From positions 62,519,708 through 62,583,707 of the forward strand of contig NC_092860.1 of NCBI RefSeq assembly GCF_032062135.1: a stretch of DNA of 64,000 nucleotides, written 5' to 3'. The translations under genes were made by a program, and so were the position numbers. The first letter of the stretch is position 1; every line of letters starts with the position of its first letter. This DNA is from Pyxicephalus adspersus (lineage: Eukaryota > Chordata > Amphibia > Anura > Pyxicephalidae). Under the pieces are notes generated by a model, which made no database searches, had not been told where the DNA came from, and saw nothing but the letters and a program-made list of their open reading frames with translations. This document shows, one piece after another, positions 1 through 64,000 of the stretch.

Positions 1-544
1 CAGCAGTGGGTATGTATGGCTTCTTGGATTATGTTTAATATAATAGGATACATTTTGTAGGTTCCAAAAACCTTTACAATATAATATGTAAGGGGGGTAT
101 ACCACAATAGACCTAATGGTTACCTTTATCCAAGGCACCATTTTTCCTTTTGTCTTTACTTCTTTACCGCAACAAAACAAACAGTAACAAAGGTCTGGTT
201 CTCTAGCACTTGAACAAAAGCACAAGTGAAGTTCATGGCGGCTAAGCTTAATGATTCTCTAGAGGTATTTCAGAAGGTCTCGTCACAATGGATTACTCAT
301 TACATGCCTAGAGATTTCAATGTGGACTGCTCTAGTTATGAGGATTTTTTTTTATTCACACTTTGTTTATTGTGCTTTATCCACACGTATTCCGTTTTGT
401 AAACAGACCTCGGATTCCATGTCCACCCCTTTTTTACCTCTTCTGAGTTTCTTTAGATCACCGCTGCAGGATCGACAATAAATTGTTGAATTTTAGGTTG
501 CCTGGGACATTTGCTATGAATGATTTTTTTTTTTTTTTTTTTCT

Positions 545-640
545 GCCAATTTAAATTCCCCTTCTGATCACCCTGTGCCAATTTAAATTCCCCTTCTGAT
601 CACCCTGTGCCAATTTAAATTCCCCTTCTGATCCCCTTCT
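545..640. repeat. Short tandem repeat, 32-bp unit x3
   Basis: Three head-to-tail copies of a 32-base unit beginning gccaatttaaattcccc start at 545, 577 and 609; the third breaks down near 636. A run of T precedes it. The copies are essentially identical, so the array is probably young. It has no gene context beyond the ADGRL3 intron. Confidence 0.9.
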
Positions 641-947
641 GATTACTTACCTTTTTCTCTGCCGGGGAACTCCGTTAGGGCAGGGATCAGCTTGCTTCCG
701 GGTTCCGTGCTTTGCGGGGGCGCGTGTGCCGGCTTCTTCTCGCTGTGCTCTGCAGGAAGGAGGAGACGCGCTGCAGCCAGCATCGAGGAGAAGAGAGAAG
801 AGGAGACGTACACAGGATCGGGGTATCGGGTGAGTATGTTGTTTTAATTATTTTTTAAAACGGCCTTTGCCGTATAAGACGCACCCACTTTCCCCCCCCC
901 AGTTTTGGGGGAGAAAAAGTGCGTCTTATACGGCGAAAAATACGGTA
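641..947. mobile_element. Nonautonomous DNA element, right-end fragment
   Basis: A GC-rich stretch (about 650-835) leads into a hairpin in which cgtataagacgcac at about 871-884 pairs with gtgcgtcttatacg at about 919-932. The element ends ccgaaaaatacggta-like at 947. The same terminal words occur at both ends of the complete copy at 29114-29427, so this is the same family. The left terminal repeat is not found, so the left boundary is a guess. Superfamily not assigned. Confidence 0.6.
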
Positions 948-2044
948 AGTATAGTTTGCTGGATATTTGTGTAATAAATGGAACTTGAACAGCTAGCACG
1001 TAAAAGATTGTGACATTATATGTACTGGAATATAAGGATTATAACTGACTTTCTAATATTGATAATACAGAATACTGTATCTGTCACCAGCCGGTTCATG
1101 ATATGTATAGTGTACACACTAGAGAATTTTCCTAGCGCAACCATGTGCCAAGTCATGCCCCCCCTCCCCTCAAGTCTTTTTATTTATTTTTCATTTTATG
1201 TTACTTAATCAAGGATGTTAGTGTCTGATAACAGTTTTATGATTTCTCAGGACATCACATTTACTAGGCAACTGCATTTGCTAGCTGACATATTCCCAAT
1301 TGGTTATTATTGATTGATTATTTGTGGCATAAAATTACCAGTTTTTCCTTTTAGAACATTTTATTGAAATTAGCCACTAGTTTAGGTCAAATTAGCTCCA
1401 CAAAGTATTTACCTTTAAGGTAACTTTCCGATATTATCCTGTTCGCCTCATGACCTAAGTCAACCCTAGCAACCAAGCAGTGACTGGCATGCTATATTTA
1501 AAGGTTAAAAATAGTGTGTAATGTGCCTCTGTAAATATATGGTATATTAAAGGAATATGATTACCCTAACTCTCTGTATAAATTTAAAGCCAATTTCACC
1601 GCCATAAACCAGAATTATTTTGATCAAATTTAGATTAAATTTCAACAAGGTAAAAACTCAATGGTCTGGTGCACAAAATCAGGTAGATCTACCCCACGCT
1701 GTACAAAACCCACACTATGAAAACATTCATATTTGTTTATGATTAAATGTGTTATTTTTATTTAGTTTTTACTGTATACCTTGCACAAATTTGTGTTACA
1801 AATTCTGCTATAAGACCAAAGGTTTGATAAAATGGAGGAGGAAATGGAAATAGCAGCAGGTAGGTGGCAAACAAGCCTCTGTGGAAACTGTGCTGTTTTG
1901 CAAAGAAAAACTGTTGATGCTGATGTAAGCTGCCTTTCGATTTCGTTTTCATGTATGCTGAAGGAAGCTTTTTTCTTTTGGGAGCACTTCTAGGGACAAC
2001 AATCTTTTCTCTCTGTGTTTCCTGCAAGGCTGGATTTAATAAAG
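948..2044. other. ADGRL3 intron sequence, nothing recognised
   Basis: AT-rich sequence downstream (in gene sense) of the GAIN exon. Short ORFs on both strands look random. No further ADGRL3 exon was found here. Confidence 0.6.
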
Positions 2045-2195
2045 CTCCCCAAGACTGGAGATAATATACTTTTCAGTGAAGCTGGGTGATCCAGCAAACC
2101 TGGAATGGATCAAATTAATTTAGGAATTCCATTCCACCATTCCAGGTTTGTTGGATCACCCATCTTTACTGTTGAAAGTGTATCCTCTTCAGCAT
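2045..2195. mobile_element. Foldback MITE
   Basis: Two arms of about 57 bases (about 2052-2108 and 2137-2193) are imperfect reverse complements around a short spacer. Shared words include gggtgatcca and aacctggaatgg on one arm and their complements on the other. This is the layout of a miniature inverted-repeat element. Confidence 0.7.
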
Positions 2196-2482
2196 ATATA
2201 GCACATACAAAAAACCTCCTTGTTCAACCTAATAACTAAACCTTTGTCACTTCCAACTTAATAGGATACCCCCTAATAGGTTCCCCAAAGCCAACCAACT
2301 AAAGAAATCTTTAAGGTAGACACTAAAAATACATTAATGCAATTAAGGAGTTTAAGTTTTTCAAAACAATTTTTTTTATCATGAGGTTTATGTGCCCCTT
2401 TTGGCTCAATAATATTAAGGCATATGACATCCCTAAAGATAAAATAATCATGTCCCACAACTTTAAATGAAAAAACAAATAC

Positions 2483-2668
2483 CTTATTTAAACTTCGTGC
2501 GGCACTGTCTTTTCCACCTGGAGTCAAATTTCTCAGCTGAACATCCAGCAAATCCACCAACTGATCCATAGCACGAACAGAGTATGTGATATCTCCAGCA
2601 TTCAGGTGACCTCTTGTATGTTCTGAAAGTTCCCTTGCAATGTTGGCAGCTGTTTCTAGTGACTTCAG
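2483..2668 (-). CDS. ADGRL3: ADGRL3 exon: start of the GAIN region
   Basis: Coding exon of latrophilin-3, an adhesion GPCR of neuronal membranes that in other vertebrates binds FLRT and teneurin ligands. The 62 complete codons (phase 0 to phase 0) include AANIARELSEHTRGHLNAGD and NLTPGGKDSAARSLNK. I recognise these as the helical start of the GAIN domain after the hormone-receptor domain. ADGRL1 and ADGRL2 differ at these positions as I remember them (for example SENAA, GDVSSSVRLMEQ). The acceptor is TTTCTCTTACTAG and the donor GTATTTG. NLT is a possible glycosylation sequon. The exon is open, with no frameshift. The next exon downstream must lie before position 1. Confidence 0.95.
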
Positions 2669-3536
2669 CTAGTAAGAGAAAGGTTTAGATTAAAATACTA
2701 CTGCTTTTTTTGTTGAAATACATGTACCTATTTTTGTGAAAATTCAATAAAAATATTGAAATATAAAATACTACTGCATGCATCAGACTTACAAGAAGGT
2801 TTTGATATTACTCCCTTTTTTTCAGATACATAGAACGCATGGTCATTCCTATACTTGGCACTCAGCTGGTAAACTTTAGCAGAGAAAGAACTCCGTATAC
2901 ACAGAAACAAGGTTTTTAAACTATGAATGTACATTACAGTATGAGCTGATTCACACAAAGTTATTCATTATACACGTTTTCCTGGAGATGCTGGTTTGGG
3001 TTCTCCTGCTGTAATCAATCTAGGCTTAGTAGGTCGTTGTAGTTTTTTAACTTTGCAGAGCAAGAAGGATAGGGGGTTAGGGTGCTGGATGTCCAGTAGC
3101 TACATAATTTATAATCGGGAGTGGAAAGTGTTTTAGGTCAAGTCTCGGCTAAGCTCTCTCCAATCATCTTTATCTGTCGCTCCTCTACTAATCTTGAGAT
3201 TATCTATCTGTGGAAGTGGACTTAACACCCACTGCTTGCCTTCAGCTTCTCAGTTTCGGTTAGGGTAGCCCCACGTTGACAGTCCCATAGTACAAGGACA
3301 ATTATGAGATTCTGTCCTTTAGAATCCTAATTCTTGACTTCAGACAGACCTCAAGGCTGACAAGGCCCTGGCTAGGCCACAAAAGTTCCTCTAGTCACAA
3401 AATGTGACTAGTAGAGGGATCTCCTTCCCTCTAGAAATTTCCTTTACCTGAGACTAGTCACTCCTTCCACTATAGAGAAAACAGATGGTAGTTAATTTGT
3501 CTAATGTCTAAATTTACCAATTACTGCCAACGTCAC
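2669..3536. other. ADGRL3 intron, splice-acceptor side
   Basis: Holds the polypyrimidine tract and acceptor of the GAIN exon (minus strand, about 2669-2700). The remainder, including a weak 12-base direct repeat (aaatactactgc near 2692 and 2767), shows no gene or recognised repeat. Confidence 0.6.
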
Positions 3537-4127
3537 CTAACCTCCCTAGCGGTCTAATTTCCTCACAAGTTCCATGCAAAAAGTGGTACAATGTTTTGCA
3601 TGGAAATTTATTTTCCATTGTAGGCTGTAATTCTTCAGCATAACTCACTGATATTTAATACATTTAATATTAAACGATAAATACCAAAGAACAAAAATCT
3701 TTAAAAAAAACATATTTAAACATAATGTAACTGTATAGTAGCATATATAACATATAATTATATATATATTATATGAATTTTTCTTTGTATTGGACTCAAT
3801 ACAGCTATTTTGTATTGATTCCAATACAAAATTATTTTAATTTTCCCGTCGATCCTCCCGCCTGCACTAACGCATGTACTGGCGTCACTAGGAAACCCTG
3901 TAGATCTCGTCTCTGCACTTTGCGGCTGGAGATCGGAGGAAAAGGACGTGTCCAAAGGACCTGCGGGGACCAGCAGGACGCCGGGGGACAGCGACAGAAG
4001 AAGGTAAGTGGGTTTTTTTTTTAGTTCAAAGCGACCCTAAGTGTGACTCGGGATTACAGCTTTTTGCAAGTAAATTTCACCCCGAGTGATACTCGAGATT
4101 ACCGCTGGGGGGTTAACCGCTGGGGGG
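3537..4127. mobile_element. Palindromic-ended DNA element, family A, copy 1
   Basis: Begins taacctccctagcggt and ends accgctggggggttaa, so the ends are inverted repeats with TTAA-like outer bases. The interior contains tccatgcaaaaagtgg, a stretch of AT repeats, a hairpin of tattggactcaatac-type words, and a GC-rich section (about 3845-4005). A shorter inverted copy lies at 17896-18262 and a partial one at 47870-48106. There is no coding capacity. TTAA ends suggest a piggyBac-type origin, but that is only a guess. Confidence 0.7.
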
Positions 4128-4458
4128 TTAATTTTCAGTACCAAAAGCGGTAACCCCAAGCCACACTCGAGGTGGAATTGCCAGGGAGTTTTTAAAGCTT
4201 ACCTGGTAGGAGGTGCTTGCAGCCTCCTCCAGTGAAGCCTGGCATCTTCTTCCCCTGGTGATGCCGGCCGGGCATCTGCGTCCCTGGCTTTTGAACTTTG
4301 GGGATGCGAGGCCAGGGGAAGCAGATGCTATCCAGCCATCTTGCGTGCGAGCATGGCTGGGAGGTGGGACCAGGTAGAAAATTTAAAATATTAGGTATTT
4401 TTAAATGTACCGCTTTTACATTTAAAAATACTTATTATTCATACTGCCAGGGAGATTA
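4128..4458. mobile_element. DNA element, family B
   Basis: Abuts family A. It starts around ttaattttcagtaccaaaag followed by cggtaaccccaagccacactc, and ends around catactgccagggagattaaa. The phrase gtaaccccaagccacactc recurs at about 37401, marking a second partial copy. Noncoding, with a GC-rich middle. Confidence 0.55.
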
Positions 4459-4466
4459 AAGAAACA

Positions 4467-4729
4467 TATATTGCAATGAACTTTTTTTTGTATTTGGGGC
4501 TTTTAAGGCAGTGCATATAAGACAATATATAAGTAACATTTTATTTATAACATTTATTATTTATTAATAACATTAATTATTGTAACATGGAGGCTCCTTT
4601 ATTAGACTGTTTTGTGCACATGCTTTTTTTAAACAAAGATGTTATTAATAAAATGTTACTTATATATTGTCTCCTATGCACTGCCTTAAAAGTTCCAAAT
4701 ACAAAAAAAAAAAAACTCTTTGCAATATA
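4467..4729. mobile_element. Long foldback element
   Basis: Arms of roughly 85-90 bases (about 4467-4553 and 4638-4729) are near-perfect reverse complements. Tatattgcaatgaac, gcagtgcatataagac and aatatataagtaacatttta on the left reappear complemented on the right. The loop is about 85 bases. No coding content. Confidence 0.85.
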
Positions 4730-5001
4730 CACTACCTCCTCTATTTACAAGAGAATCGTCCAGGCATCAGGAGGAAGCAACCAATCATCAGGCAAGGAGC
4801 ATTCCCAGAAAAAAATAACACATTAGTCTCTGATATACAGACTAGGGATGAGCGAAAATGGCTCTGACAGTCTTGCGGAAATTTCCCCGAACTTCTGATG
4901 GGTCTGCCAAATTTTGACAAACCGATTTCACGAATTCCATTGAAGTTCAGGGTGCAGGTTCCCACAGTCCCTGGGCTGTTACAGCCCAGTGAGCGTGGAA
5001 C

Positions 5002-5057
5002 CTGCAGTCACAGCTGATTGGAGGCACGTGGTTGCCTCCAATCAGCTGTGACTGCAG
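5002..5057. repeat. Perfect 25-bp palindrome
   Basis: Bases 5002-5026 are exactly the reverse complement of 5033-5057, separated by six bases. It sits near the left end of the hAT-like block and could form a stable hairpin or cruciform. Confidence 0.95.
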
Positions 5058-5099
5058 GCGAGTTCATCTGAGTTCCATTCCCACGGTCACTGGGCTGTA

Positions 5100-5135
5100 C
5101 TTATTGATAACATTGGTAACTGGCATCTACATGCA
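5100..5135. repeat. Isolated piece of the hAT internal satellite
   Basis: The phrase acattggtaactggcatcta matches the satellite words that resume after 6010. The CR1 fragment therefore inserted inside the satellite field rather than beside it. Confidence 0.7.
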
Positions 5136-6006
5136 TGTCTCATACTGTCTAGGGGGAATACATTTGGGGAAGTCAGAAATGGAAAAGGATCTGGGGGTTC
5201 TGGTAGATCATAGACTTAATAACAGCATCCAATGCCAAGCTGCAATATCTAAAGCTAGTAAAGTACTTTCTTGTATTAAAAGAGGAACAGACTGCAGAAA
5301 TGAACACATTATCCTGCCCCTGTACAAAGCATTGGTCAGACCACATCTGGAATATGCAGTCCAGTTTTGGGCACCAAATCACAAAAATGACATTGTCGAA
5401 TTGGAGAGAGTGCAGAGAACGGCACTTAAATTAACAAAAGGAATGGAGGAGCTCAGCTATGAGGAGAGATTAGCTGAACTGAATCTATTCTCCCTTGAGA
5501 AGAGACATTTAAGGGGGGATATGATCACCCTGTATAAATATATAAACAGTCCATATAGAGAACTCTCTTCCCCATTATTCACTTTGAGATCATTACAAAG
5601 AACAAGAGGGCACTCTGCGTCAGGAGGAAAAGAAATTTAAGCTCCGGATAAGGAAGGGATCCACTGTAAGGTGAAAATGTGGAATCGGCTACCTTAGGAA
5701 GTAGTTTCAGCAACTACTATAGACTGCTTTAGGAAAATGCTGGATGTTTTTCTAGAAGCACAGAATATAACTGGGTATAAAGGCTTTAAAGTAAAAATAA
5801 CTGACTGTTGATCCAGGGAACATCCGATTGCCTCATGGAATCAGGAAGGAATTTTTTTTTCCCTGTTAAAGCAAATTGTAGCAGGGTTTTTTTTTGCTTT
5901 CCTCTGGACCAACTATGTCTAATAGGGTTTTATATCTGAGATATGTTTATTTCCCTTGTAGTTGAACTTGATGGACCTCTGTCTTTTTTCAACCTAACCT
6001 ACTATG
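5136..6006 (+). mobile_element. CR1-type LINE, 5'-truncated, 3' end
   Basis: The open part (5136-5640) encodes the C-terminal region of a CR1-clade reverse transcriptase. It includes EKDLGVLVDHRLNNS, LPLYKALVRPHLEYAVQFWA, ELERVQRTALK and SYEERLAELNLFSLEKRHLR, which I recognise as typical of the family end. A 3' untranslated tail follows to about 6006 and ends ttcaacctaacctactatg. The same tail recurs at 43380-43697. The endonuclease and catalytic RT core are absent, as expected for a 5'-truncated insertion. It lies inside the hAT satellite field and is dead. Confidence 0.9.
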
Positions 6007-6009
6007 AAA

Positions 6010-7548
6010 CCATGTCAAAACTCCCCCAGCTCTGCACAACGCTGTAAAAGTAAAAAAAACAATAAGGAAGGCTTTTATGATGCTGGCAAGGCAATTTTTT
6101 GAAGCGGTCAAGGGAACATGCCGGATTTTATACACGTCTTTGAGTAGAGGCAGAGAGGACCACAAGGGGGTTCCTCCGGTCCAAAAATTAGCCACCAGGT
6201 TTCACCGCTCCGTTACAAGCCATACACAGGCATCAGAGTACAGGCAGAGGTCCCTAAGGGCGGACTTTCAGCCAAAAATTTAGCCAGTTACACAGCTCTG
6301 TTACAAGTCATATAGGCCTCCCAGGAGTGGGGACCGCATTGTTAACTGGAATCTCGAGCTGGGTGTAGTGCATGATCAATGCCACCTACAACTCTGTAAT
6401 ACAATTTTTGTGAATAGAGTACTGACAGGCTGCAGCAGCAGGAGGAGCAGGTGGTGGGCACTGAGACAGGAGCAGGGAACGTATTGGTAACTGGCATTTA
6501 GAGCTGGGTGTAGTGCATCATCAATGCCACCTAGATGTCTGTAATACCATTTTTAAGAATGGAGTACTGACAGGTGGCAGCAGCATCAGCAGGAGGAGAA
6601 GGCTGTGGGCCCTGGGACAAATCGTGGACAGCATTGGTAACTAGCATCTAGAGCTGGGTACTGGGCAGGCAGCAGCAGTAACAGCATGAGGAGGAGGTTG
6701 TGGGCCCTGAGACGGAGCAAGGACGGCATTAGAGGTTGAGGCCATCACCTATATGGACAGTGTAGAAGCTGTGGCTATTGGAGACATGAATGGATGAACG
6801 AGATTCCAATCTGTCCCTACCTACTATGTAGCAAAACCACATGAAAGGGAACAGGCTTGGCGGAATCAGCAGGGAAAAAAGACCCTGTTGAGCTTGAGTC
6901 TAGTTTGGCATCTAGAGCTGGGTACTGGGCAGACGGCAGGCCCTGAGACGGAGTGTGGACCGCATTGTTAACTGCCATCAAGAGCCGGGTACTGGGCAGG
7001 TGGTAGCAGCAACAGTAAGAGGAGGAGGCGGTGGGCCCTGAGATGGAGCAAGGAAGGCATTAGAAGTCGGGGCCATCACTTTATTGACAGTGTGAAAGGT
7101 GTAGCTATTGGTGACATGAATGGATGAACGAGATTCCCACTGTCCCTACAGTGGCGGTGGGCCCTGAGATGGAGTGTGGATAGCATTGTTACTCCTCCTC
7201 CTCTTACTGCTGCCACCTGCCCACTGCCCAGTACCCAGCTCTAGATGCCAGACTAGACTCAAGCTCAACAGGGTCTTCTTTCCCGGCTGATTCCGCCAAG
7301 CCCGTTCCTTTTCATGTGGTTTCGCTACATAGTAGGTAGGGACAGGCTGGAATCTCGTTCATCCATTCATGTCTCCAATAGCTACAGCTTCTACACTGTT
7401 CATATAGGTGATGACCTCAACCTCTAATGCTGCCCTTGCTCCGTCTCCTCGTCTCCGTCTCCATCCTCATGCTGTTACTGCTGCCACCTGCTAAGTACCA
7501 AGCTGTAGATGCCAGTTACCAATGCTTTCCACGCTCCATCTCAGCGCC
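6010..7548. repeat. hAT internal satellite field, left part
   Basis: Loosely tandem words such as ggcatctagagctgggtactg, agcagcagtaacagcatgag, gtgggccctgagacggag and gacatgaatggatgaacgag repeat many times with unequal spacing. From about 7190 to 7515 the same words appear in reverse-complement order, so the field contains an inversion. The long ORFs here are by-products of repetition. Nothing host-like was seen. Confidence 0.85.
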
Positions 7549-8290
7549 CACTGTCTCCTCTTCCTGCTGTTCCTGCTGCACACCCCAGGCTTGAGCAATA
7601 TGAGCCATCAGGATGCAGGTATACTTCTGATAAGCCAGCTGATTCAAGTGGGTGGCATCTTTAACCCTAGAGCGCAGCTCGAAGCAGAAGTGGAAGTGCA
7701 TGTCAATCACATCAAATTAGTGGTAATCTGCCAGAGTGGCGCTGTAGAAATTCCCTTCTATGATGTCCCAGCGCACATTAGGAATTGGGTTCTCTAGCAC
7801 TTCAGCAGCTTTGAATCCAACAAGCATGGTCATGTTCCATATCACCAGACATTCGGAGCTGAGAACCTTTGTGAGCCGAATAAACAGGTGTTCCAGGTTA
7901 GTTTTGTACATTTCCAGTAATTGCTCATGATACCTGATAACATCCCATATACACGAGTTGTTGATGACAACGTTGGGCTGAGGTCCCTGTTCGAAGTCGG
8001 CCAGCACACACTCTGTGTACTCCGAAGAGACATGGGTCAGGAAATAGAACCGTACAAGGTGGTGGTCAGTTCTGTAATGACGCACTTCGCGGTAAGTTAT
8101 GCCATTGTGCATTTCACCCAGAGATCCCCCAACGTGTTGTTTGCAAATGACATCTCACCCTTTCTTTTGAGCTGGTTCTCAGTCCGAAACTCATCATTTT
8201 GCAGTATTTTCTTTGTAGACAGATCTTTGAATAGTGTCTCCCAGGATAGCCACATACTTGTTGTGGAGAAGTCTCTGGGCGTCTGCTGAG
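7549..8290 (-). pseudogene. Broken PCED1-like (FAM113) gene copy
   Basis: Read on the minus strand across several frames, this resembles PC-esterase-domain protein 1 (PCED1A/B), an SGNH-hydrolase-fold protein. In order it shows ADAQRLLHNKYVAILGDTIQ, then KRKGEMSFAN, HNGITYREVRHY, HHLVRFYFLTHVSSEY, VINNSCIWD, ECLVIWNM, EGNFYSATL, MHFHFCFE and AHIAQAWGV. The frame shifts at least twice in the first third, and a stop separates the last two blocks near 7715. The block I nucleophile position reads GDT where active SGNH enzymes have GDS. No introns interrupt the match, suggesting a copy made from processed RNA. Satellite lies on both sides, with no poly-A visible. A-versus-B paralogue cannot be decided. 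Confidence 0.85.
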
Positions 8291-8530
8291 CTGAATAACT
8301 TTATGGCTCAATGCGGTCATCCGGGACCACTCGGTTCCTGTTACGCATACTGGTGTCTCCCATGTCATCACCTCGACATATACAGAAGGTCTGCTGTCCC
8401 ACTTCTCTGTTCCAGGGTAACATACACAGAAATTCAGTCCGATAAAGCGTAGTACCGATGGATGAAACAGAGGACGTGGCCTTCTACATTTAACTGCAAA
8501 TTTCAGATTACACACTTGCATTACACACTT
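8291..8530 (-). other. Unassigned segment upstream of the PCED1-like copy
   Basis: Open on the minus strand through much of its length and non-repetitive within the window. It may be 5' untranslated sequence carried with the gene copy. I do not recognise a protein in it. Confidence 0.4.
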
Positions 8531-9880
8531 ACGGGTGTCATTAAAGATGCACTACACCCAGCACTAGATGCCAGTTACTAATGCCGTCCAAACTCCGTCT
8601 CAGGGCCTGCTATCTAGTGAAGGCACATGAAAGGGAATGGGGATGGCGGAATCAGCGGGGAAAGAAGACCCTGTTGAGCTTGGTTCCAGTCTGGCATCTA
8701 GAAGTGGGCATGTGGCAGCAGGAAGAGTAGGTTGGTGGGCCCAGAGAAGTGTGGATGGCATTGTTACCTGGCATCTAGAGCTGGGTACTAGGAGGAGGAG
8801 GCGGTGAGCCCTGAGACAGAGCAAGGACGGCATTAGTGGTTGAGCCCATCACCTATATGGACTGTGTAGAAGCTGTAGAAACATTGCTGTGTAGGGGACT
8901 GCCTTTTTCTATCTGCTAGCTGTAACTTTGTAAAATGCGGCATGGACAGCAATGCTAACTGGCATCTAGAGCTGGGTACTGGGCAGGCAGCAGCAGTAAC
9001 AGCAGGAGGAAGAGGTAGTGGGCCCTGAGACGGAGAGTGGACAGCATTTGTAGGTGGCATCTAGAGCTGGGTACTGGGCAGGCAGCAGCAGTAACAGCAT
9101 GAGGAGGAGGCCGTGGGCCCTGAGACGGAGCAAGGACGGCATTAGAGGTTGAGGCCATCACCTATATGGACAGTGTAGAAGCTGTGGCTATTGGAGACAT
9201 GAATGGATGAACGAGATTCCAATCTGTCCCTACCTACTATGTAGCAAAACCACATGAAAGGGAACAGGCTTGGCGGTACTGGGCAGGCAGCAGCAGTAAC
9301 AGCATGAGGAGGAGGCCGTGGGCCCGGAGACAGATCAAGGACGGCATTAAAGATTGAGGCCATCACCTACATGGAAAGTGTAGAAGCTGTAGCTACTGGG
9401 GACATTGCTGTGTAGGGGACTGCCTTTTCTTATCTGCAACTTTGTAAAATGCGGCATGGATAGCATTGTTAACTGGCATCTACAGCTGGGTACTGGGCAG
9501 TAAAAGCAGTAGGAGGAGGTGGTGGGCTCTGAGACCAAGGGTGGATGGCATTAGTATCTGGCATCTAGAGTTGGGTACTGGGCAGGTGGCATCAGTTACA
9601 GCGGGAGGAGGAGGCGGTGGGCTCTCAGACAATGTGGAAGGCATTAGTATCTGGCATCTTCAGTTAGGTACTGGACAGGCAGCAGCAGTAACAGCAGGAG
9701 GAGGAGGAGAAGGTGGGCCCTGTGACAGAGCAAGGACCGCATTAGAGGTTGAGGTCATCACCTTTATGGACACTGGAGAAGCTGTAGACATGAATGGATG
9801 AACAAAACTCACACTGTCCATACCTACTATCTAGTGAAACCACATAAAAGACTTGGCGGATTCAGTGGAGAAATGCGGAA
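8531..9880. repeat. hAT internal satellite field, right part
   Basis: Same words as 6010-7548. A block at about 9056-9277 is nearly identical over roughly 220 bases to about 6643-6870, including the run through gacatgaatggatgaacgag and ggaacaggcttggcgg. Homogenisation across the PCED1-like copy is therefore recent compared with the rest of the field. Confidence 0.85.
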
Positions 9881-9884
9881 TTTT

Positions 9885-11000
9885 TTTATCATTTGTGGAT
9901 ATAAAGCAAGTGCTATCACAGTTAAAATTCTGTATTTCTTTTAGATAAATACATACATTTTTAGATGTTTTAGGATAGATACCAAGTGCTATCAGAATTA
10001 AATATCTGTATTTTTTGGAGAGAAATACATACATTTTTATGGCTTTGGGCATATATAGCAAAGTGGGATCACAATAAAATATCTGTATTTTATGTAGAGA
10101 AATATAGAATTTTTTACGTCCTTTTTTGATAGATACCAGGTGCTATCAGAATTAGATATCTGTATTGTTTGGAGAGAAATACATACATTTTTTATGGCTT
10201 TGGGGATAAATAGCAAAGTGGGATTAGAATTAAATATCTGTATTTTATGTAGAGAGAAATATAGAATTTTTTCTGGTTTTTGGATAGATACGAAGTGCTA
10301 TCAGAGTTAAATATCTATATTTTTTGGGGAGAAATACAGAAATTTTTATGGCTTTGGGCATATATAGCAAAGTGGGATCAGAATAAAATATCTGTATTTT
10401 TTAGAGAAATTCCAAAATTTTTTGGGTTTTAGGATAGATACCAAATTCTATCATAATTAAATATCTGTATTTTTATCGATAAATGCAGAAATTTGTATGG
10501 ATTTTGTGATAGATTGCAAGAGGTGTCTTAAATTATGATACCTCTGGCAATCTATCACAAAAGCCAGAAAAAAATTCTATATTTATCCATAAAAAATACA
10601 GATATTTAATTCTGATAGCACTTGCTATCTATCAAAAAAGCCATAAAAATGTCTGTATTTCTCTCCAAAAAATACAGATATTTAATTATGATACCTCTTA
10701 CAATCTATCACAAAACCCAGAAAAATTTCTGTATTTATCTATAAAACATACAGATATTTCATTCTGATTCCACTTGCTATATATAAAAAAAAACCATAAA
10801 AATTTCTGTATTTCTCTACAAAAAATACAGATCTTTAATTCTGATACCTTTTCCAAACTGTCACAAAAGCCAGAAAAATTTCTGTATTTCTGTAAAAAAA
10901 AATACAGATATTTAATTCTAATACCACTTGCTATCTATCCAAATGGACAGAAAACATTCTGTATTTCTCTTCAAAAAATACAAAAATTTTATTATGATTT
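9885..11000. repeat. Palindromic satellite array, ~70-bp unit
   Basis: Units of about 70-75 bases containing atagataccaagtgctatca, aatatctgtattttttggag and aaatttttatggctttgg run in one direction to about 10520. They then run in the opposite direction (tccaaaaaatacagatattt and so on) to about 11000. The turning point is an inverted repeat, ttttgtgatagattgc ... gcaatctatcacaaaa, near 10527. It resembles an expanded subterminal repeat region of the hAT element. Confidence 0.9.
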
Positions 11001-11245
11001 ACAGCTCCGTTACAAGTGATATAGGCCTCAAAGTAGAAAGGCAGAGGGCCCTAAAGAAGGTGCTCAGTAAAAAAAAAAAAAAAAAAATAGCCAGTTAACA
11101 GCTACATTGCAAGTTGATGGCCTCAGAGACAGAGTAGAGGTAGAGGGCCATGAGGGGGAGGTGTAGAAGGAGATGCCGAAGGCTGTGAACATGCTCTTCC
11201 CATCAAGGTGTCAGCAGGCCGTGCAGCAGTTGACGACTAATCAGT
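11001..11245. other. 3' untranslated part of the hAT element
   Basis: Contains gttacaagtgatataggcct and agaaaggcagagggccct, which also occur near 6290 and 6240, plus an A run at about 11070-11087. It lies just past the transposase stop on the minus strand. Confidence 0.55.
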
Positions 11246-14200
11246 TTACTCTGCAGAGGAGGTGCTGAAGTCATTGCCGATCCAAGCCTTATTCATTTTA
11301 ATAAAAGTGATTAGGTCGACATTTTCTGCGGAGAGCGGAATCCGCTTGTCACTCACTACGCCCTCAGCTGCACTGAACGCTCTTTCAGATAACACACTTG
11401 TGGCTGGGCAGGCAAGGATCTGAATGGCATGTTCTGCCAGCTCTGGCCACTGCTCAAGCTTGGATAACCAGCAGCCCAGTGGGTCCTGACTTTGCAGATT
11501 GCGAATGTCCCATGTAGAGCTCAGGTATTCCTGCACCAAGCCTGCATAGTTTGGCTTAGACGACCTCTACTGCTGCTGCCACCCATGCCACTTAAGTAGT
11601 TGTTTAGCTCCTATGGCTGGTGGAACTGCCATAGGGATCCCTGCTGCTGCTGGCAGCGGGAAAAGCTGAACACAAGTCCCTTACAAGCTCAGGCTTGTAA
11701 CATGCATCTAGTAATGTAGCAATCCAATAGTCGTCAGTCTTTGTTTTTATGTGTTGTATGCGCGAATCTTTGGCTATGCACTCCTGCATGAATGCTGTGG
11801 TGTGGCTCAAACTTCCCACAGCTGAGGTAATTCTGGACCCACACTCCTGTGGGTCGAACAGCAGCACAGGGTCACCCTCCTCCTCCGCCTGGTCTTGCCA
11901 TACACGGAACATGCCGTCTTGTGTTTGGGTGGATGGATGCCATGTACCCTCAAAATCCTCCTCTGCCCCTTCCTCCCCTTCTCCCATGCCTGCAATGTCC
12001 TCCTCATCCTCTTCCACCTCCTCCTCTTCCTGGATTTGTGCACGCATGTCCGAGATGATGTTTTATCATCATGATCATCCTGGTCCCCTCTTCAAAAGGT
12101 GACAATACATTGCACAAGTCCTCAATTTGCAGCCACTCCACAGGGCTGAAGAAAGGTAGTGTAGGTGTACGTCTGAAACGAACAGACTCTGCCAAGTAAT
12201 CCACCACCGCTTTCTGTTGTTCAGCCAGTCACTGCAGCATGTAAACGGTGGAATTCCAAGAGTGGCCACATCACAAATTAACCGGTGCACTGGCCGATTG
12301 AGATTTCGCTGTATATCCACCAATCTGGCACTGGCTGTGTACGAATGGCGAAAATGAGCTGACAACTTTGTGGCCTTCAGCAACAGCGGCTGGAGATCTG
12401 GGTAGTTCCTAAGGAAGCGCTGTACTATCAGGTTCATGGCGTGAGCCAGGTAAGGTACGTGTGTGAGTTTCCCACAACGCAGGGCTGCCAGCAGATTAGC
12501 CCTGTTGTCACACACGACCTTCTGGATTCTGGACCCACACTCCTGTGGATTGAACAGCAGCACAGGGTCGTCCTCCTCTGCCTGGTCTTGCCATACATGG
12601 AACATGTCGCCTTGTGTTTGGGTGGAAGGATGCCCTGTACCCTCAATATCCTCCTCTGCCCCTTCCTCCTCCTCTTCCTGGATTTGTGGTGCTCTATGTC
12701 TAGTAGGCACGCATGTCCGAGATAATGTTTGAAACGTCATCTCTTGATGCAGCGTCCGCTCTGTGTTGTGTCTGAGATCCACCATCATCTGTTCCAGCAG
12801 GCATATGATGCGGATGGTGTCACTGACACAGGCTTGATCCCTGCTGATCATCCTGGTCGCCTCTTCAAAAGGTGACAATACATCGCACAAGTTCTCAATT
12901 TGCAGCCACTCTGCAGGGCTGAAGAAAGGTAGTGTAGGTATACGTCTGAAACGAACAGTCTCTGCCACGTAATCCACCACCGCTTTCTGTTGTTCAGCCA
13001 GCCACTGCAGCATGTAAACGATGGAATTTCAAGAGTGGCCATATCACAAATTAACTGGTGGACTGGCAGATTGAGGTTTCGCTGTAGATCCACCAATCTG
13101 GCACTGGCTGTGTACGACTGGCGGAAATGCGCTGACAACTTTCTGGCCTTCAGCAACAGCGGCTGGGGGTCTGGGTAATTCCTAAGGAAGCGCTGTACGA
13201 TCAGGTTCATGACGTGAGCCAGGCAAGGTACGTGTGTGAGTTTCCCACAACGCAGGGCTGCCAGCAGATTAGCCCTGTTGTCACACACGACCTTGCCTGC
13301 CTAGAGTCTGTTGGGAGTTGGCCATAAGTACTCCTGCTCCCGCAGGGCACTTCGTATGGTTGCGCCCGTGTGGCTGAGGGAACCCAGGCTTCGCAACCTC
13401 AGGATTGCATGGCAGCATCTGAATTGTGCACCGAAATAGCAAACTGCAGGTTGTTGCTGGTGGTGAACAGATGCTGCTGAATAGGAGGTGCTGGGTCTCC
13501 ACAGCAAAGTGTTCCTGGAGGAAGAGGTTGAGGCACAAGAGTCAAAGGCGATTGCATGGCAATGTGCTCTGGGCAGAGGTAGGTATGCAGGCCTTGCTGC
13601 AGCTGCATCTTCCCCTGCTGCCACCAAAGTTACCCAGTGAGCTGTATAGGAAATATATCTTCCCACTCCATGCTTGCTCGACCAACTGTCGCTTGTCAGG
13701 TGCACCTTGCCAGAAACTGAGTGCTGCAGGGCCATGAACACATTGCTCTGCACGTGTTCATGCAAAGCAGGAACACATTTTACTGTCAAATACTGTCACT
13801 TGGGCATAACGCACTCTGGGTTCGCTCAGAGGAATGTGTAACGGAATGCATTGGAGTCCACCAGCTGAGGTAGGGAGGAGCTCTAACGCAATCAGCTGTG
13901 CAATTGCCGCAGTAATTAGCTTTGTTTTGGGGTCATTTGGGCCATATTTCCTCTTGCGCTCCAGCATCTGGGGGATGGAAGGTTGGATGCTGCTAATGCT
14001 AACCACAGAAAGATTGAACGATGGGGTAGAAGGTGTGGGGTATGGCACTGATGCTTGGTCTCGACTGCTAGCAATGCGATCTGCGTTGGAGCTCCTGCTC
14101 ACTTATGACGGAGCCTGAAAAAGGTAATGCTCGGCTACATGCCCCACTCAAATTGCTGGCAGCAGCACGGGTAACTTTGGTGGCAGAAGGAGGAAAGGCA

Positions 14201-14443
14201 GCAGAGGTAGATCTAGCTAGCAGTTTGAGCTTGCTTCTTGGACAGAAGTGGTTGCACAGAGCTCTGTGCTTTGACCAGGTGTTCCTGACAGGTTACCGGG
14301 TCGTAGCTTTTTAAATGTGTGCTAATGCTACTTGTTCCAGGTTTGTTTGGGTTTTTGCCTCGTTTCAAGTGTTGAGCACACAGTTTGCAAATGACTATAG
14401 TGTTGCCATCATTATAGACATTAAAAAATGCCCACAGGGGCAA
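11246..14443 (-). pseudogene. hAT-superfamily transposase, broken and internally duplicated
   Basis: Cut-and-paste transposase remnant. In order on the minus strand: a BED-type zinc finger at 14443-14213 (CKLC followed by ISTHLKS); a region ending in LITAAIAQLIALELLP at about 13850; the catalytic-fold start VHLTSDSWSS at about 13700 and TAHWV; DNRANLLAAL with HVPCLAHVMNLIVQRFLR at about 13280-13180; an acidic insert; then the hAT C-terminal dimerisation motif CPATSVLSERAFSAAEGVVS at about 11430-11370, ending at 11246. The middle is present twice (see 11833-13294). Several frameshifts and stops split the frame, so it is inactive. Family membership is certain; the subfamily is not assigned. Confidence 0.93.
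11833..13294 (-). repeat. Tandem duplication of ~0.7-0.77 kb inside the transposase
   Basis: Bases about 11833-12521 and 12529-13294 are diverged direct copies of the same transposase segment. Both run from ctggacccacactcctg to gtcacacacgacctt on the plus strand. The right copy is longer because it keeps about 80 bases, including ttgatgcagcgtccgctctg, that the left copy lacks. The duplication places a second DNRANLLAAL block after the acidic insert and cannot give a functional protein. Confidence 0.9.
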
Positions 14444-15403
14444 ACATCTTATTGGGCCGAGAGGTGCTCTGGAGCTGGTGCTTGTGGTGGCGGTCCGCAG
14501 TTCTTTAGGTACAGCTGTGGTGACAGCTTCCGACGATGGACGACTATGACTTGCCTCACGTGAAGACTGCAGAGTGTGGGCAGCTTTTACCCTCTTCCTC
14601 CCCCTCCCCCTTTTAAGGGCGCTCTGCTACCTCCTCCTCCTTATTTTCCTCCTCCTTTTCCTCCTCCTCCTACTGCCTATGATGATCTCCTTGTTTGCCC
14701 CATGTCAGATCAAGGACAACATCATTATCATCAGAAGAGACAGTTTCCCTGTATGTGCCGAAAGAAAGCAGCAGCCTTTTGGAGCCAGTTTGAATGGGCT
14801 CATCTGGCTCAGAATGTTCGGGTGAAAAGTAAGTGGAGGGAAAGCCTGTGAAATCTCTTTGTCAGATGACTGAAACAACTGAGCATCTTGAAGGAATGCT
14901 TGTAGCTCCGCCTCTCCAACTCCTCAGTGGGACTCCTCTACATACTGCTGTACACAAAACTTTCCAGCCGATGATAAAGAACTTGGAGGAACAGGTGTAT
15001 CATGGACTTTTTGGGACAACTGTGAGGCCTAGGACTGGGATAAAGAGGGGGTACAATCACTTGACCTAGGCTGGGTCATGTACTCTACTACCTCTCGTTC
15101 AAGGTGTGGTAATAATGGACGCCCACCACCAACATCAGCGTTTCTTGTTTTTGGGTCTGCAGCTAAAATCAAACTCATACTGCTTTGCTTGCCACCCCTG
15201 TCAAAAAAATATTTTGGAGCTAATATGCTTCACAAAGTGTAAATTTGTACAGTAAGTGGATTGTTTTATTAGGGGAGGGGGGTTGGTACCAAAAATGCAA
15301 GTGCGCTGTGTGTGTTGTATGGAGCACTTGTATTATGCAGCATCATGTGGTGATGCTTGTAATATGCAGCACAGCCTCTGGCTGCATGTATGTAACACAC
15401 TGA
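14444..15403 (-). other. 5' region of the hAT element
   Basis: Contains a polypyrimidine block (about 14590-14675) that gives proline- and leucine-rich ORFs on the plus strand. Otherwise non-repetitive, with no recognised coding sequence. It lies between the transposase start and the presumed terminus. Confidence 0.5.
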
Positions 15404-15456
<53 letters not shown>

Positions 15457-15466
15457 CATCTATCTA
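15404..15466. repeat. (CTAT)n microsatellite
   Basis: About fifteen tetranucleotide units with one interruption (tatccatc near 15455). Confidence 0.98.
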
Positions 15467-15834
15467 ACAGTGAAACACTCTACCTGAGTACAGTAGATTT
15501 CAGGACTGCACCAATACAGTACAATCCAACTATTTATCTGACTAATAGTGTGAATGTGACACAAACAACACTGTCAGGAGTGGTAGATGCAGGCATACCC
15601 TGGCCTTATATAGGCCAATGGCTACCTGTGTGGCATGCAGTGACAGACACCCAATCAGCTGCTTGCCACAACCAACATGGAGGAGAGCATCCCTGCTGTT
15701 ATTGTCCCTAGGCATTGTGGGAGGGCTGAATTCGGGGTATCAAATCCAGCAAAATTAGAGTCAGGTCAACCTGAATTCGAATGGTCATATTCGGGTCGAA
15801 CATTAGGACGACCCGAATTCGAACAACAACACTA
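15467..15834 (-). other. Presumed terminal region of the hAT element
   Basis: Ends with two related inverted words, gaattcgaatggtc and gacccgaattcgaac, before caacaacacta at 15834. These look like subterminal binding repeats. Nothing coding. Confidence 0.45.
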
Positions 15835-15879
15835 TTAGAGACCATGCTAACTGCCTGGTTGATTTCATTTGTCATCATG

Positions 15880-17507
15880 CGTAGAAATTGCCTTAATGAT
15901 CCAGACAGTTTCTGTTATGGGTTTGGTTTATTCACAACGAAAGCACAATGTCGCTAAACTACCACAGAATTTAAAAAGATATAAAAATTATATTTCGGCT
16001 GTCCACTTGGTGACCAGGATAAATCTTGGACTTCACATGTCATCTGTACCAGTTGTTCCAACAGACTGTGTGACTGGCTAAATTGGCGTAAAGCAGCAAT
16101 GCCATTTGCAATCCCGATGGTGTGGAGAGAACCGCAAGACCATCCAATCAACTGCTATTTTTGCCACGTCAACAAAAGTAGATTATCAGGTAAAACTAAG
16201 CACAACATTGTATATCCCAGCCTCGATTTTGCAATTAGACCTGTTCCCCATGATGATTTATTGCCAGTTCCAGTACGGCCACATGATGGACTTGCTACTG
16301 TAGAAGGTGATGAGGAATGCACATTGAGGAATGCAAATCATCTGATCCTGACTACTTGGTCGATGTAGATTCAGAATCAGAGACCTTTACACAAGCAGAG
16401 CTGAATTATCTTGTTCGCGATCTAAATCTCTCCAAAGACAACACAACAGAACTTCTTGCTTCAAGGCTTAAACAGAAGCACTTGCTTGCACAGGGGGTAA
16501 CTGTAACTCACTACAGAAAACAAAATCCTAACTTGACAACGTTCTTCACTAGTGATTGCTCACTGTGCTACTGTCATGATATAAATGCACTCTTTAACAG
16601 TTTGTCACAAAAGCATCTTCCATCTGAATGGTATATCTTCAAATTCCAAACCAAGTTTACCGATTACCCAATGCGTGAACCTAAAGGAGTCCTATGACAA
16701 CATGAAGTTACTACTTGAAGCAATCCAGTATAAAACACACCAGTGGAACATCTGTGGGGATCTAAAGGTCATTGGCTTGCTGATGGGAATGCAAAGAGGA
16801 TTCACACAATATTGCTGTTTCCTATGCCTGTGGGACAGCCGATCTATGGGAGACCATTATGTCAAGCGTGATTGGCTACCAAGAAATACCTAAAAGCCCG
16901 GAACAAGCAGTGTCAAGTTTCTGCCTCTGGTTGACCTGCATAAAATATTTCTGCCACCTCTCAATATCAAGTTACGCTTGATGAAGGATCTTGTAAAGGC
17001 CATGGGTAAATCAAACTCCATGGGTTTTCAGTACCTTGTTTAGAAGTTTTCAAACATAAGCACTGCAAAAATGAAGGAAGGGATATTTATAGGGCCACAG
17101 ATCAAGTCTGTGTTTGAAATCATCATCCTGCAAAAATCTCTCTCAGCAGCTGAGCTAGAAGCTTGGGATGCATTCAAGTGGCTGTGAGAAAACTTCTTGG
17201 GCAACCATAAGTCTCTTGCAATCAAGGCAGCAGTTCATCATCTGCTTGATTTGTACCAGAAACTGGGTTGTCGCACGTCAATAAAAAATACATTTCTTGC
17301 ACTCACATCTGGAATTCTTTCCGGAAAATCTTGGTATGGTGAGTGATGAACAAGGAGAATGTTTGTTTTTACCAGGACATTCAGTTAATTGAGCAACGCT
17401 ACCAAGGTTTCTGGAATGAAAGTATGATTGCTGACTACTGCTGGATGCTGTACCGCGACAATCCAGACAAAGAGTACACAAGAAAATCATACTCTAAGCA
17501 TTTCTAA
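15880..17507 (+). pseudogene. Decayed intronless copy of an unnamed Cys/His-rich family
   Basis: I recognise this as a member of a family of roughly 500-residue uncharacterised proteins that I recall as recurring in arthropod, cnidarian and some vertebrate genomes. Order on the plus strand: RNCLNDPDSFCY (15880), GDQDKSWTSHVICTSC (about 16010-16060), IPMVWREPQDHPINCYFCH (about 16110-16165), YPSLDFAIRPVPHDDLLPVP, then about 16317 onward ELNYLVRDLNL, WNICGDLKVIGLLMGMQ and FLCLWDSRSMG, IFLPPLNIKLRLMKDLVKAM (about 16945), a GPQI block, WDAF, FLGNH, SDEQGECFHQD (about 17343) and YQGFW, ending at 17507. At least four frameshifts or stops break it. In the first CxxC the second Cys has become Phe (CYGFG). 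It has no introns and sits directly beside the hAT terminus. Function unknown; see findings. Confidence 0.8.
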
Positions 17508-17895
17508 AGAAACATTGGTACCTCACTGACACTGTTTAGTAGATCTATACCACAGTGTGCCTTATTTTACTTCACACTGAAGATGTATTGACATTCACTT
17601 CAATGTCACTTACATTTTAGTACAAAATATATGCACGTAAATGTATTTTAACTATAATAGTACTCATAACTCAGGAACTGTACGTGTTAGGGAAAAACTG
17701 AAAACGGATCTGAAATATGGTAGAAAAACTGATTTAGAAAAGTTTTCTGTGGTTTCTGATAATTCTCAAAACTAATTTTTTGTTGACCCGTGTAATTGAT
17801 TCCAAGAATATTTTGAGACAAATATTTTTTCCTGCTTAGCTCCCACATTTCAATACTTTCCCAAGAAGTAATACTCACGATACCAATACCACAAT
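17508..17895. other. Flank of the unnamed-family copy
   Basis: AT-rich sequence, possibly its 3' untranslated region. No terminal repeats or poly-A tract that would define the copy's edge could be seen. Confidence 0.4.
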
Positions 17896-18262
17896 GTTGT
17901 TTACCCCCCTAGCGGTATTCCCGAGTGTGACTCAGGCTAGTCGTGCTGATCGTCGGGAAATTCAAAAAATTTTGTATTGGATTCAATACAAAATAGCTGT
18001 ATTAAGTCCAATACAAAGAAATATTCATATAGTATATATATTACACATGCAACTGTACACTTACATTACATGTTTAAATATTTTTTTAACAGATTTTTGT
18101 GTTTTGGTATGCAAAGTTTATTATTAAATGTATTAAATTTATTAAATATCGGTGAGTTATGCCTAAGAATTATAGCCTACCATGAAAAATAAATTTCCAT
18201 ACAAAAAATTGGACCGCTTTTTGCATGGAAATTTGGACAGAATTAGACTGCTAGGTAGGTTA
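17896..18262. mobile_element. Palindromic-ended DNA element, family A, copy 2 (inverted)
   Basis: Starts tttacccccctagcggtatt and ends gctaggtaggttaatt. It is the reverse complement of copy 1 (3537-4127) over the AT-rich half and hairpin but lacks copy 1's GC-rich interior. Confidence 0.75.
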
Positions 18263-18820
18263 ATTGAATTACATATGCAATTTTGGAGTATAAGAAGAAT
18301 TCAGTGATTACTAATGGAACAAAATCAGTTATATAAATCAGTTGGTAATCTTGGTTATATAATTCTCATATGTACTTTTATGCTCTGCAGGACTGCAGCT
18401 TTCAATCACATGAAAATTCTGAAAAACAGTAAAAAGCTTCCAGTGGCATAAAGGAAGGTAAATTAGCTACTACCATAACTTAGTAGCCTAACTACTTATC
18501 CCAGAATCTGCTGGTACACCGGTTATTATATATATCAAGCTTTCAGAGTGAACCCTACCTGCACTATTTGGCTGAATAATAATTTAATATGGATTCCTTC
18601 GCAAAGTAGTTAGGTACTCCTTTTTATATCTGTTGTTTTTGTACTTATACCAATAGCTTATATGGCACTTGAGACGGAGGAGGGGGCATTAGGGAGACTG
18701 TTGAAGCAAAGTAACATAGAAAATCTGTAAAGAATGTGAAGATAACACTGATCCACTACTATTATTAGTATTATTAGTATATTAGGGTTTGCCGAGGTTA
18801 CATCTTAGTCTAATTGCTGT
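18263..18820. other. Intronic sequence, nothing recognised
   Basis: AT-rich with no long ORF and no repeat shared with other parts of the window. Confidence 0.5.
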
Positions 18821-18821
18821 C

Positions 18822-18957
18822 TGTTTGTTTGTTAGCAAGTGAACTTGGATCCCTTCGAAATTTGTGCATATTCTTGTAAACTGATCAAGGACTGACACTA
18901 GGATCTCCCCGCAGCACATGTAAGTCTGACATGGTAAATTATTTCACCTGTTAGATT
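18822..18957. repeat. Partial direct copy of the LTR start
   Basis: About 18822-18890 repeats the LTR's bases 18965-19034 (tgtttgttagcaagtgaact and following) with few changes. About 65 unrelated bases then lead to the LTR at 18958. This may be a truncated earlier copy or a local duplication. Confidence 0.7.
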
Positions 18958-19781
18958 TGTGGGATTGACTTGCCTGTTTGTTAGCAAGTGAACTTGGATC
19001 CCTTGGGAATTTGTGTATATTCTTGTAAATTGATCAAGGTAAGCTTGTAAATATGATTGGGTCACAATATATATATTGTAGGCAACCAGCAGGAAAGGTA
19101 CTAGAGAGTAGAGATATTTGCACAGGATTCCTATCCTGTGGGAAGTAGCAGGTGGAAGACTCTGACCTGGGAGATAATTGACAAGGAAGCACTGAGGGTG
19201 GAGATATAACATAGAGCCAGGAGCTCAGTCAGTGGATGTGATGTGCTGGAGACACAGAGAGGTGCTCTGTGTGAAGGATGTGCTGGAGACACAGGCAGGT
19301 AGCCTGTGTGAGTGACTGTGCTGGAGACACAGACAGATCTGGAGACACAGACAGGTGGTCTGTGTGAGTGACTGTGCTGGAGCCACAGACAGATCTGGAG
19401 ACACAGACAGGTGGTCTGTGTGAGTGACTGTCCTGGAGACACAGACAGATCTGGAGACACAGACAGGGGGCTCTGTGTGAGGAAGAGGTAAAGACCCCAA
19501 TGGAGAGGGCTTGAGAGCATGCAGCTCCACAGTGTTCCACAGAAAGAGAGAGAGAGACAAGACTCTACAGACAAGGTGACTCTAGTTTTTCTGCATATTT
19601 GAAAATGGACTGTTATAGACACGGGACAGCTGAAGATAAGTGCTTGTGTGTTTAATTGTTAACTGGCTGACGTTAAGCCTTCCTCTTGGGACATTTTTGT
19701 TGTTGGTGTTTTTTTCAATAAAACTCTGATATGGCGTCCAGTCCTGCTAGTTGCCTACTATTTGTCAAGCTAAATCCCACA
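18958..19781 (+). mobile_element. Solo LTR, 824 bp, with promoter and poly-A signals
   Basis: Begins TGTGGGATT and ends AATCCCACA, a perfect 9-base terminal inverted repeat of the TG...CA type. A TATA-like tatatatat lies at about 19068, and aataaaa at about 19718 lies 60 bases before the end. That order fits a plus-strand U3-R-U5. No matching second LTR or internal retroelement genes are present. No convincing target-site duplication was seen (agatt versus atata), so the element may have recombined. The LTR superfamily is not assigned. Confidence 0.7.
19230..19485. repeat. Minisatellite inside the LTR, ~56-bp unit
   Basis: Repeats of ctggagacacagacagatct and cagacaggtggtctgtgtga give four or five imperfect units. 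Because the unit is not a multiple of three, all three minus frames stay open as Ser/Cys-rich ORFs, which explains the overlapping apparent proteins here. Confidence 0.9.
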
Positions 19782-20534
19782 ATATATAGTATATTTATTT
19801 GGAATAAAACTAAGGAAAACATATTGCTGGCTAACTGAGGTCTCCTCAGTGGCATCCCATAGTAGCAGAGGAGGGGATGTGATAATTTGCATTATATAAG
19901 ATAATTAAAGGAAGTTTATGTGGTAATTTATTTCAATTTTGGTTAAGATAAAGTAAAAATTGGATGATTTTTTAAATTAAATTATTTATTATGTTACACA
20001 TTTTCTGATATTTAATCATGGTGTATAATTGATTAGTATAAGTTTTAAAAGTGTTTAAACAAAAATCCTCCAATTTTTGGTTATTTTATTATGGTTCACA
20101 ATTTTATTGATTTGGCATATATTCTCGATAATCATGGTTATATATGGTGATTTATTTATTTCATTATGAATTAGTTATTTTTTGTTTCTTATTTTGAATT
20201 AGTACAAATTGATGATTTGATTAATTATTTGACTATACACATTATTAAATTAATTGATTTTTGTGAGAAAGCACATGATTGTTTACAGGTGATAATTTAT
20301 TCAGTATTTGTTTTGGTTATTAATTATACCCCTATTTGTTATAGCACTTGACTGTAATGTGGGATGTTCTGGTAGTTTGTCCCAATTCCCTTACACTGGC
20401 TCCAAGCTTTTTATGAGGCGGTAGCAAAAATGAGTTATTTTGATTGATATTAACATGTAAGTAGAAATGTAAACTATTAGTTTATTGAAATGGAAATATA
20501 AAATTGTATAATTTATGTATATTTAATTACATTA
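19782..20534. other. Very AT-rich intron stretch
   Basis: About 750 bases of very high A+T with no ORF, no repeat family and no exon that I can recognise. Confidence 0.5.
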
Positions 20535-20710
20535 TGTTTAGATATCAATCTCCTGAGGATGCAGCCCATGTCAAACGTGTCGAGAGAAAAAATTTGAGAT
20601 CTACCTAGGAGCATTTTAAATATTAAATTGTGATTTTAATAATATTATAAAAAACTTTTTAAAAATTTTTAATAAAATTTTTTTTAATTCATTATTTCGT
20701 TGATGATATC
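20535..20710 (+). repeat. Interspersed repeat with ctgaNga...aaacg core, copy 1
   Basis: Contains ctcctgaggatgcagcccat followed by gtcaaacgtgtcgag, then an AT-rich tail ending near aataaaatttttttt. The related copy at 35626-35830 has ctcctgaagaagtggactgt and aaaacgtatagag. Such blocks are common in amphibian and fish genomes as parts of retroelement ends. Confidence 0.55.
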
Positions 20711-21295
20711 TGCCTTGAAAGTCCCCTCCTTTGGATTTTTGTATGATTTTACTTATGTATGTGGGATGTGGCAGGATTCCTTACTAAGTATTTTTATATG
20801 CTGGGCTGTAATCTTTTGTTTAATCTCTGTCTCCTGTAAAAATTACTCTTATAGTATCTGATGCCCAGCCGCTCTAAAATTATCTTTTTTTATTACCGTT
20901 TTTAAAAGCGTAGTCTTTATAAGGCTGTAGGAAATCGCATTTTATCACCTATGATAAAAACGGATAAGATAACTGAGGCTTGTGTAGTTCTTAAAAAAGT
21001 TATTGTTTAACACATTTTAAATAGTGTGGCAGTTGTGTACAGAACAAACTACAAGAGGCAGATTGGTTAGCTAAACATTCAGGGCTAAAAGGTAATGTAA
21101 ATAAATAGAGGTTATGCCAGAAATTAAAATGTTGCTACAGTAAACTACAAAAGGTTATCAGCTACAATGATAAAAAGAATCAATTTTTTGGCCTCTCAAA
21201 ATGTGAACACAAGTTAAAAAATATACTCAAGATGGATTTGACTTTTAATATGGCAAACATTTTACTAAACAACGAATGCCTATTTGCCTATTTAA
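20711..21295. other. Intronic sequence, nothing recognised
   Basis: AT-rich. No ORF of interest. Confidence 0.5.
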
Positions 21296-21365
21296 TGTAC
21301 AGCGCTGTGTAATATGTTGGCGCAAAATAAATCCTGTGTATTAAAAATAATAATAAAAATAATGT
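21296..21365 (+). mobile_element. L2-type LINE 3' tail
   Basis: Reads tgtacagcgctgtgtaatat then gttggcgcaaaataaatcct and an ATAATA-type tail. This is the same 3' end as the minus-strand copy at 62575-62727. Only the last ~70 bases are present. Confidence 0.65.
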
Positions 21366-21801
21366 TATACAAGAAAAACAACATGGTGGTCTCTTCGTAA
21401 AGTAGAATTCGTTTTCTAAAGGTAGTTAACAAAAATAAAAGCATATATACTTTTAATCTAATGGTTCTGCCCAGGACAGTGATATAACTATTCCTTCCTA
21501 TTTTCTTTCCATGGTGGCAGACAAGTCGACACACTAAATCATGTGTGAGCTCTATAGTACAGTGAACCCAGGATGCATTGATAACGCATCCCCAAGGAAT
21601 GTGCATTTGACAGCCTGGGTTCGCAGGAAGTGTGTTGAATTACACAGGCCATTTACCCTGAAGACTAGTAACATTTAGTGTTGGAAAAGACTGACTGTAA
21701 GAGACAGAATTTCAGGGGAAGGTGTTTATATATTTTTTTCTTTAGATTGGCTATTGGATTTTGTTTTATTTTCACATATATTGTATTTGGAAAAAGTTCA
21801 C
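21366..21801. other. ADGRL3 intron, donor side
   Basis: Non-repetitive as far as I can see. The donor of the exon at 21802 (GTGAAC on the minus strand) occupies 21796-21801. Confidence 0.5.
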
Positions 21802-21905
21802 CTTCTGTCCAATATGACTGATCCATGGGGATGAGCAGTTGCTTAAGTCAGGTCCTTGTGGATTCCATACTCCTTCGGGAGAAGTGCAAATATATGTTGC
21901 CACAC
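21802..21905 (-). CDS. ADGRL3: ADGRL3 exon: second half of the hormone-receptor domain
   Basis: A 104-base exon too short to stand out as an ORF. The acceptor is TTTTATTTTAAAG and the donor GTGAAC. It starts with the last two bases of a Gly codon whose first base ends the exon at 30786, then encodes 34 codons including VATYICTSPEGVWNPQGPD and LSNCSSPWISHIGQK. The WNPQGPDLSNC core carries conserved Trp and Cys residues of the family-2 hormone-receptor domain. NCS is a possible glycosylation site. It ends in phase 0, matching the exon at 2483-2668. Phase and order agreement across three exons makes this call firm. Confidence 0.95.
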
Positions 21906-22113
21906 CTTTAAAATAAAAATCAAATTGTATGAACTACAGAAATATATGTTTAACTATGGTCAATAACAAATTGGAAAATTAACAACATAGCTAAGCAGTT
22001 CACAACTACTTGGAGAACAAAAGAGCATCATAATATTAAATCCCATAAATACATAACATATTCTGAAACAATGATTTTAATTACAAAAATAAGTGCAAAA
22101 AAAAGCAGTGTTT

Positions 22114-22552
22114 CTTTTTTTTTATTAAAAAAACATTTTTTAAGACTTTCAAACAGGGTACAAAAAAAAACACAGGGAAGGGGAAACATGAATACCTCAA
22201 GGTTGATATAAAACAAAATAAACATACCAACATAACAGCCATAAATAGAATATTCCAACCAAGTTAGTGCAAGCTTGGTACAACAATACAAAAAATCAAT
22301 TTATAAAAGTGCTGGAGAATCCGTAAATAAAAAGAGCAACAAAAGGGTATGTGGGGAGGGGGGGAGTTAGAACACAAGGGAAATAGGGGAAGGTATAGGG
22401 GAAGATTCACAAAATGGGGGGATTACTCATATAGGGGTTCTGCAGCAGCTGAGCCAACCAACAGGTAGGGGTGTGTGGGCCAGATGGAGATTTTTAATTG
22501 GGAGTAGTAAGATCCCGATATTCTTAATGATCATGAACTGTGACCAATAGTA
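22114..22552 (-). other. 3' untranslated region of the 22-29 kb LINE
   Basis: Purine- and A-rich in gene sense, ending in a poly-A tract interrupted by TAAT. A stretch of G-rich plus-strand sequence lies at about 22350-22430. No ORF. Confidence 0.75.
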
Positions 22553-25545
22553 TCATGTATTGGCCACCTTCCTGCCAGTGCCCCGAAAAGAAGATGTTAG
22601 ATCCTCAATTCGATGGATCTCATTGACTCTACCAAGCCATGAGCCAATTGTGGGTGGATCAAGGTTTCGCCAGTAGGCGGCTATACAAGAAATAGTGGCC
22701 ATAATAAGGTGTCTGATGACCGAGCCTTTACATGCTTTCCGTGAAAATGAAATGTGTTGTCGAAGGAAAAAAGCCGGGTCATCAGGGATATCCTGGTCCG
22801 ACATTTGTTGAACAATGGACTGAACAGTGACCCAGAAATTTCAAAGACTCAAATCAGTATCCCAAGATCTAAGAAAGCTAGGTGTATAGTCGGGGGGTGG
22901 GATTTGTAGAAGCCTATAAACAACAGATAGAGTGTGTCTAATACCACCCACCCCCATGCATAGGTGCTCGAAAGAAGTAAGGGGTCTGCAATAGGATAGG
23001 GCCGAACGGAGAGTAGACAAAAAGTGGGTGATCTGCAAAGTTTTCCAGACATCTAGTTGAAACTCACCCGTAGCCTCTCTTAACTCCTCCGGGCTGATCC
23101 ATCTGCTTGATCTAACAAAGTGTAATGCTCTACAAACACCAGAAGAGAGCAATTCTTTCAACCTCCCGTCCTCCAACCCAGGGTGAAAGACGGGTTGCCC
23201 AGGACCAGAAAGAGAGGCGACGGGGAAAGCGAGAGGTGTAAACGGTGGAAATTTTGTACGGTCGATTCCCATGTATATCCCACCGTAGGGTGAGATTTAA
23301 GTCCTGGGAAAGCCGATACCGGCAGCCATGGAAGGAGGCTTAGAGGTGTTGGGCAAAAACATTGTTCCAGTGATATCCACTGTTTAAAACCTCCATTTCG
23401 GCACCAATCCAGTACCCGTGTCAGGTGAGCTGACAGATAGTAATTAAACAGGTTTGGGATTCCCAGACCCCCTTCTAATTTAGGCCAAGTAGAGATCTGC
23501 AAAGTTTTGGAGCTTTATTTCGCCAGATATAGCGAAAAAGTTTGAAGGTGAGGATTCTAAAAAAGGACCCAGGAATTTTAATGGGCAACGTTTGAAAAAG
23601 ATATAAAAATCGAGGGAGAATGTTCATTTTGATGACATTGATGTGTCCCAGCCATGACAAAGTCAGTTTATCCCATTTTTCTAAGTCACAATTCACTGTG
23701 GAGAGCAATCTGAAATCAGTCCATTGCCCATGGGCTCAGAGTAAATGGCCCTTATCCATGAAAGCATTCGGGGGCCTAAACCTATGCGTAGTAAGGTTTG
23801 ATCCATGTAAAGCCAATCTATCCGGTCAAAAGCTTTTTCAGTGTCCGTGGACAATAACATTAGCGGGATATGTTTAGATGTGGCGTAGTATATCCAATTC
23901 AGTACTCTGGTCGTGTCTCTGGCTTCCCTACCGGGCATGAAACCAACCTGATCAAAATGGACAAGATTATGCATGACCTTGATCAATCTAGAAGCAAGAA
24001 TTTTTGTGAAAAGCTTGAGGTCTTGATTAGGGAGGGAGATGGGTCGGTAACTTGCACACGAAGAGGGGTGTTTACCCTCTTTGGGTATGACAGTGATGGT
24101 GGCCCGTAAGGAGTCTAGAGAGAACCGACCACCTTCAGTAATATGATTATATGCTGCTAGAAAATGAGAAGCCAAAGGAGCCTGAAAAGTTTTGTAGTAT
24201 GATAAAGGTAACCCATCTGGCCCAGGGGTTTTACCGATGGGGGTGTCTCTTATGGCTGCACTATGTTCCTCCGCTGAGATAGGAGCCTCCAGTAACTCCC
24301 TCTTGGACAAAGAAAGAGAAGGCATCCCACACTCCAAAAGATATTTTTGGCTTGCCCATAACCTCTCTCCCGTCACTGAGGGGGAAGATGGTTTTGAGAT
24401 GTTATATAATGTAGAGTAGTATCGGCGAAAGGACTCCGCTATGTCTTTAGTATGGTAAACTTTTCGTCCACAGTTGTCCGTGAGAATAGGGATAAACAAG
24501 CGAGTTTTTTGTACACGGAGAGCATTGGCTAATATACAGCCACTTTTGTTGCCGTGTTCGTAAAACATCCTCTTGCATTTAGCAAGGGCAAATTTAGCCC
24601 TGTCAAGGCAGAGTAGTGAAAGTTTCTCACGGAGAACTTGGAGTTCCTTACCTATTGTAGGATCTAGGGAAGATTTATGAGAAGATTTCAGGATTGCAAT
24701 GCGGTTCAGAGTGTCCCCTATCTCCCTCTGACGTTCCCTTTGAGTCTCGTCCCATGTTTGATAAATATACCTCGTATTACTGCTTTGTGAGCCTCCCAAA
24801 GTAAAAGGGGGTTGGTCCAAGGAGTAGCATTGGCCTGAAAGTAATAAGATAGGCTGTGTCCTGGAGGAGGGATTCATTTAAGCTCCAGTTCCAGGATTTG
24901 GGGCAGTGATAAGATAATTCGATAGAAATGGATACCGGGGCATGATCTGATAAAGTTAATGAGCCAATGGAACAGGACTGTACCCTGTGTAACTCAGATG
25001 AGCTATGGGGGGAAAAAAAGAATGTGTACATTTCTATCGTGGGGATGTAAAACGCACCATATATTGAGGAGCCTATGTTGAGATGGGACTTTCATGATTC
25101 GACCATTGTTACGAGGTGGAGAATGATTGGGACCGAGGTGTCTACCGTCCAATCTGGTGTGAAATTAAATTCTCCTCCCAAGATGAAGATACCTTCTTGA
25201 AATTTTTCTAGTTTCTCAAGGGTCTCAGTTAAAAATAAGGCCTGTCCAGTATTAGGAAGGTATATGGATGCTAGAGTGACTTTAGAGCCTTCTAGGTTCC
25301 CTTTAAAAAAGAGGAATCTGCCTTACTGGCAGCTCAGTTGGTTCTTAAAATGTAACAGAGGAGGCTACCAAAATACTAACTCCCTTGGACTTAGATGAAT
25401 CAGTGCAGCTATGATAGACTATCGGGTATCTCTTGTTACCTAACCTCGGAATCATGTCAGTGGGAAAGTGAGTTTCCTGTATGAAAGCTATTTGTGTTTT
25501 TAACCTGTGTAGTTCTGCCAGTATTGTGGAGCTGCACATCTGGTC
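22553..25545 (-). pseudogene. LINE ORF2 (endonuclease and reverse transcriptase), inactive
   Basis: Endonuclease blocks: HRLKTQIAFIQETHF (about 25500), GIFILGGEFNF (about 25190) and SDHAPVSISI (about 24950). Reverse transcriptase: TPGPDGLPLSYYKTF (about 24220), YRPISLPNQDLKLFTKILASR (about 24030), DQVGFMPGREARDTTRVLN and STDTEKAFDRIDW (about 23850). After YSEPMG (about 23725) the sequence jumps to CDLEKWDKLTLSWLGHINV (about 23690). The RQGCPLSP and FADD blocks are deleted, so the catalytic Asp pair is missing. Upstream, the NVxGLN strand that begins the endonuclease is also absent, and the GDFN-type motif reads GEFN. The C-terminal third is split by frameshifts. Clearly dead. Confidence 0.93.
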
Positions 25546-25572
25546 TCTGTTAGGCTTCTTCTGTACTTGCTG

Positions 25573-27073
25573 TTATTCAGAATTCGCTGGACGAATTAAA
25601 GGCGTGGGGAGTGTAGGCCAATCTGGAAGATTAATTTGGGGTAGTTCAAATGTTGCCAAGAAAGCAGGTAAGTCTCCCAGTTGATGAAAGGTGGCGGATT
25701 TGCTACCTCTGTGCGCATAAAGTTGAAACGGGAAGCCCCATCTGTACTTGATATTGTTGTCTTTCAGCATTTGTAACAGTGGCTTTAATGCTCGGCGGAG
25801 TGCCAAAGTGTTGCAATAGAGGTCAGTCAGGAACATTATAGGACGAATATTAAAGGTAAACTCCTCCTGTGATCTGACTTCCTGCATGATGAGTTCTTTA
25901 AGCTGGAAGGAATGGACTCGACAAATTACATCTCTTGGTCTGTATGGATCCAGACTTTTTGGGCCGAGAGTTCGGTGAATTCGATCAGTTTCCATAACAT
26001 TGTCCCTTGGCTTCTGAAGAAGTTCATTGAACAAAGTCGTTGCTGCTGCATGAAGGTCTTTTGGTTCAACCGATTCTGGGAGCCCTCGAATCCGTATGTT
26101 GTTATGCCGGCTCCGCTTCTCTTGGTCATCTTGCTGATATAGAAGTTGTTGAAGCAGTACTGAATGCTCATTAAGGGCATGGGTGTGGTTTTGTATATGG
26201 GTACGAAGATCTTCAGTTGTTCGTTCCACCTCTTCTATTCTGGAGCCAAGATCAGATCTAAGCGTGGCTAGTTCGGAGCGAAAAGGGTTTTGGATGCGTA
26301 TAAGGTATGATTCAAAATCTGCTTTGGTAGGTAGAGATCCTAAATATGCATCTCTGTCCCATACATCTGAGGGGTCCATGGAGGTTTGTTGGGGGCTTGG
26401 GGGACTTGAAGGGTCCTTGTCTTCACCCAGCAGGGAAGGAAAGTTAGAAGATGAATCTGTCACAGTCCCTTCGGTGACTGAAGTTAGAAGATCTGTGAGA
26501 CAAGCTGCACGTGAGGTTATCTGACTGTCTCTTTGTTTTTACTTGTTTCTGTGTTGTTGTTTGTAATGACCACACCCCTTGTATCGGCTGCAGCTGATGG
26601 TCATTACTGCTCCACCATTTAGTCTGGCCTCACACTTCAAGCTATGCGGTTGATATTCACTTCTGGGATTGGAAGAGCTGGTGTGTTGTCCTCTCCAGAG
26701 TTCCTGCTTCTCTATTTGCTATTAAGATAAGTTGAACTACTTTTGCTGTTTTGTTGTTCTTTGGTTGTTACTAGGCCTCAGGGAGACACTGGTTCTTTCA
26801 TCAGGGAAGGAACCAGTAGTCTCAAGCCCAGTCACTACTCTTAGGGCTATGCAGGGCTACTAGGGCCTAGGTTCCTGTGTATGAGTATTCCCACCATCAG
26901 GGGATATTCATACTGTCAGGAGTTAGGGTTAGGTTAGGGTGTCTGTAAGGGGATGACCATTCCCTTTTCCCTAGCCATTGGAGGCCTAGTATTTACCTTT
27001 CTGTTTCTCTCCCCTCCCTGTTACTCGTAACAGAATCCTCTTGTATAAAGTCAGGTGGTTCTAGACCAGGCAT
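25573..27073 (-). pseudogene. LINE ORF1 (RNA-binding protein), split by an LTR insertion
   Basis: RNA-binding chaperone of L1-group LINEs. Residues after the LTR show a coiled coil (about 26360-26130), the RRM start RHNNIRIRGLPESVE, DRIHRTLG, DVICRVHSF and the C-terminal YRWGFPFQL. The frame is open to a stop at 25573. The likely start is ATG at 27073, 13 codons before the insertion. Removing the 575-base LTR and one GAATC copy makes the frame continuous. The start apparent at 26463 is a GTG supplied by the LTR edge and is not real. Apart from the LTR, ORF1 has no internal stop. Confidence 0.9.
26458..27032. mobile_element. Solo LTR, family B, copy 1 (TSD GAATC)
   Basis: 575 bases from TGTCACAGTCCC to ...CGTAACA, bounded on both sides by GAATC (26453-26457 and 27033-27037). 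Nearly the whole length matches 57003-57584, including gagacaagctgcacgtgagg and tatgagtattcccaccatca. It has LTR-style ends and a 5-base duplication with no internal genes, so it is a solo LTR or short LTR-like element. Orientation is unknown. Confidence 0.9.
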
Positions 27074-28723
27074 GGCGGTTTGAGCAATGTTAAACCTAAT
27101 GTTAGGGCCACTCCCACTAGGACCAGGGGTTTTGGAGCAGGCAAAAAAAGTTCCTATCTCCCGTTTTTGGGAGGATTGGCTATTAGGTTATCACTTGCCC
27201 ATGATACAAGAAAAAGAAAAAAAAAAGAGGGGGCGAAGTTCTGAAATTGTATTGGAAAATGTAGTGAGAGGAGGTTGGAAAAGCTTGTCTCCCCGGTTCA
27301 ATGGTTGTTTATACACCCATATGTAAGGCCCAACGGTGGCAAAACCTTACATCCTGCTAAATTAACTGTACATGATGATATCTCTAGAGTCTCACAATCT
27401 TAATAACTGCAGGAGACTGCTCAATCGTAATGGCTGCAGGATATAAATGCCAGAGAAGTGGGTCAGCAGATGAACTGGTTGAGGTAAGTAGGCAAGCAAG
27501 GTCAGAGTACGATCTGTTCAGAGATACCAGGAAATTCCCTTCAAAACCTAATGATAATGGTAATAGAGTTAGGCTGTTAAGAGATCAGATTTCAACCAGT
27601 ATAGATCAGCTTTTCTTTTTGAAACATCAAAAATGTAAAGCTCAGGGAGGTAAAATTGCCTCGTAATGAAACTAGAATTCAGGATGCCTGGCACTCTGAG
27701 AAAATAATGAAAAAACAGATAAATTCTCCACAGGCTTCAAATATACTGATCTAAAGATGCAGGAGATTTTGTCAGTAAAAATATGTTGTAAAAGAAGCTT
27801 GAGTCACCTTCAGGGTTGGTAGGTGCACAAAATTAAAAGGAGTAGATGTACAGAGTCAGAGTTCAATCAATTGATCCTGTCTTCTCTTTGTAATCTATAT
27901 GATATAAGGCTCAGAGAGATAAAATTACAATAAGATGAGACTAGATGTCAGATTGTCAGGCAATCTGGTATGTTATTAGGGAATTTATAATACAGGTATA
28001 TTCCCGCAAGGCACCAATATATTGATCCTAGAAAGCTGGAGAATCTTTTAATGAAGATTGTGTTTTAAATAAATTTAGGTCTCCTTCTCTTATCAGGATG
28101 GAGTTGGATTAAAACATGAAGGTACTATTCAATAAAGAATGCCATGTGTCCAAGATGGCCGCCTGATTTCCTCTTGTTACTAAATGCTCTCTGTAGTGAT
28201 CTTAATGGGTTAATCTTTAAACAGTCTCCTCAAAATATCAAAAGGAAAGTTACTCAGCCTATGACACAAAGTGCAGGTTAGGGTTATCCCTAGTCAAGAG
28301 TGCCTGGCTTGGGAGGATGGCTGTTGATTGTAAAGCCACATGGCAGCATAACTGTAAGAATATTCAGCAGAACAGAGACTCAGGGCAGCCACAGCAAATC
28401 CCAGGGCAATCCTTCTATCAAGTGTCCCCCAGCACAAGCTCAGTGTACCTCCAGTTAAGGGCCTCCTGTCAGAAGACTCTGCCAGTAAAAATCCAAGTGC
28501 CACGTGTATGGTGATGTCTCCTGTCATGGCCGCACTCAGGATTTCATCAGACGTCTCGCACCTGCACTACCCTGCAGTCTCCAGCAGCCGACCGCAGTGT
28601 TCCGGGACAGCAGCTGTAGTCTTCTCCGGCACCAGATCACTATCCTTGCAGAAAAGTCTCAGGGCTAAACGGAGCTCCGTGTGGATGCATCCTCTCTTGG
28701 TGACTCCTCCCCCGGAAGTCGGC
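27074..28723 (-). other. 5' untranslated region of the 22-29 kb LINE
   Basis: In gene sense it begins with a GC-rich start (about 28723-28505, including a CTTCCGGGGGAGGAGTC-type word). Imperfect repeats of roughly 270 bases follow: compare gctcagggaggtaaaattgc near 27638 with gctcagagagataaaattac near 27909. Similar blocks follow each. Repeated monomers are usual for internal promoters of L1-group LINEs. No coding sequence. Confidence 0.7.
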
Positions 28724-28733
28724 AGCAGTGTTT

Positions 28734-29113
28734 TTTCTATGTCTTACTTTTGAAGTTTATTTTTTATAAACTGGTTCTTTATATCTTAATTAGCATAATC
28801 ATATTTACATATTTTTTTATTCTATTATATTATTTAGTACTATGTGAATGATACATTTTTATTCAAAATACCTTTGAAAATATTTCCTAGAGATTACAGT
28901 TCCCAAAAATGTTAAAGAAAATGTGACTGACTGTTTTTTAAAACCATGCAGAGAACATGCAAAGGAACCAAAAGCTAAGCATATGTGGTCAGTAGCTAGG
29001 TAAAGACATTTTCAGCTGGAAAGCACTAAATTTTGTCTTGGTAAAGTTAGGCCCAAATCTTAGAAAAGAAAGAAGGGAGATAAGTGCAGGGACTATATTA
29101 CAGGACGTTAAAG
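28734..29113. other. ADGRL3 intron, nothing recognised
   Basis: AT-rich flank of the LINE. No ORF or repeat noted. Confidence 0.5.
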
Positions 29114-29427
29114 TACCGTATTTTTCGGCCCATAAGACGCACTGGACCATAAGACGCACCAGTTTTTTAGAGAAGGGAAATGAAGAAAAAAAAGATTCTG
29201 AAACAAATAGTGTCCTAAAATATTTTATGTGCATTAAAAACCAACATCACAGTCATAAACACATGTAATAAACCCTGTAATCACTCTGGCCGCGCTGAAC
29301 AGGAGACAGGACGGGACAGCAGCTGGGAAGGATACATTTTGATACATTTGGACCATAAGACGCAGGGACTTTTTCCCCCCACTTCTGGGGGAAAAAAAGT
29401 GCGTCTTATGGTCCGAAAAATACGGTA
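29114..29427. mobile_element. Nonautonomous DNA element, complete copy
   Basis: Ends are taccgtatttttcgg and its exact reverse complement ccgaaaaatacggta. Subterminal ccataagacgcac words repeat within each arm, giving a strong hairpin. Outer TA bases could be a TA target duplication. Same family as 641-947. Noncoding. Confidence 0.88.
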
Positions 29428-30785
29428 TATATATGTAGTTATAGAGAGGTCAGTTAGATAACTGGTAGGAGTGGTGCGGTCTGGGCAGGGATTAGGAAAC
29501 CACATCAGCAGGAAGGGAGGAAAAAGAAGCCGGTGAAAATTTGGCTAGTGGGGAGAAAGCCGCCACTCCTCTACCCCTTTAGTTATCTTGATGTTTGTGT
29601 GTAGTTGAGGTCCTGGCAGACAAGGGTTGCTTGTTGTGAAACAGTGGTGGAAGATAAAATGGTAGCTGGACAGTGTGGCGGTCTGTGGGTAATTGCTAAT
29701 GACCCTTAGGTTATGGCTAATGACCCTTAGTTGGGGATCAAAAATATCAATGATTGCAGAGTCAGAAGAAAAAAGGATCTGCTTTATAAAATGTTATAAT
29801 ATGTTATTTGCCTAATGAGGTTTTTTACTATCGTGTTGTTAATAATACTATGATTATTTTTGTAGATATATAGATACATTGGTTAAGATCTATCACATTT
29901 GTTGTCCTCCTAAACAGCTGCTGCTACAGCCTTTTCCCACCCAAATGTGTGTTTGGTTTATTGCGGTTTAGGTAAGCTTGAGAAGTGGAGGTTGGAGGGG
30001 TTGCCCAGCAGTAGGAAAAGAAAACATTATGACCATTGCTCTATCCTGGTCAATGCTGTAACAAAAATTACAGCAGAACTTTATTTACTGATTTTAACCA
30101 TTAATGAACACCTTATTACCCATAGGCTGGAAGATGTGTTAAACACTGCTACAAGTTACTATCTGGAATTACTTCTAAATTCTTTCTTCAAATTTGTCAG
30201 CTATTATATATCTGAACTCTGGAAGCTTGTTTATTTTCTGCTCTATTATCTGACTGGTTGGTTGATTGGCTTTAGCAAATACTTTATTCGAATAATGTAA
30301 ATGTGTGCTAGTCTACATTTAATGAGTGCCATGACTTTCTTTTCTTCTACATGTCTACATGTTTTTGTTATCAGTCTGCTAACTCCATCAAAAAATAATT
30401 AGCTACATAACTTTACTAAGTCTAAGAGCAGGAAGGGTAATTTGAGAAATTTGATTTCACAGAACAAAGTAAAAAGATTTAGGTAATTAAGCTTCAGGAG
30501 AGCATAAAAAAATCCCTTTAAAAGACAAAGTACATTAAGAAAAGAAATTCAGAGTTTTGGTATTCTTTACATTCCTAATCATTTTTACTTGATGTTTGTG
30601 TGTGTTGCACAAAGTTTAGGTAACTTTGACTCTAAAATTGTAAACCAAGAACAAATTTTCAATTTCTAAGCAACTCATATTCTACAGTTTTGTACATTCA
30701 AGGATATTGGACCATGTTAAAATTTATTGAAATTTTTCATGTAAAACTGTTATGTCTATCCTTGAGTTACCTCTGTAAAACTTAC
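29428..30785. other. ADGRL3 intron, donor side, nothing recognised
   Basis: Contains a 117-codon plus-strand ORF (29947-30300) with no family resemblance, treated as chance. The donor GTAAGTTTTAC of the next exon occupies its right end (30775-30785). Confidence 0.5.
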
Positions 30786-31094
30786 CAACGGTTCCTAAAG
30801 GACATGGCTGTTTCGCTGTTTGCCCTTGTCGAGTCCTAAACCACATGATTTCACGAGCTTCTACAGCATCACAGCTCTCTGCACCAACAGCTGGTATTTG
30901 TGATGATACAGGTATGGAACGTGTGGTGACCTCAACAGGAATTTCAATCATAGGATACAATGTGGATATGTTCCTGCGACTCATAACAGTTGTTTTTATT
31001 GTGCTAGTGGTTGTAGTCCATTGTGTTGTTGTGGTAGTAGCGGTAGTAGTAGTTGTTGTACTGGCTCCATTATAGTGCCCTGATGGTGGAAGTT
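30786..31094 (-). CDS. ADGRL3: ADGRL3 exon: Thr-rich linker and start of the hormone-receptor domain
   Basis: 309 bases, acceptor T14-AAAG and donor GTAAGTTTTAC. Starting two bases into a codon it encodes LPPSGHYNGAS, a run of about twenty residues that is mostly Thr, TTSTIKTTVMSRRNIST, a spacer, then CDAVEAREIMWFRTRQGQTA and KQPCPLGT. The last part opens the family-2 hormone-receptor domain of latrophilins. AVEAREIMW and the TRQGQ-AKQPCP pattern point to ADGRL3 rather than ADGRL1/2 by memory. The Thr-rich linker, likely O-glycosylated, joins the upstream olfactomedin domain to this one. It ends one base into a Gly codon completed at 21905. Upstream exons are not in the window. Confidence 0.95.
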
Positions 31095-31182
31095 CTTTAA
31101 AAAAAAAAAAAATCATTAGAAAACAGGCTACTCACTCCTCATTTTGTCATTTGTATTGTCATTTGTCAGTATAAACAAATGT

Positions 31183-31225
31183 AAAAATTCTCTCTCTCTC
31201 TCTCTCTCTCGAGAGAGAGATTTTT
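31183..31225. repeat. (CT)n/(GA)n palindrome
   Basis: aaaaattctctct... running into ...gagagagattttt gives a self-complementary stretch about 90 bases upstream, in gene sense, of the ADGRL3 acceptor at 31095. Confidence 0.9.
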
Positions 31226-32575
31226 ATGTACAAATCCTTAGTGTTTACAGAGAATGGTGTGATAAATGGAAAACATCCAGTGAGTGGCAGTTCTCTGTGG
31301 ATTGTTGATGCCTACAGGCTAGCTTAGCATTGTTGATGTCCATCCCTTTATGACTGCAGTGTATCTATCTTTTGATTTCAGCAGGAAAAACATGCCGCAA
31401 AGCTAATTTTTGTATTTGGTGGAAACGAAGATTTGCATTATGGATTTGTGGCCAAATCATGTCAAAATGGACCAAACTTCCTGAAGAATGCTTTATTGTG
31501 AAAAGTCCTGTGTTGAACTTTTTTTTTTCCATGAAGAATAACAGAAGTCCTGAAAGTAAGAGGGGGTCCAACTCAGTACTAGCAAGGTTTACAGTGGCCA
31601 GCAAGTGTAAACACCTGAATCTGTCTTGATATTCAGCCACCTGTCATCTCTTGCACAACAGTACTTTAACCCCGAGAGGAAGGGGCAATACTAACTGGTT
31701 ATCGGACTCTAATGCAAGTGTATGTACTGACATGAAAGAGAGCATAATGAGCAGAGTTTATGATTTATGAGTGTGTTATTGCTCCTTTCTTTCTGAAGCA
31801 GGTAAGAGAAAGCACTGTATTACCTAAAGCAAAACTCTAAAAACTAAAGACAAAAATGCAAGTCTATTATTTATTTATTTTTTATATAAAAAGTGGCTTT
31901 TGCACAAAAACTTGCCTACATTTCAAAGCTGTCCTCCACAGTACTTACTTTCATTCACTAGATGTTCTCAATTATCCAGGTTATATGGTGGACGGCAATA
32001 ATTAACCTATTTTCAAAGTTCTTATTCTTATTGGATCCCCCTCCAGCCTGTGGCTGGACAGTAAATGAGATGGATCAGTAATGAGCTCATCTCTCTGTCA
32101 CTCTGCTCTCTGCTATCGGAATGATCCTGACCAGCAAATTACTGATTGTCTAACTGTACTGCTTCTTCTTCTCTCACTCTCTGTGCTGCTTTACACTGAA
32201 TACAAATGGTTCATTATAAAACAAATTCAGGTATATTCACATGCTTACACTTAAACAAATATTTATTCATGTAATAATCATATAAAACTGAGTTGTGTCT
32301 TGTTTATTAATCTTTTTTAAGTCCAAATAATTTTCCTGGTGGGACTGTTTATGAATCACAAAAGTAGGTATATTTAAAATGTTTACACCCTATGAAAATA
32401 GTTTACTTTCCAACAAATTTGAAAAAAAATGTACCTTTCCAATCATTTATTCAACCGAAATAATAATATATGTAATGTTATCTGTGAAAAAGAAAATAGT
32501 TCCTTGTCCCCAGAGGCTAGTGTTGCTCCCTTTAGCAAAACACTTGACAACCCACCATTTCTTTTCTTGCATATA
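31226..32575. other. ADGRL3 intron, nothing recognised
   Basis: AT-rich with random-looking ORFs on both strands at 31365-31640. No exon with latrophilin features was found. Confidence 0.5.
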
Positions 32576-32720
32576 TTTTTTATTGAAATTTTCTATTGTA
32601 ACACAAACAACAAAACAAGACAAGATACATTTTAGAAATATACATACAGGGTAAAGACAAAGAGTAAAACATTGTGAATCAATAAAATAAACATTTAAAA
32701 CCACGTTTCTCTCGGTCATA
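32576..32720 (-). mobile_element. L1/Tx1 LINE 3' tail fragment
   Basis: Reads tttttattgaaattttct at its left end (poly-A side on the minus strand). An A-rich 3' untranslated composition like that of the LINE ends at 22114 and 55150 follows. No coding part remains. Confidence 0.5.
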
Positions 32721-32827
32721 GCTATTATTCATACATTTACGTTCAAACCAGATTTACTACTACTCAAGTAATTGGGAGTATATTGTATAACTGCATTATT
32801 GACCCTAATATTGTGCTTTAATACATC

Positions 32828-33115
32828 TAAAGCTGCATACTCACGTGCAATTATTGTCATTGGAAAGGATCTTTTGCGATCCTTTCCAATGACAAAGGGC
32901 TGCACAATGCATGGACGAGTGCTGTGCATACAGCACCGTTCTGCCCTAAGGAGAGGGGAGGGGGAGAACGACGCAGCACCCTGCTGCACACTCTTCACCT
33001 TTCCTTGCATTACGATTGTTCGTCGCTCGGACGATGGACCAGATTCTCGTCCGATATCATCCCTGAGCCGAATATTGGGCGAGAACCATTGGATGTGTGT
33101 ACGTAGCGTCATGTT
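32828..33115. mobile_element. Nonautonomous DNA element
   Basis: Imperfect terminal inverted repeats: gctgcatactcacgt at the left and atgtgtgtacgtagc at the right. A short internal palindrome, tcattggaaaggatc ... gatcctttccaatga, lies near 32857-32892. It is GC-richer than its surroundings and noncoding. Two overlapping ORFs on opposite strands are by-products. Confidence 0.65.
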
Positions 33116-33224
33116 CTCAGTGTACCTGCCAATTGTTCTGTTGCGTACCAGGTTGTACCTCTAAAAGTGCTCAATAATTCTTTCAATTTTCAACGTTTCT
33201 TCATGTTTTTCATTGTATTGATTT

Positions 33225-34078
33225 TTATTCATTAGTAATAACATATTTCAATATCTTCAAATCTCCCACACTGGGCGATGTAGGAAATACCCAGTTTTTC
33301 TAGATGGGTAGGCAGAAGATGGGTAGGCAAGTTTGAAAAAATGGGTTTTGAATGCTCTTTTAAATGAGCAGAAAGTAGGAGCAAGCCAAATAGGACGAGG
33401 AAGATCATTCTAGAGAGTTGGGGCAGCTCTGGAAAAGTCTTGGAGCCATGCATGTGATGAGGTTATGAGTGAGGAAGTCAGTAGTAGGTCATTGGAGGAG
33501 TGAAGAGAGCGGGTAGGGGAGTATTTTTTACCAGGTCAGAAAGGTAACTGTGGAGGATTTTGAAGGCAAACACAGGAGCTTGAATTTGATTCTAAGGTGA
33601 AAAGGAAGCCAATGAAGAGAACTACAAAGAGATGCAGCAGAAGAAGAGCTGTGGGAAGTACAGATGAGTCTGGCTGCAGCATTCATAATAGATTGTAAAG
33701 GGAGAAAGTCAGGTTAGTGGAGTACCAGAGAGGAGGATGTCACAGTAGTCCGGACGAGACATAAGAGCGTGTACAAGAAGTTTGGTGGTCTCTAGGTAGG
33801 TAGGGGTGGATTTTGGAGATGTTGCACAGGAGAAAGTGACAGGATCTGGAAATGTTCTGAATATAATAATAATAATAATATGAGGGCTAAATGAGAGGGC
33901 AGAATGAAAGGTGACACCAAGAGAACGTGCTTGAGGGGAGGGACGAACACCAGTGTTGTTAACAAATAGAAATATGTCAGGGGGAAAGTTGGAATGTGAG
34001 GAGGGAAGATGATGAGTTTGGTTTTATCCAGGTTCAGTTTCAGAAATCTGTCAAACATCCATGATGGCAAGATGGCTA
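33225..34078 (-). pseudogene. L2-type LINE reverse transcriptase C-terminus
   Basis: On the minus strand: WMFDRFLKLNLDKTKLIIF (about 34060) is the L2 block just after the catalytic core. In other frames follow NTGVRPSPQARSLGVTFHS-like and HFHLCNISKIHPYLP-like blocks, then FSRAAPTL and NDLPRPIWLAPTFCSFKRA, ending KTGYF near 33285. An AAT triplet run (about 33866-33880) interrupts it. Many stops and frameshifts; 5' truncated. A related plus-strand piece is at 41058-41578. Confidence 0.85.
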
Positions 34079-34089
34079 ACAGGCAGCAT

Positions 34090-34690
34090 GAAAACCTTAT
34101 CCAGCACTGAGGGAGACAGGATTTTCAATTGTTTATTACTCTGGTTATCAGTTATAGGCTGCATTGGGCTACAATGCATAGACATAGTGGTATGACTAAT
34201 CCTGCAGACATATAGTCCAGCACATTCTTCCAGAAATCTTTAATTTTGGGACATTCCCAAAATAGGTGAAATAAATTCGGTCTATGGTGCTTACACTTCA
34301 ATTTATTTTCCACAGTTTAAAGGGGGATTAATGATTGTTATATTATAGGCTTGATAAGCCCCATGGAGTAGTTTTAATTGTATTTCTCTCCACGTCTCAC
34401 TTTTCATGGCTTTCCTTGTGATATCCTATTCCTTTTGCAGAGACACCCATGTTTCGTCAGTAGAGAGATCTAAAAATGTTGACCACTTACCTACCATATT
34501 ATTAGGGACTGGTAGATCTGGTAGGGTACCACCCCTCAAATGTAAACATGTGCACGATAGGGGATTTACACTTATTTCGGGCCCATTTCTTCTTTTCCAC
34601 CCATTCAAAGTTGACTTAATGCCTGCAAAAAAACCTAGGTCCTGAAGTAGCAAAGCAACCGTAAATTTTAACATTTCCATTAGCATGTTT
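34090..34690 (-). pseudogene. L1/Tx1 LINE ORF2 C-terminal fragment
   Basis: Minus-strand frames give IQLKLLHGAYQAYNITI and then LFHLFWECPKIKDFWKNVLD-like residues (about 34290-34215), the Cys/His-containing end of L1-group ORF2. Upstream ORFs (34686-34426) fit the region before it. Truncated and shifted. Confidence 0.7.
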
Positions 34691-34954
34691 TAAACTTGTT
34701 ATTAGGAATTTCAGAGGCTTGGTATTTACTTATATAATCAATTGCAAATGTCCTACCGAATGTTCTTTTCAGACAACAAAACTTCTGACACACTTCCCGT
34801 GCAGGTTAAATTGCAAGAATTTCTTGCAGACCCTGCAATGACATTTTGAGGCCTTGCTGACATTTTCTAGCAACGCATTGTCAGTCCTGCACAAGTTTTC
34901 AAGTCATTTAAAAATCAACATCATTTGTAGAATATTTTCTTACAGTAGAATGAA

Positions 34955-35165
34955 TGATTTTAAAAATGGGCCTGGATAGAGCCTTTAGTAATTGTGTTGC
35001 TGCAGCTGTGTTGAAGCAGCTCTTTATTTGGGATCCAGGCCCAGAGTGTCCTGGAAGCATAGATGGCACTCAGTAATGTGTGGCCATTTTTCCAGGCCAG
35101 GAAATAAGGATGGCTCTGGTGCACCTGGCCATTAATAAAAAGACACCTGCTTTTGAATCAGGGGA
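34955..35165 (+). repeat. Interspersed repeat C, copy 1
   Basis: Shares gggcctggatagagcc, atccaggcccagagtgtcct, tttccaggccaggaa and ggatggctctggtgcacc with the inverted copy at 54640-54850. Noncoding; possibly LTR-derived, but not assigned. Confidence 0.75.
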
Positions 35166-35625
35166 AGTGTCCACCAGGGGCCAGGTGGGCAGGCTGTATG
35201 CTGGGAGGTCCACTCCCAAATTTTAGGTCTGTGGGACCAATAAGTCTGAAGATCTTTAAAGGGAGAAAGCTAGGAGGCTAAATTTGTGTTTTTTATACTC
35301 ATATGTGGTGACATATGTTGTTTGTTAAACATTAGATAATCTTGGATGTTATTTTCCGTTTTGATGATTGATTAATTATTTGAGGGTACTCTGTCTTGTT
35401 TTAATATTTTGATATTTCCTTGATGACTTCCACTCTTTGATCAGCCTGTTTTTGAACCCATGCAACTACTACTAGTTCTCATTGGGTTTCATGCAATTTT
35501 TGAGGAGATTAAAAAAAGACATTGGAAAATGACAAACAGTTAACTGAAAGTGTATATGTAATTGAGTTTATTTATGAATAATATGGATTTTTGATCATTA
35601 AAAAAAGGTATTTACTTAATGCTCT
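35166..35625. other. Continuation of repeat C or intron
   Basis: Nothing coding. The first ~100 bases (caggggccaggtgggcaggc) may belong to repeat C. Confidence 0.4.
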
Positions 35626-35830
35626 AATTGTAGTCCTCAATCTGCTCCTGAAGAAGTGGACTGTCTCTACAAAACGTATAGAGTAAAAAAGCTGTATGTT
35701 ATTATAAAAAAATATAATGTTAATTGATTTTAAAAGCTGTGTTAAAAATATTAGCCTTTTTTTTTAGTAAATTTGATATGTTTGTCTGTTTTAGGATGTG
35801 GCTGTAGTTAAATAAAGACTGTTAGAACTT
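35626..35830 (+). repeat. Interspersed repeat with ctgaNga...aaacg core, copy 2
   Basis: ctcctgaagaagtggactgt, then aaaacgtatagagtaaaaaag and an AT-rich tail. Related to 20535-20710. Confidence 0.5.
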
Positions 35831-36792
35831 ATCTAAACATTGTTTGTAAAACCATGATTTTATTTATTTTTAATGACTACTGCTATAATAGATTTACAGT
35901 AATTTTGTATCAGCTAAATTAGTACTGACTAAAAACAGTTTTACAGTAATTTACCTAAGGTAATATGTTATTTTCAACCTTATTCATTTGTAGCAATCTT
36001 TGTATTTTAATTTTACAATTACTAAGAATTCAAAACTATATTCACTTGCATGTTAAACAGGGAGTTTAAAATTAACCAGCAAATCTTTTTTAGAATATAC
36101 CATGCATAATATGATGCCAGTTCCCATATTTACTAGTTGCACAGTACTCCTGTATTGCCGTTTCAGCATTACCTATAATACAGTAATTTCAAATATTGGT
36201 CACTTCTGTTCATTTCCTTATGCTTCCCATGAAATTTAAATGGTGAAATTCAAAGCTACTTTTGACAAACTTTCAGTTAAGGCAAACATTTTGGATAAAG
36301 AAAGTATTGATTGACTGATTGAAGAAAGCAGCAGATCTTTCAGATTGATGGGGCCAAGGTTGTTTAGTGCTTTTAAAGTCACCAGGCCAATGGTAAATGA
36401 AATCCTCCATTTAAATGCCAGATAGCAGAAAACAGAGAGTTGTGGTAACGAGCGAGGCTAGATTTGTGCTTTTTTCCCCTAGGCCAGCTACCCTATGCCG
36501 TCCCCTTCCTCCCAACTGCAAAGATTGCTGTTAAGGTTATGTCCAGGCTGACAGCAAAGTTGTGTTGCAGTTACTGCTTCATTATGCCAGGGAACTGCTG
36601 CTATAAGGGAGAACATACATGTCACTGGCGTCAGCCTTTTAGAGAATGAATAGGGGTGGCAGTGAGTAGTTCAGTGCCACAGACATCCCCCCGCTGTCAA
36701 ATGAGCAGATAATAGTTCTTAGAGAATCAGCCCTGCAGTGCAAGTGACTGAGTCGGGAGCTGCGTAGGGTTGATGGATTCCGAAGCAGGTTT

Positions 36793-36793
<1 letters not shown>
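35831..36793. other. ADGRL3 intron, nothing recognised
   Basis: AT-rich to about 36300, then mixed composition. No repeat family shared with the rest of the window. Confidence 0.5.

Positions 36794-36824
<31 letters not shown>
36794..36824. repeat. (GT)n followed by a 17-base G run
   Basis: gtgtgtgtgtgt followed by an uninterrupted G tract. The G run could form a quadruplex and is an assembly-error risk. Confidence 0.97.
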
Positions 36825-36828
<4 letters not shown>

Positions 36829-37370
36829 GAAAGAGAAGGGGTGTTGTGACCGCACCAATGGTGGGCACATGTTAGGTGCTTTAGGTTTTAGGTGCTGTGG
36901 AACTGATCCTCTGAAGCACTATTCTATTTGATCCCTCCTGCAGCTGAGCTCCCTTCCCTCGGCTTCTCAAAATAAGATGGCGCCCGACTCCACAGAGCCT
37001 CCTGTAGTCCTGTATGTTGAGCATATGACTCAATATTGTGAGTAAATGTACCTGCATATATGGTCATTTGCAAGGCAATAAACAATGTAAAATAGCCTAT
37101 TTTACATTCCTTTTAAGTATTAACAAAATAGACGTATTACACACCTTTGATTACATCTTACAGAAATGGGATGTCTTTTCAAGTAAGAAAGTAACACATT
37201 TTTTGTTTGAACCTAATTAAATTCATGAAGTATTGCTTACTTACTTTGTTCGTGATCAATAGGACACATCCTAGGCCCTGTACTTTCTTGGACAGACTCT
37301 CTGGACTCTACAGCCTGCCCTTTGCGATTTCAGCCTTTATTACCTCACTCTGACACTTCTCCTCTTTTAA
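36825..37370. other. ADGRL3 intron, nothing recognised
   Basis: No ORF, exon or repeat noted. Confidence 0.5.
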
Positions 37371-37455
37371 CCCCCGGGGTGACATTTCTCTACAGAAAAT
37401 GGTAACCCCAAGCCACACTCTGGGTGGAATTGAGGACTTACCTGGTCCTCTGGTG
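37371..37455. mobile_element. DNA element family B, fragment
   Basis: ggtaaccccaagccacactc at 37400 and gggtggaattgaggacttac match the 4128-4458 element. The rest is missing. Confidence 0.55.
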
Positions 37456-39379
37456 GCTGAATGAACTCCATATAAATTACTCTTTGCTGTATGTATGCAC
37501 AAAACTTTTCCAAGTTTGCTTTTTCCATTAAATTGCCCTCTTAATACTGTATTCTTCAGGCCCTAGACTTAGACATCCACCTACAACCTGTATTTCTTTT
37601 TGATTTAAGGCTTCAATGCATAGTTTTTTTGTATATGATTTCTGGCTCTTTTAACATTCAGTAAATTAAGAATCCACTTTTTTTGCCAAAAGCCATCAGG
37701 TTAACACCAGGCTATATTATCTTTTTTGCTAATCTCCCTGCCCTCTGAGTTTCTTCCTCTTCGAAAACTGACATATTAACTGATGATAACTGATCATGCT
37801 CCAATACTCTCAATGATTGTTCTGGGATCTGCCCCACAAAGGAAATGTCACTGGGAACCTAATGAATACTTGCTTGAATAAAACCCCACTAAGCTAGGTT
37901 TCCCAGATATCTACCTTGTGGGAGGCGCACAAGATGGTCCTTTGGGGTTACTGTATAAAGGAGGCCACAGGGGCTCATTAAGAGGCATGATTTCATTTTA
38001 CAGGCATCATTGCAGAGACTGAAGCGAGATTTGAATGACTCTCCGAGTCTCTCGAATGACTCTCAATGAATTAGGAGCACTACATTTTGATGAGGTCGAG
38101 AAATCCCTTGTTTATTACTGGCCGGTGCTAATATGATAAGGGTAATGGGGCCAACTCTCTCCTGGCTTGAATTACCTGGGATTAGGCTGCTGCTGCTACC
38201 CTAAATGTGGTAAAGAATGGGCGAGGTAACATTTTTTATGATTCAGAAATCATTGCTAGAATGAATGGAGACTGTCTACAACTATCAGCAGCCAGAGGGA
38301 CCATGGTTAGTTTAATGTGTAAATACTTACCTATGATGATCAGCCCTCTCAGCCCTCACCATGCTCAGCAACAACTTAGGCACCAGCAGGCTGAGAAGGG
38401 TCGTCACAGGGCAAGGTTACCTAATTAACAACTGCAGTTATGATTGTGCCTCTTTTAGTACTGTCTGTCCAACCCACTGCCACTCCAATCAGGAATGAGT
38501 CAGTTTTCACTTTTTATAGTAGTTCAGGAAAGCAGGTTTCACTATTTCTACAGCTTACACAGTTCAGCAGCTTACACATTATAGGGTTAATAAACTAAAA
38601 CATAACAAAAGAAAGTGCATAAACAGGACAGAAATATAAAGACTAATCAAAGAACAATAGCTGAACAATAGCAACAGTTTAAAATAAAAGAGAATAAAGA
38701 TGAAAAATAATTAGGTTAAAATTAGTTTACCTTGGTTCAGGTTGCTTGTATAAAAATCAACTTATTAGTCAGAGTCACTGGGCTCTCTGCAGTGCTCAAT
38801 CTTTCAATGCTGTTGTCCTTAGCAACAAGATGGTATGTGTGAGAGCCCTTTGGTAGGTTTATATTGCTTTTTCTATGCCAATACACAGATGAGTGACCAA
38901 TAGACCCATAAAATAAGAGCAAAGTGTAGGCGGTGTGTTCACATAGAATATAATGCTCTGTGGACACACATAGGAAGCTCTTATTATACTCAGATTCATA
39001 ATTCTTCAGACTCAGGTTTAATGAACTGCCAACCCCCAGATTATCAGTTAGCACAAAATATTGCGTTCAAAGAGGCCAAACCAGGCATGTCTTGAACTTT
39101 GATTCACTAGAACAGGCTAAAGAGGGTTTCCAGGCTTTCCTGGGCCCTAGGAGACTAATTAATGGTCTCAAAAATGCTCACAATAACAATTCAGCTATGT
39201 TTCAGCAACCTAACTCTTTGTACAGAATTGAGTGATGGAAATAAAGCTCAGAGGTCGGTCAGAGGCCACTTTATTACATTTATATGCCAGATTTTGAGTT
39301 TTATGACACCTGGTGACACAAAATCCCAACTTTTACAGTGCTTGTAGTAAACTAGCAGATCTGGGAGGAGGTGCTGTTA
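37456..39379. other. ADGRL3 intron, nothing recognised
   Basis: About 1.9 kb without a convincing ORF, exon or recognised repeat. The 105-codon minus-strand ORF at 38737-39054 matches nothing I know. Confidence 0.5.
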
Positions 39380-40930
39380 ATGTCCATACTTTTAGACAAA
39401 AGCCTGTAAAGATGAACTCTAGCCTCCATCCCTTTCTCAATGGCTTCATGGTGTCACAGTAGCTGCACAGCAGGATAGTGGACCCTCTGTGTCACCAGCT
39501 CGGTAAGTGGATACGTGCACAGGGTGCAGAGTCTAAGTAGCTGCCCGGTCTTCACCAGAGCCTCTAGAGGTGAGGGTGTTGCACTGCGGGCAACTGCCAG
39601 GTTGCAGCCCCCCGTGCATGCAGAGGCAGGTGACTGCTAACAAGCTGGAACAAAATTGTAGCATAGTGCCAAAGGGAAATCCAAGAAAGTAGTCAGACGA
39701 GCCAAAAGGTCAGGGCAGGCAGCAAACAAGTTTGGTCAGGAAGCAGGCAAGAGGTCAGGACAGGCGTAGTCAGGAAACAAGCCGGGGTCAGTACACAAGG
39801 AATCTGGAGCAGGAGAAACCAACAGGAACCTGGAAGCACAGCCAAAGGAACTCCTTGTTCAGAAAACTTCCTGTTGTTCTACACTTCCTTTTAAGGGCAG
39901 GGCCTGTGATGAATGGAGCCATGTGACCTGCTCCATCCTACTGTACCACCAGAGGGAGCCCAGGAGACTAGAGGTGTTGGTGGTGTTCACAACTCCCCTA
40001 GCAGGGGGAGCACGTCGTCGAAACACTCTAGTTCTCTGTGGTAGTGGAGCGGCTGACTGGGAGTCACATGACCTGGACCAGAAAATGTACTGAGGAGATG
40101 ATGCCTTAGCAGAGCTGGTGCTGGCAGCAGGGGAGTGAAAGGTGGGTGACACTGAAGGAGGCACAGATCCCCTGGACCTGCAGGGATCTGTGACACATGG
40201 AAGGGGAAGTGATTACCTCAACCACGCTTCACTCCTATGTTTTACTTTTTTTGAAGCCTGGAAAAATTCCTTGTGATCCAGGAAACTATTGCCCAAATGC
40301 CCTACCTAATTCAGATTTTAAATTTTTCACTAGGATCTTAGGCAGTCCTTTTGGTTTTATCCCCAAGGATCAAGTTGCTTTTTTTACAAGTCCTCAGGCA
40401 ACAGGCAATACCAGAGGGACCATAGATCTTATTGACATGATTAATTTGCTTGAACAAGGTGCTCTTATACTTAGTCCTAGCTGGCCTTTTATGTTTCAGA
40501 CACTACAAGGTATTGGTATTAATGGATGTTCCTCCCCCAAGGCAGAGGTCAAATTTCTTCACACTAAATCTTTGCTTTAAAAAAGGGCACTTGCCAGAGC
40601 CCTATACTATGGCTTTGTATGCAGAACATATACTTTTATCCCCTTCTAACCATCTTGTCACTTTGCTATGTCATCATCAGGCACTGGATGAGTATAATGC
40701 CTTGTTGGGCTGTAAAATCAACTCAAACAAAACTGAGGCTTTACTTATTAATCTCCTACTATCTTTCATGTCTGGCAGAAGAATTCCTCCTGTCATTGGC
40801 ATTCAGATTGCAATATATATTTAGGTGTGTTTATTACTCCTTCCTACCACACACTGTATAAACGTAAGTATCCTAAGATGTTTAGGTACCTTATGCATAA
40901 ATCTATTGCCTCTTTTTTTTTTTTGGGCAT
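39380..40930 (+). pseudogene. L1/Tx1 LINE reverse transcriptase fragment, split by a solo LTR
   Basis: Plus-strand RT pieces: PFLNGF (about 39430) then, past the LTR, MEGEVITSTTLHSYVLLFLK, PGKIPCDPGNYCP and FKFFTRILG (40197-40345). DQVAFF, an RGTIDLIDMINLLEQGAL block (about 40410-40470) and, at about 40617, YAEHILLSPSNH follow. YAEH is where active elements have YADD, so the catalytic Asp pair is gone. KINSNKTEALLI follows. The frame is continuous across the LTR target site. Short, shifted and dead. Confidence 0.8.
39452..40195 (-). mobile_element. Solo Gypsy-type LTR, family A (TSD CATGG)
   Basis: 744 bases with TG...CA ends, TGTCACAG... at the left and ...GATCTGTGACA at the right. CATGG is repeated exactly on both sides (39447-39451 and 40196-40200). 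The same family forms 47174-47843 and the ends of the Gypsy element at 56157-60087, which fixes its orientation as minus. Confidence 0.92.
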
Positions 40931-41057
40931 ATTGTTTTGATTAAAAAGTTAATTTACTTATTTGAAACCATACTGGTTCCAGGTTCACTAAGCATTTTCA
41001 TGCTGATGTCCTGAATTTCAGTTGGGTCTGAAGAGTCACAGTTTATTGAAAGCTGTG

Positions 41058-41578
41058 TTGTGTTCACAACACAAACTCTGAACACAAACTCTCTCCTCGA
41101 CCCACTCCAGACTGGCTTTCGGGCTGCCCATTCCACTCAAACAGCCCTTACTAAAGTGGCCAATGACCTCCTCAGAGCTAAGTCACAAGGCAACTTTTTC
41201 CTCCTTCTACTGCCAGGTTTCTAAAACTCAACCTGAATAAAACAGAATTTATCATCCCACATTCCAAATATCCCCGACATATTTCTGGTATTCGTCCCTC
41301 ACCTCGGGCACCTTGTCTTAGCATCACCTTCTGCCTTCCACTTTACCCCCCATATCAAGAACATTTCCAAGTCCTCTCACTTTCACCTGTGCAACATTTC
41401 TAAAATCCACCCCTACCTGTCCCCAGAGATCACTATCCCGACTATCTCCTCTACAATCTATTATGAATGCTACAGCCAGACTTCCATCCTTCCCACCACT
41501 CCTCTGCTGCTGCCTCTTTTTTTGGCTTCCATTTCACCTCAGAGTGAAATTCAAATTCCTGTGCTATATAAAAAAGAC
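41058..41578 (+). pseudogene. L2-type LINE fragment
   Basis: Starts with an RT block [21 protein letters not shown] and [10 protein letters not shown] (about 41095-41190). It then jumps to the KLNLNKTEFI-like region (about 41222) and C-terminal blocks resembling 33225-34078. The catalytic core between is deleted, and stops are present throughout. Confidence 0.8.
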
Positions 41579-41675
41579 CTTTGAATGGCAATCGAGTGTC
41601 TGAAGAAGATAGAACAAACGGAGCATATTATTGTCAATATACTACATTTGCATTAAAACTAACCTGCGTTACAAA

Positions 41676-42742
41676 CTAGGAAAAATTTACTGTAAATAGT
41701 TTATTCAAATCCAATGTCAAACAAATCCCCAAATATCTTATTGATTCTGGGACCCATTTAAAAGTAAAAGGTGTCTTCAATGAATAAACTTGGAAAGTAG
41801 GAAGATTAATGCTCAAGGCTTCTGATTTATCTAGATTTAATAAACAATTAGATACCTCTTTATTGTTTTTAAGGGCTACAGGCAGATTAGATAAAGATAT
41901 TAAAAGCTTTGTTACCAAAAATTAAAGATTGTTTGCAAACTCTGCGACTTTATGATGGATCCTATCTAACTGTATACCTGTAATGTTTGGATTAGCTCTA
42001 ATGGTACTAAAGGATTCTGTCAAAATAAAAATAATTGGTGATAATGGGCACCCTTGATGATTGCTACTAGAGATGTTAAAAGTTTCTGAGAGAATACCTT
42101 TTATTTTAACAGCTGCCAAATGTTTTGAGTATAGGGCGCCTATCCAGTATATTATATTCTGAGGAATAACAATGTATAACAAAGTGGACTGAATAAATTG
42201 CCAGTCCAACCTATCTAATGCTTTTTCCGCATCGCTAGACAACATCAGAGTAGGCAAGGCCTTAGGATATGTCAAATGAATCAAATTCATTTCCTTAGTA
42301 GTATTATCTTCAGCTTCTCTCATCCGAATAAACCTCACTTGATCCCAATGTATTATTTAGACTACCTTTGAGAGAAGGCGATTGGCAATTTTAGTGAAAA
42401 GCTTCAAATTGCAATTAACCAGGGTAATGGGACATTAACAGACACATTGATTTTATTTTTTTCCCTCCTTAGGGACCTCTTAAATGTAGGCCCAGTGGGG
42501 GATCCACTGACACCCTTTTATCGCCAGTAGTTACATTAAAGGCAGTAATAAAATGCAGGGAAAGTATAGAAAAAATGCCTTATAATAAGACCATGGTAGT
42601 TTTTGAATGTATCTTTCTTAAAATGTGTTTCTTGTATAAAAAATACTTGGCTGCGTAAACAATGTAGGCTATTAAGTAACCCTTTAAAATAATATCTGAA
42701 ATTTGTCCAAGAAAAACCTAAGCAAAAAATAGTGCAATTCAA
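41676..42742 (-). pseudogene. L1/Tx1 LINE ORF2 fragments
   Basis: Minus strand: endonuclease start with LRSQVFFIQETHFKKDTFKN (about 42650), a gap, then the RT blocks LSSDAEKALDRLDW (about 42240) and HQGCPLSPIIFILTE (about 42065). SIRYLGICLTLDLNKLF lies near 41730. The A box is present. The position of the FADD box reads FANN (VAEFANNL), so the catalytic Asp pair is lost. Large deletions lie between blocks. Confidence 0.85.
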
Positions 42743-43379
42743 AAGAAAGTAAATACACTTTAAGTGATTACAAGCTGCACATTATAGTGAACAATTAAGT
42801 AAAATATTCAAATACATACTTGATTTCAATAGTAAGTACAACTAATAAACAGCTCTACTATACATAATTAAGACTGAGACCTATATGAGGAAAGAACCCA
42901 AAACAGGCCAAAAATAATTATTCATTGTTTTGAGATTATATTCAACATGTTATGAAGAACCATTAAGTGTTCTAGTAAGATAAGTGTAATAAGATACCTA
43001 AAAGATTTTATTAATGTGTACAACTATTCAAACATTCTTCTAAAAAAAGTGATTAAACATTCTTTCGGAGATTATACAATAAATATAATTCTAAAATACC
43101 TATATGATTTTAATAATGAATACAACTAATAAACCTTCCTACCAATACATGATTAAAACATACTTAAACCACCACATGAAACTAAATGCATTCCTCTATG
43201 TGAGGGAAAAAAGTGGTTAACCATTTTTTAAGAGATTTCGACACATTATAATGAACCCTTAAGCGCAACAATAAATGACTTAAGTAACTTCAATACCTTA
43301 TATATATACAAAAAATAACTTATCAATAAACAACACATTCTAGTGAAAAATATTTACCAAAGTTTCAGAAATCAAAGCT
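42743..43379 (-). other. Inter-ORF spacer of the 41.7-44.3 kb LINE
   Basis: AT-rich. Contains three weak repeats of a block with gattttaataatgaatacaac (near 42815, 42992 and 43100). No coding sequence. Confidence 0.5.
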
Positions 43380-43697
43380 CAGGAAGTAGTTTCAGCAACT
43401 ACTATGGATTGCTTTAAGAAAAAGCTGGATGTTTTTCTAGAAGCACAGAATATAACTGGGTGTTAAGGCTTTAAAGTAAAAATAACAGAGACTGTTGATC
43501 CAGGGAACATCCGATTGCCTCATGGAATCAGGAAGGAATTTTTTTCCCTTGTTGAAGTAAATTGTACCGTTTTTTTTTTTTGCCTTCCTCTGGACCAACT
43601 ATGTCTTATAGGGTTTTATATCTGGGATATGTTTATTTCCCTGGTGGTTGAATGGACTTATGTCTTTTTTCAACCTAACCTACTATGTAACTATGTA
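43380..43697 (+). mobile_element. CR1-type LINE 3' tail
   Basis: Near-identical to 5696-6003 of the first CR1: ggaagtagtttcagcaacta through ttcaacctaacctactatgt, ending in gtaactatgtaatg. Only the untranslated 3' end. It is inserted between ORF1 and ORF2 remnants of a minus-strand LINE. Confidence 0.92.
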
Positions 43698-43924
43698 ATG
43701 CTGCAATCTCAAGCACACACGAGACACAAATATCTCAGCCAAGGACTCCAGACACAATTTGGTCTACCCCAAAAATTTAACTTCCCCCCCATACAAAAAA
43801 TCCAATTTAATTATTCATACTTCATTGAGGCCCATGGATTCCAATTACCTAAATTAAGAAAGACAATGTTTATATCTTGTACGTTGAGTGCTTTGATCAA
43901 CAGGTTGAGACCACCTTGCATTGA

Positions 43925-44340
43925 TGGTGTCCTCTGAAAAGTCCAGCCACCTCTTCTGGATCAACATTCAGAAAGCTAAACCTGGTAACTGGTCTGGGTA
44001 AAGTCAGAAGGGTCGATTTTGTTTACAAATATAAAGGATGTCCCCAGCGGTACTGTGGGCCTACTTGTTGAATAACAGGAAAAAGTGGAGGAACTAATCT
44101 TCTCATATGAAAAGTCAGAAGTGAAAGATCTGGAATACTTGGCTTCTCACCCCATCAAAATCTTTTGAACCAAAGTGCCAAACTTGTTGTAATATTTCCT
44201 CTTTTTCTGTGAAAAAATGAACACGACATAACACATCTTGTTTCGCTGTAGGAGGTCTAATAACTTGGATGCACTCTATCCAATTCCAATTCGGAGATAG
44301 GGTTTTTTTCCAGAACCTTATTAAGGATATTTTGAACAAT
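43925..44340 (-). pseudogene. L1/Tx1 LINE ORF1 fragment
   Basis: Minus strand: IECIQVIRPP, then DVLCRVHFFTEKEEILQQV (about 44240-44185), equivalent to the DVICRVHSF region of the intact ORF1 at 26.0 kb, and a short C-terminal part. No RRM start remains. Confidence 0.65.
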
Positions 44341-44840
44341 AACTTGATACGATACTATACAATATGAAGCTGCATCGATGCTATGGAATGTTTCCTGGTA
44401 CTTGAGTGTTGTCTGATAACACTGCACAACAACGATTTTGCTACTGGGAATAACACATGTGATTTACATGATATCGAGTGTGCCGATTCCAAATTTGAAC
44501 TCAGAATTTGCCCATCACATACAGATTTTAAGTTATAGGCATGCTATAGCTGTTCAAATGGCTGGTAATTGGGTAATGTATTTTTACATAGGAACATTAT
44601 AACAGTTGAAGCTACCACTATGCCTGCTGCCGCCTCAGCTGAATCATGTCCCCTGGTGGCATGCATGTTCCAGCCGCGGCTGACCATGTCTGGCCAAGTC
44701 AGTGACCTGATGTAAGAAATAGGTATATATGGCAAGATGGACCAAGGGCTTGTCTCTAGTGAGAAACTATCTTTTTGGATAGTACAGTTAGGCTATAGTG
44801 AGTCTGTTTTAAGCTAAAGGTGAGTAGGCACAGCTGTGTT
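44341..44840. other. Intronic or LINE-derived sequence, nothing recognised
   Basis: Part may be the 5' end of the LINE ORF1 fragment. The last ~100 bases precede the second copy of the unnamed family and could be its 5' flank. Confidence 0.4.
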
Positions 44841-45099
44841 AATAAACCGGACAATTTTTGCTACATTTGTGGCAAATATACCCCATGTGATCAACGCAAG
44901 AACCTAACCAAGTGGGTGGCATTGGCTTATAAGTATTACTTTGGATGTGAAATTCCAGTTCAGGATTAAAGCTGGGCACCTCATATCTTCTGTCTGGTTT
45001 GTTACGTTGGCCTAACATAATGGTTGAGCCAAAAAATCATCACTTAGACTGCTACTTCTGTATGAGTAAAATTGCTGGGTTTTCAAAGAAGACTAAGTA
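44841..45099 (+). pseudogene. Second copy of the unnamed family, N-terminal fragment
   Basis: Reads NKPDNFCYICGKYTPC, DQRKNLTKWVALAYKYYFGC, VQD (stop) SWAPHIFCLVCY and, after a small deletion, VEPKNHHLDCYFCMSKIAGF. The order and Cys spacing match the first ~130 residues of 15880-17507, and the CYIC pair is intact here. The two copies are well diverged from each other. Nothing of the remaining ~370 residues is found downstream. One in-frame stop and at least one deletion. Confidence 0.82.
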
Positions 45100-45859
45100 A
45101 CTTAAGATCCTAACGCCCTAGGCAGAATCGGACTTCAGATTTGGATTCAGCGTACTTGATCCAGTAAATGACACATAGATTAGACCAAGTAAGTTTTTTG
45201 GGATGCAGTATAATCTAGTTTCCATTGTATCTGTATGTGCAGATTAAAGTAGTACCTTTAATATCAGTGTGAGCTATCTACTGCTTCAGTTCTCCACTTC
45301 TTTATGTATGGCTGCTTCAATCTTTGCAGCCCAAGCTTCCATATCTACCTTTGTGGGCATTTATTTCCAGAGAGACCTAATCTTATCTACTGAACCCTCT
45401 AGCTAAAGAGATTGTGAGGGGTTACTCTGAGACTCAGCGTCATGCTCAACACTACAGGGGAGGTAGAACTATTGCTTGTGTGTTCTAGAGACTGTCAAAG
45501 ACCATCTTACCTGAGGCTTTCAGCGGCGCAATAACAAGCTCAGCATTGGGTTCTCTATCTGTAGCCACCAGCAGGAAGCAGCTACCTAGATCGGATGCCC
45601 CAGACTGGTCAGGTATTCAGGATGCTTTTTGAGAACCAGACATCGGTAGTCGGTTTCACACATGGAAGCTGGTAAGCACTATAACGTACCGCCTATGACC
45701 TGAAGCTTCAAACTCTGCAGCTACTAGCCACCATGCTCGGCCACAAATATTCCTAACTTGCCTACTAAAACATGTACAGGTATCCCCTGATTCATAATTT
45801 TGCACAGTCACTGGTTACAGTCACTGGAGGCAAATTTGACCAAGATACATACATCCATA
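45100..45859. other. Intron or LINE remnant, nothing firm
   Basis: No open frame. The right part may belong to the LINE fragment that follows. Confidence 0.4.
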
Positions 45860-46335
45860 TATGCGTAAAAGGGAGATGATCCTGGGCAGTACCATTCCAC
45901 TTGAGCTTTGGAAGGTGACCTAGGGTCAAGCTTTTAAAAGCTCTCTATGTAGCCTATACCAGGAAAAGTTATATGCAATATTGATTCACTGATACCACAC
46001 CTCAGAGAAAGTACATGCAATCTCCCTGATATTCAGTGACTTCTGCTGGAGGTGTGATGCAGGGCTCTGTTATATATTTTGGTCCTGTATGGGTATTGAA
46101 TCCTATTGGATGGAGGAGAACAAGCTTTTGACTCAGCTGGTTTGTATCTCATTTTGCTTAGATCCACTGACTCATTTACTGTACCCCAATTTTCGGGACC
46201 TCCCCCTAAGGTGAAGGTTAAGCTAGTCACCCACATAATAATGGCATGTTGTCCGATCCCACTCTAATGAAAGTCATCAATCCCTCCCTCTATACTTGAT
46301 CCAAATTGTCGAGAGATATTAGATTAATTGAACTT
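45860..46335 (+). pseudogene. L1/Tx1 LINE ORF2 C-terminal fragment
   Basis: Plus-strand residues FCWRCDAGLCYIFWSC (about 46041-46088) reproduce the CxxC...WxC end of L1-group ORF2; compare CWRKCGELGTYVHMVWEC at about 53960. Stops and shifts are frequent. The upstream limit is uncertain. Confidence 0.7.
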
Positions 46336-47168
46336 TCAAAGGCGAGACTGAATGATCAACTGGAAAAACACCAGGCTGTGTGATCTTTGTAGGATCAATA
46401 TACACTTTGAAATTGCAGCACTGCTCCACCCTGTCCCCCCCTTAGGGGAATATATTTGGAATAACCTCTGGAAAACCTTTTTATCAAGAAAATTAACTCA
46501 CTTACCAGTCATCATCTGGTGACATTCAGCCAGAAGACTCGCTGTGTCACAGAGAGCTTTCAGCTGTACTGTTCTGGCAGTTACAGCATCTTTCAGCAGG
46601 TACAGAGCTTTATTACTCTATACCTGCCAAAACAGTGCAGTTGGAGGGCTTCAGTGCACCTTCTAATGGCCTTGCTACCCTAGGCAAGCGGAAGTGAATA
46701 GTGGAATGGATGGAAAAGCCTCACTGCTGCTCATTCCACCAACTGTTAAGTTTTCATGAAGGGAATGCCCAGCACATATACATACATAAATACCAAAAGA
46801 AGGGTACCCAGTTACAAGACAGTCATACTTGCATTCATGTGACAATATATACCTTTACATACCTATATATAGTGTCCCATTTATAAAGATGCAAAGTGGT
46901 AATCTCTTGCTACTAATAAAGTAATTTTGAAACACTAAGTTTTATCCCTTAGACACTTAAGTGCAAGAAAAAAATGGTAAATAGACTGCTGGTGTAACAT
47001 TGGTAAAACATTTTGTTGAATTTGTCCAGATAGGAACTTCTATGAAAGCATGACCGAGATGGAAGTGTCTCCAATGAATAACATTAGCAGTCACAGAAAG
47101 AACAGGCCTGGTTACTAGTTCACAATTTTATCTTTAGTGTAAAAAATGTTAAGTGTATGAACAAAAAA
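46336..47168. other. ADGRL3 intron, nothing recognised
   Basis: No exon, ORF of interest or repeat shared with other parts of the window. Confidence 0.5.
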
Positions 47169-47173
47169 CTCCT

Positions 47174-47843
47174 TGTCACAACAACACAGGACCCTCCTTG
47201 TCACTACCCCAGTAGGTAAAGACGTGCATGGGGCACAGAGTCTAAGCAACAGCCCCGTCTTCTCCAGAGCCTCTAGAGATGAGGATGTTGTACTGTGGGG
47301 TGCTGCCAGGTTGCGGCCCCCGTGCCCGCCAAGGCAGGTGAATACTTACAGGCAGCAACAAAGCGTGGTGCCTGAGCGAGAGACAGGGAGTGGTCAGACA
47401 AGCCAAAGGTCTGGGCAGGCAGCAATCAGGAATATTCAAAGGTCAAGCCGGGGTCGGTACACAAGCAAATCTGGAACAGAAGACACAGACATGAACAGCA
47501 GGAACCTGGGAGCAGAGCCAAAAGGAACTCTGTGTTCAGGAAACTTCCTGTTGCCAGTCCTTATAAAGGGAAGTTCATGTGATGGATGGGACCTGCAGAG
47601 ATCCTAACCCACCACCAGAGAGAGTGCTGGAGAGGAGGCAGTTCAAGTGTTATTCGCATGTTTGCCAGCAGGTGGAGTGCGTCTGAGGAAAAAGGGCCGG
47701 CTGACAGGGAGTCATATGACCTGGACCCCGAATTAAGCAGGGACTGGGATCCCTGAGAAGAGCTGGTGCTGGCAGCAGGGGAATGCAAGGTGGGTGACAC
47801 TTAAGAAAGCTCAGATCCCCTGGTCCTGCAGGGATCTGTGACA
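47174..47843 (-). mobile_element. Solo Gypsy-type LTR, family A, copy 2
   Basis: 670 bases, TGTCACAAC... to ...GATCTGTGACA, flanked by CTCCT and CTTCT (four of five identical). Shared internal words with 39452-40195 include agagcctctagag, gcccccgtgc, acttcctgttg and agagctggtgctggcagcag. A 144-codon ORF across it is non-coding. Confidence 0.88.
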
Positions 47844-47869
47844 CTTCTCAAATTTTACTTTTTCACATT

Positions 47870-48106
47870 TTTCCTCAATTGTGAAAAATTATTATATTAT
47901 ATATATATATATATTATGCATGCTACTGTACATTTATATTACATGTTTCACTAATTTTTTAACAGATTTTTGTGTTTTTTCATTTAAAGTCTATTAATAA
48001 ATGTATTAAATATTGGACATATTTCGGTGAGTTATCTCAAAGAGTTATAGGCCTACAATGTAAAATACATTTTCATGCAAAAAAAATTTACCCCTAGGGG
48101 GGTTAA
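47870..48106. mobile_element. DNA element family A, copy 3, partial
   Basis: Shares ttacatgtttcactaatttt, aacagatttttgtgtttt and cggtgagttatctcaaagag with 17896-18262 and ends cccctaggggggttaat. The left end is missing. Confidence 0.75.
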
Positions 48107-49319
48107 TAAATGATGGATATTTGCGTTATTTTAAATGTTGACAGATATTTAACTGTTATTGTTATGTATAATTTATTGAACTGTCACATTTTTTGTATTG
48201 CAACTGCCACCTTTGTTTTGTACATTTTATATTGTAATAATCACAAGTTGGCCAAAAAAAAAATGTGAAACTATGCACATTGGCTTTTGTTTTGATGTAT
48301 TTCAATGGAAAATGCATGGAGATTAATCTTTTTGGACATGTGTTTGAATTGGAATCAGTCATATAGCAGAATTTCAGTGGTCTTCCATGGAAAATCCACA
48401 CAGTGAAGGGAATGCCCTGTTTATTCCTTATTGTAGTTTAAATAAACCAGAAAGACTACAGTGACAAATTACAAAAAGTATGTATTTTTCCTTTCCTTCT
48501 GTGCAACATTTGAACCAATCTGTTAAAATGGCTGCTCTGATCAATAGTATACTGGGAAGCAGACAGATGACATTAGTTTAGAAAAAGGTATGTAGGATGG
48601 CCAATAAGTAGTTGGGAGATTTTTTTATTGTGCGCTATGCCACACTTTTTTTTCCACTTTAATTAATAGCAGTGTTGGGTTTTATTTTTTTACACCCGAA
48701 ATGTTTAAATTAAAAACATTCAACCACAGATTGAGCTTTTTTATTTCTGGAGATTGACTGCTTTTTAAGCCGAGGGAAAACTTTTATCCTAACAGTCCTT
48801 TATGTTATCATTGTTGATGTGTTTTCAATTGCCTTAAATGTTTTTCATTTCTTTTTGTGCTTTGTTTTCCCCTGGTCAGACTGTGTATATGTAAATAAAT
48901 ACAGTACAACTGTTACAAAAAAAATTGTAGGTTAGACTATAAAAATATATAAAAAATACAATGTAGATCTAACTAAATATTTTCTGTATCTTCAGTAGGA
49001 CTTACAGTCAGAACTAGAGCCAGATCAATTGTCATGGGTGGGAGCAGGTCTGTAGCTACCCCCACATATGATAAATTATAAAATCAAATCTGGGTTTTGT
49101 TGGGTGGTACCAAAATGATGTTTGAGAACAAAGGAAAGGAATTAGAATGCATAGTAACCTTAACTTGCAAAGGTTCAAGGTTCCTTCTAGGGATAGTAAA
49201 TAATTCACTGTGTTCAAACCTTCATATCTCCTAAACCTTTGGTCATAATGACATGAAATGTTTAGGTTACACAGGAGATCCTCCTAGTAAAACTACCCAG
49301 CTTTCATGAATCTTAAGAT
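48107..49319. other. ADGRL3 intron, nothing recognised
   Basis: About 1.2 kb of AT-rich sequence with poly-T and poly-A runs. No exon or repeat was seen. Confidence 0.5.
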
Positions 49320-49494
49320 ATGGGGGTCACAAGTTTTAAAACGTATGGACTTCCGGTTCTGAGTCATTATGAGCGAGTAGCAGAACAGAGAGGCTCCGGC
49401 TCACTTAGAGGTGTATCTTTCATTAAGATCATTCGCCGATTCATGCTTTTTACCATCTTCTCCTACCAGCCAGTGACTCCCTGCAGATCCACAC

Positions 49495-50634
49495 ATGGAT
49501 AAGTTCATAGCCAAAGCGGCTTTAAGTAGTTCCCCAGCTTCGGGGAAGCAGAAGGAGTAGGGCCACATGCCGCGATCCAAGATGGCAGATGCCCTGTCCT
49601 CACAACAATCATATACATCTGATGACAATGAGAGTGAGTCTTTTCCTCTCCCCTCAGACCACACTAATATTGTGGAGGCGGTTGCATTCGCCTTAGGCCC
49701 ACCATTCAGGAGCCAATTGATGCAGCCGTTGGCAAGGGCATAAAGTCTCTAAAGCAAGAGATAAAAGGGTCAGGCTAACAGGATCTCGGCTACAGAAACC
49801 ATGATCTCCTCTAATTGGGATGATCTATTTCAAGCTAGAATTCAAATAGCTTCAATGGAAACTCAGATGCGTGTTCGGACTGATAAGGTCGATGATCTGG
49901 AAAACAGATCCCGACGGAATAACTTGAGAATAAACGGATTACCTGAGTCCTTTAAACCCAGCATGTTAAAGCAGCTGTGTGTTTCCACTATTCCAGAGCT
50001 TTTAGGCCTGGATCATGTATGCACACTGGCACACAGATGCGCCCTGTTATTGCAAAGTACTTGGACTATGCAGACAGATCTAAATTGCTTATGGCTTTCC
50101 GCAACCAATGTAATCTTATCTATTGAAGGTACACGCCTTCTGATATTCATGGACTATTCGGCGGAAGTGGCCCGCAAACGTAAACTTTTCCAGACTGTCT
50201 GCACTTAATTGTTCAAGAGGAAGGTAAGATTTACACTAGCTTACCCAACCACCCTTCACCTGTTGCTGGGATTTTTGTCTTAGCAATACCTGTTTTTGTT
50301 TTTTGAGTAATGGATATGCGAATAGTTACATGGAACGTTAAGTGACTGATGTCCCCAAACAAACGCATGGCAATTCTAAAGTACCTACAAAAGCTTACAA
50401 CAGACACAGCCATGCCCATTTGGACTCCTTGGACTCTGCAAATTGTGGGTGGGGGAGGTCCTGGGATCACCACCAGTAGGAGGTAAGGCAGGGTTTATTT
50501 ATTTACTGCACAAACGTTTATAAGAAATATAAGAAGAAATTTATAACCGTGACCCTAGCATTGAGGGAACATCATATTCAATATAGATGGGGGTTCCCGG
50601 TGAAGCTTATTGTTTCACCCAATGGGTCCAATTA
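49495..50634 (+). pseudogene. LINE ORF1, broken by a stop and an insertion
   Basis: The likely start is MDKFIAKAALSSS at 49495, with a stop at about 49558, followed by SKMADALSSQQSYTSDDNES. A coiled coil runs to ENRSRRNNLRINGLPESFK (about 49900-49960). YSAEVARKRKLFQTVCT ends at about 50207. The expected continuation, LALREHHIQYRWGFPVKL, appears only at about 50552-50610. About 350 foreign bases lie between. Several frameshifts. Confidence 0.85.
50208..50550 (+). other. Foreign insert in LINE ORF1 resembling an ORF2 start
   Basis: Contains MDMRIVTWNVK (stop) LMSPNKRMAILKYLQKL at about 50311-50388. That is the endonuclease start (TWNVKGLNSPNKR type) of a different L1/Tx1 LINE, followed by unrelated sequence. 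No clear target duplication was found. Confidence 0.7.
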
Positions 50635-51069
50635 AACTATAAAGAACCCTCAACTTGGTCTTGAATTGCTTGAAAGCTGGGGCATTCAGCCAGCTACCCA
50701 ACCTCAAGTATCTAGATCTGGTCAAACTCCTGGTCGCCTTTCCCCAGAGTGGAAACTTGCTTGAGTATACAGTTTGTTATGAAAAAAGTTGCAATTTGAA
50801 GACTAATATCCGGAGTCCGTTATCACGTCTTAGTTACCCCATACACAAGATGTGCAGTTTGATACTGCTTTCTGAATCCAATATGGATTTTTTTTTTACT
50901 TTTTCTTAAAGGATTAACAATTACTGGCTCTCAATTCTATTTTTTACTTTATGTTTTGTTTACAATGGCTCTTCTGTTTTGTATTTCGTTAGAGAGGAAA
51001 GAGAAGCTTTTCATATGAATATGAGAACACTCCGACAAGTATTTACCTCTTTAGAGGTACAATGCTCGT
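50635..51069 (+). other. Inter-ORF spacer of the 49-54 kb LINE
   Basis: T-rich with no convincing frame. It ends just before the ORF2 start codon at 51070-51072. Confidence 0.6.
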
Positions 51070-54000
51070 ATGATGGGGCTTCGTATCCTATCTATTAACG
51101 CTAAAGGGCTAAATAGCCCCTTTAAAAGACATGCTATTTGGGATGAAGCTAAGAGACATGATTCCAACATTTTATGTATCCAGGAGACACACTTTAAGAC
51201 GGATAATTTACCATACTTCTTCCATAAGGATTTTCCTCATATTTTTCATGTTACATCTGCGCAGAAGAAAAAGGGAGTGACTATTGCAGTAAGATCCAAC
51301 ATATCTTTTTCTCTCATAAAAGTGGATATGGATTTAGAGGGACGTTATATAATTTTGGTGGCCAAATTTAACAATATAATTAGAACATTGGTATCTTTAT
51401 ATGCCCCAAATGTCTACTTATTGAAATTTTTGTCTAAAATGATTAAAAGAAAATCCAGAAAGGTTCAGTTATAATCTGTGGAGACTTAACCTGTATTCCT
51501 GATATTTCACTGGATACTTCCAATCGCAAAAAGTTCACAAGACCAACATTGAATTTCCTACTACGAAAGGAGGATCTTTATGATGTCTGGCAATGTCTCC
51601 ACTCATCTGAGAAAGATTTTATTTTTTTCTCGGCTCCTCATTAGTCTTACTCGAGAACTGATTTGTTCTTGGTGGATAAATGGACTTTACAGCAAGTGAC
51701 ATCTTCTTCTATTCACAATATAACTTGGTCTGACCATGCACCTGTGTCTATTTGTATTAATGAAAACAATAAGACCCCTAGTTCTTATCTTTGGAGGAAC
51801 ATTGTGTCCTTACTTGCACATACTTCCACGATTAGTAAGATTTTAGATAAGCTGAAAGAATTTTTTCAATTTAATGAGTCACCGGAAGTGACTCCCTCTG
51901 TTTTTTGGTGTGCTCATAAGGCTTTTGCTAGAGGTATTTTAATCCAGCGATTGAGAGTAAAAACAGAGGGCAGCTTATCAGTGAATTGTTAGCGAAAATT
52001 GGGGAGTTAGAGAATATTCATAAAAGTAAAATCACAATCCCTATTTCTCAACAACTGTTTAGATATAGACAGGAATTCCGTTTAATGCTTTTTGAAAAAC
52101 AAGAAAGAGTTTTTCAACGCACAAGAACTATCTATTATGCACAAGGTAATAGAGCAGGTAAACTATTAGCATCTAAACTCAAAGCTAAACGACTAAGATA
52201 TACGTTACCCTTTTTATACCATCATAAGTCTAAAGCTCAGTTGTCTAATCCTTTAAACATGGCAAATGCGTTTAGAGATTATTACCAAGAACTGTAAAAC
52301 CTCAAAGAGGATAGACAGATCCACCAACCTACTCAAAAGTTGGTCCATGGTGACCAAGTGGGTTTTGTTAAGGGGCGTCAGGCCTCTGATGCGACTCGCC
52401 GTATAATTAGTCTACTTAAAATTGCTAAAAGCTCAGGAGAACCGACTATATTCCTCACGCTCGATGCAGAGAAAGCTTTCGATAAAGTGCATTGGGGATA
52501 CTTACATACAGTGTTGCAAAAATTTGGTCTGAAAGGTAAAATTCTGTCAGCTGTCATGGCTCTGTATACTTACCCTTCGGCTCAAGTATATTTATCGAAT
52601 ATGTTGTCCTCCCCTTTTAATATTACCAATGGAACTCGTCAAGGTTGCCCTCTGTCACCTGCTCTCTTTACACTGATTATGGAACCCTTTGCACAAGCTA
52701 TTAGAGATAACAAAAATATCAAAAGAATACAAATAGGTGAGTCTTCACATGTTGTGGGTTTGTTTACTGATGATGTGATTTTGTCATTAATGGATCCACA
52801 GACTTCAATGGCAACCGTATTATCTGTAGTTGGAGTATTTGGATATGTTAGCTATTACAAGATTAATGATTCAAAATGTAGTATTTTACCGATAGGTGTA
52901 TCCTCAGAATTAAAAGATCAAATCTCTAGGGAGTTTCCCTTTCAATGGTCAAAAGATAGTATTTTATACTTAGGTATCCGTTTCACCAGCTCTGTGTCTT
53001 CCTTGGTTATCTGTAATTTTACATCACTGGTAGATGTGGTTAAGAAAGAAATTGATATTCTTTCAAAAGTGGAATTATTCTGGTTGGGACGTATTGCGGC
53101 CTTTAAAATGGTAGTTCTTCCAAAAGTTCTCTATTTATTTTGAACTATACCTATTATTCTTCCCCAATCTCTCTTACTTTCTTTACAATCTTTGATACAA
53201 AAATTTATATGGCAGAATAAGAAACCTTGTCTCTCGCAATCACTTGTATATCGAGCAAAGAAGGTGGGTGGAATGGGGGTACCCTATCTAATAGATTATT
53301 ATTTGGCGTCATTGATGGACCATTTGGAGCTTTGTATAAAACCGGAGATAAATAAAAGATGGCTGGATATTGAAAGAATGTATATACCTACAGGTAACTA
53401 TTTGGCTTTTTTAATGGCTAACTTATGTTCAATAATTAGATCACATTTGAACTTACCCCCAATAGAGGCTATGGTATTTATCTGGAAGAAACTTCAAAGT
53501 AAAAAATGTATAGATACGGAATCAGTATCAATCCCAGTTCCGTTGCAATTTTTTGAGCTTCTTATACCAAATTACCGACTTTTCATACCTTTCGTAATAA
53601 TTATAAAATATTTCAGATGAATCATTTACGAGCATCACTTTCCGAAAAGGAAATTACTGTACCAGTAGCTTTTTGGAAAAGATGTAAAAATATCAATCTT
53701 TGCAAAGGAGACATCTCTGTATATTATAATTTAATCCAAAATAAAGGCTCCTGGAGGAGACTTTATGTTTTCTCTATTTGGAAGCAGGATTTACAACGTT
53801 CTTTCCCACTCTCCCAATGGAAAACGGCAATTTGCTCTAGCTCCATGGCATCTAAATGTATCTCCCATTGGGAAAACTACCAAAAGATTTTATGTCGATG
53901 GTATAGAACACCATATAGACTTTCTAAGTATGTACCACAATATTCGCCTCAGTGTTGGAGGAAGTGTGGTGAATTGGGCACTTATGTACATATGGTTTGG

Positions 54001-54255
54001 GAATGTAAAAGCATATGTAGTTTTTGGAATTCTATTTTCGTTTTAGTATCAACGGTTACAGGATGTTTAACTAGCCCTGATGCGGCATTAGCATTACTGA
54101 ATCTGGGAATGGATAGATTCCCACGTTACTATCGAACCATAGTCACACATATCTTTATTGCGGCACGACTCTCCATAGTATCTAAATGGAATCACGCTAC
54201 AACACCTAATATGTCTGAAATAATGCAAATGATACATGCAAATTATTATTATTAG
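51070..54255 (+). pseudogene. LINE ORF2 (endonuclease and reverse transcriptase), inactive
   Basis: Endonuclease: LRILSINAKGLNSPFKR (51080), ILCIQETHFKTD (51165), IICGDLTCIPD (51470) and SDHAPVSICI (51732). A deletion near 52300 removes the PGPDGFP and YRPISLLN blocks. RT resumes at VHGDQVGFVKGRQASDATRR (52340), FLTLDAEKAFDKVHW (52450), RQGCPLSPALFTLIMEPFAQ (52640) and GLFTDDVILSL (52759), where FADD has become FTDD with both Asp kept. YLIDYYLASLMDHLE (53286) and the end motif CWRKCGELGTYVHMVWEC (53950) follow. Stops at about 51472, 52297, 53141 and 53618 break it. Confidence 0.92.
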
Positions 54256-54639
54256 CGTTCTTTGGCTTATAGTAGATTTCAGTCACATAAGTTTCACGCA
54301 AATTGGAAATGCTGGGAAAGATTTTTACCTTCCATAGCTAAAGGAAGATAGACTTATATATAGGATATGGTTATTCTAGCTATTTGGAGTATTGCTGAAT
54401 CTTATATGCCATTGTATACCTTTGTTGTTTTTTTTGTTTACCTATTTTTTCTTTATTGTTTAATTATATTCTTTTATTTGCTGTACTTTGTTAAAACCCA
54501 ATAAAAATTTAAAATGAAAAAAAAAAAAAAAAATATGAATAGCAACATTAGTTATCAGTCTTACAGACAAACTTTGTGAGACTGCATACAGCCTCGGCAC
54601 CTAAGCCATACCTGGCATCAGGGTGCAACTACCCCTTAC

Positions 54640-54850
54640 TCAAAAAAAATGCATGTGCCTTTTTTATCTATGGCCTGGTGCTCCAGAGCCATTCTTAGTC
54701 TCTGGCCTGGAAAAGGGATGAAGTGCCTGGCCCCTAATTTCTTCCAGGACACTCCGGGCCTGGACCTCAAATAAAATGCAGCAATTCTGCCACAGAAAAT
54801 TTCTAACAGCCTTATCCAGGCTCTTTTATCCCCTTTTCAGGGGCAGATGA
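54640..54850 (-). repeat. Interspersed repeat C, copy 2
   Basis: Reverse complement of the 34955-35165 repeat over about 200 bases, including the aggacactccgggcctgga block. Confidence 0.75.
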
Positions 54851-55149
54851 TGCCAAATACCCTGCAAATTTGGTATCATATGTCACATCTTGTCACACCT
54901 GTTATTAAATCATATCTAAGCAAATAATGTAAAAAAATGTAACATGAAAATATTTAGGACTATAGAACATCTTTCCCCCATTCATCTTTTCTACACTATA
55001 GGGGGGTGTTTTGTAGGCTACAGAGAGACCTGGGAATGATATTAACAAGTAGCAAGCCTCCTAAGAGAATAGAGAACACTAGAAGTTATTTCTGGAGGAA
55101 TCAATGGGATTTTTTCTGTTATAACACCAGAGTTTTTACAGAAATTTAA
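54851..55149. other. ADGRL3 intron, nothing recognised
   Basis: AT-rich. No feature identified. Confidence 0.5.
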
Positions 55150-56156
55150 CTTTTTATTCAGAAAGAAACATAAATACATGGACATTTGTTGGAATTGAAA
55201 ATTCTTTCAAAAAAAAAAACAATAAAACCTCACCTCTCCCCCTCAACAATCGCTTCTGTTAACACAAATGTAACCATCTAAAATGCTTGTGAGAGTGAGC
55301 AGATAAATAAAACAAAAACTATAGTATTATTGGTAGGTAGAACAACAGTAATAGATGTAATTTCACCAGTTGGTATTTATTCCGAACATAATTCCTTGTA
55401 AATTTGTTAGGGTTATCTAATAAAATAGCCCTCGATTCTTTCATGAAATATTTTTCTTGTACTTCATGGAGTCACTGTTGGATGGTAGGTGTTGTCCAAT
55501 CCATCCAATAAAGAGGTATCGGGCTTGATTCTGCTGTTCCTCTGTAAATTGTGTTTGTAGGGCAGATTCCCAAACTCCTAAACTTTAATGAGAGATCCCC
55601 CACCCCGTAGCGTTTGGTACTGATAGGAAATTACATGCCGTACCCGTTGTCCATCCACACAAATCTGTTCAAAAGCAGAAAGAGTGTTTGAGAGATTAGT
55701 TAACTTGCTTAATTCTAAAATAACATTTTGTATGTGGATATAACACCAAATGGATAAGTTGTTTTTTCTTTCCTTGCCTTTCATTGTATCATGGTCTACA
55801 AAATCTTGTACTCTCAGTAAAGAACTTTCACTCCACCTTGATAGATACAAATTTTCCATACCCTGTGGGAGTTTCAGGTTTCTTATTATAGGAGTTAGAA
55901 GTCCTGGGGTAGATGCAAATCTTTGAGAAGTATTGATATGGGTTCCAATGTGGGGCTGTCAATGAGGGGGAGAATAGTGCAATTTCTATTGCACTCCTTC
56001 TGGTTTTTCAGCCCATAAAATGTTTTACTTTATTGATTGTGCTTGATATAGGCACCGAAATAGGCAATATTTAGAAAAGATTTAATAGTCCAAAGAGAAC
56101 GTTTATATTGACTATTGCTGTCGAGTTGATCCAGGAAAAACACTTGGTAGCCAGTG
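55150..56156 (-). pseudogene. LINE ORF2 C-terminus and 3' end
   Basis: Frames include ENLYLSRWSESSLLRVQDF (about 55855), FEQICVDGQRVRHVISYQYQ and ALQTQFTEEQQNQARYLFIG-like residues near 55530. The 3' untranslated region ends in aactttttattc at about 55150. Frameshifted. Confidence 0.7.
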
Positions 56157-56590
56157 TGTTGCGGCTCCACAAGGTAAGGTGGTGGACCCACTCTGTCACC
56201 CACCCTGTGGGTGGAGACGTGCATGGGGCGCAGGGTCTAAGGAGTAGCTTGGTCCTCTCCAGAGCCTCTAGTGGTGAGGATGTTGAGCGGCAAGCTACTG
56301 CCAGGTTGGGGCCCCGTGCCCGCCAAGGGAGGTGACTGCCAACAAGCAGGGACTGAAGCGTAGTACTAAAGGAAAATCCAGGAGGATAGTCAGACAAGCC
56401 AAAAGGTCAGGATGTTGGCCAGCAGAGGGAGCGCGTCTGTGGAATACTCTGGTTCACTGAGGCAAGAAAGCAGCTGACAGAGAACCACTTGACTTGGAGC
56501 AGGAAGTAAACAGAGTATTGGATCCAGAGGCAGAGATGGGGCTGGCAGCAGGGGGCTGCAAGGAAGGAAAGCAAGAAGGAGGCACAGATG
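56157..56590 (-). repeat. 3' LTR of the Gypsy element (family A)
   Basis: Matches 47174-47843 and 39452-40195 over both flanks (agagcctctagtggtgagga, gccccgtgcccgccaagg, ggcagcagggggctgc). An internal deletion falls between aaaaggtcagg and atgttggccagcag near 56410. Confidence 0.85.
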
Positions 56591-56599
56591 ACCTGGACC

Positions 56600-59500
56600 C
56601 CTGGGTTTGTTGGGAAAGCTGGCATGGAATTTTTTAAGTAGGCGGGGCACATGGAGGTCTTTTAGAGTGAACCAGGAGCGTTCCTCTGGGCCATAGCCCT
56701 TCCAATGGACCAGGTATTGTAGACAACCTCGGACAAGCCTGGAATCCAAGATTTGTTCAACCTCGTACTCCTCCTTTGAGGAAGCAGAAACAGGACCCAG
56801 TGGAATGTATTCCTCAGAAAGAACAACGGGTTTAAGCAGGGAAACATGAAATGCGTTATGGATCCTAAGGGATGGCGGCAGATTCAACTTGTAAGTGACA
56901 GGGTTGACCTGGGACAAGAGGGGGAACGGACCGATGAAGCGAGGTGCAAACATGAGAGAAGGCACTCGCAAGCGAATATGCTTGGTGGAAAGCCAAACCT
57001 TGTGTCACGGTCCCTTCCGTGACTGAAGTTAGAAGATCTGTGAGACAAGCTGCACGTGAGGTTATCTGACTGTCTCTTTGTTTTTACTTGTTTCTGTGTT
57101 GTTGTTTGTAATGACCACACCCCTTGTATCAGCTGCAGCTGATGGTCATTACTGCTCCTCCATTGAGTCTGGCCTCACACTTCATGCTATGCAGTTGATA
57201 TTCACTTCTGGGATGTGAAGAGCTGGTGTGTTGTCCTCTCCAGAGTACCTGCTTCTCTATTTTGCTATTAAGATAAGTTGAACTACTTTTGTTTTTTTGT
57301 TGTTCTTTGGTTGTTACTAGGCCCTAGGAGACACTGGTTCTTTCATCAGGGAAGGAACCAGTAGTCTCAAGCCCAGTCACTACTCCTAGGGCTATGCAGG
57401 GCTACTAGGGCCTAGGTTCCCATGTATGAGTATTCCCACCATCAGGGGATATTCATACTGTCAGGAGTTAGGGGTAGGTTAGGGTGTCTTTAAGGGGATG
57501 ACAATTCCCTTTTCCATAGCCATTGGAGGCCTAGTCCCTTGTATTTACCTTTCTGTTTCCCTCCCCTCCCTGTTATCTGTGACACCCTGTCACCGGACAG
57601 CTGGGGAGCAGGAGCTCTCTTCTTGTCAGCCATTTTTTGTAGCGTGCCGAGGAATGTAGCAAGGCCTCTTGGCCTTTTTTCCAAACTTGCTGGAGGTGGT
57701 CAGTGGCAGCGACAGCAGCAGGAAAGTTTGACATGAAAGGGACAGGAGCAGAAATCTGATGATGAAGACTGGAAACAATAAAAAAAGGGACAACCCTGTG
57801 GAATCGCCGATGTGATTGTTGTGGGCAAGATCGGCCCATGGCAGGAGTTCCGACAATTTATCCTGCTGGGAGTTGGTATACATACGTAATTATTGTTCCA
57901 GCACCTGATTAATCCTTTCAGTTTGCCAATTGGTCTGAGGGGGATAGGCAGAAGAGAAGTCTAACTGGATCTTTAGCTGACGACAAAGGGCTCTCCAGAA
58001 GCGGGAAGTGAATTGTACTCTGTGATCGGACACTATGTGGGAGGGTGGGCCATGTAGGCGAATAATTTCTTTGAAGAAGATCTACGGCAAGGTCGATGCA
58101 GATGGGAGACCTGATAAAGGAACAAAATGGGCCATTTTGGAGAAGCGATCAACCACAACCCAAATAGCAGTGGAACCATTACAAGATAGAAGGTCGGTGA
58201 CAAAGTCCATGGAGATATGTGACCAGGGTTGTTCCGGAGTGGTAAGCTTATGTCGGGAACATTCGGTACATGTGGCCACAAAGTCCCTCACATCTTGTTT
58301 CAGATCCGGCCACCAGTATCTAAGGCTGATCAGATCAAAGGTCTTCCGTTTTTCCATGATGCCCAGCAAACTTAGAGGCATGCCCCCATCGAAGGACCAG
58401 TGGACGCTGATTTTTTCAAACAAGGGTCTTCCCTGGTGGGATTTGAAGCAGCTGGACTGGGGCCGTGGGCACAATTTGAGCTGGATCTATAATGAAGGCT
58501 GGTTCCACTTCAGGATTTTCCCTCTCCAAAGAACGAGAAATGGCATCTGCCTTTACATTTTTGGGCCCGGACGATAAGTGAGAACAAAATTGAATCTTAA
58601 GAAAAACAGAGCTTGACTGGGGTTCAAACTGTGCAGTCCAAAGATATTATAGGTTCTTATGGTCCTGTAAAAATGGTCACAGGTAGGAGAGCTCCCTCCA
58701 GCAAATGGCGCCATTCTTCAAGGGCAAGCTTGATCGCAAGAAGCTACCTATTTCCGATGGCATAATTTTTCTCAGCTGGAGAGAATTTCTTAGAAAAGAA
58801 CCCACAGGTCCTTAACTTGCCAGAAGTGTTCCTCTGGGACAGCACAGCACCAACGCCAACCAAGGAGGCAACCACCTCATAAAAGGCTGAGAAGAGTCTG
58901 GGCGCACCAACGCAGGGGCAGAGGCAAAGGCTTCCTTTAACAATTTAAAGGCCTAGAGAGCCTTGGAAGACCAAGATGAATTGTCTGTAATAGTTGGCGA
59001 AGCCCAGGAACCTCTGGATGGGCGTTAGCCCAAGGGGTTGTGGCCAGTCTAAAACGGCAGTGAGTTTGGCAGGGTCCATCCGCAAACCTTCAGCAGGGAC
59101 AATGTAGCCCAGGAACAGAACTTCAGGGCACTCAAAAAGAAAATTCTCCGCCTTGGCGTACAGTCTGTTTTGCCGAAGCCGTTGTAGGACTATTTTGACA
59201 TGGTCTTGATGAGTAAAGATCCCTAGAGTACACCAGGATATCATCTAAATAGACAATCACAAAATCATATAACAAGTCCTGAAAGATGTAAAGTCTTGGA
59301 ATACCGCAGGGGCATTGAAGGCTGTCTTCCATTCGTCACCCTTGCAGATGCAAATCAAATTGTAGGCATCCCACAAATCGAGTTTAGTGAAGACAGATGC
59401 TTGGAGATGATCAAATAATTCAGAGATCAGAGGCAAGGGGTATTTATTCTTAACGGTGATGTTGTTGAGTCCCCGATAGTCAAGGGCGTAGAGATCCATC

Positions 59501-60000
59501 CTTTTTCTGAACAAAGAAGAAACTAGCCCCTGCGAGACATAGATATTTACGAATGAAGCCCCTTGCCAAATTCTCCTTAATATATTCAGACATGGCTTTG
59601 GTCTCAGGAATAGAGAGAGGATAGACTCTGCCACAGGGAGGAGAGGCACCAGGAAGGAGAACTATAGCACAATCATAGGGGCGATGTGGTGGTAGAGTCC
59701 TAGCGTGTTTTTTGCAGAAAACATCCTGAAATTCCCAGTATTGTTTGGGTAGCCCAGCGACAGGGCATGTGGCGGTGGAGCAAACCTGCCGGACAGGAAG
59801 GATTTGAGGAGCATTTGCGAAAGCATGTGCTGCTCAATGACAGTATGTCTCCAGATCTCTATTCAATGATAGGGGCATGATTGTGTAGCCATGGTAGCCC
59901 CAACAGGACAGGATGAATAATCTTGGGGACCACCAAAAAGGAAATTGCCTCCATGTGGCCCCAAGTTTCATGGTGAGTGGTACTGTGCCATAGTGGATAT
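56600..60000 (-). pseudogene. Gypsy pol remnants: protease, RT, RNase H, integrase, chromodomain
   Basis: Minus-strand order: LLGLPWLHNHAPI of protease (about 59890); RT blocks [20 protein letters not shown] (about 59480), [21 protein letters not shown] (about 59390) and [15 protein letters not shown], with YLDD intact (about 59250); GFANYYRQFI; RNase [16 protein letters not shown] (about 58790); integrase RYWWPDLKQDVRDFVATC (about 58320), SMDFVTDLL, WQTERINQVLEQ (about 57920) and VWLSTKHIRLRVPS (about 56995); then the chromodomain YEVEQILDSRLV ... YLVHWKGYG (about 56780-56690). Many stops and shifts, plus a 582-base LTR between GDR and VWLS. Inactive. Confidence 0.92.
57003..57584. mobile_element. 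Solo LTR, family B, copy 2
   Basis: TGTCACGG... to ...CTGTGACA, 582 bases, flanked by CCTTG (56998-57002) and CCCTG (57585-57589), four of five identical. Nearly the same sequence as 26458-27032. It splits the Gypsy integrase frame. Confidence 0.9.
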
Positions 60001-60087
60001 AATCTGGTAAAGCTGGCAGCAGGGAGCTGCAAGGAAAGTAAGCAAGAAGGAGGCACAGATTACCTGGACTTGCAGGAATCTGTGACA

Positions 60088-62305
60088 TAGTGCTTCACAT
60101 TTGATTGAATTATCCTAACCTATGAGACATAGTTGTTATAGTTGCGACTGGCTATGTCAAACCCAATAACATCAAATGTACCTATTATATTTCTAAGAAA
60201 TGGCTCCAGAGTGAGCACAAAAAGGAGGGGTGACAGTGGACACCCCTGTCTTGTACTGTCGAAAATAGATATTGGGTCAGACAATATGCCGTTTTACATT
60301 GACTCTAGCTGTACGGTTATGGTATAGGGAGTGGAACCAGGCTACCATCATGGGCTTAAAACCCAGGAATCCCAAACTATAATCCCAGGCCACCTTATCA
60401 ATAGCCTTTTCGCAATCGGTTCATAACCGTATACCTCTTTTATGGTTTACCTTGGCCCAATGAGGAATGTTGCTCGCCTTTATTGTGTTGTCCCTTGCCT
60501 GGAATAAAACTAAATTAATCTAAGTCAATCACTCTTGAGAGGAAAGGAAAAATACGATTTCCCAAAATGCCAACAGTTTGATATCCACATTCAAAAGTGA
60601 TATTAAGAGGTAACTTGAACAAAACTTAGTATCTTTACCGGCTTTAGGTAAAACTGTGATATGCACCTCCGTAAAAGAACAATTGATGGGCAGGGTGTCT
60701 GTCAAACTGTTTAGGGTTTAAAGTTGCAGTGTTTTGTAGTATTGTATCCATCAGGTCCTGGGTTCTTTCCACGCTTCATTTGAGACAAAGCCAGCTTTAG
60801 TTCTATTTCTGTTATAGGACATTCCAAGGCTTACACCTCTTCCTGTGTCAAGGTGGGCATCTGACTGCCCTTCAAATACTTGTTGATACACTCAGTCATG
60901 GATAATGCTCCAGGGGTTTGAGATTGAGGTGTGGGAAGGTGCTGCTACCTCCCTGGCTAGATTTATGGGGTGTCCACTGCTGTCCCCAGCTTATATAAAT
61001 GGGTGGCCGATTTGGCTTCTCCGAGAGCCCTTACTAAAAATTTTCCACTCTTGTTTTCATGCTCATAATACAGTTTAGTGTGGAAAAATGTAAATTGTCT
61101 AGCTTGTTCCTCTAAAAGTGCTTTGAGGTCTTGTCTTGTTTGCTTCAATTTGTAAAGGTCCCTATGATCGTTTGCCATTTGGCAGAGAGAAAAAGAAGGA
61201 TCAGTGCATGGTCAGATTGAATGTATGTATGTGGGTTAAGTGTAACATTGAAATCACCACCTAATATAATCATCCCATCAGCAAACTCCTCTAATTTCGA
61301 TAAAACTCTCTGTAGAAAGAGAAATTGACAGGTATTTGGCAAAAAAAATTTGCCAAAATAACTGGTTTAGCTTTCAATTCCACTTTCGGAAACAGATATT
61401 GAGTGTTTAGGTCTCCCAATTCTACTGTTGGGGTAAAATCGGAGTTTTTACCTAATAAAATAAAAACCCACTTGCTTTTAGATGTAGGATTTGTAGCATG
61501 GAAAGCTTGAGTAAAGTAGGAAGATGACAACTTGGTCATATGATGCTTTTTAAAATAGGTCTCCTGAAAAAAGGCGCTTGTGCTTTTGTTTAGGATTGCA
61601 TACAATCTATATGTCTTTTTCAGATAAGTTTAATTCCTTAACATTATGTGAAATAAGAACACATTCTGATATTGAAGTATGTGAGTTTACAAAAAATACT
61701 ATGGTTAAAGCTGATATTAGAGGCACTAGCCTACCTCTCCTTGAGTTACTGGTTACACTAGTTTGGTTTGTAAAAACAATACCAACAAATATAGATTCTC
61801 AGGGTCCAAGAGCAACCCCACAAGTACCGTTCTCCCACTGTTTGGGGTGGTGGTTACAACGGGTAAAAGATCCTAACTACTAGTTATAATTCTTTAGATT
61901 ACTGGGTACGGGTAGAAATGAGGCAGAATCTGCAATAGCGATGTGATATTAGAGTTATACCATTCATGAGTGTGACACTCACACATAGGAAAAAGAAGAG
62001 AAAGTGTAAGAGTAAGCTTAATGCTTCCATATATAAAGATAAACCGTCTTAAAGCATAACATGCTTAGTGCTTAGAATTTTATCTAAAACAATAGAAACA
62101 AAATAAGAACCAGTATTCAAACATATGCGTAACGGCGGTATACCGCCTTTGTGTTTCCTTTTGGTGTGTATGGCAGGTTGCTGAATAAAGTGGTGTAGTC
62201 ACATAGGCTTTAGATTCCCTAAGCCCATCTGGATCTGCTTCAAGTGTTCTGGTTGTAGGTTTTGGTAGTTCTTAGCTTGGAGTTGTCGCTCTAGTTCCTT
62301 TGGCA
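60088..62305 (-). pseudogene. LINE ORF2 N-terminal half and end of ORF1
   Basis: Minus strand: ORF1 tail (about 62305-62110), spacer, endonuclease NVKELNLSEKD (about 61640), FFQETYFKKHHM (about 61560), MIILGGDFNVTLNPHTYIQSDH (about 61280-61215, with GDFN fused to SDH by a deletion), YYEHENKSGKFLVRALGE (about 61070), and RT residues DKVAWDY and RQGCPLSPLLFVLTLEPFLRN (about 60260-60190). The endonuclease lacks everything between GDFN and SDH. Numerous frameshifts. Confidence 0.82.
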
Positions 62306-62518
62306 CAGGGGTCCTCAAACTACGGCCTGCGGGACGAATACGGCCCGCTGAGGTTCTCTATCCGGCCCGCCGGCAGCCCAGGCTGCTTCTCCTGCTTGAG
62401 CTCTGGCTTCCTGCCATCTGCACTCCAGGGAACCCGGTCACGTGACACCACTGTTGCCGGGGTAACGCTGGAGCTGTCGGGCTGAAGCCATCAGGCAGAG
62501 AAGGTATGAGCAGAGCAG

Positions 62519-62783
62519 AGACTCACTGCTTGCCTTCATTCCCTGCTCACTGCAGCACAAATGTACATGATCAATTATTATTTTTATCATTATTAAACAG
62601 GATTTATATAGCGCCAACATATTACGCAGCGCTGTACAATAAATAGGGATTGCAAATGACAGACTAATACAGACAGTGATACAGGAGGAGAGGACCCTGC
62701 CCCGAAGAGCTTACAATCTAGTAGAGTAGACTCACTGCTTGCCTTCATTCCCTGCTCATTGCAGCACAAATGTACATGATCAA
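62519..62783. repeat. 56-bp direct duplication flanking an L2 tail
   Basis: Bases 62519-62574 and 62728-62783 are identical except for one position (ctcac versus ctcat). They exactly bracket the L2-type insert. Confidence 0.92.
62575..62727 (-). mobile_element. L2-type LINE 3' tail inserted in the hAT element
   Basis: On the minus strand: actctactagattgtaagct, then the cttcggggcagggtcc word, tgtacagcgctgcgtaatat, gttggcgctatataaatcct and an AATAAT-like 3' run. It is the 3' end of the family also seen at 21296-21365. 153 bases, heavily 5' truncated. Confidence 0.8.
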
Positions 62784-62987
62784 TGTACATTTGTAAATAG
62801 TATAAACATACTATGCACATTGATCATGTACACATGTGCTGCAGTGTGATCCAGCCGATGTATGAAGGCAGCAGTGAGTGAAAGGTAGCAGACACTGACA
62901 AAGTTTTTTTAGCAGCCCTTTTTTAATTAATAAAAAGTGTGGGGTAGTGTTGGGTGTAGGGTAGGGTGTATAAAAAGAAGAAAATTA

Positions 62988-63113
62988 ATGAATTGCTTGA
63001 GATTATTCATTTGCATGGAAAATGCAAGATAAATTTGCATTTTCAATACACACAGTGAAAATTCAAATTTATCTGTGCATTTTCCATGCAAAGGAATAAT
63101 CTCAAGCAATTTT
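62988..63113. repeat. Inverted repeat inside the hAT element
   Basis: aattgcttgagattattc ... gaataatctcaagcaatt with an inner match tgcatggaaaatgca / tgcattttccatgca forms a hairpin with arms of about 50 bases. Confidence 0.85.
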
Positions 63114-63322
63114 AAAGCCAAAGTAAACGCCACTTTTTTTTTAATGATCGGCAAGTGTGCTGTGCATATAGTATTGTTCTTTCATGTTTTTTATACAATA
63201 AATACGTTTTGTGCAGTGTGCATAAGAATGTTCTCCTGTTTTTTTTCAAACTATAGTACGGCCCCCCGACAGTCTGAGGGACCGTGAACCGGCCCCCTGT
63301 TTAAAAAGTTTGAGGACCCCTG

Positions 63323-64000
63323 CTTTGGTGGCTGCGTTTCACAGAGGATCTGTCCAGAGATGCTTCCATTGCAGCTGTTTCCCGAGATTGCAAGGCTGGT
63401 GAAGTGAGTTCCTTGTACCATTCTGGAAGATCTATTTGTGGCAGACACAAGGCTTCACAAAAGAAGGGTAGGTCCTCTGGCATTCAGAGAAGAATTTGTT
63501 TGCCATTACGAGTGGCGCTCAGATCGAAGGGGAATCTCCATCTATATGGTATCCCCTTGTCACAAAAGAGCATCAGTCAAGAAGTCTCAGTGCTCAGGGA
63601 TTAGCCAGGCTGACAGGAAATAAATCCTGGAAAAGTGATAAATTGGCCCCATTAAATGTGATGGTTTGGTTTGGGTGTCTGGCACTTAGGATGTTATCCT
63701 TCAATGAGATTGGAGGCAGCATATAACGTCTCGTGGCACAGCTGTGTCTGGTCCTCGGGCTTGTATTCTGCATACTGTGAAGGCGTGTGAATTCAGTTTG
63801 TGTGCCTGGAGATCATTCTAGTAAATTGTTAGGCAGTGTTTGCTCTGGGGTGACCTTCTCTGGTATCCCTCTTATTCTAAAGTTCTGGCGGCTCCCCCTC
63901 TTGTCCAATACCTCCAGATACCTATGCATTGTGATCAGATGATTATTGTGTGTCCAGCTTAGAGATGGCTGTCTCTCTGTGTCCCTGCCTCCACCAGCTG
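63323..64000 (-). pseudogene. LINE ORF1 fragment, runs off the window
   Basis: Minus strand: RIRGIPEKVTPEQTL-like residues (about 63870), DVICCLQS (about 63735), FNGANLSLFQDLFP, ALRLLDALL, then PEDLPFFCEALCLPQIDLPE (about 63483-63425). The last block aligns with GDLPAFLATFELPQINLPDW of the ORF1 at 25.6 kb. Frames change repeatedly. The N-terminus is beyond position 64000. Confidence 0.75.

Follow-up and report, generated by a model that had tools for sequence, protein, structure and literature searches.

According to passages of PMC4079192, the Chapaev3 transposons include Merrow, Garfield and Conan, with Garfield_BM being 2,289 bp long and coding for a transposase of 556 aa, and the Merrow and Garfield genes consisting of two exons. 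In the same passages the Chapaev3 motifs are given as C(2)C, LH and H(4)H and the Chapaev ends as CAC and GTG, a TWA duplication between A and T is reported for every Chapaev3 examined by the authors, and the hosts include insects, fish, lizard and tenrec. An excerpt of PMC4411706 groups Chapaev3 and RAG1 together in the Transib superfamily and describes an N-terminal zinc domain, Chapa, which is carried by Chapaev3 and, as the N-terminal domain of Chapaev, survives in RAG1. RAG and Transib duplications are 5 bp long according to part of PMC7204232, and part of PMC12730594 lists a wider group having C(2)C and H(3-4)H. The element described here, located in a window of 64 kb (the whole stretch of DNA that was analysed), is very probably a defunct cut-and-paste DNA transposon of the Chapaev3 type (CMC: CACTA-Mirage-Chapaev). 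The assignment is based on dispersed copies, terminal repeats of about 12 bp starting with CAC, 3-bp duplications, a D-D-E triad with C(2)C/LH/H(4)H, and a predicted fold resembling RAG1/Transib, and it was made by comparing these hallmarks with the published description of Chapaev3. Elements of this type have already been published as Chapaev3, and the suggestion of an earlier note on this DNA that the transposase may be undescribed is not supported: the hallmarks tested agree with the passages of PMC4079192, one ATA duplication aside.

A tblastn search with P0130, a 556-aa protein with an open frame from Eleutherodactylus coqui, matched the ORF remnant on the forward strand over its full length, in five pieces distributed over three forward frames (best E-value in the window 4e-105), and 20 shuffled versions of P0130 reached at best an E-value of 0.031 within the entire window. 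The decayed family frame that the earlier note had read from position 15880 is therefore real from end to end, and its start ATG (15877-15879) and stop TAA (17505-17507) were checked in the sequence. These pieces were recovered again by a profile built from 118 relatives (E-values down to 1.5e-99); in the rest of the window, beyond the partial N-terminal copy listed in Table 1, which the profile locates at 44829-45124 and tblastn at 44820-45139, other places have E-values of at least 0.75. The motifs CYFC, MVWREP, ICGDLK, FLCLWDSR and SDEQGE are all present in the translation, as had been noticed. Of the N-terminal zinc pattern CYFC stands, whereas the first CxxC reads CYGF with its second Cys gone, and SDEQGECFHQD was confirmed as far as SDEQGE, the FHQD part reading FYQD in a different frame.

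Table 1. Features of the element and its family in the window; relatives are the 118 top-scoring aligned matches, and residue numbers are those of P0130.
Feature	Position	Strand	Evidence
Element remnant, left ~190 bp including the left terminal repeat missing	15835..17792	+	homology to 19 other fetched copies, common right end
Decayed transposase frame, ATG to TAA, with 5 in-frame stops and frame changes	15877..17507	+	tblastn with P0130
N-terminal zinc-binding domain and the linker after it	15877..16329	+	profile positions 1-151, E 4.7e-50; predicted fold of P0130 1-140 (ZAD-like in the intact relative)
Site without counterpart of the relatives' first-catalytic-Asp (D256) segment	16636..16642	+	profile 257-270 uncovered; flanking pieces end at 16640 and start at 16636
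Second catalytic Asp codon (D310, by position), in ICGDLK	16759..16761	+	D310 kept in 118/118 relatives
C(2)C motif CFLC	16816..16827	+	C329 in 117/118, C332 in 118/118 relatives
LH motif site, decayed to LN (PPLNIKL)	16960..16965	+	LH (L377, H378) in 118/118 relatives
H(4)H motif HFLHSH	17291..17308	+	H487 and H492 in 118/118 relatives
Likely catalytic Glu codon (E506), in SDEQGE	17348..17350	+	E506 in 118/118 relatives
Right terminal repeat TGTTGACCCGTG, then TAAT	17781..17792	+	match to right ends of other copies
Second, partial family copy: decayed N-terminal part only, ~46% identity to P0130	about 44820..45139	+	tblastn; profile E 1.1e-21 and 6.6e-7

At least 2791 relatives were found at E <= 0.001 among 7988 candidates, the named ones being annotated as hypothetical or uncharacterised. 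Their source names include Oopsacas, Plakobranchus, Araneus, Oratosquilla, Sitophilus, Pyrocoelia, Uroleucon, Mythimna, Eumeta, Electrophorus and Eleutherodactylus, which we take to represent sponge, mollusc, spider, crustacean, insects, fish and frog. The conservation counts of Table 1, as well as that of D256 (117/118), are favoured by the choice of the 118 relatives as top-scoring matches. With the triad and C(2)C kept in 117 to 118 of them and the core predicted to be RNase-H-like, the earlier proposal of a D-D-E transposase with a CxxC nearby is supported. As to the acidic residues it had pointed to, the GD of ICGDLK is by its position taken to be the second catalytic Asp, whereas the acidic residue of WD (114/118) lies outside the triad by position, and the Glu of QGE (117/118) gives way to E506 of SDE, the best candidate and likely the catalytic Glu. 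The first catalytic Asp could not have been read from this DNA: its segment, which reads WRLFIDSSK.. in the relatives, is uncovered in the window copy (L009), and D256 is covered in the remaining 19 fetched copies. No Pfam model scored above cut-off on three window pieces and 16 relatives, nor did any NCBIfam model on four relatives, and the best PHROGs match of the same four had an E-value of only 0.13. Viral contigs scanned with P0006 and A1 gave 20 and 143 pattern-matching stretches, respectively, with 0 confirmed relatives, and none of the predicted viral structures matched at E <= 0.001, so that no bracovirus relative of the kind reported for Chapaev3 in a passage of PMC4079192 was found there. 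One of the predicted relatives, P0234 from Uroleucon formosanum (700 aa), has a transposase with D256 replaced by N fused to a PRE_C2HC retroelement domain (PF07530), which is perhaps a gene-model artefact.

The predicted fold of the core is very similar to those of RAG1 and HzTransib, with 11-14% identity in the structural alignments. PDB sequence searches with A1 and A2 returned three chance matches each, neither RAG1 nor Transib appearing at E <= 10, and the search with A3 returned no match. The relatives also have a conserved Cys-rich N-terminal domain, for which a ZAD-like fold is predicted in the intact P0130 (residues 1-140). In Pfam, RAG1_imp_bd matched this domain weakly (E 0.085, 2/15 members), zf-AD (PF07776) reached 13.3 bits with the first member against a curated cut-off of 28 (best E 0.063, 3/15 members), and BIR scored as well as zf-AD. 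The probability obtained for A3 against a three-sequence ZAD alignment was 0.6%. Of three ZADs, M1BP alone aligned across the domain above Cys-keeping shuffles (0/60 reached its score), the scores of the two others being matched by 58/60 and 42/60 of the shuffles. With the Pfam cut-off missed, two of the three ZADs equalled by shuffles and BIR equally good, the domain was not classed as a ZAD. A literature search found no text joining ZAD, RAG1, zinc, transposase and domain, and none of the passages considered from ZAD literature traces the ZAD to a transposase; in one of these passages the THAP domain, which is compared to the DNA-binding domain of the P element, is named beside a ZAD in two fly proteins. 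The predicted resemblance deserves a careful test, and if it reflected homology, it would tie insect transcription factors to relatives of RAG1.

A DNA-level search of the genome (1.44 Gb, 8082 contigs) gave at least 54 match rows, with 40 of 1597 candidates scored, on 10 contigs (C1-C6, C9, C12, C14 and C5104 among the matches listed). The best 20 of the 54 rows were analysed with their flanks, window copy included. Identity between copies over the common body is 81.7-90.5%, with a median of 85.8% (164 of 190 pairs, those aligned over more than 1400 bases), megablast of the flanks of different loci against each other gave no match longer than 200 bp, and stops occur in the aligned pieces of 20/20 copies (1 to 16 per copy, L015 representing two copies). 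The divergence, the dissimilar flanks and the stops in all 20 indicate an old family whose examined copies are decayed and represent separate insertions. The element is mobile and its copies are dispersed. A pseudogene, derived either from a host gene or from a domesticated gene in single copy, would fit an extended reading frame in which zinc motifs are conserved and whose relatives carry, in several animals, annotation as hypothetical or uncharacterised genes; given the many copies on 10 contigs, their dissimilar flanks, common ends and target duplications, and the stops in every fetched copy, such an origin is exceedingly improbable, and at the window locus it is refuted by copy number and insertion hallmarks. 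The earlier note had named single-copy, syntenic occurrence or the lack of an RNase-H-like fold as evidence against a transposase, and what was found is dispersed copies and a core predicted to have that fold.

Homology between the window copy and the 19 others starts at 15835 in 11 of them and slightly later in the rest. A search of the window for the missing left ~190 bp gave short matches only, with no convincing score, the best being 35 bp (E 6e-5), inverted inside the right part of the element itself. A spliced retrocopy was considered, the left edge adjoining the T-rich ...TTTTTTTAAGG tract of other copies, and was dropped because the right terminal repeat exists in the window copy. A CTAT microsatellite of about 16 units (15404-15466) lies immediately upstream of the remnant.

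The left end common to the copies is CACAGGTCAACATGTCATTT, and the right end terminates in GTTGACCTGTG. The left end begins with CAC in 13/20 copies and the right end (at most 5 edits) finishes with GTG in 12/20; that of L028 finishes with GTC, and the ends of the remaining copies are mutated or were not found. Both ends were located by fuzzy search in 12/20 copies, three of which (L015, L019 and L024) were excluded from the duplication count for having one end with 6-7 edits, their flanking triplets being different. In all nine scored copies the same 3 bp flank the element on either side (seven times TAA, with TTA in L018 and ATA in L021), so that the target duplication is TWA in 8/9 and ATA in 1/9, preceded by A and followed by T in every case. 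Other flank lengths from 1 to 8 gave identity in at most 1/9 copies, and 5 bp in none, while triplets shifted outward agree in 6800 of 345744 cases (2.0%). The nine two-ended elements are 2046-2210 bp long, and the 12-bp inverted repeats at their ends are exact in three and carry one or two mismatches in the remaining six. Alignment of copies with their flanks, as the earlier note had advised, has thus brought out shared termini and target duplications.

Among the excluded loci, L015 contains two copies in the same orientation within 8.7 kb (1094-2826 and 3299-5291, oriented) with an identical left flank ending ...attaacatgatca. On the right side of L024 (~5400, oriented), the best right-end match, AAATGACATGTTGACCTGTG, corresponds in reverse complement to the usual left terminus and is followed by TAAT, possibly an inverted second end or a composite copy.

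The predicted fold, close to RAG1 and HzTransib, and ends starting with CAC would also be compatible with a Transib element, a reading with next to no probability: Transib proper is excluded by a duplication of 3 bp in nine of nine copies, against the 5 bp of RAG and Transib in the excerpt of PMC7204232. It is also very unlikely that the element represents an unnamed lineage of its own within the wider group (CMC together with Transib, Plavaka, ESTA and Lanisha), with ends and duplication like those of Chapaev3. The scanned proteins without a Pfam or NCBIfam model above cut-off, the one ATA duplication and a comparison made by published description rather than by aligned protein could point that way, but the protein length, C(2)C/LH/H(4)H, CAC...GTG and A-TWA-T all fit Chapaev3 as it appears in passages of PMC4079192.

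For a Chapaev3-type element, a mechanism may be proposed by analogy with RAG1/Transib. The N-terminal part and the helical region would bind the ends, the former also aiding dimer formation; the core would nick next to CAC, then form a hairpin and a double-strand break in RAG1/Transib fashion, and the ends would be joined into a target of the form A-TWA-T. Having lost its left end, its reading frame and the stretch that carries the first catalytic Asp in relatives, the window copy is incapable of moving on its own and is inactive.

The window contains other repeats. Two adjoining tandem arrays (9892-10519 and 10531-10998) are made of ~77-bp units (153-154 bp doublets), and 59/77 positions agree when the consensus unit of one array is compared with the reverse complement of that of the other, so that the pair resembles a head-to-head palindrome of satellite-like repeats. 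On the reverse strand, 11604-13795 holds open pieces of 150-317 aa with overlapping duplicates, presumably a decayed hAT/ZBED transposase by its motifs; three of the pieces had no Pfam match at E <= 0.01. Reverse-transcriptase fragments at 23693-24877 (-; RVT_1 E 2.4e-15) and 52298-53143 (+; RVT_1 E 1.7e-27) appear LINE-like, judging from neighbouring frames, and a piece at 56390-57004 (-) combines an integrase C-terminal domain with a chromodomain (SH3_Tf2-1 E 4.5e-17; Chromo E 2.2e-11), the arrangement of Ty3-type retrotransposons.

Assignment to Chapaev3 names a family that is still recorded as hypothetical or uncharacterised in public protein sets across various animals, and a Chapaev3 profile would relabel many records, given the number of matches reported above. 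The practical gain is the closing of this annotation gap. A literature search for 'CACAGGTCAA' gave, among the matches listed, only papers off-topic by title. The points counted against Chapaev3 are the ATA among the nine duplications, the 12-bp repeats being exact in just three of nine copies, the differing triplets of the three badly matched copies, and the PDB searches without a sequence-level match to RAG1/Transib. With two-ended copies of 2.0-2.2 kb and open relatives of about 556 aa, the element shares with Chapaev3, as described in passages of PMC4079192, the CAC...GTG ends, the 3-bp, mostly TWA duplication between A and T, the 556-aa transposase, C(2)C, LH and H(4)H, and a broad animal distribution; it differs from that description in the single ATA duplication. 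With Transib, RAG1 and RAG-like transposases it shares the predicted type of fold at 11-14% identity in structural alignments, and it is set apart from Transib and RAG by a duplication of 3 bp instead of the 5 bp given in part of PMC7204232.
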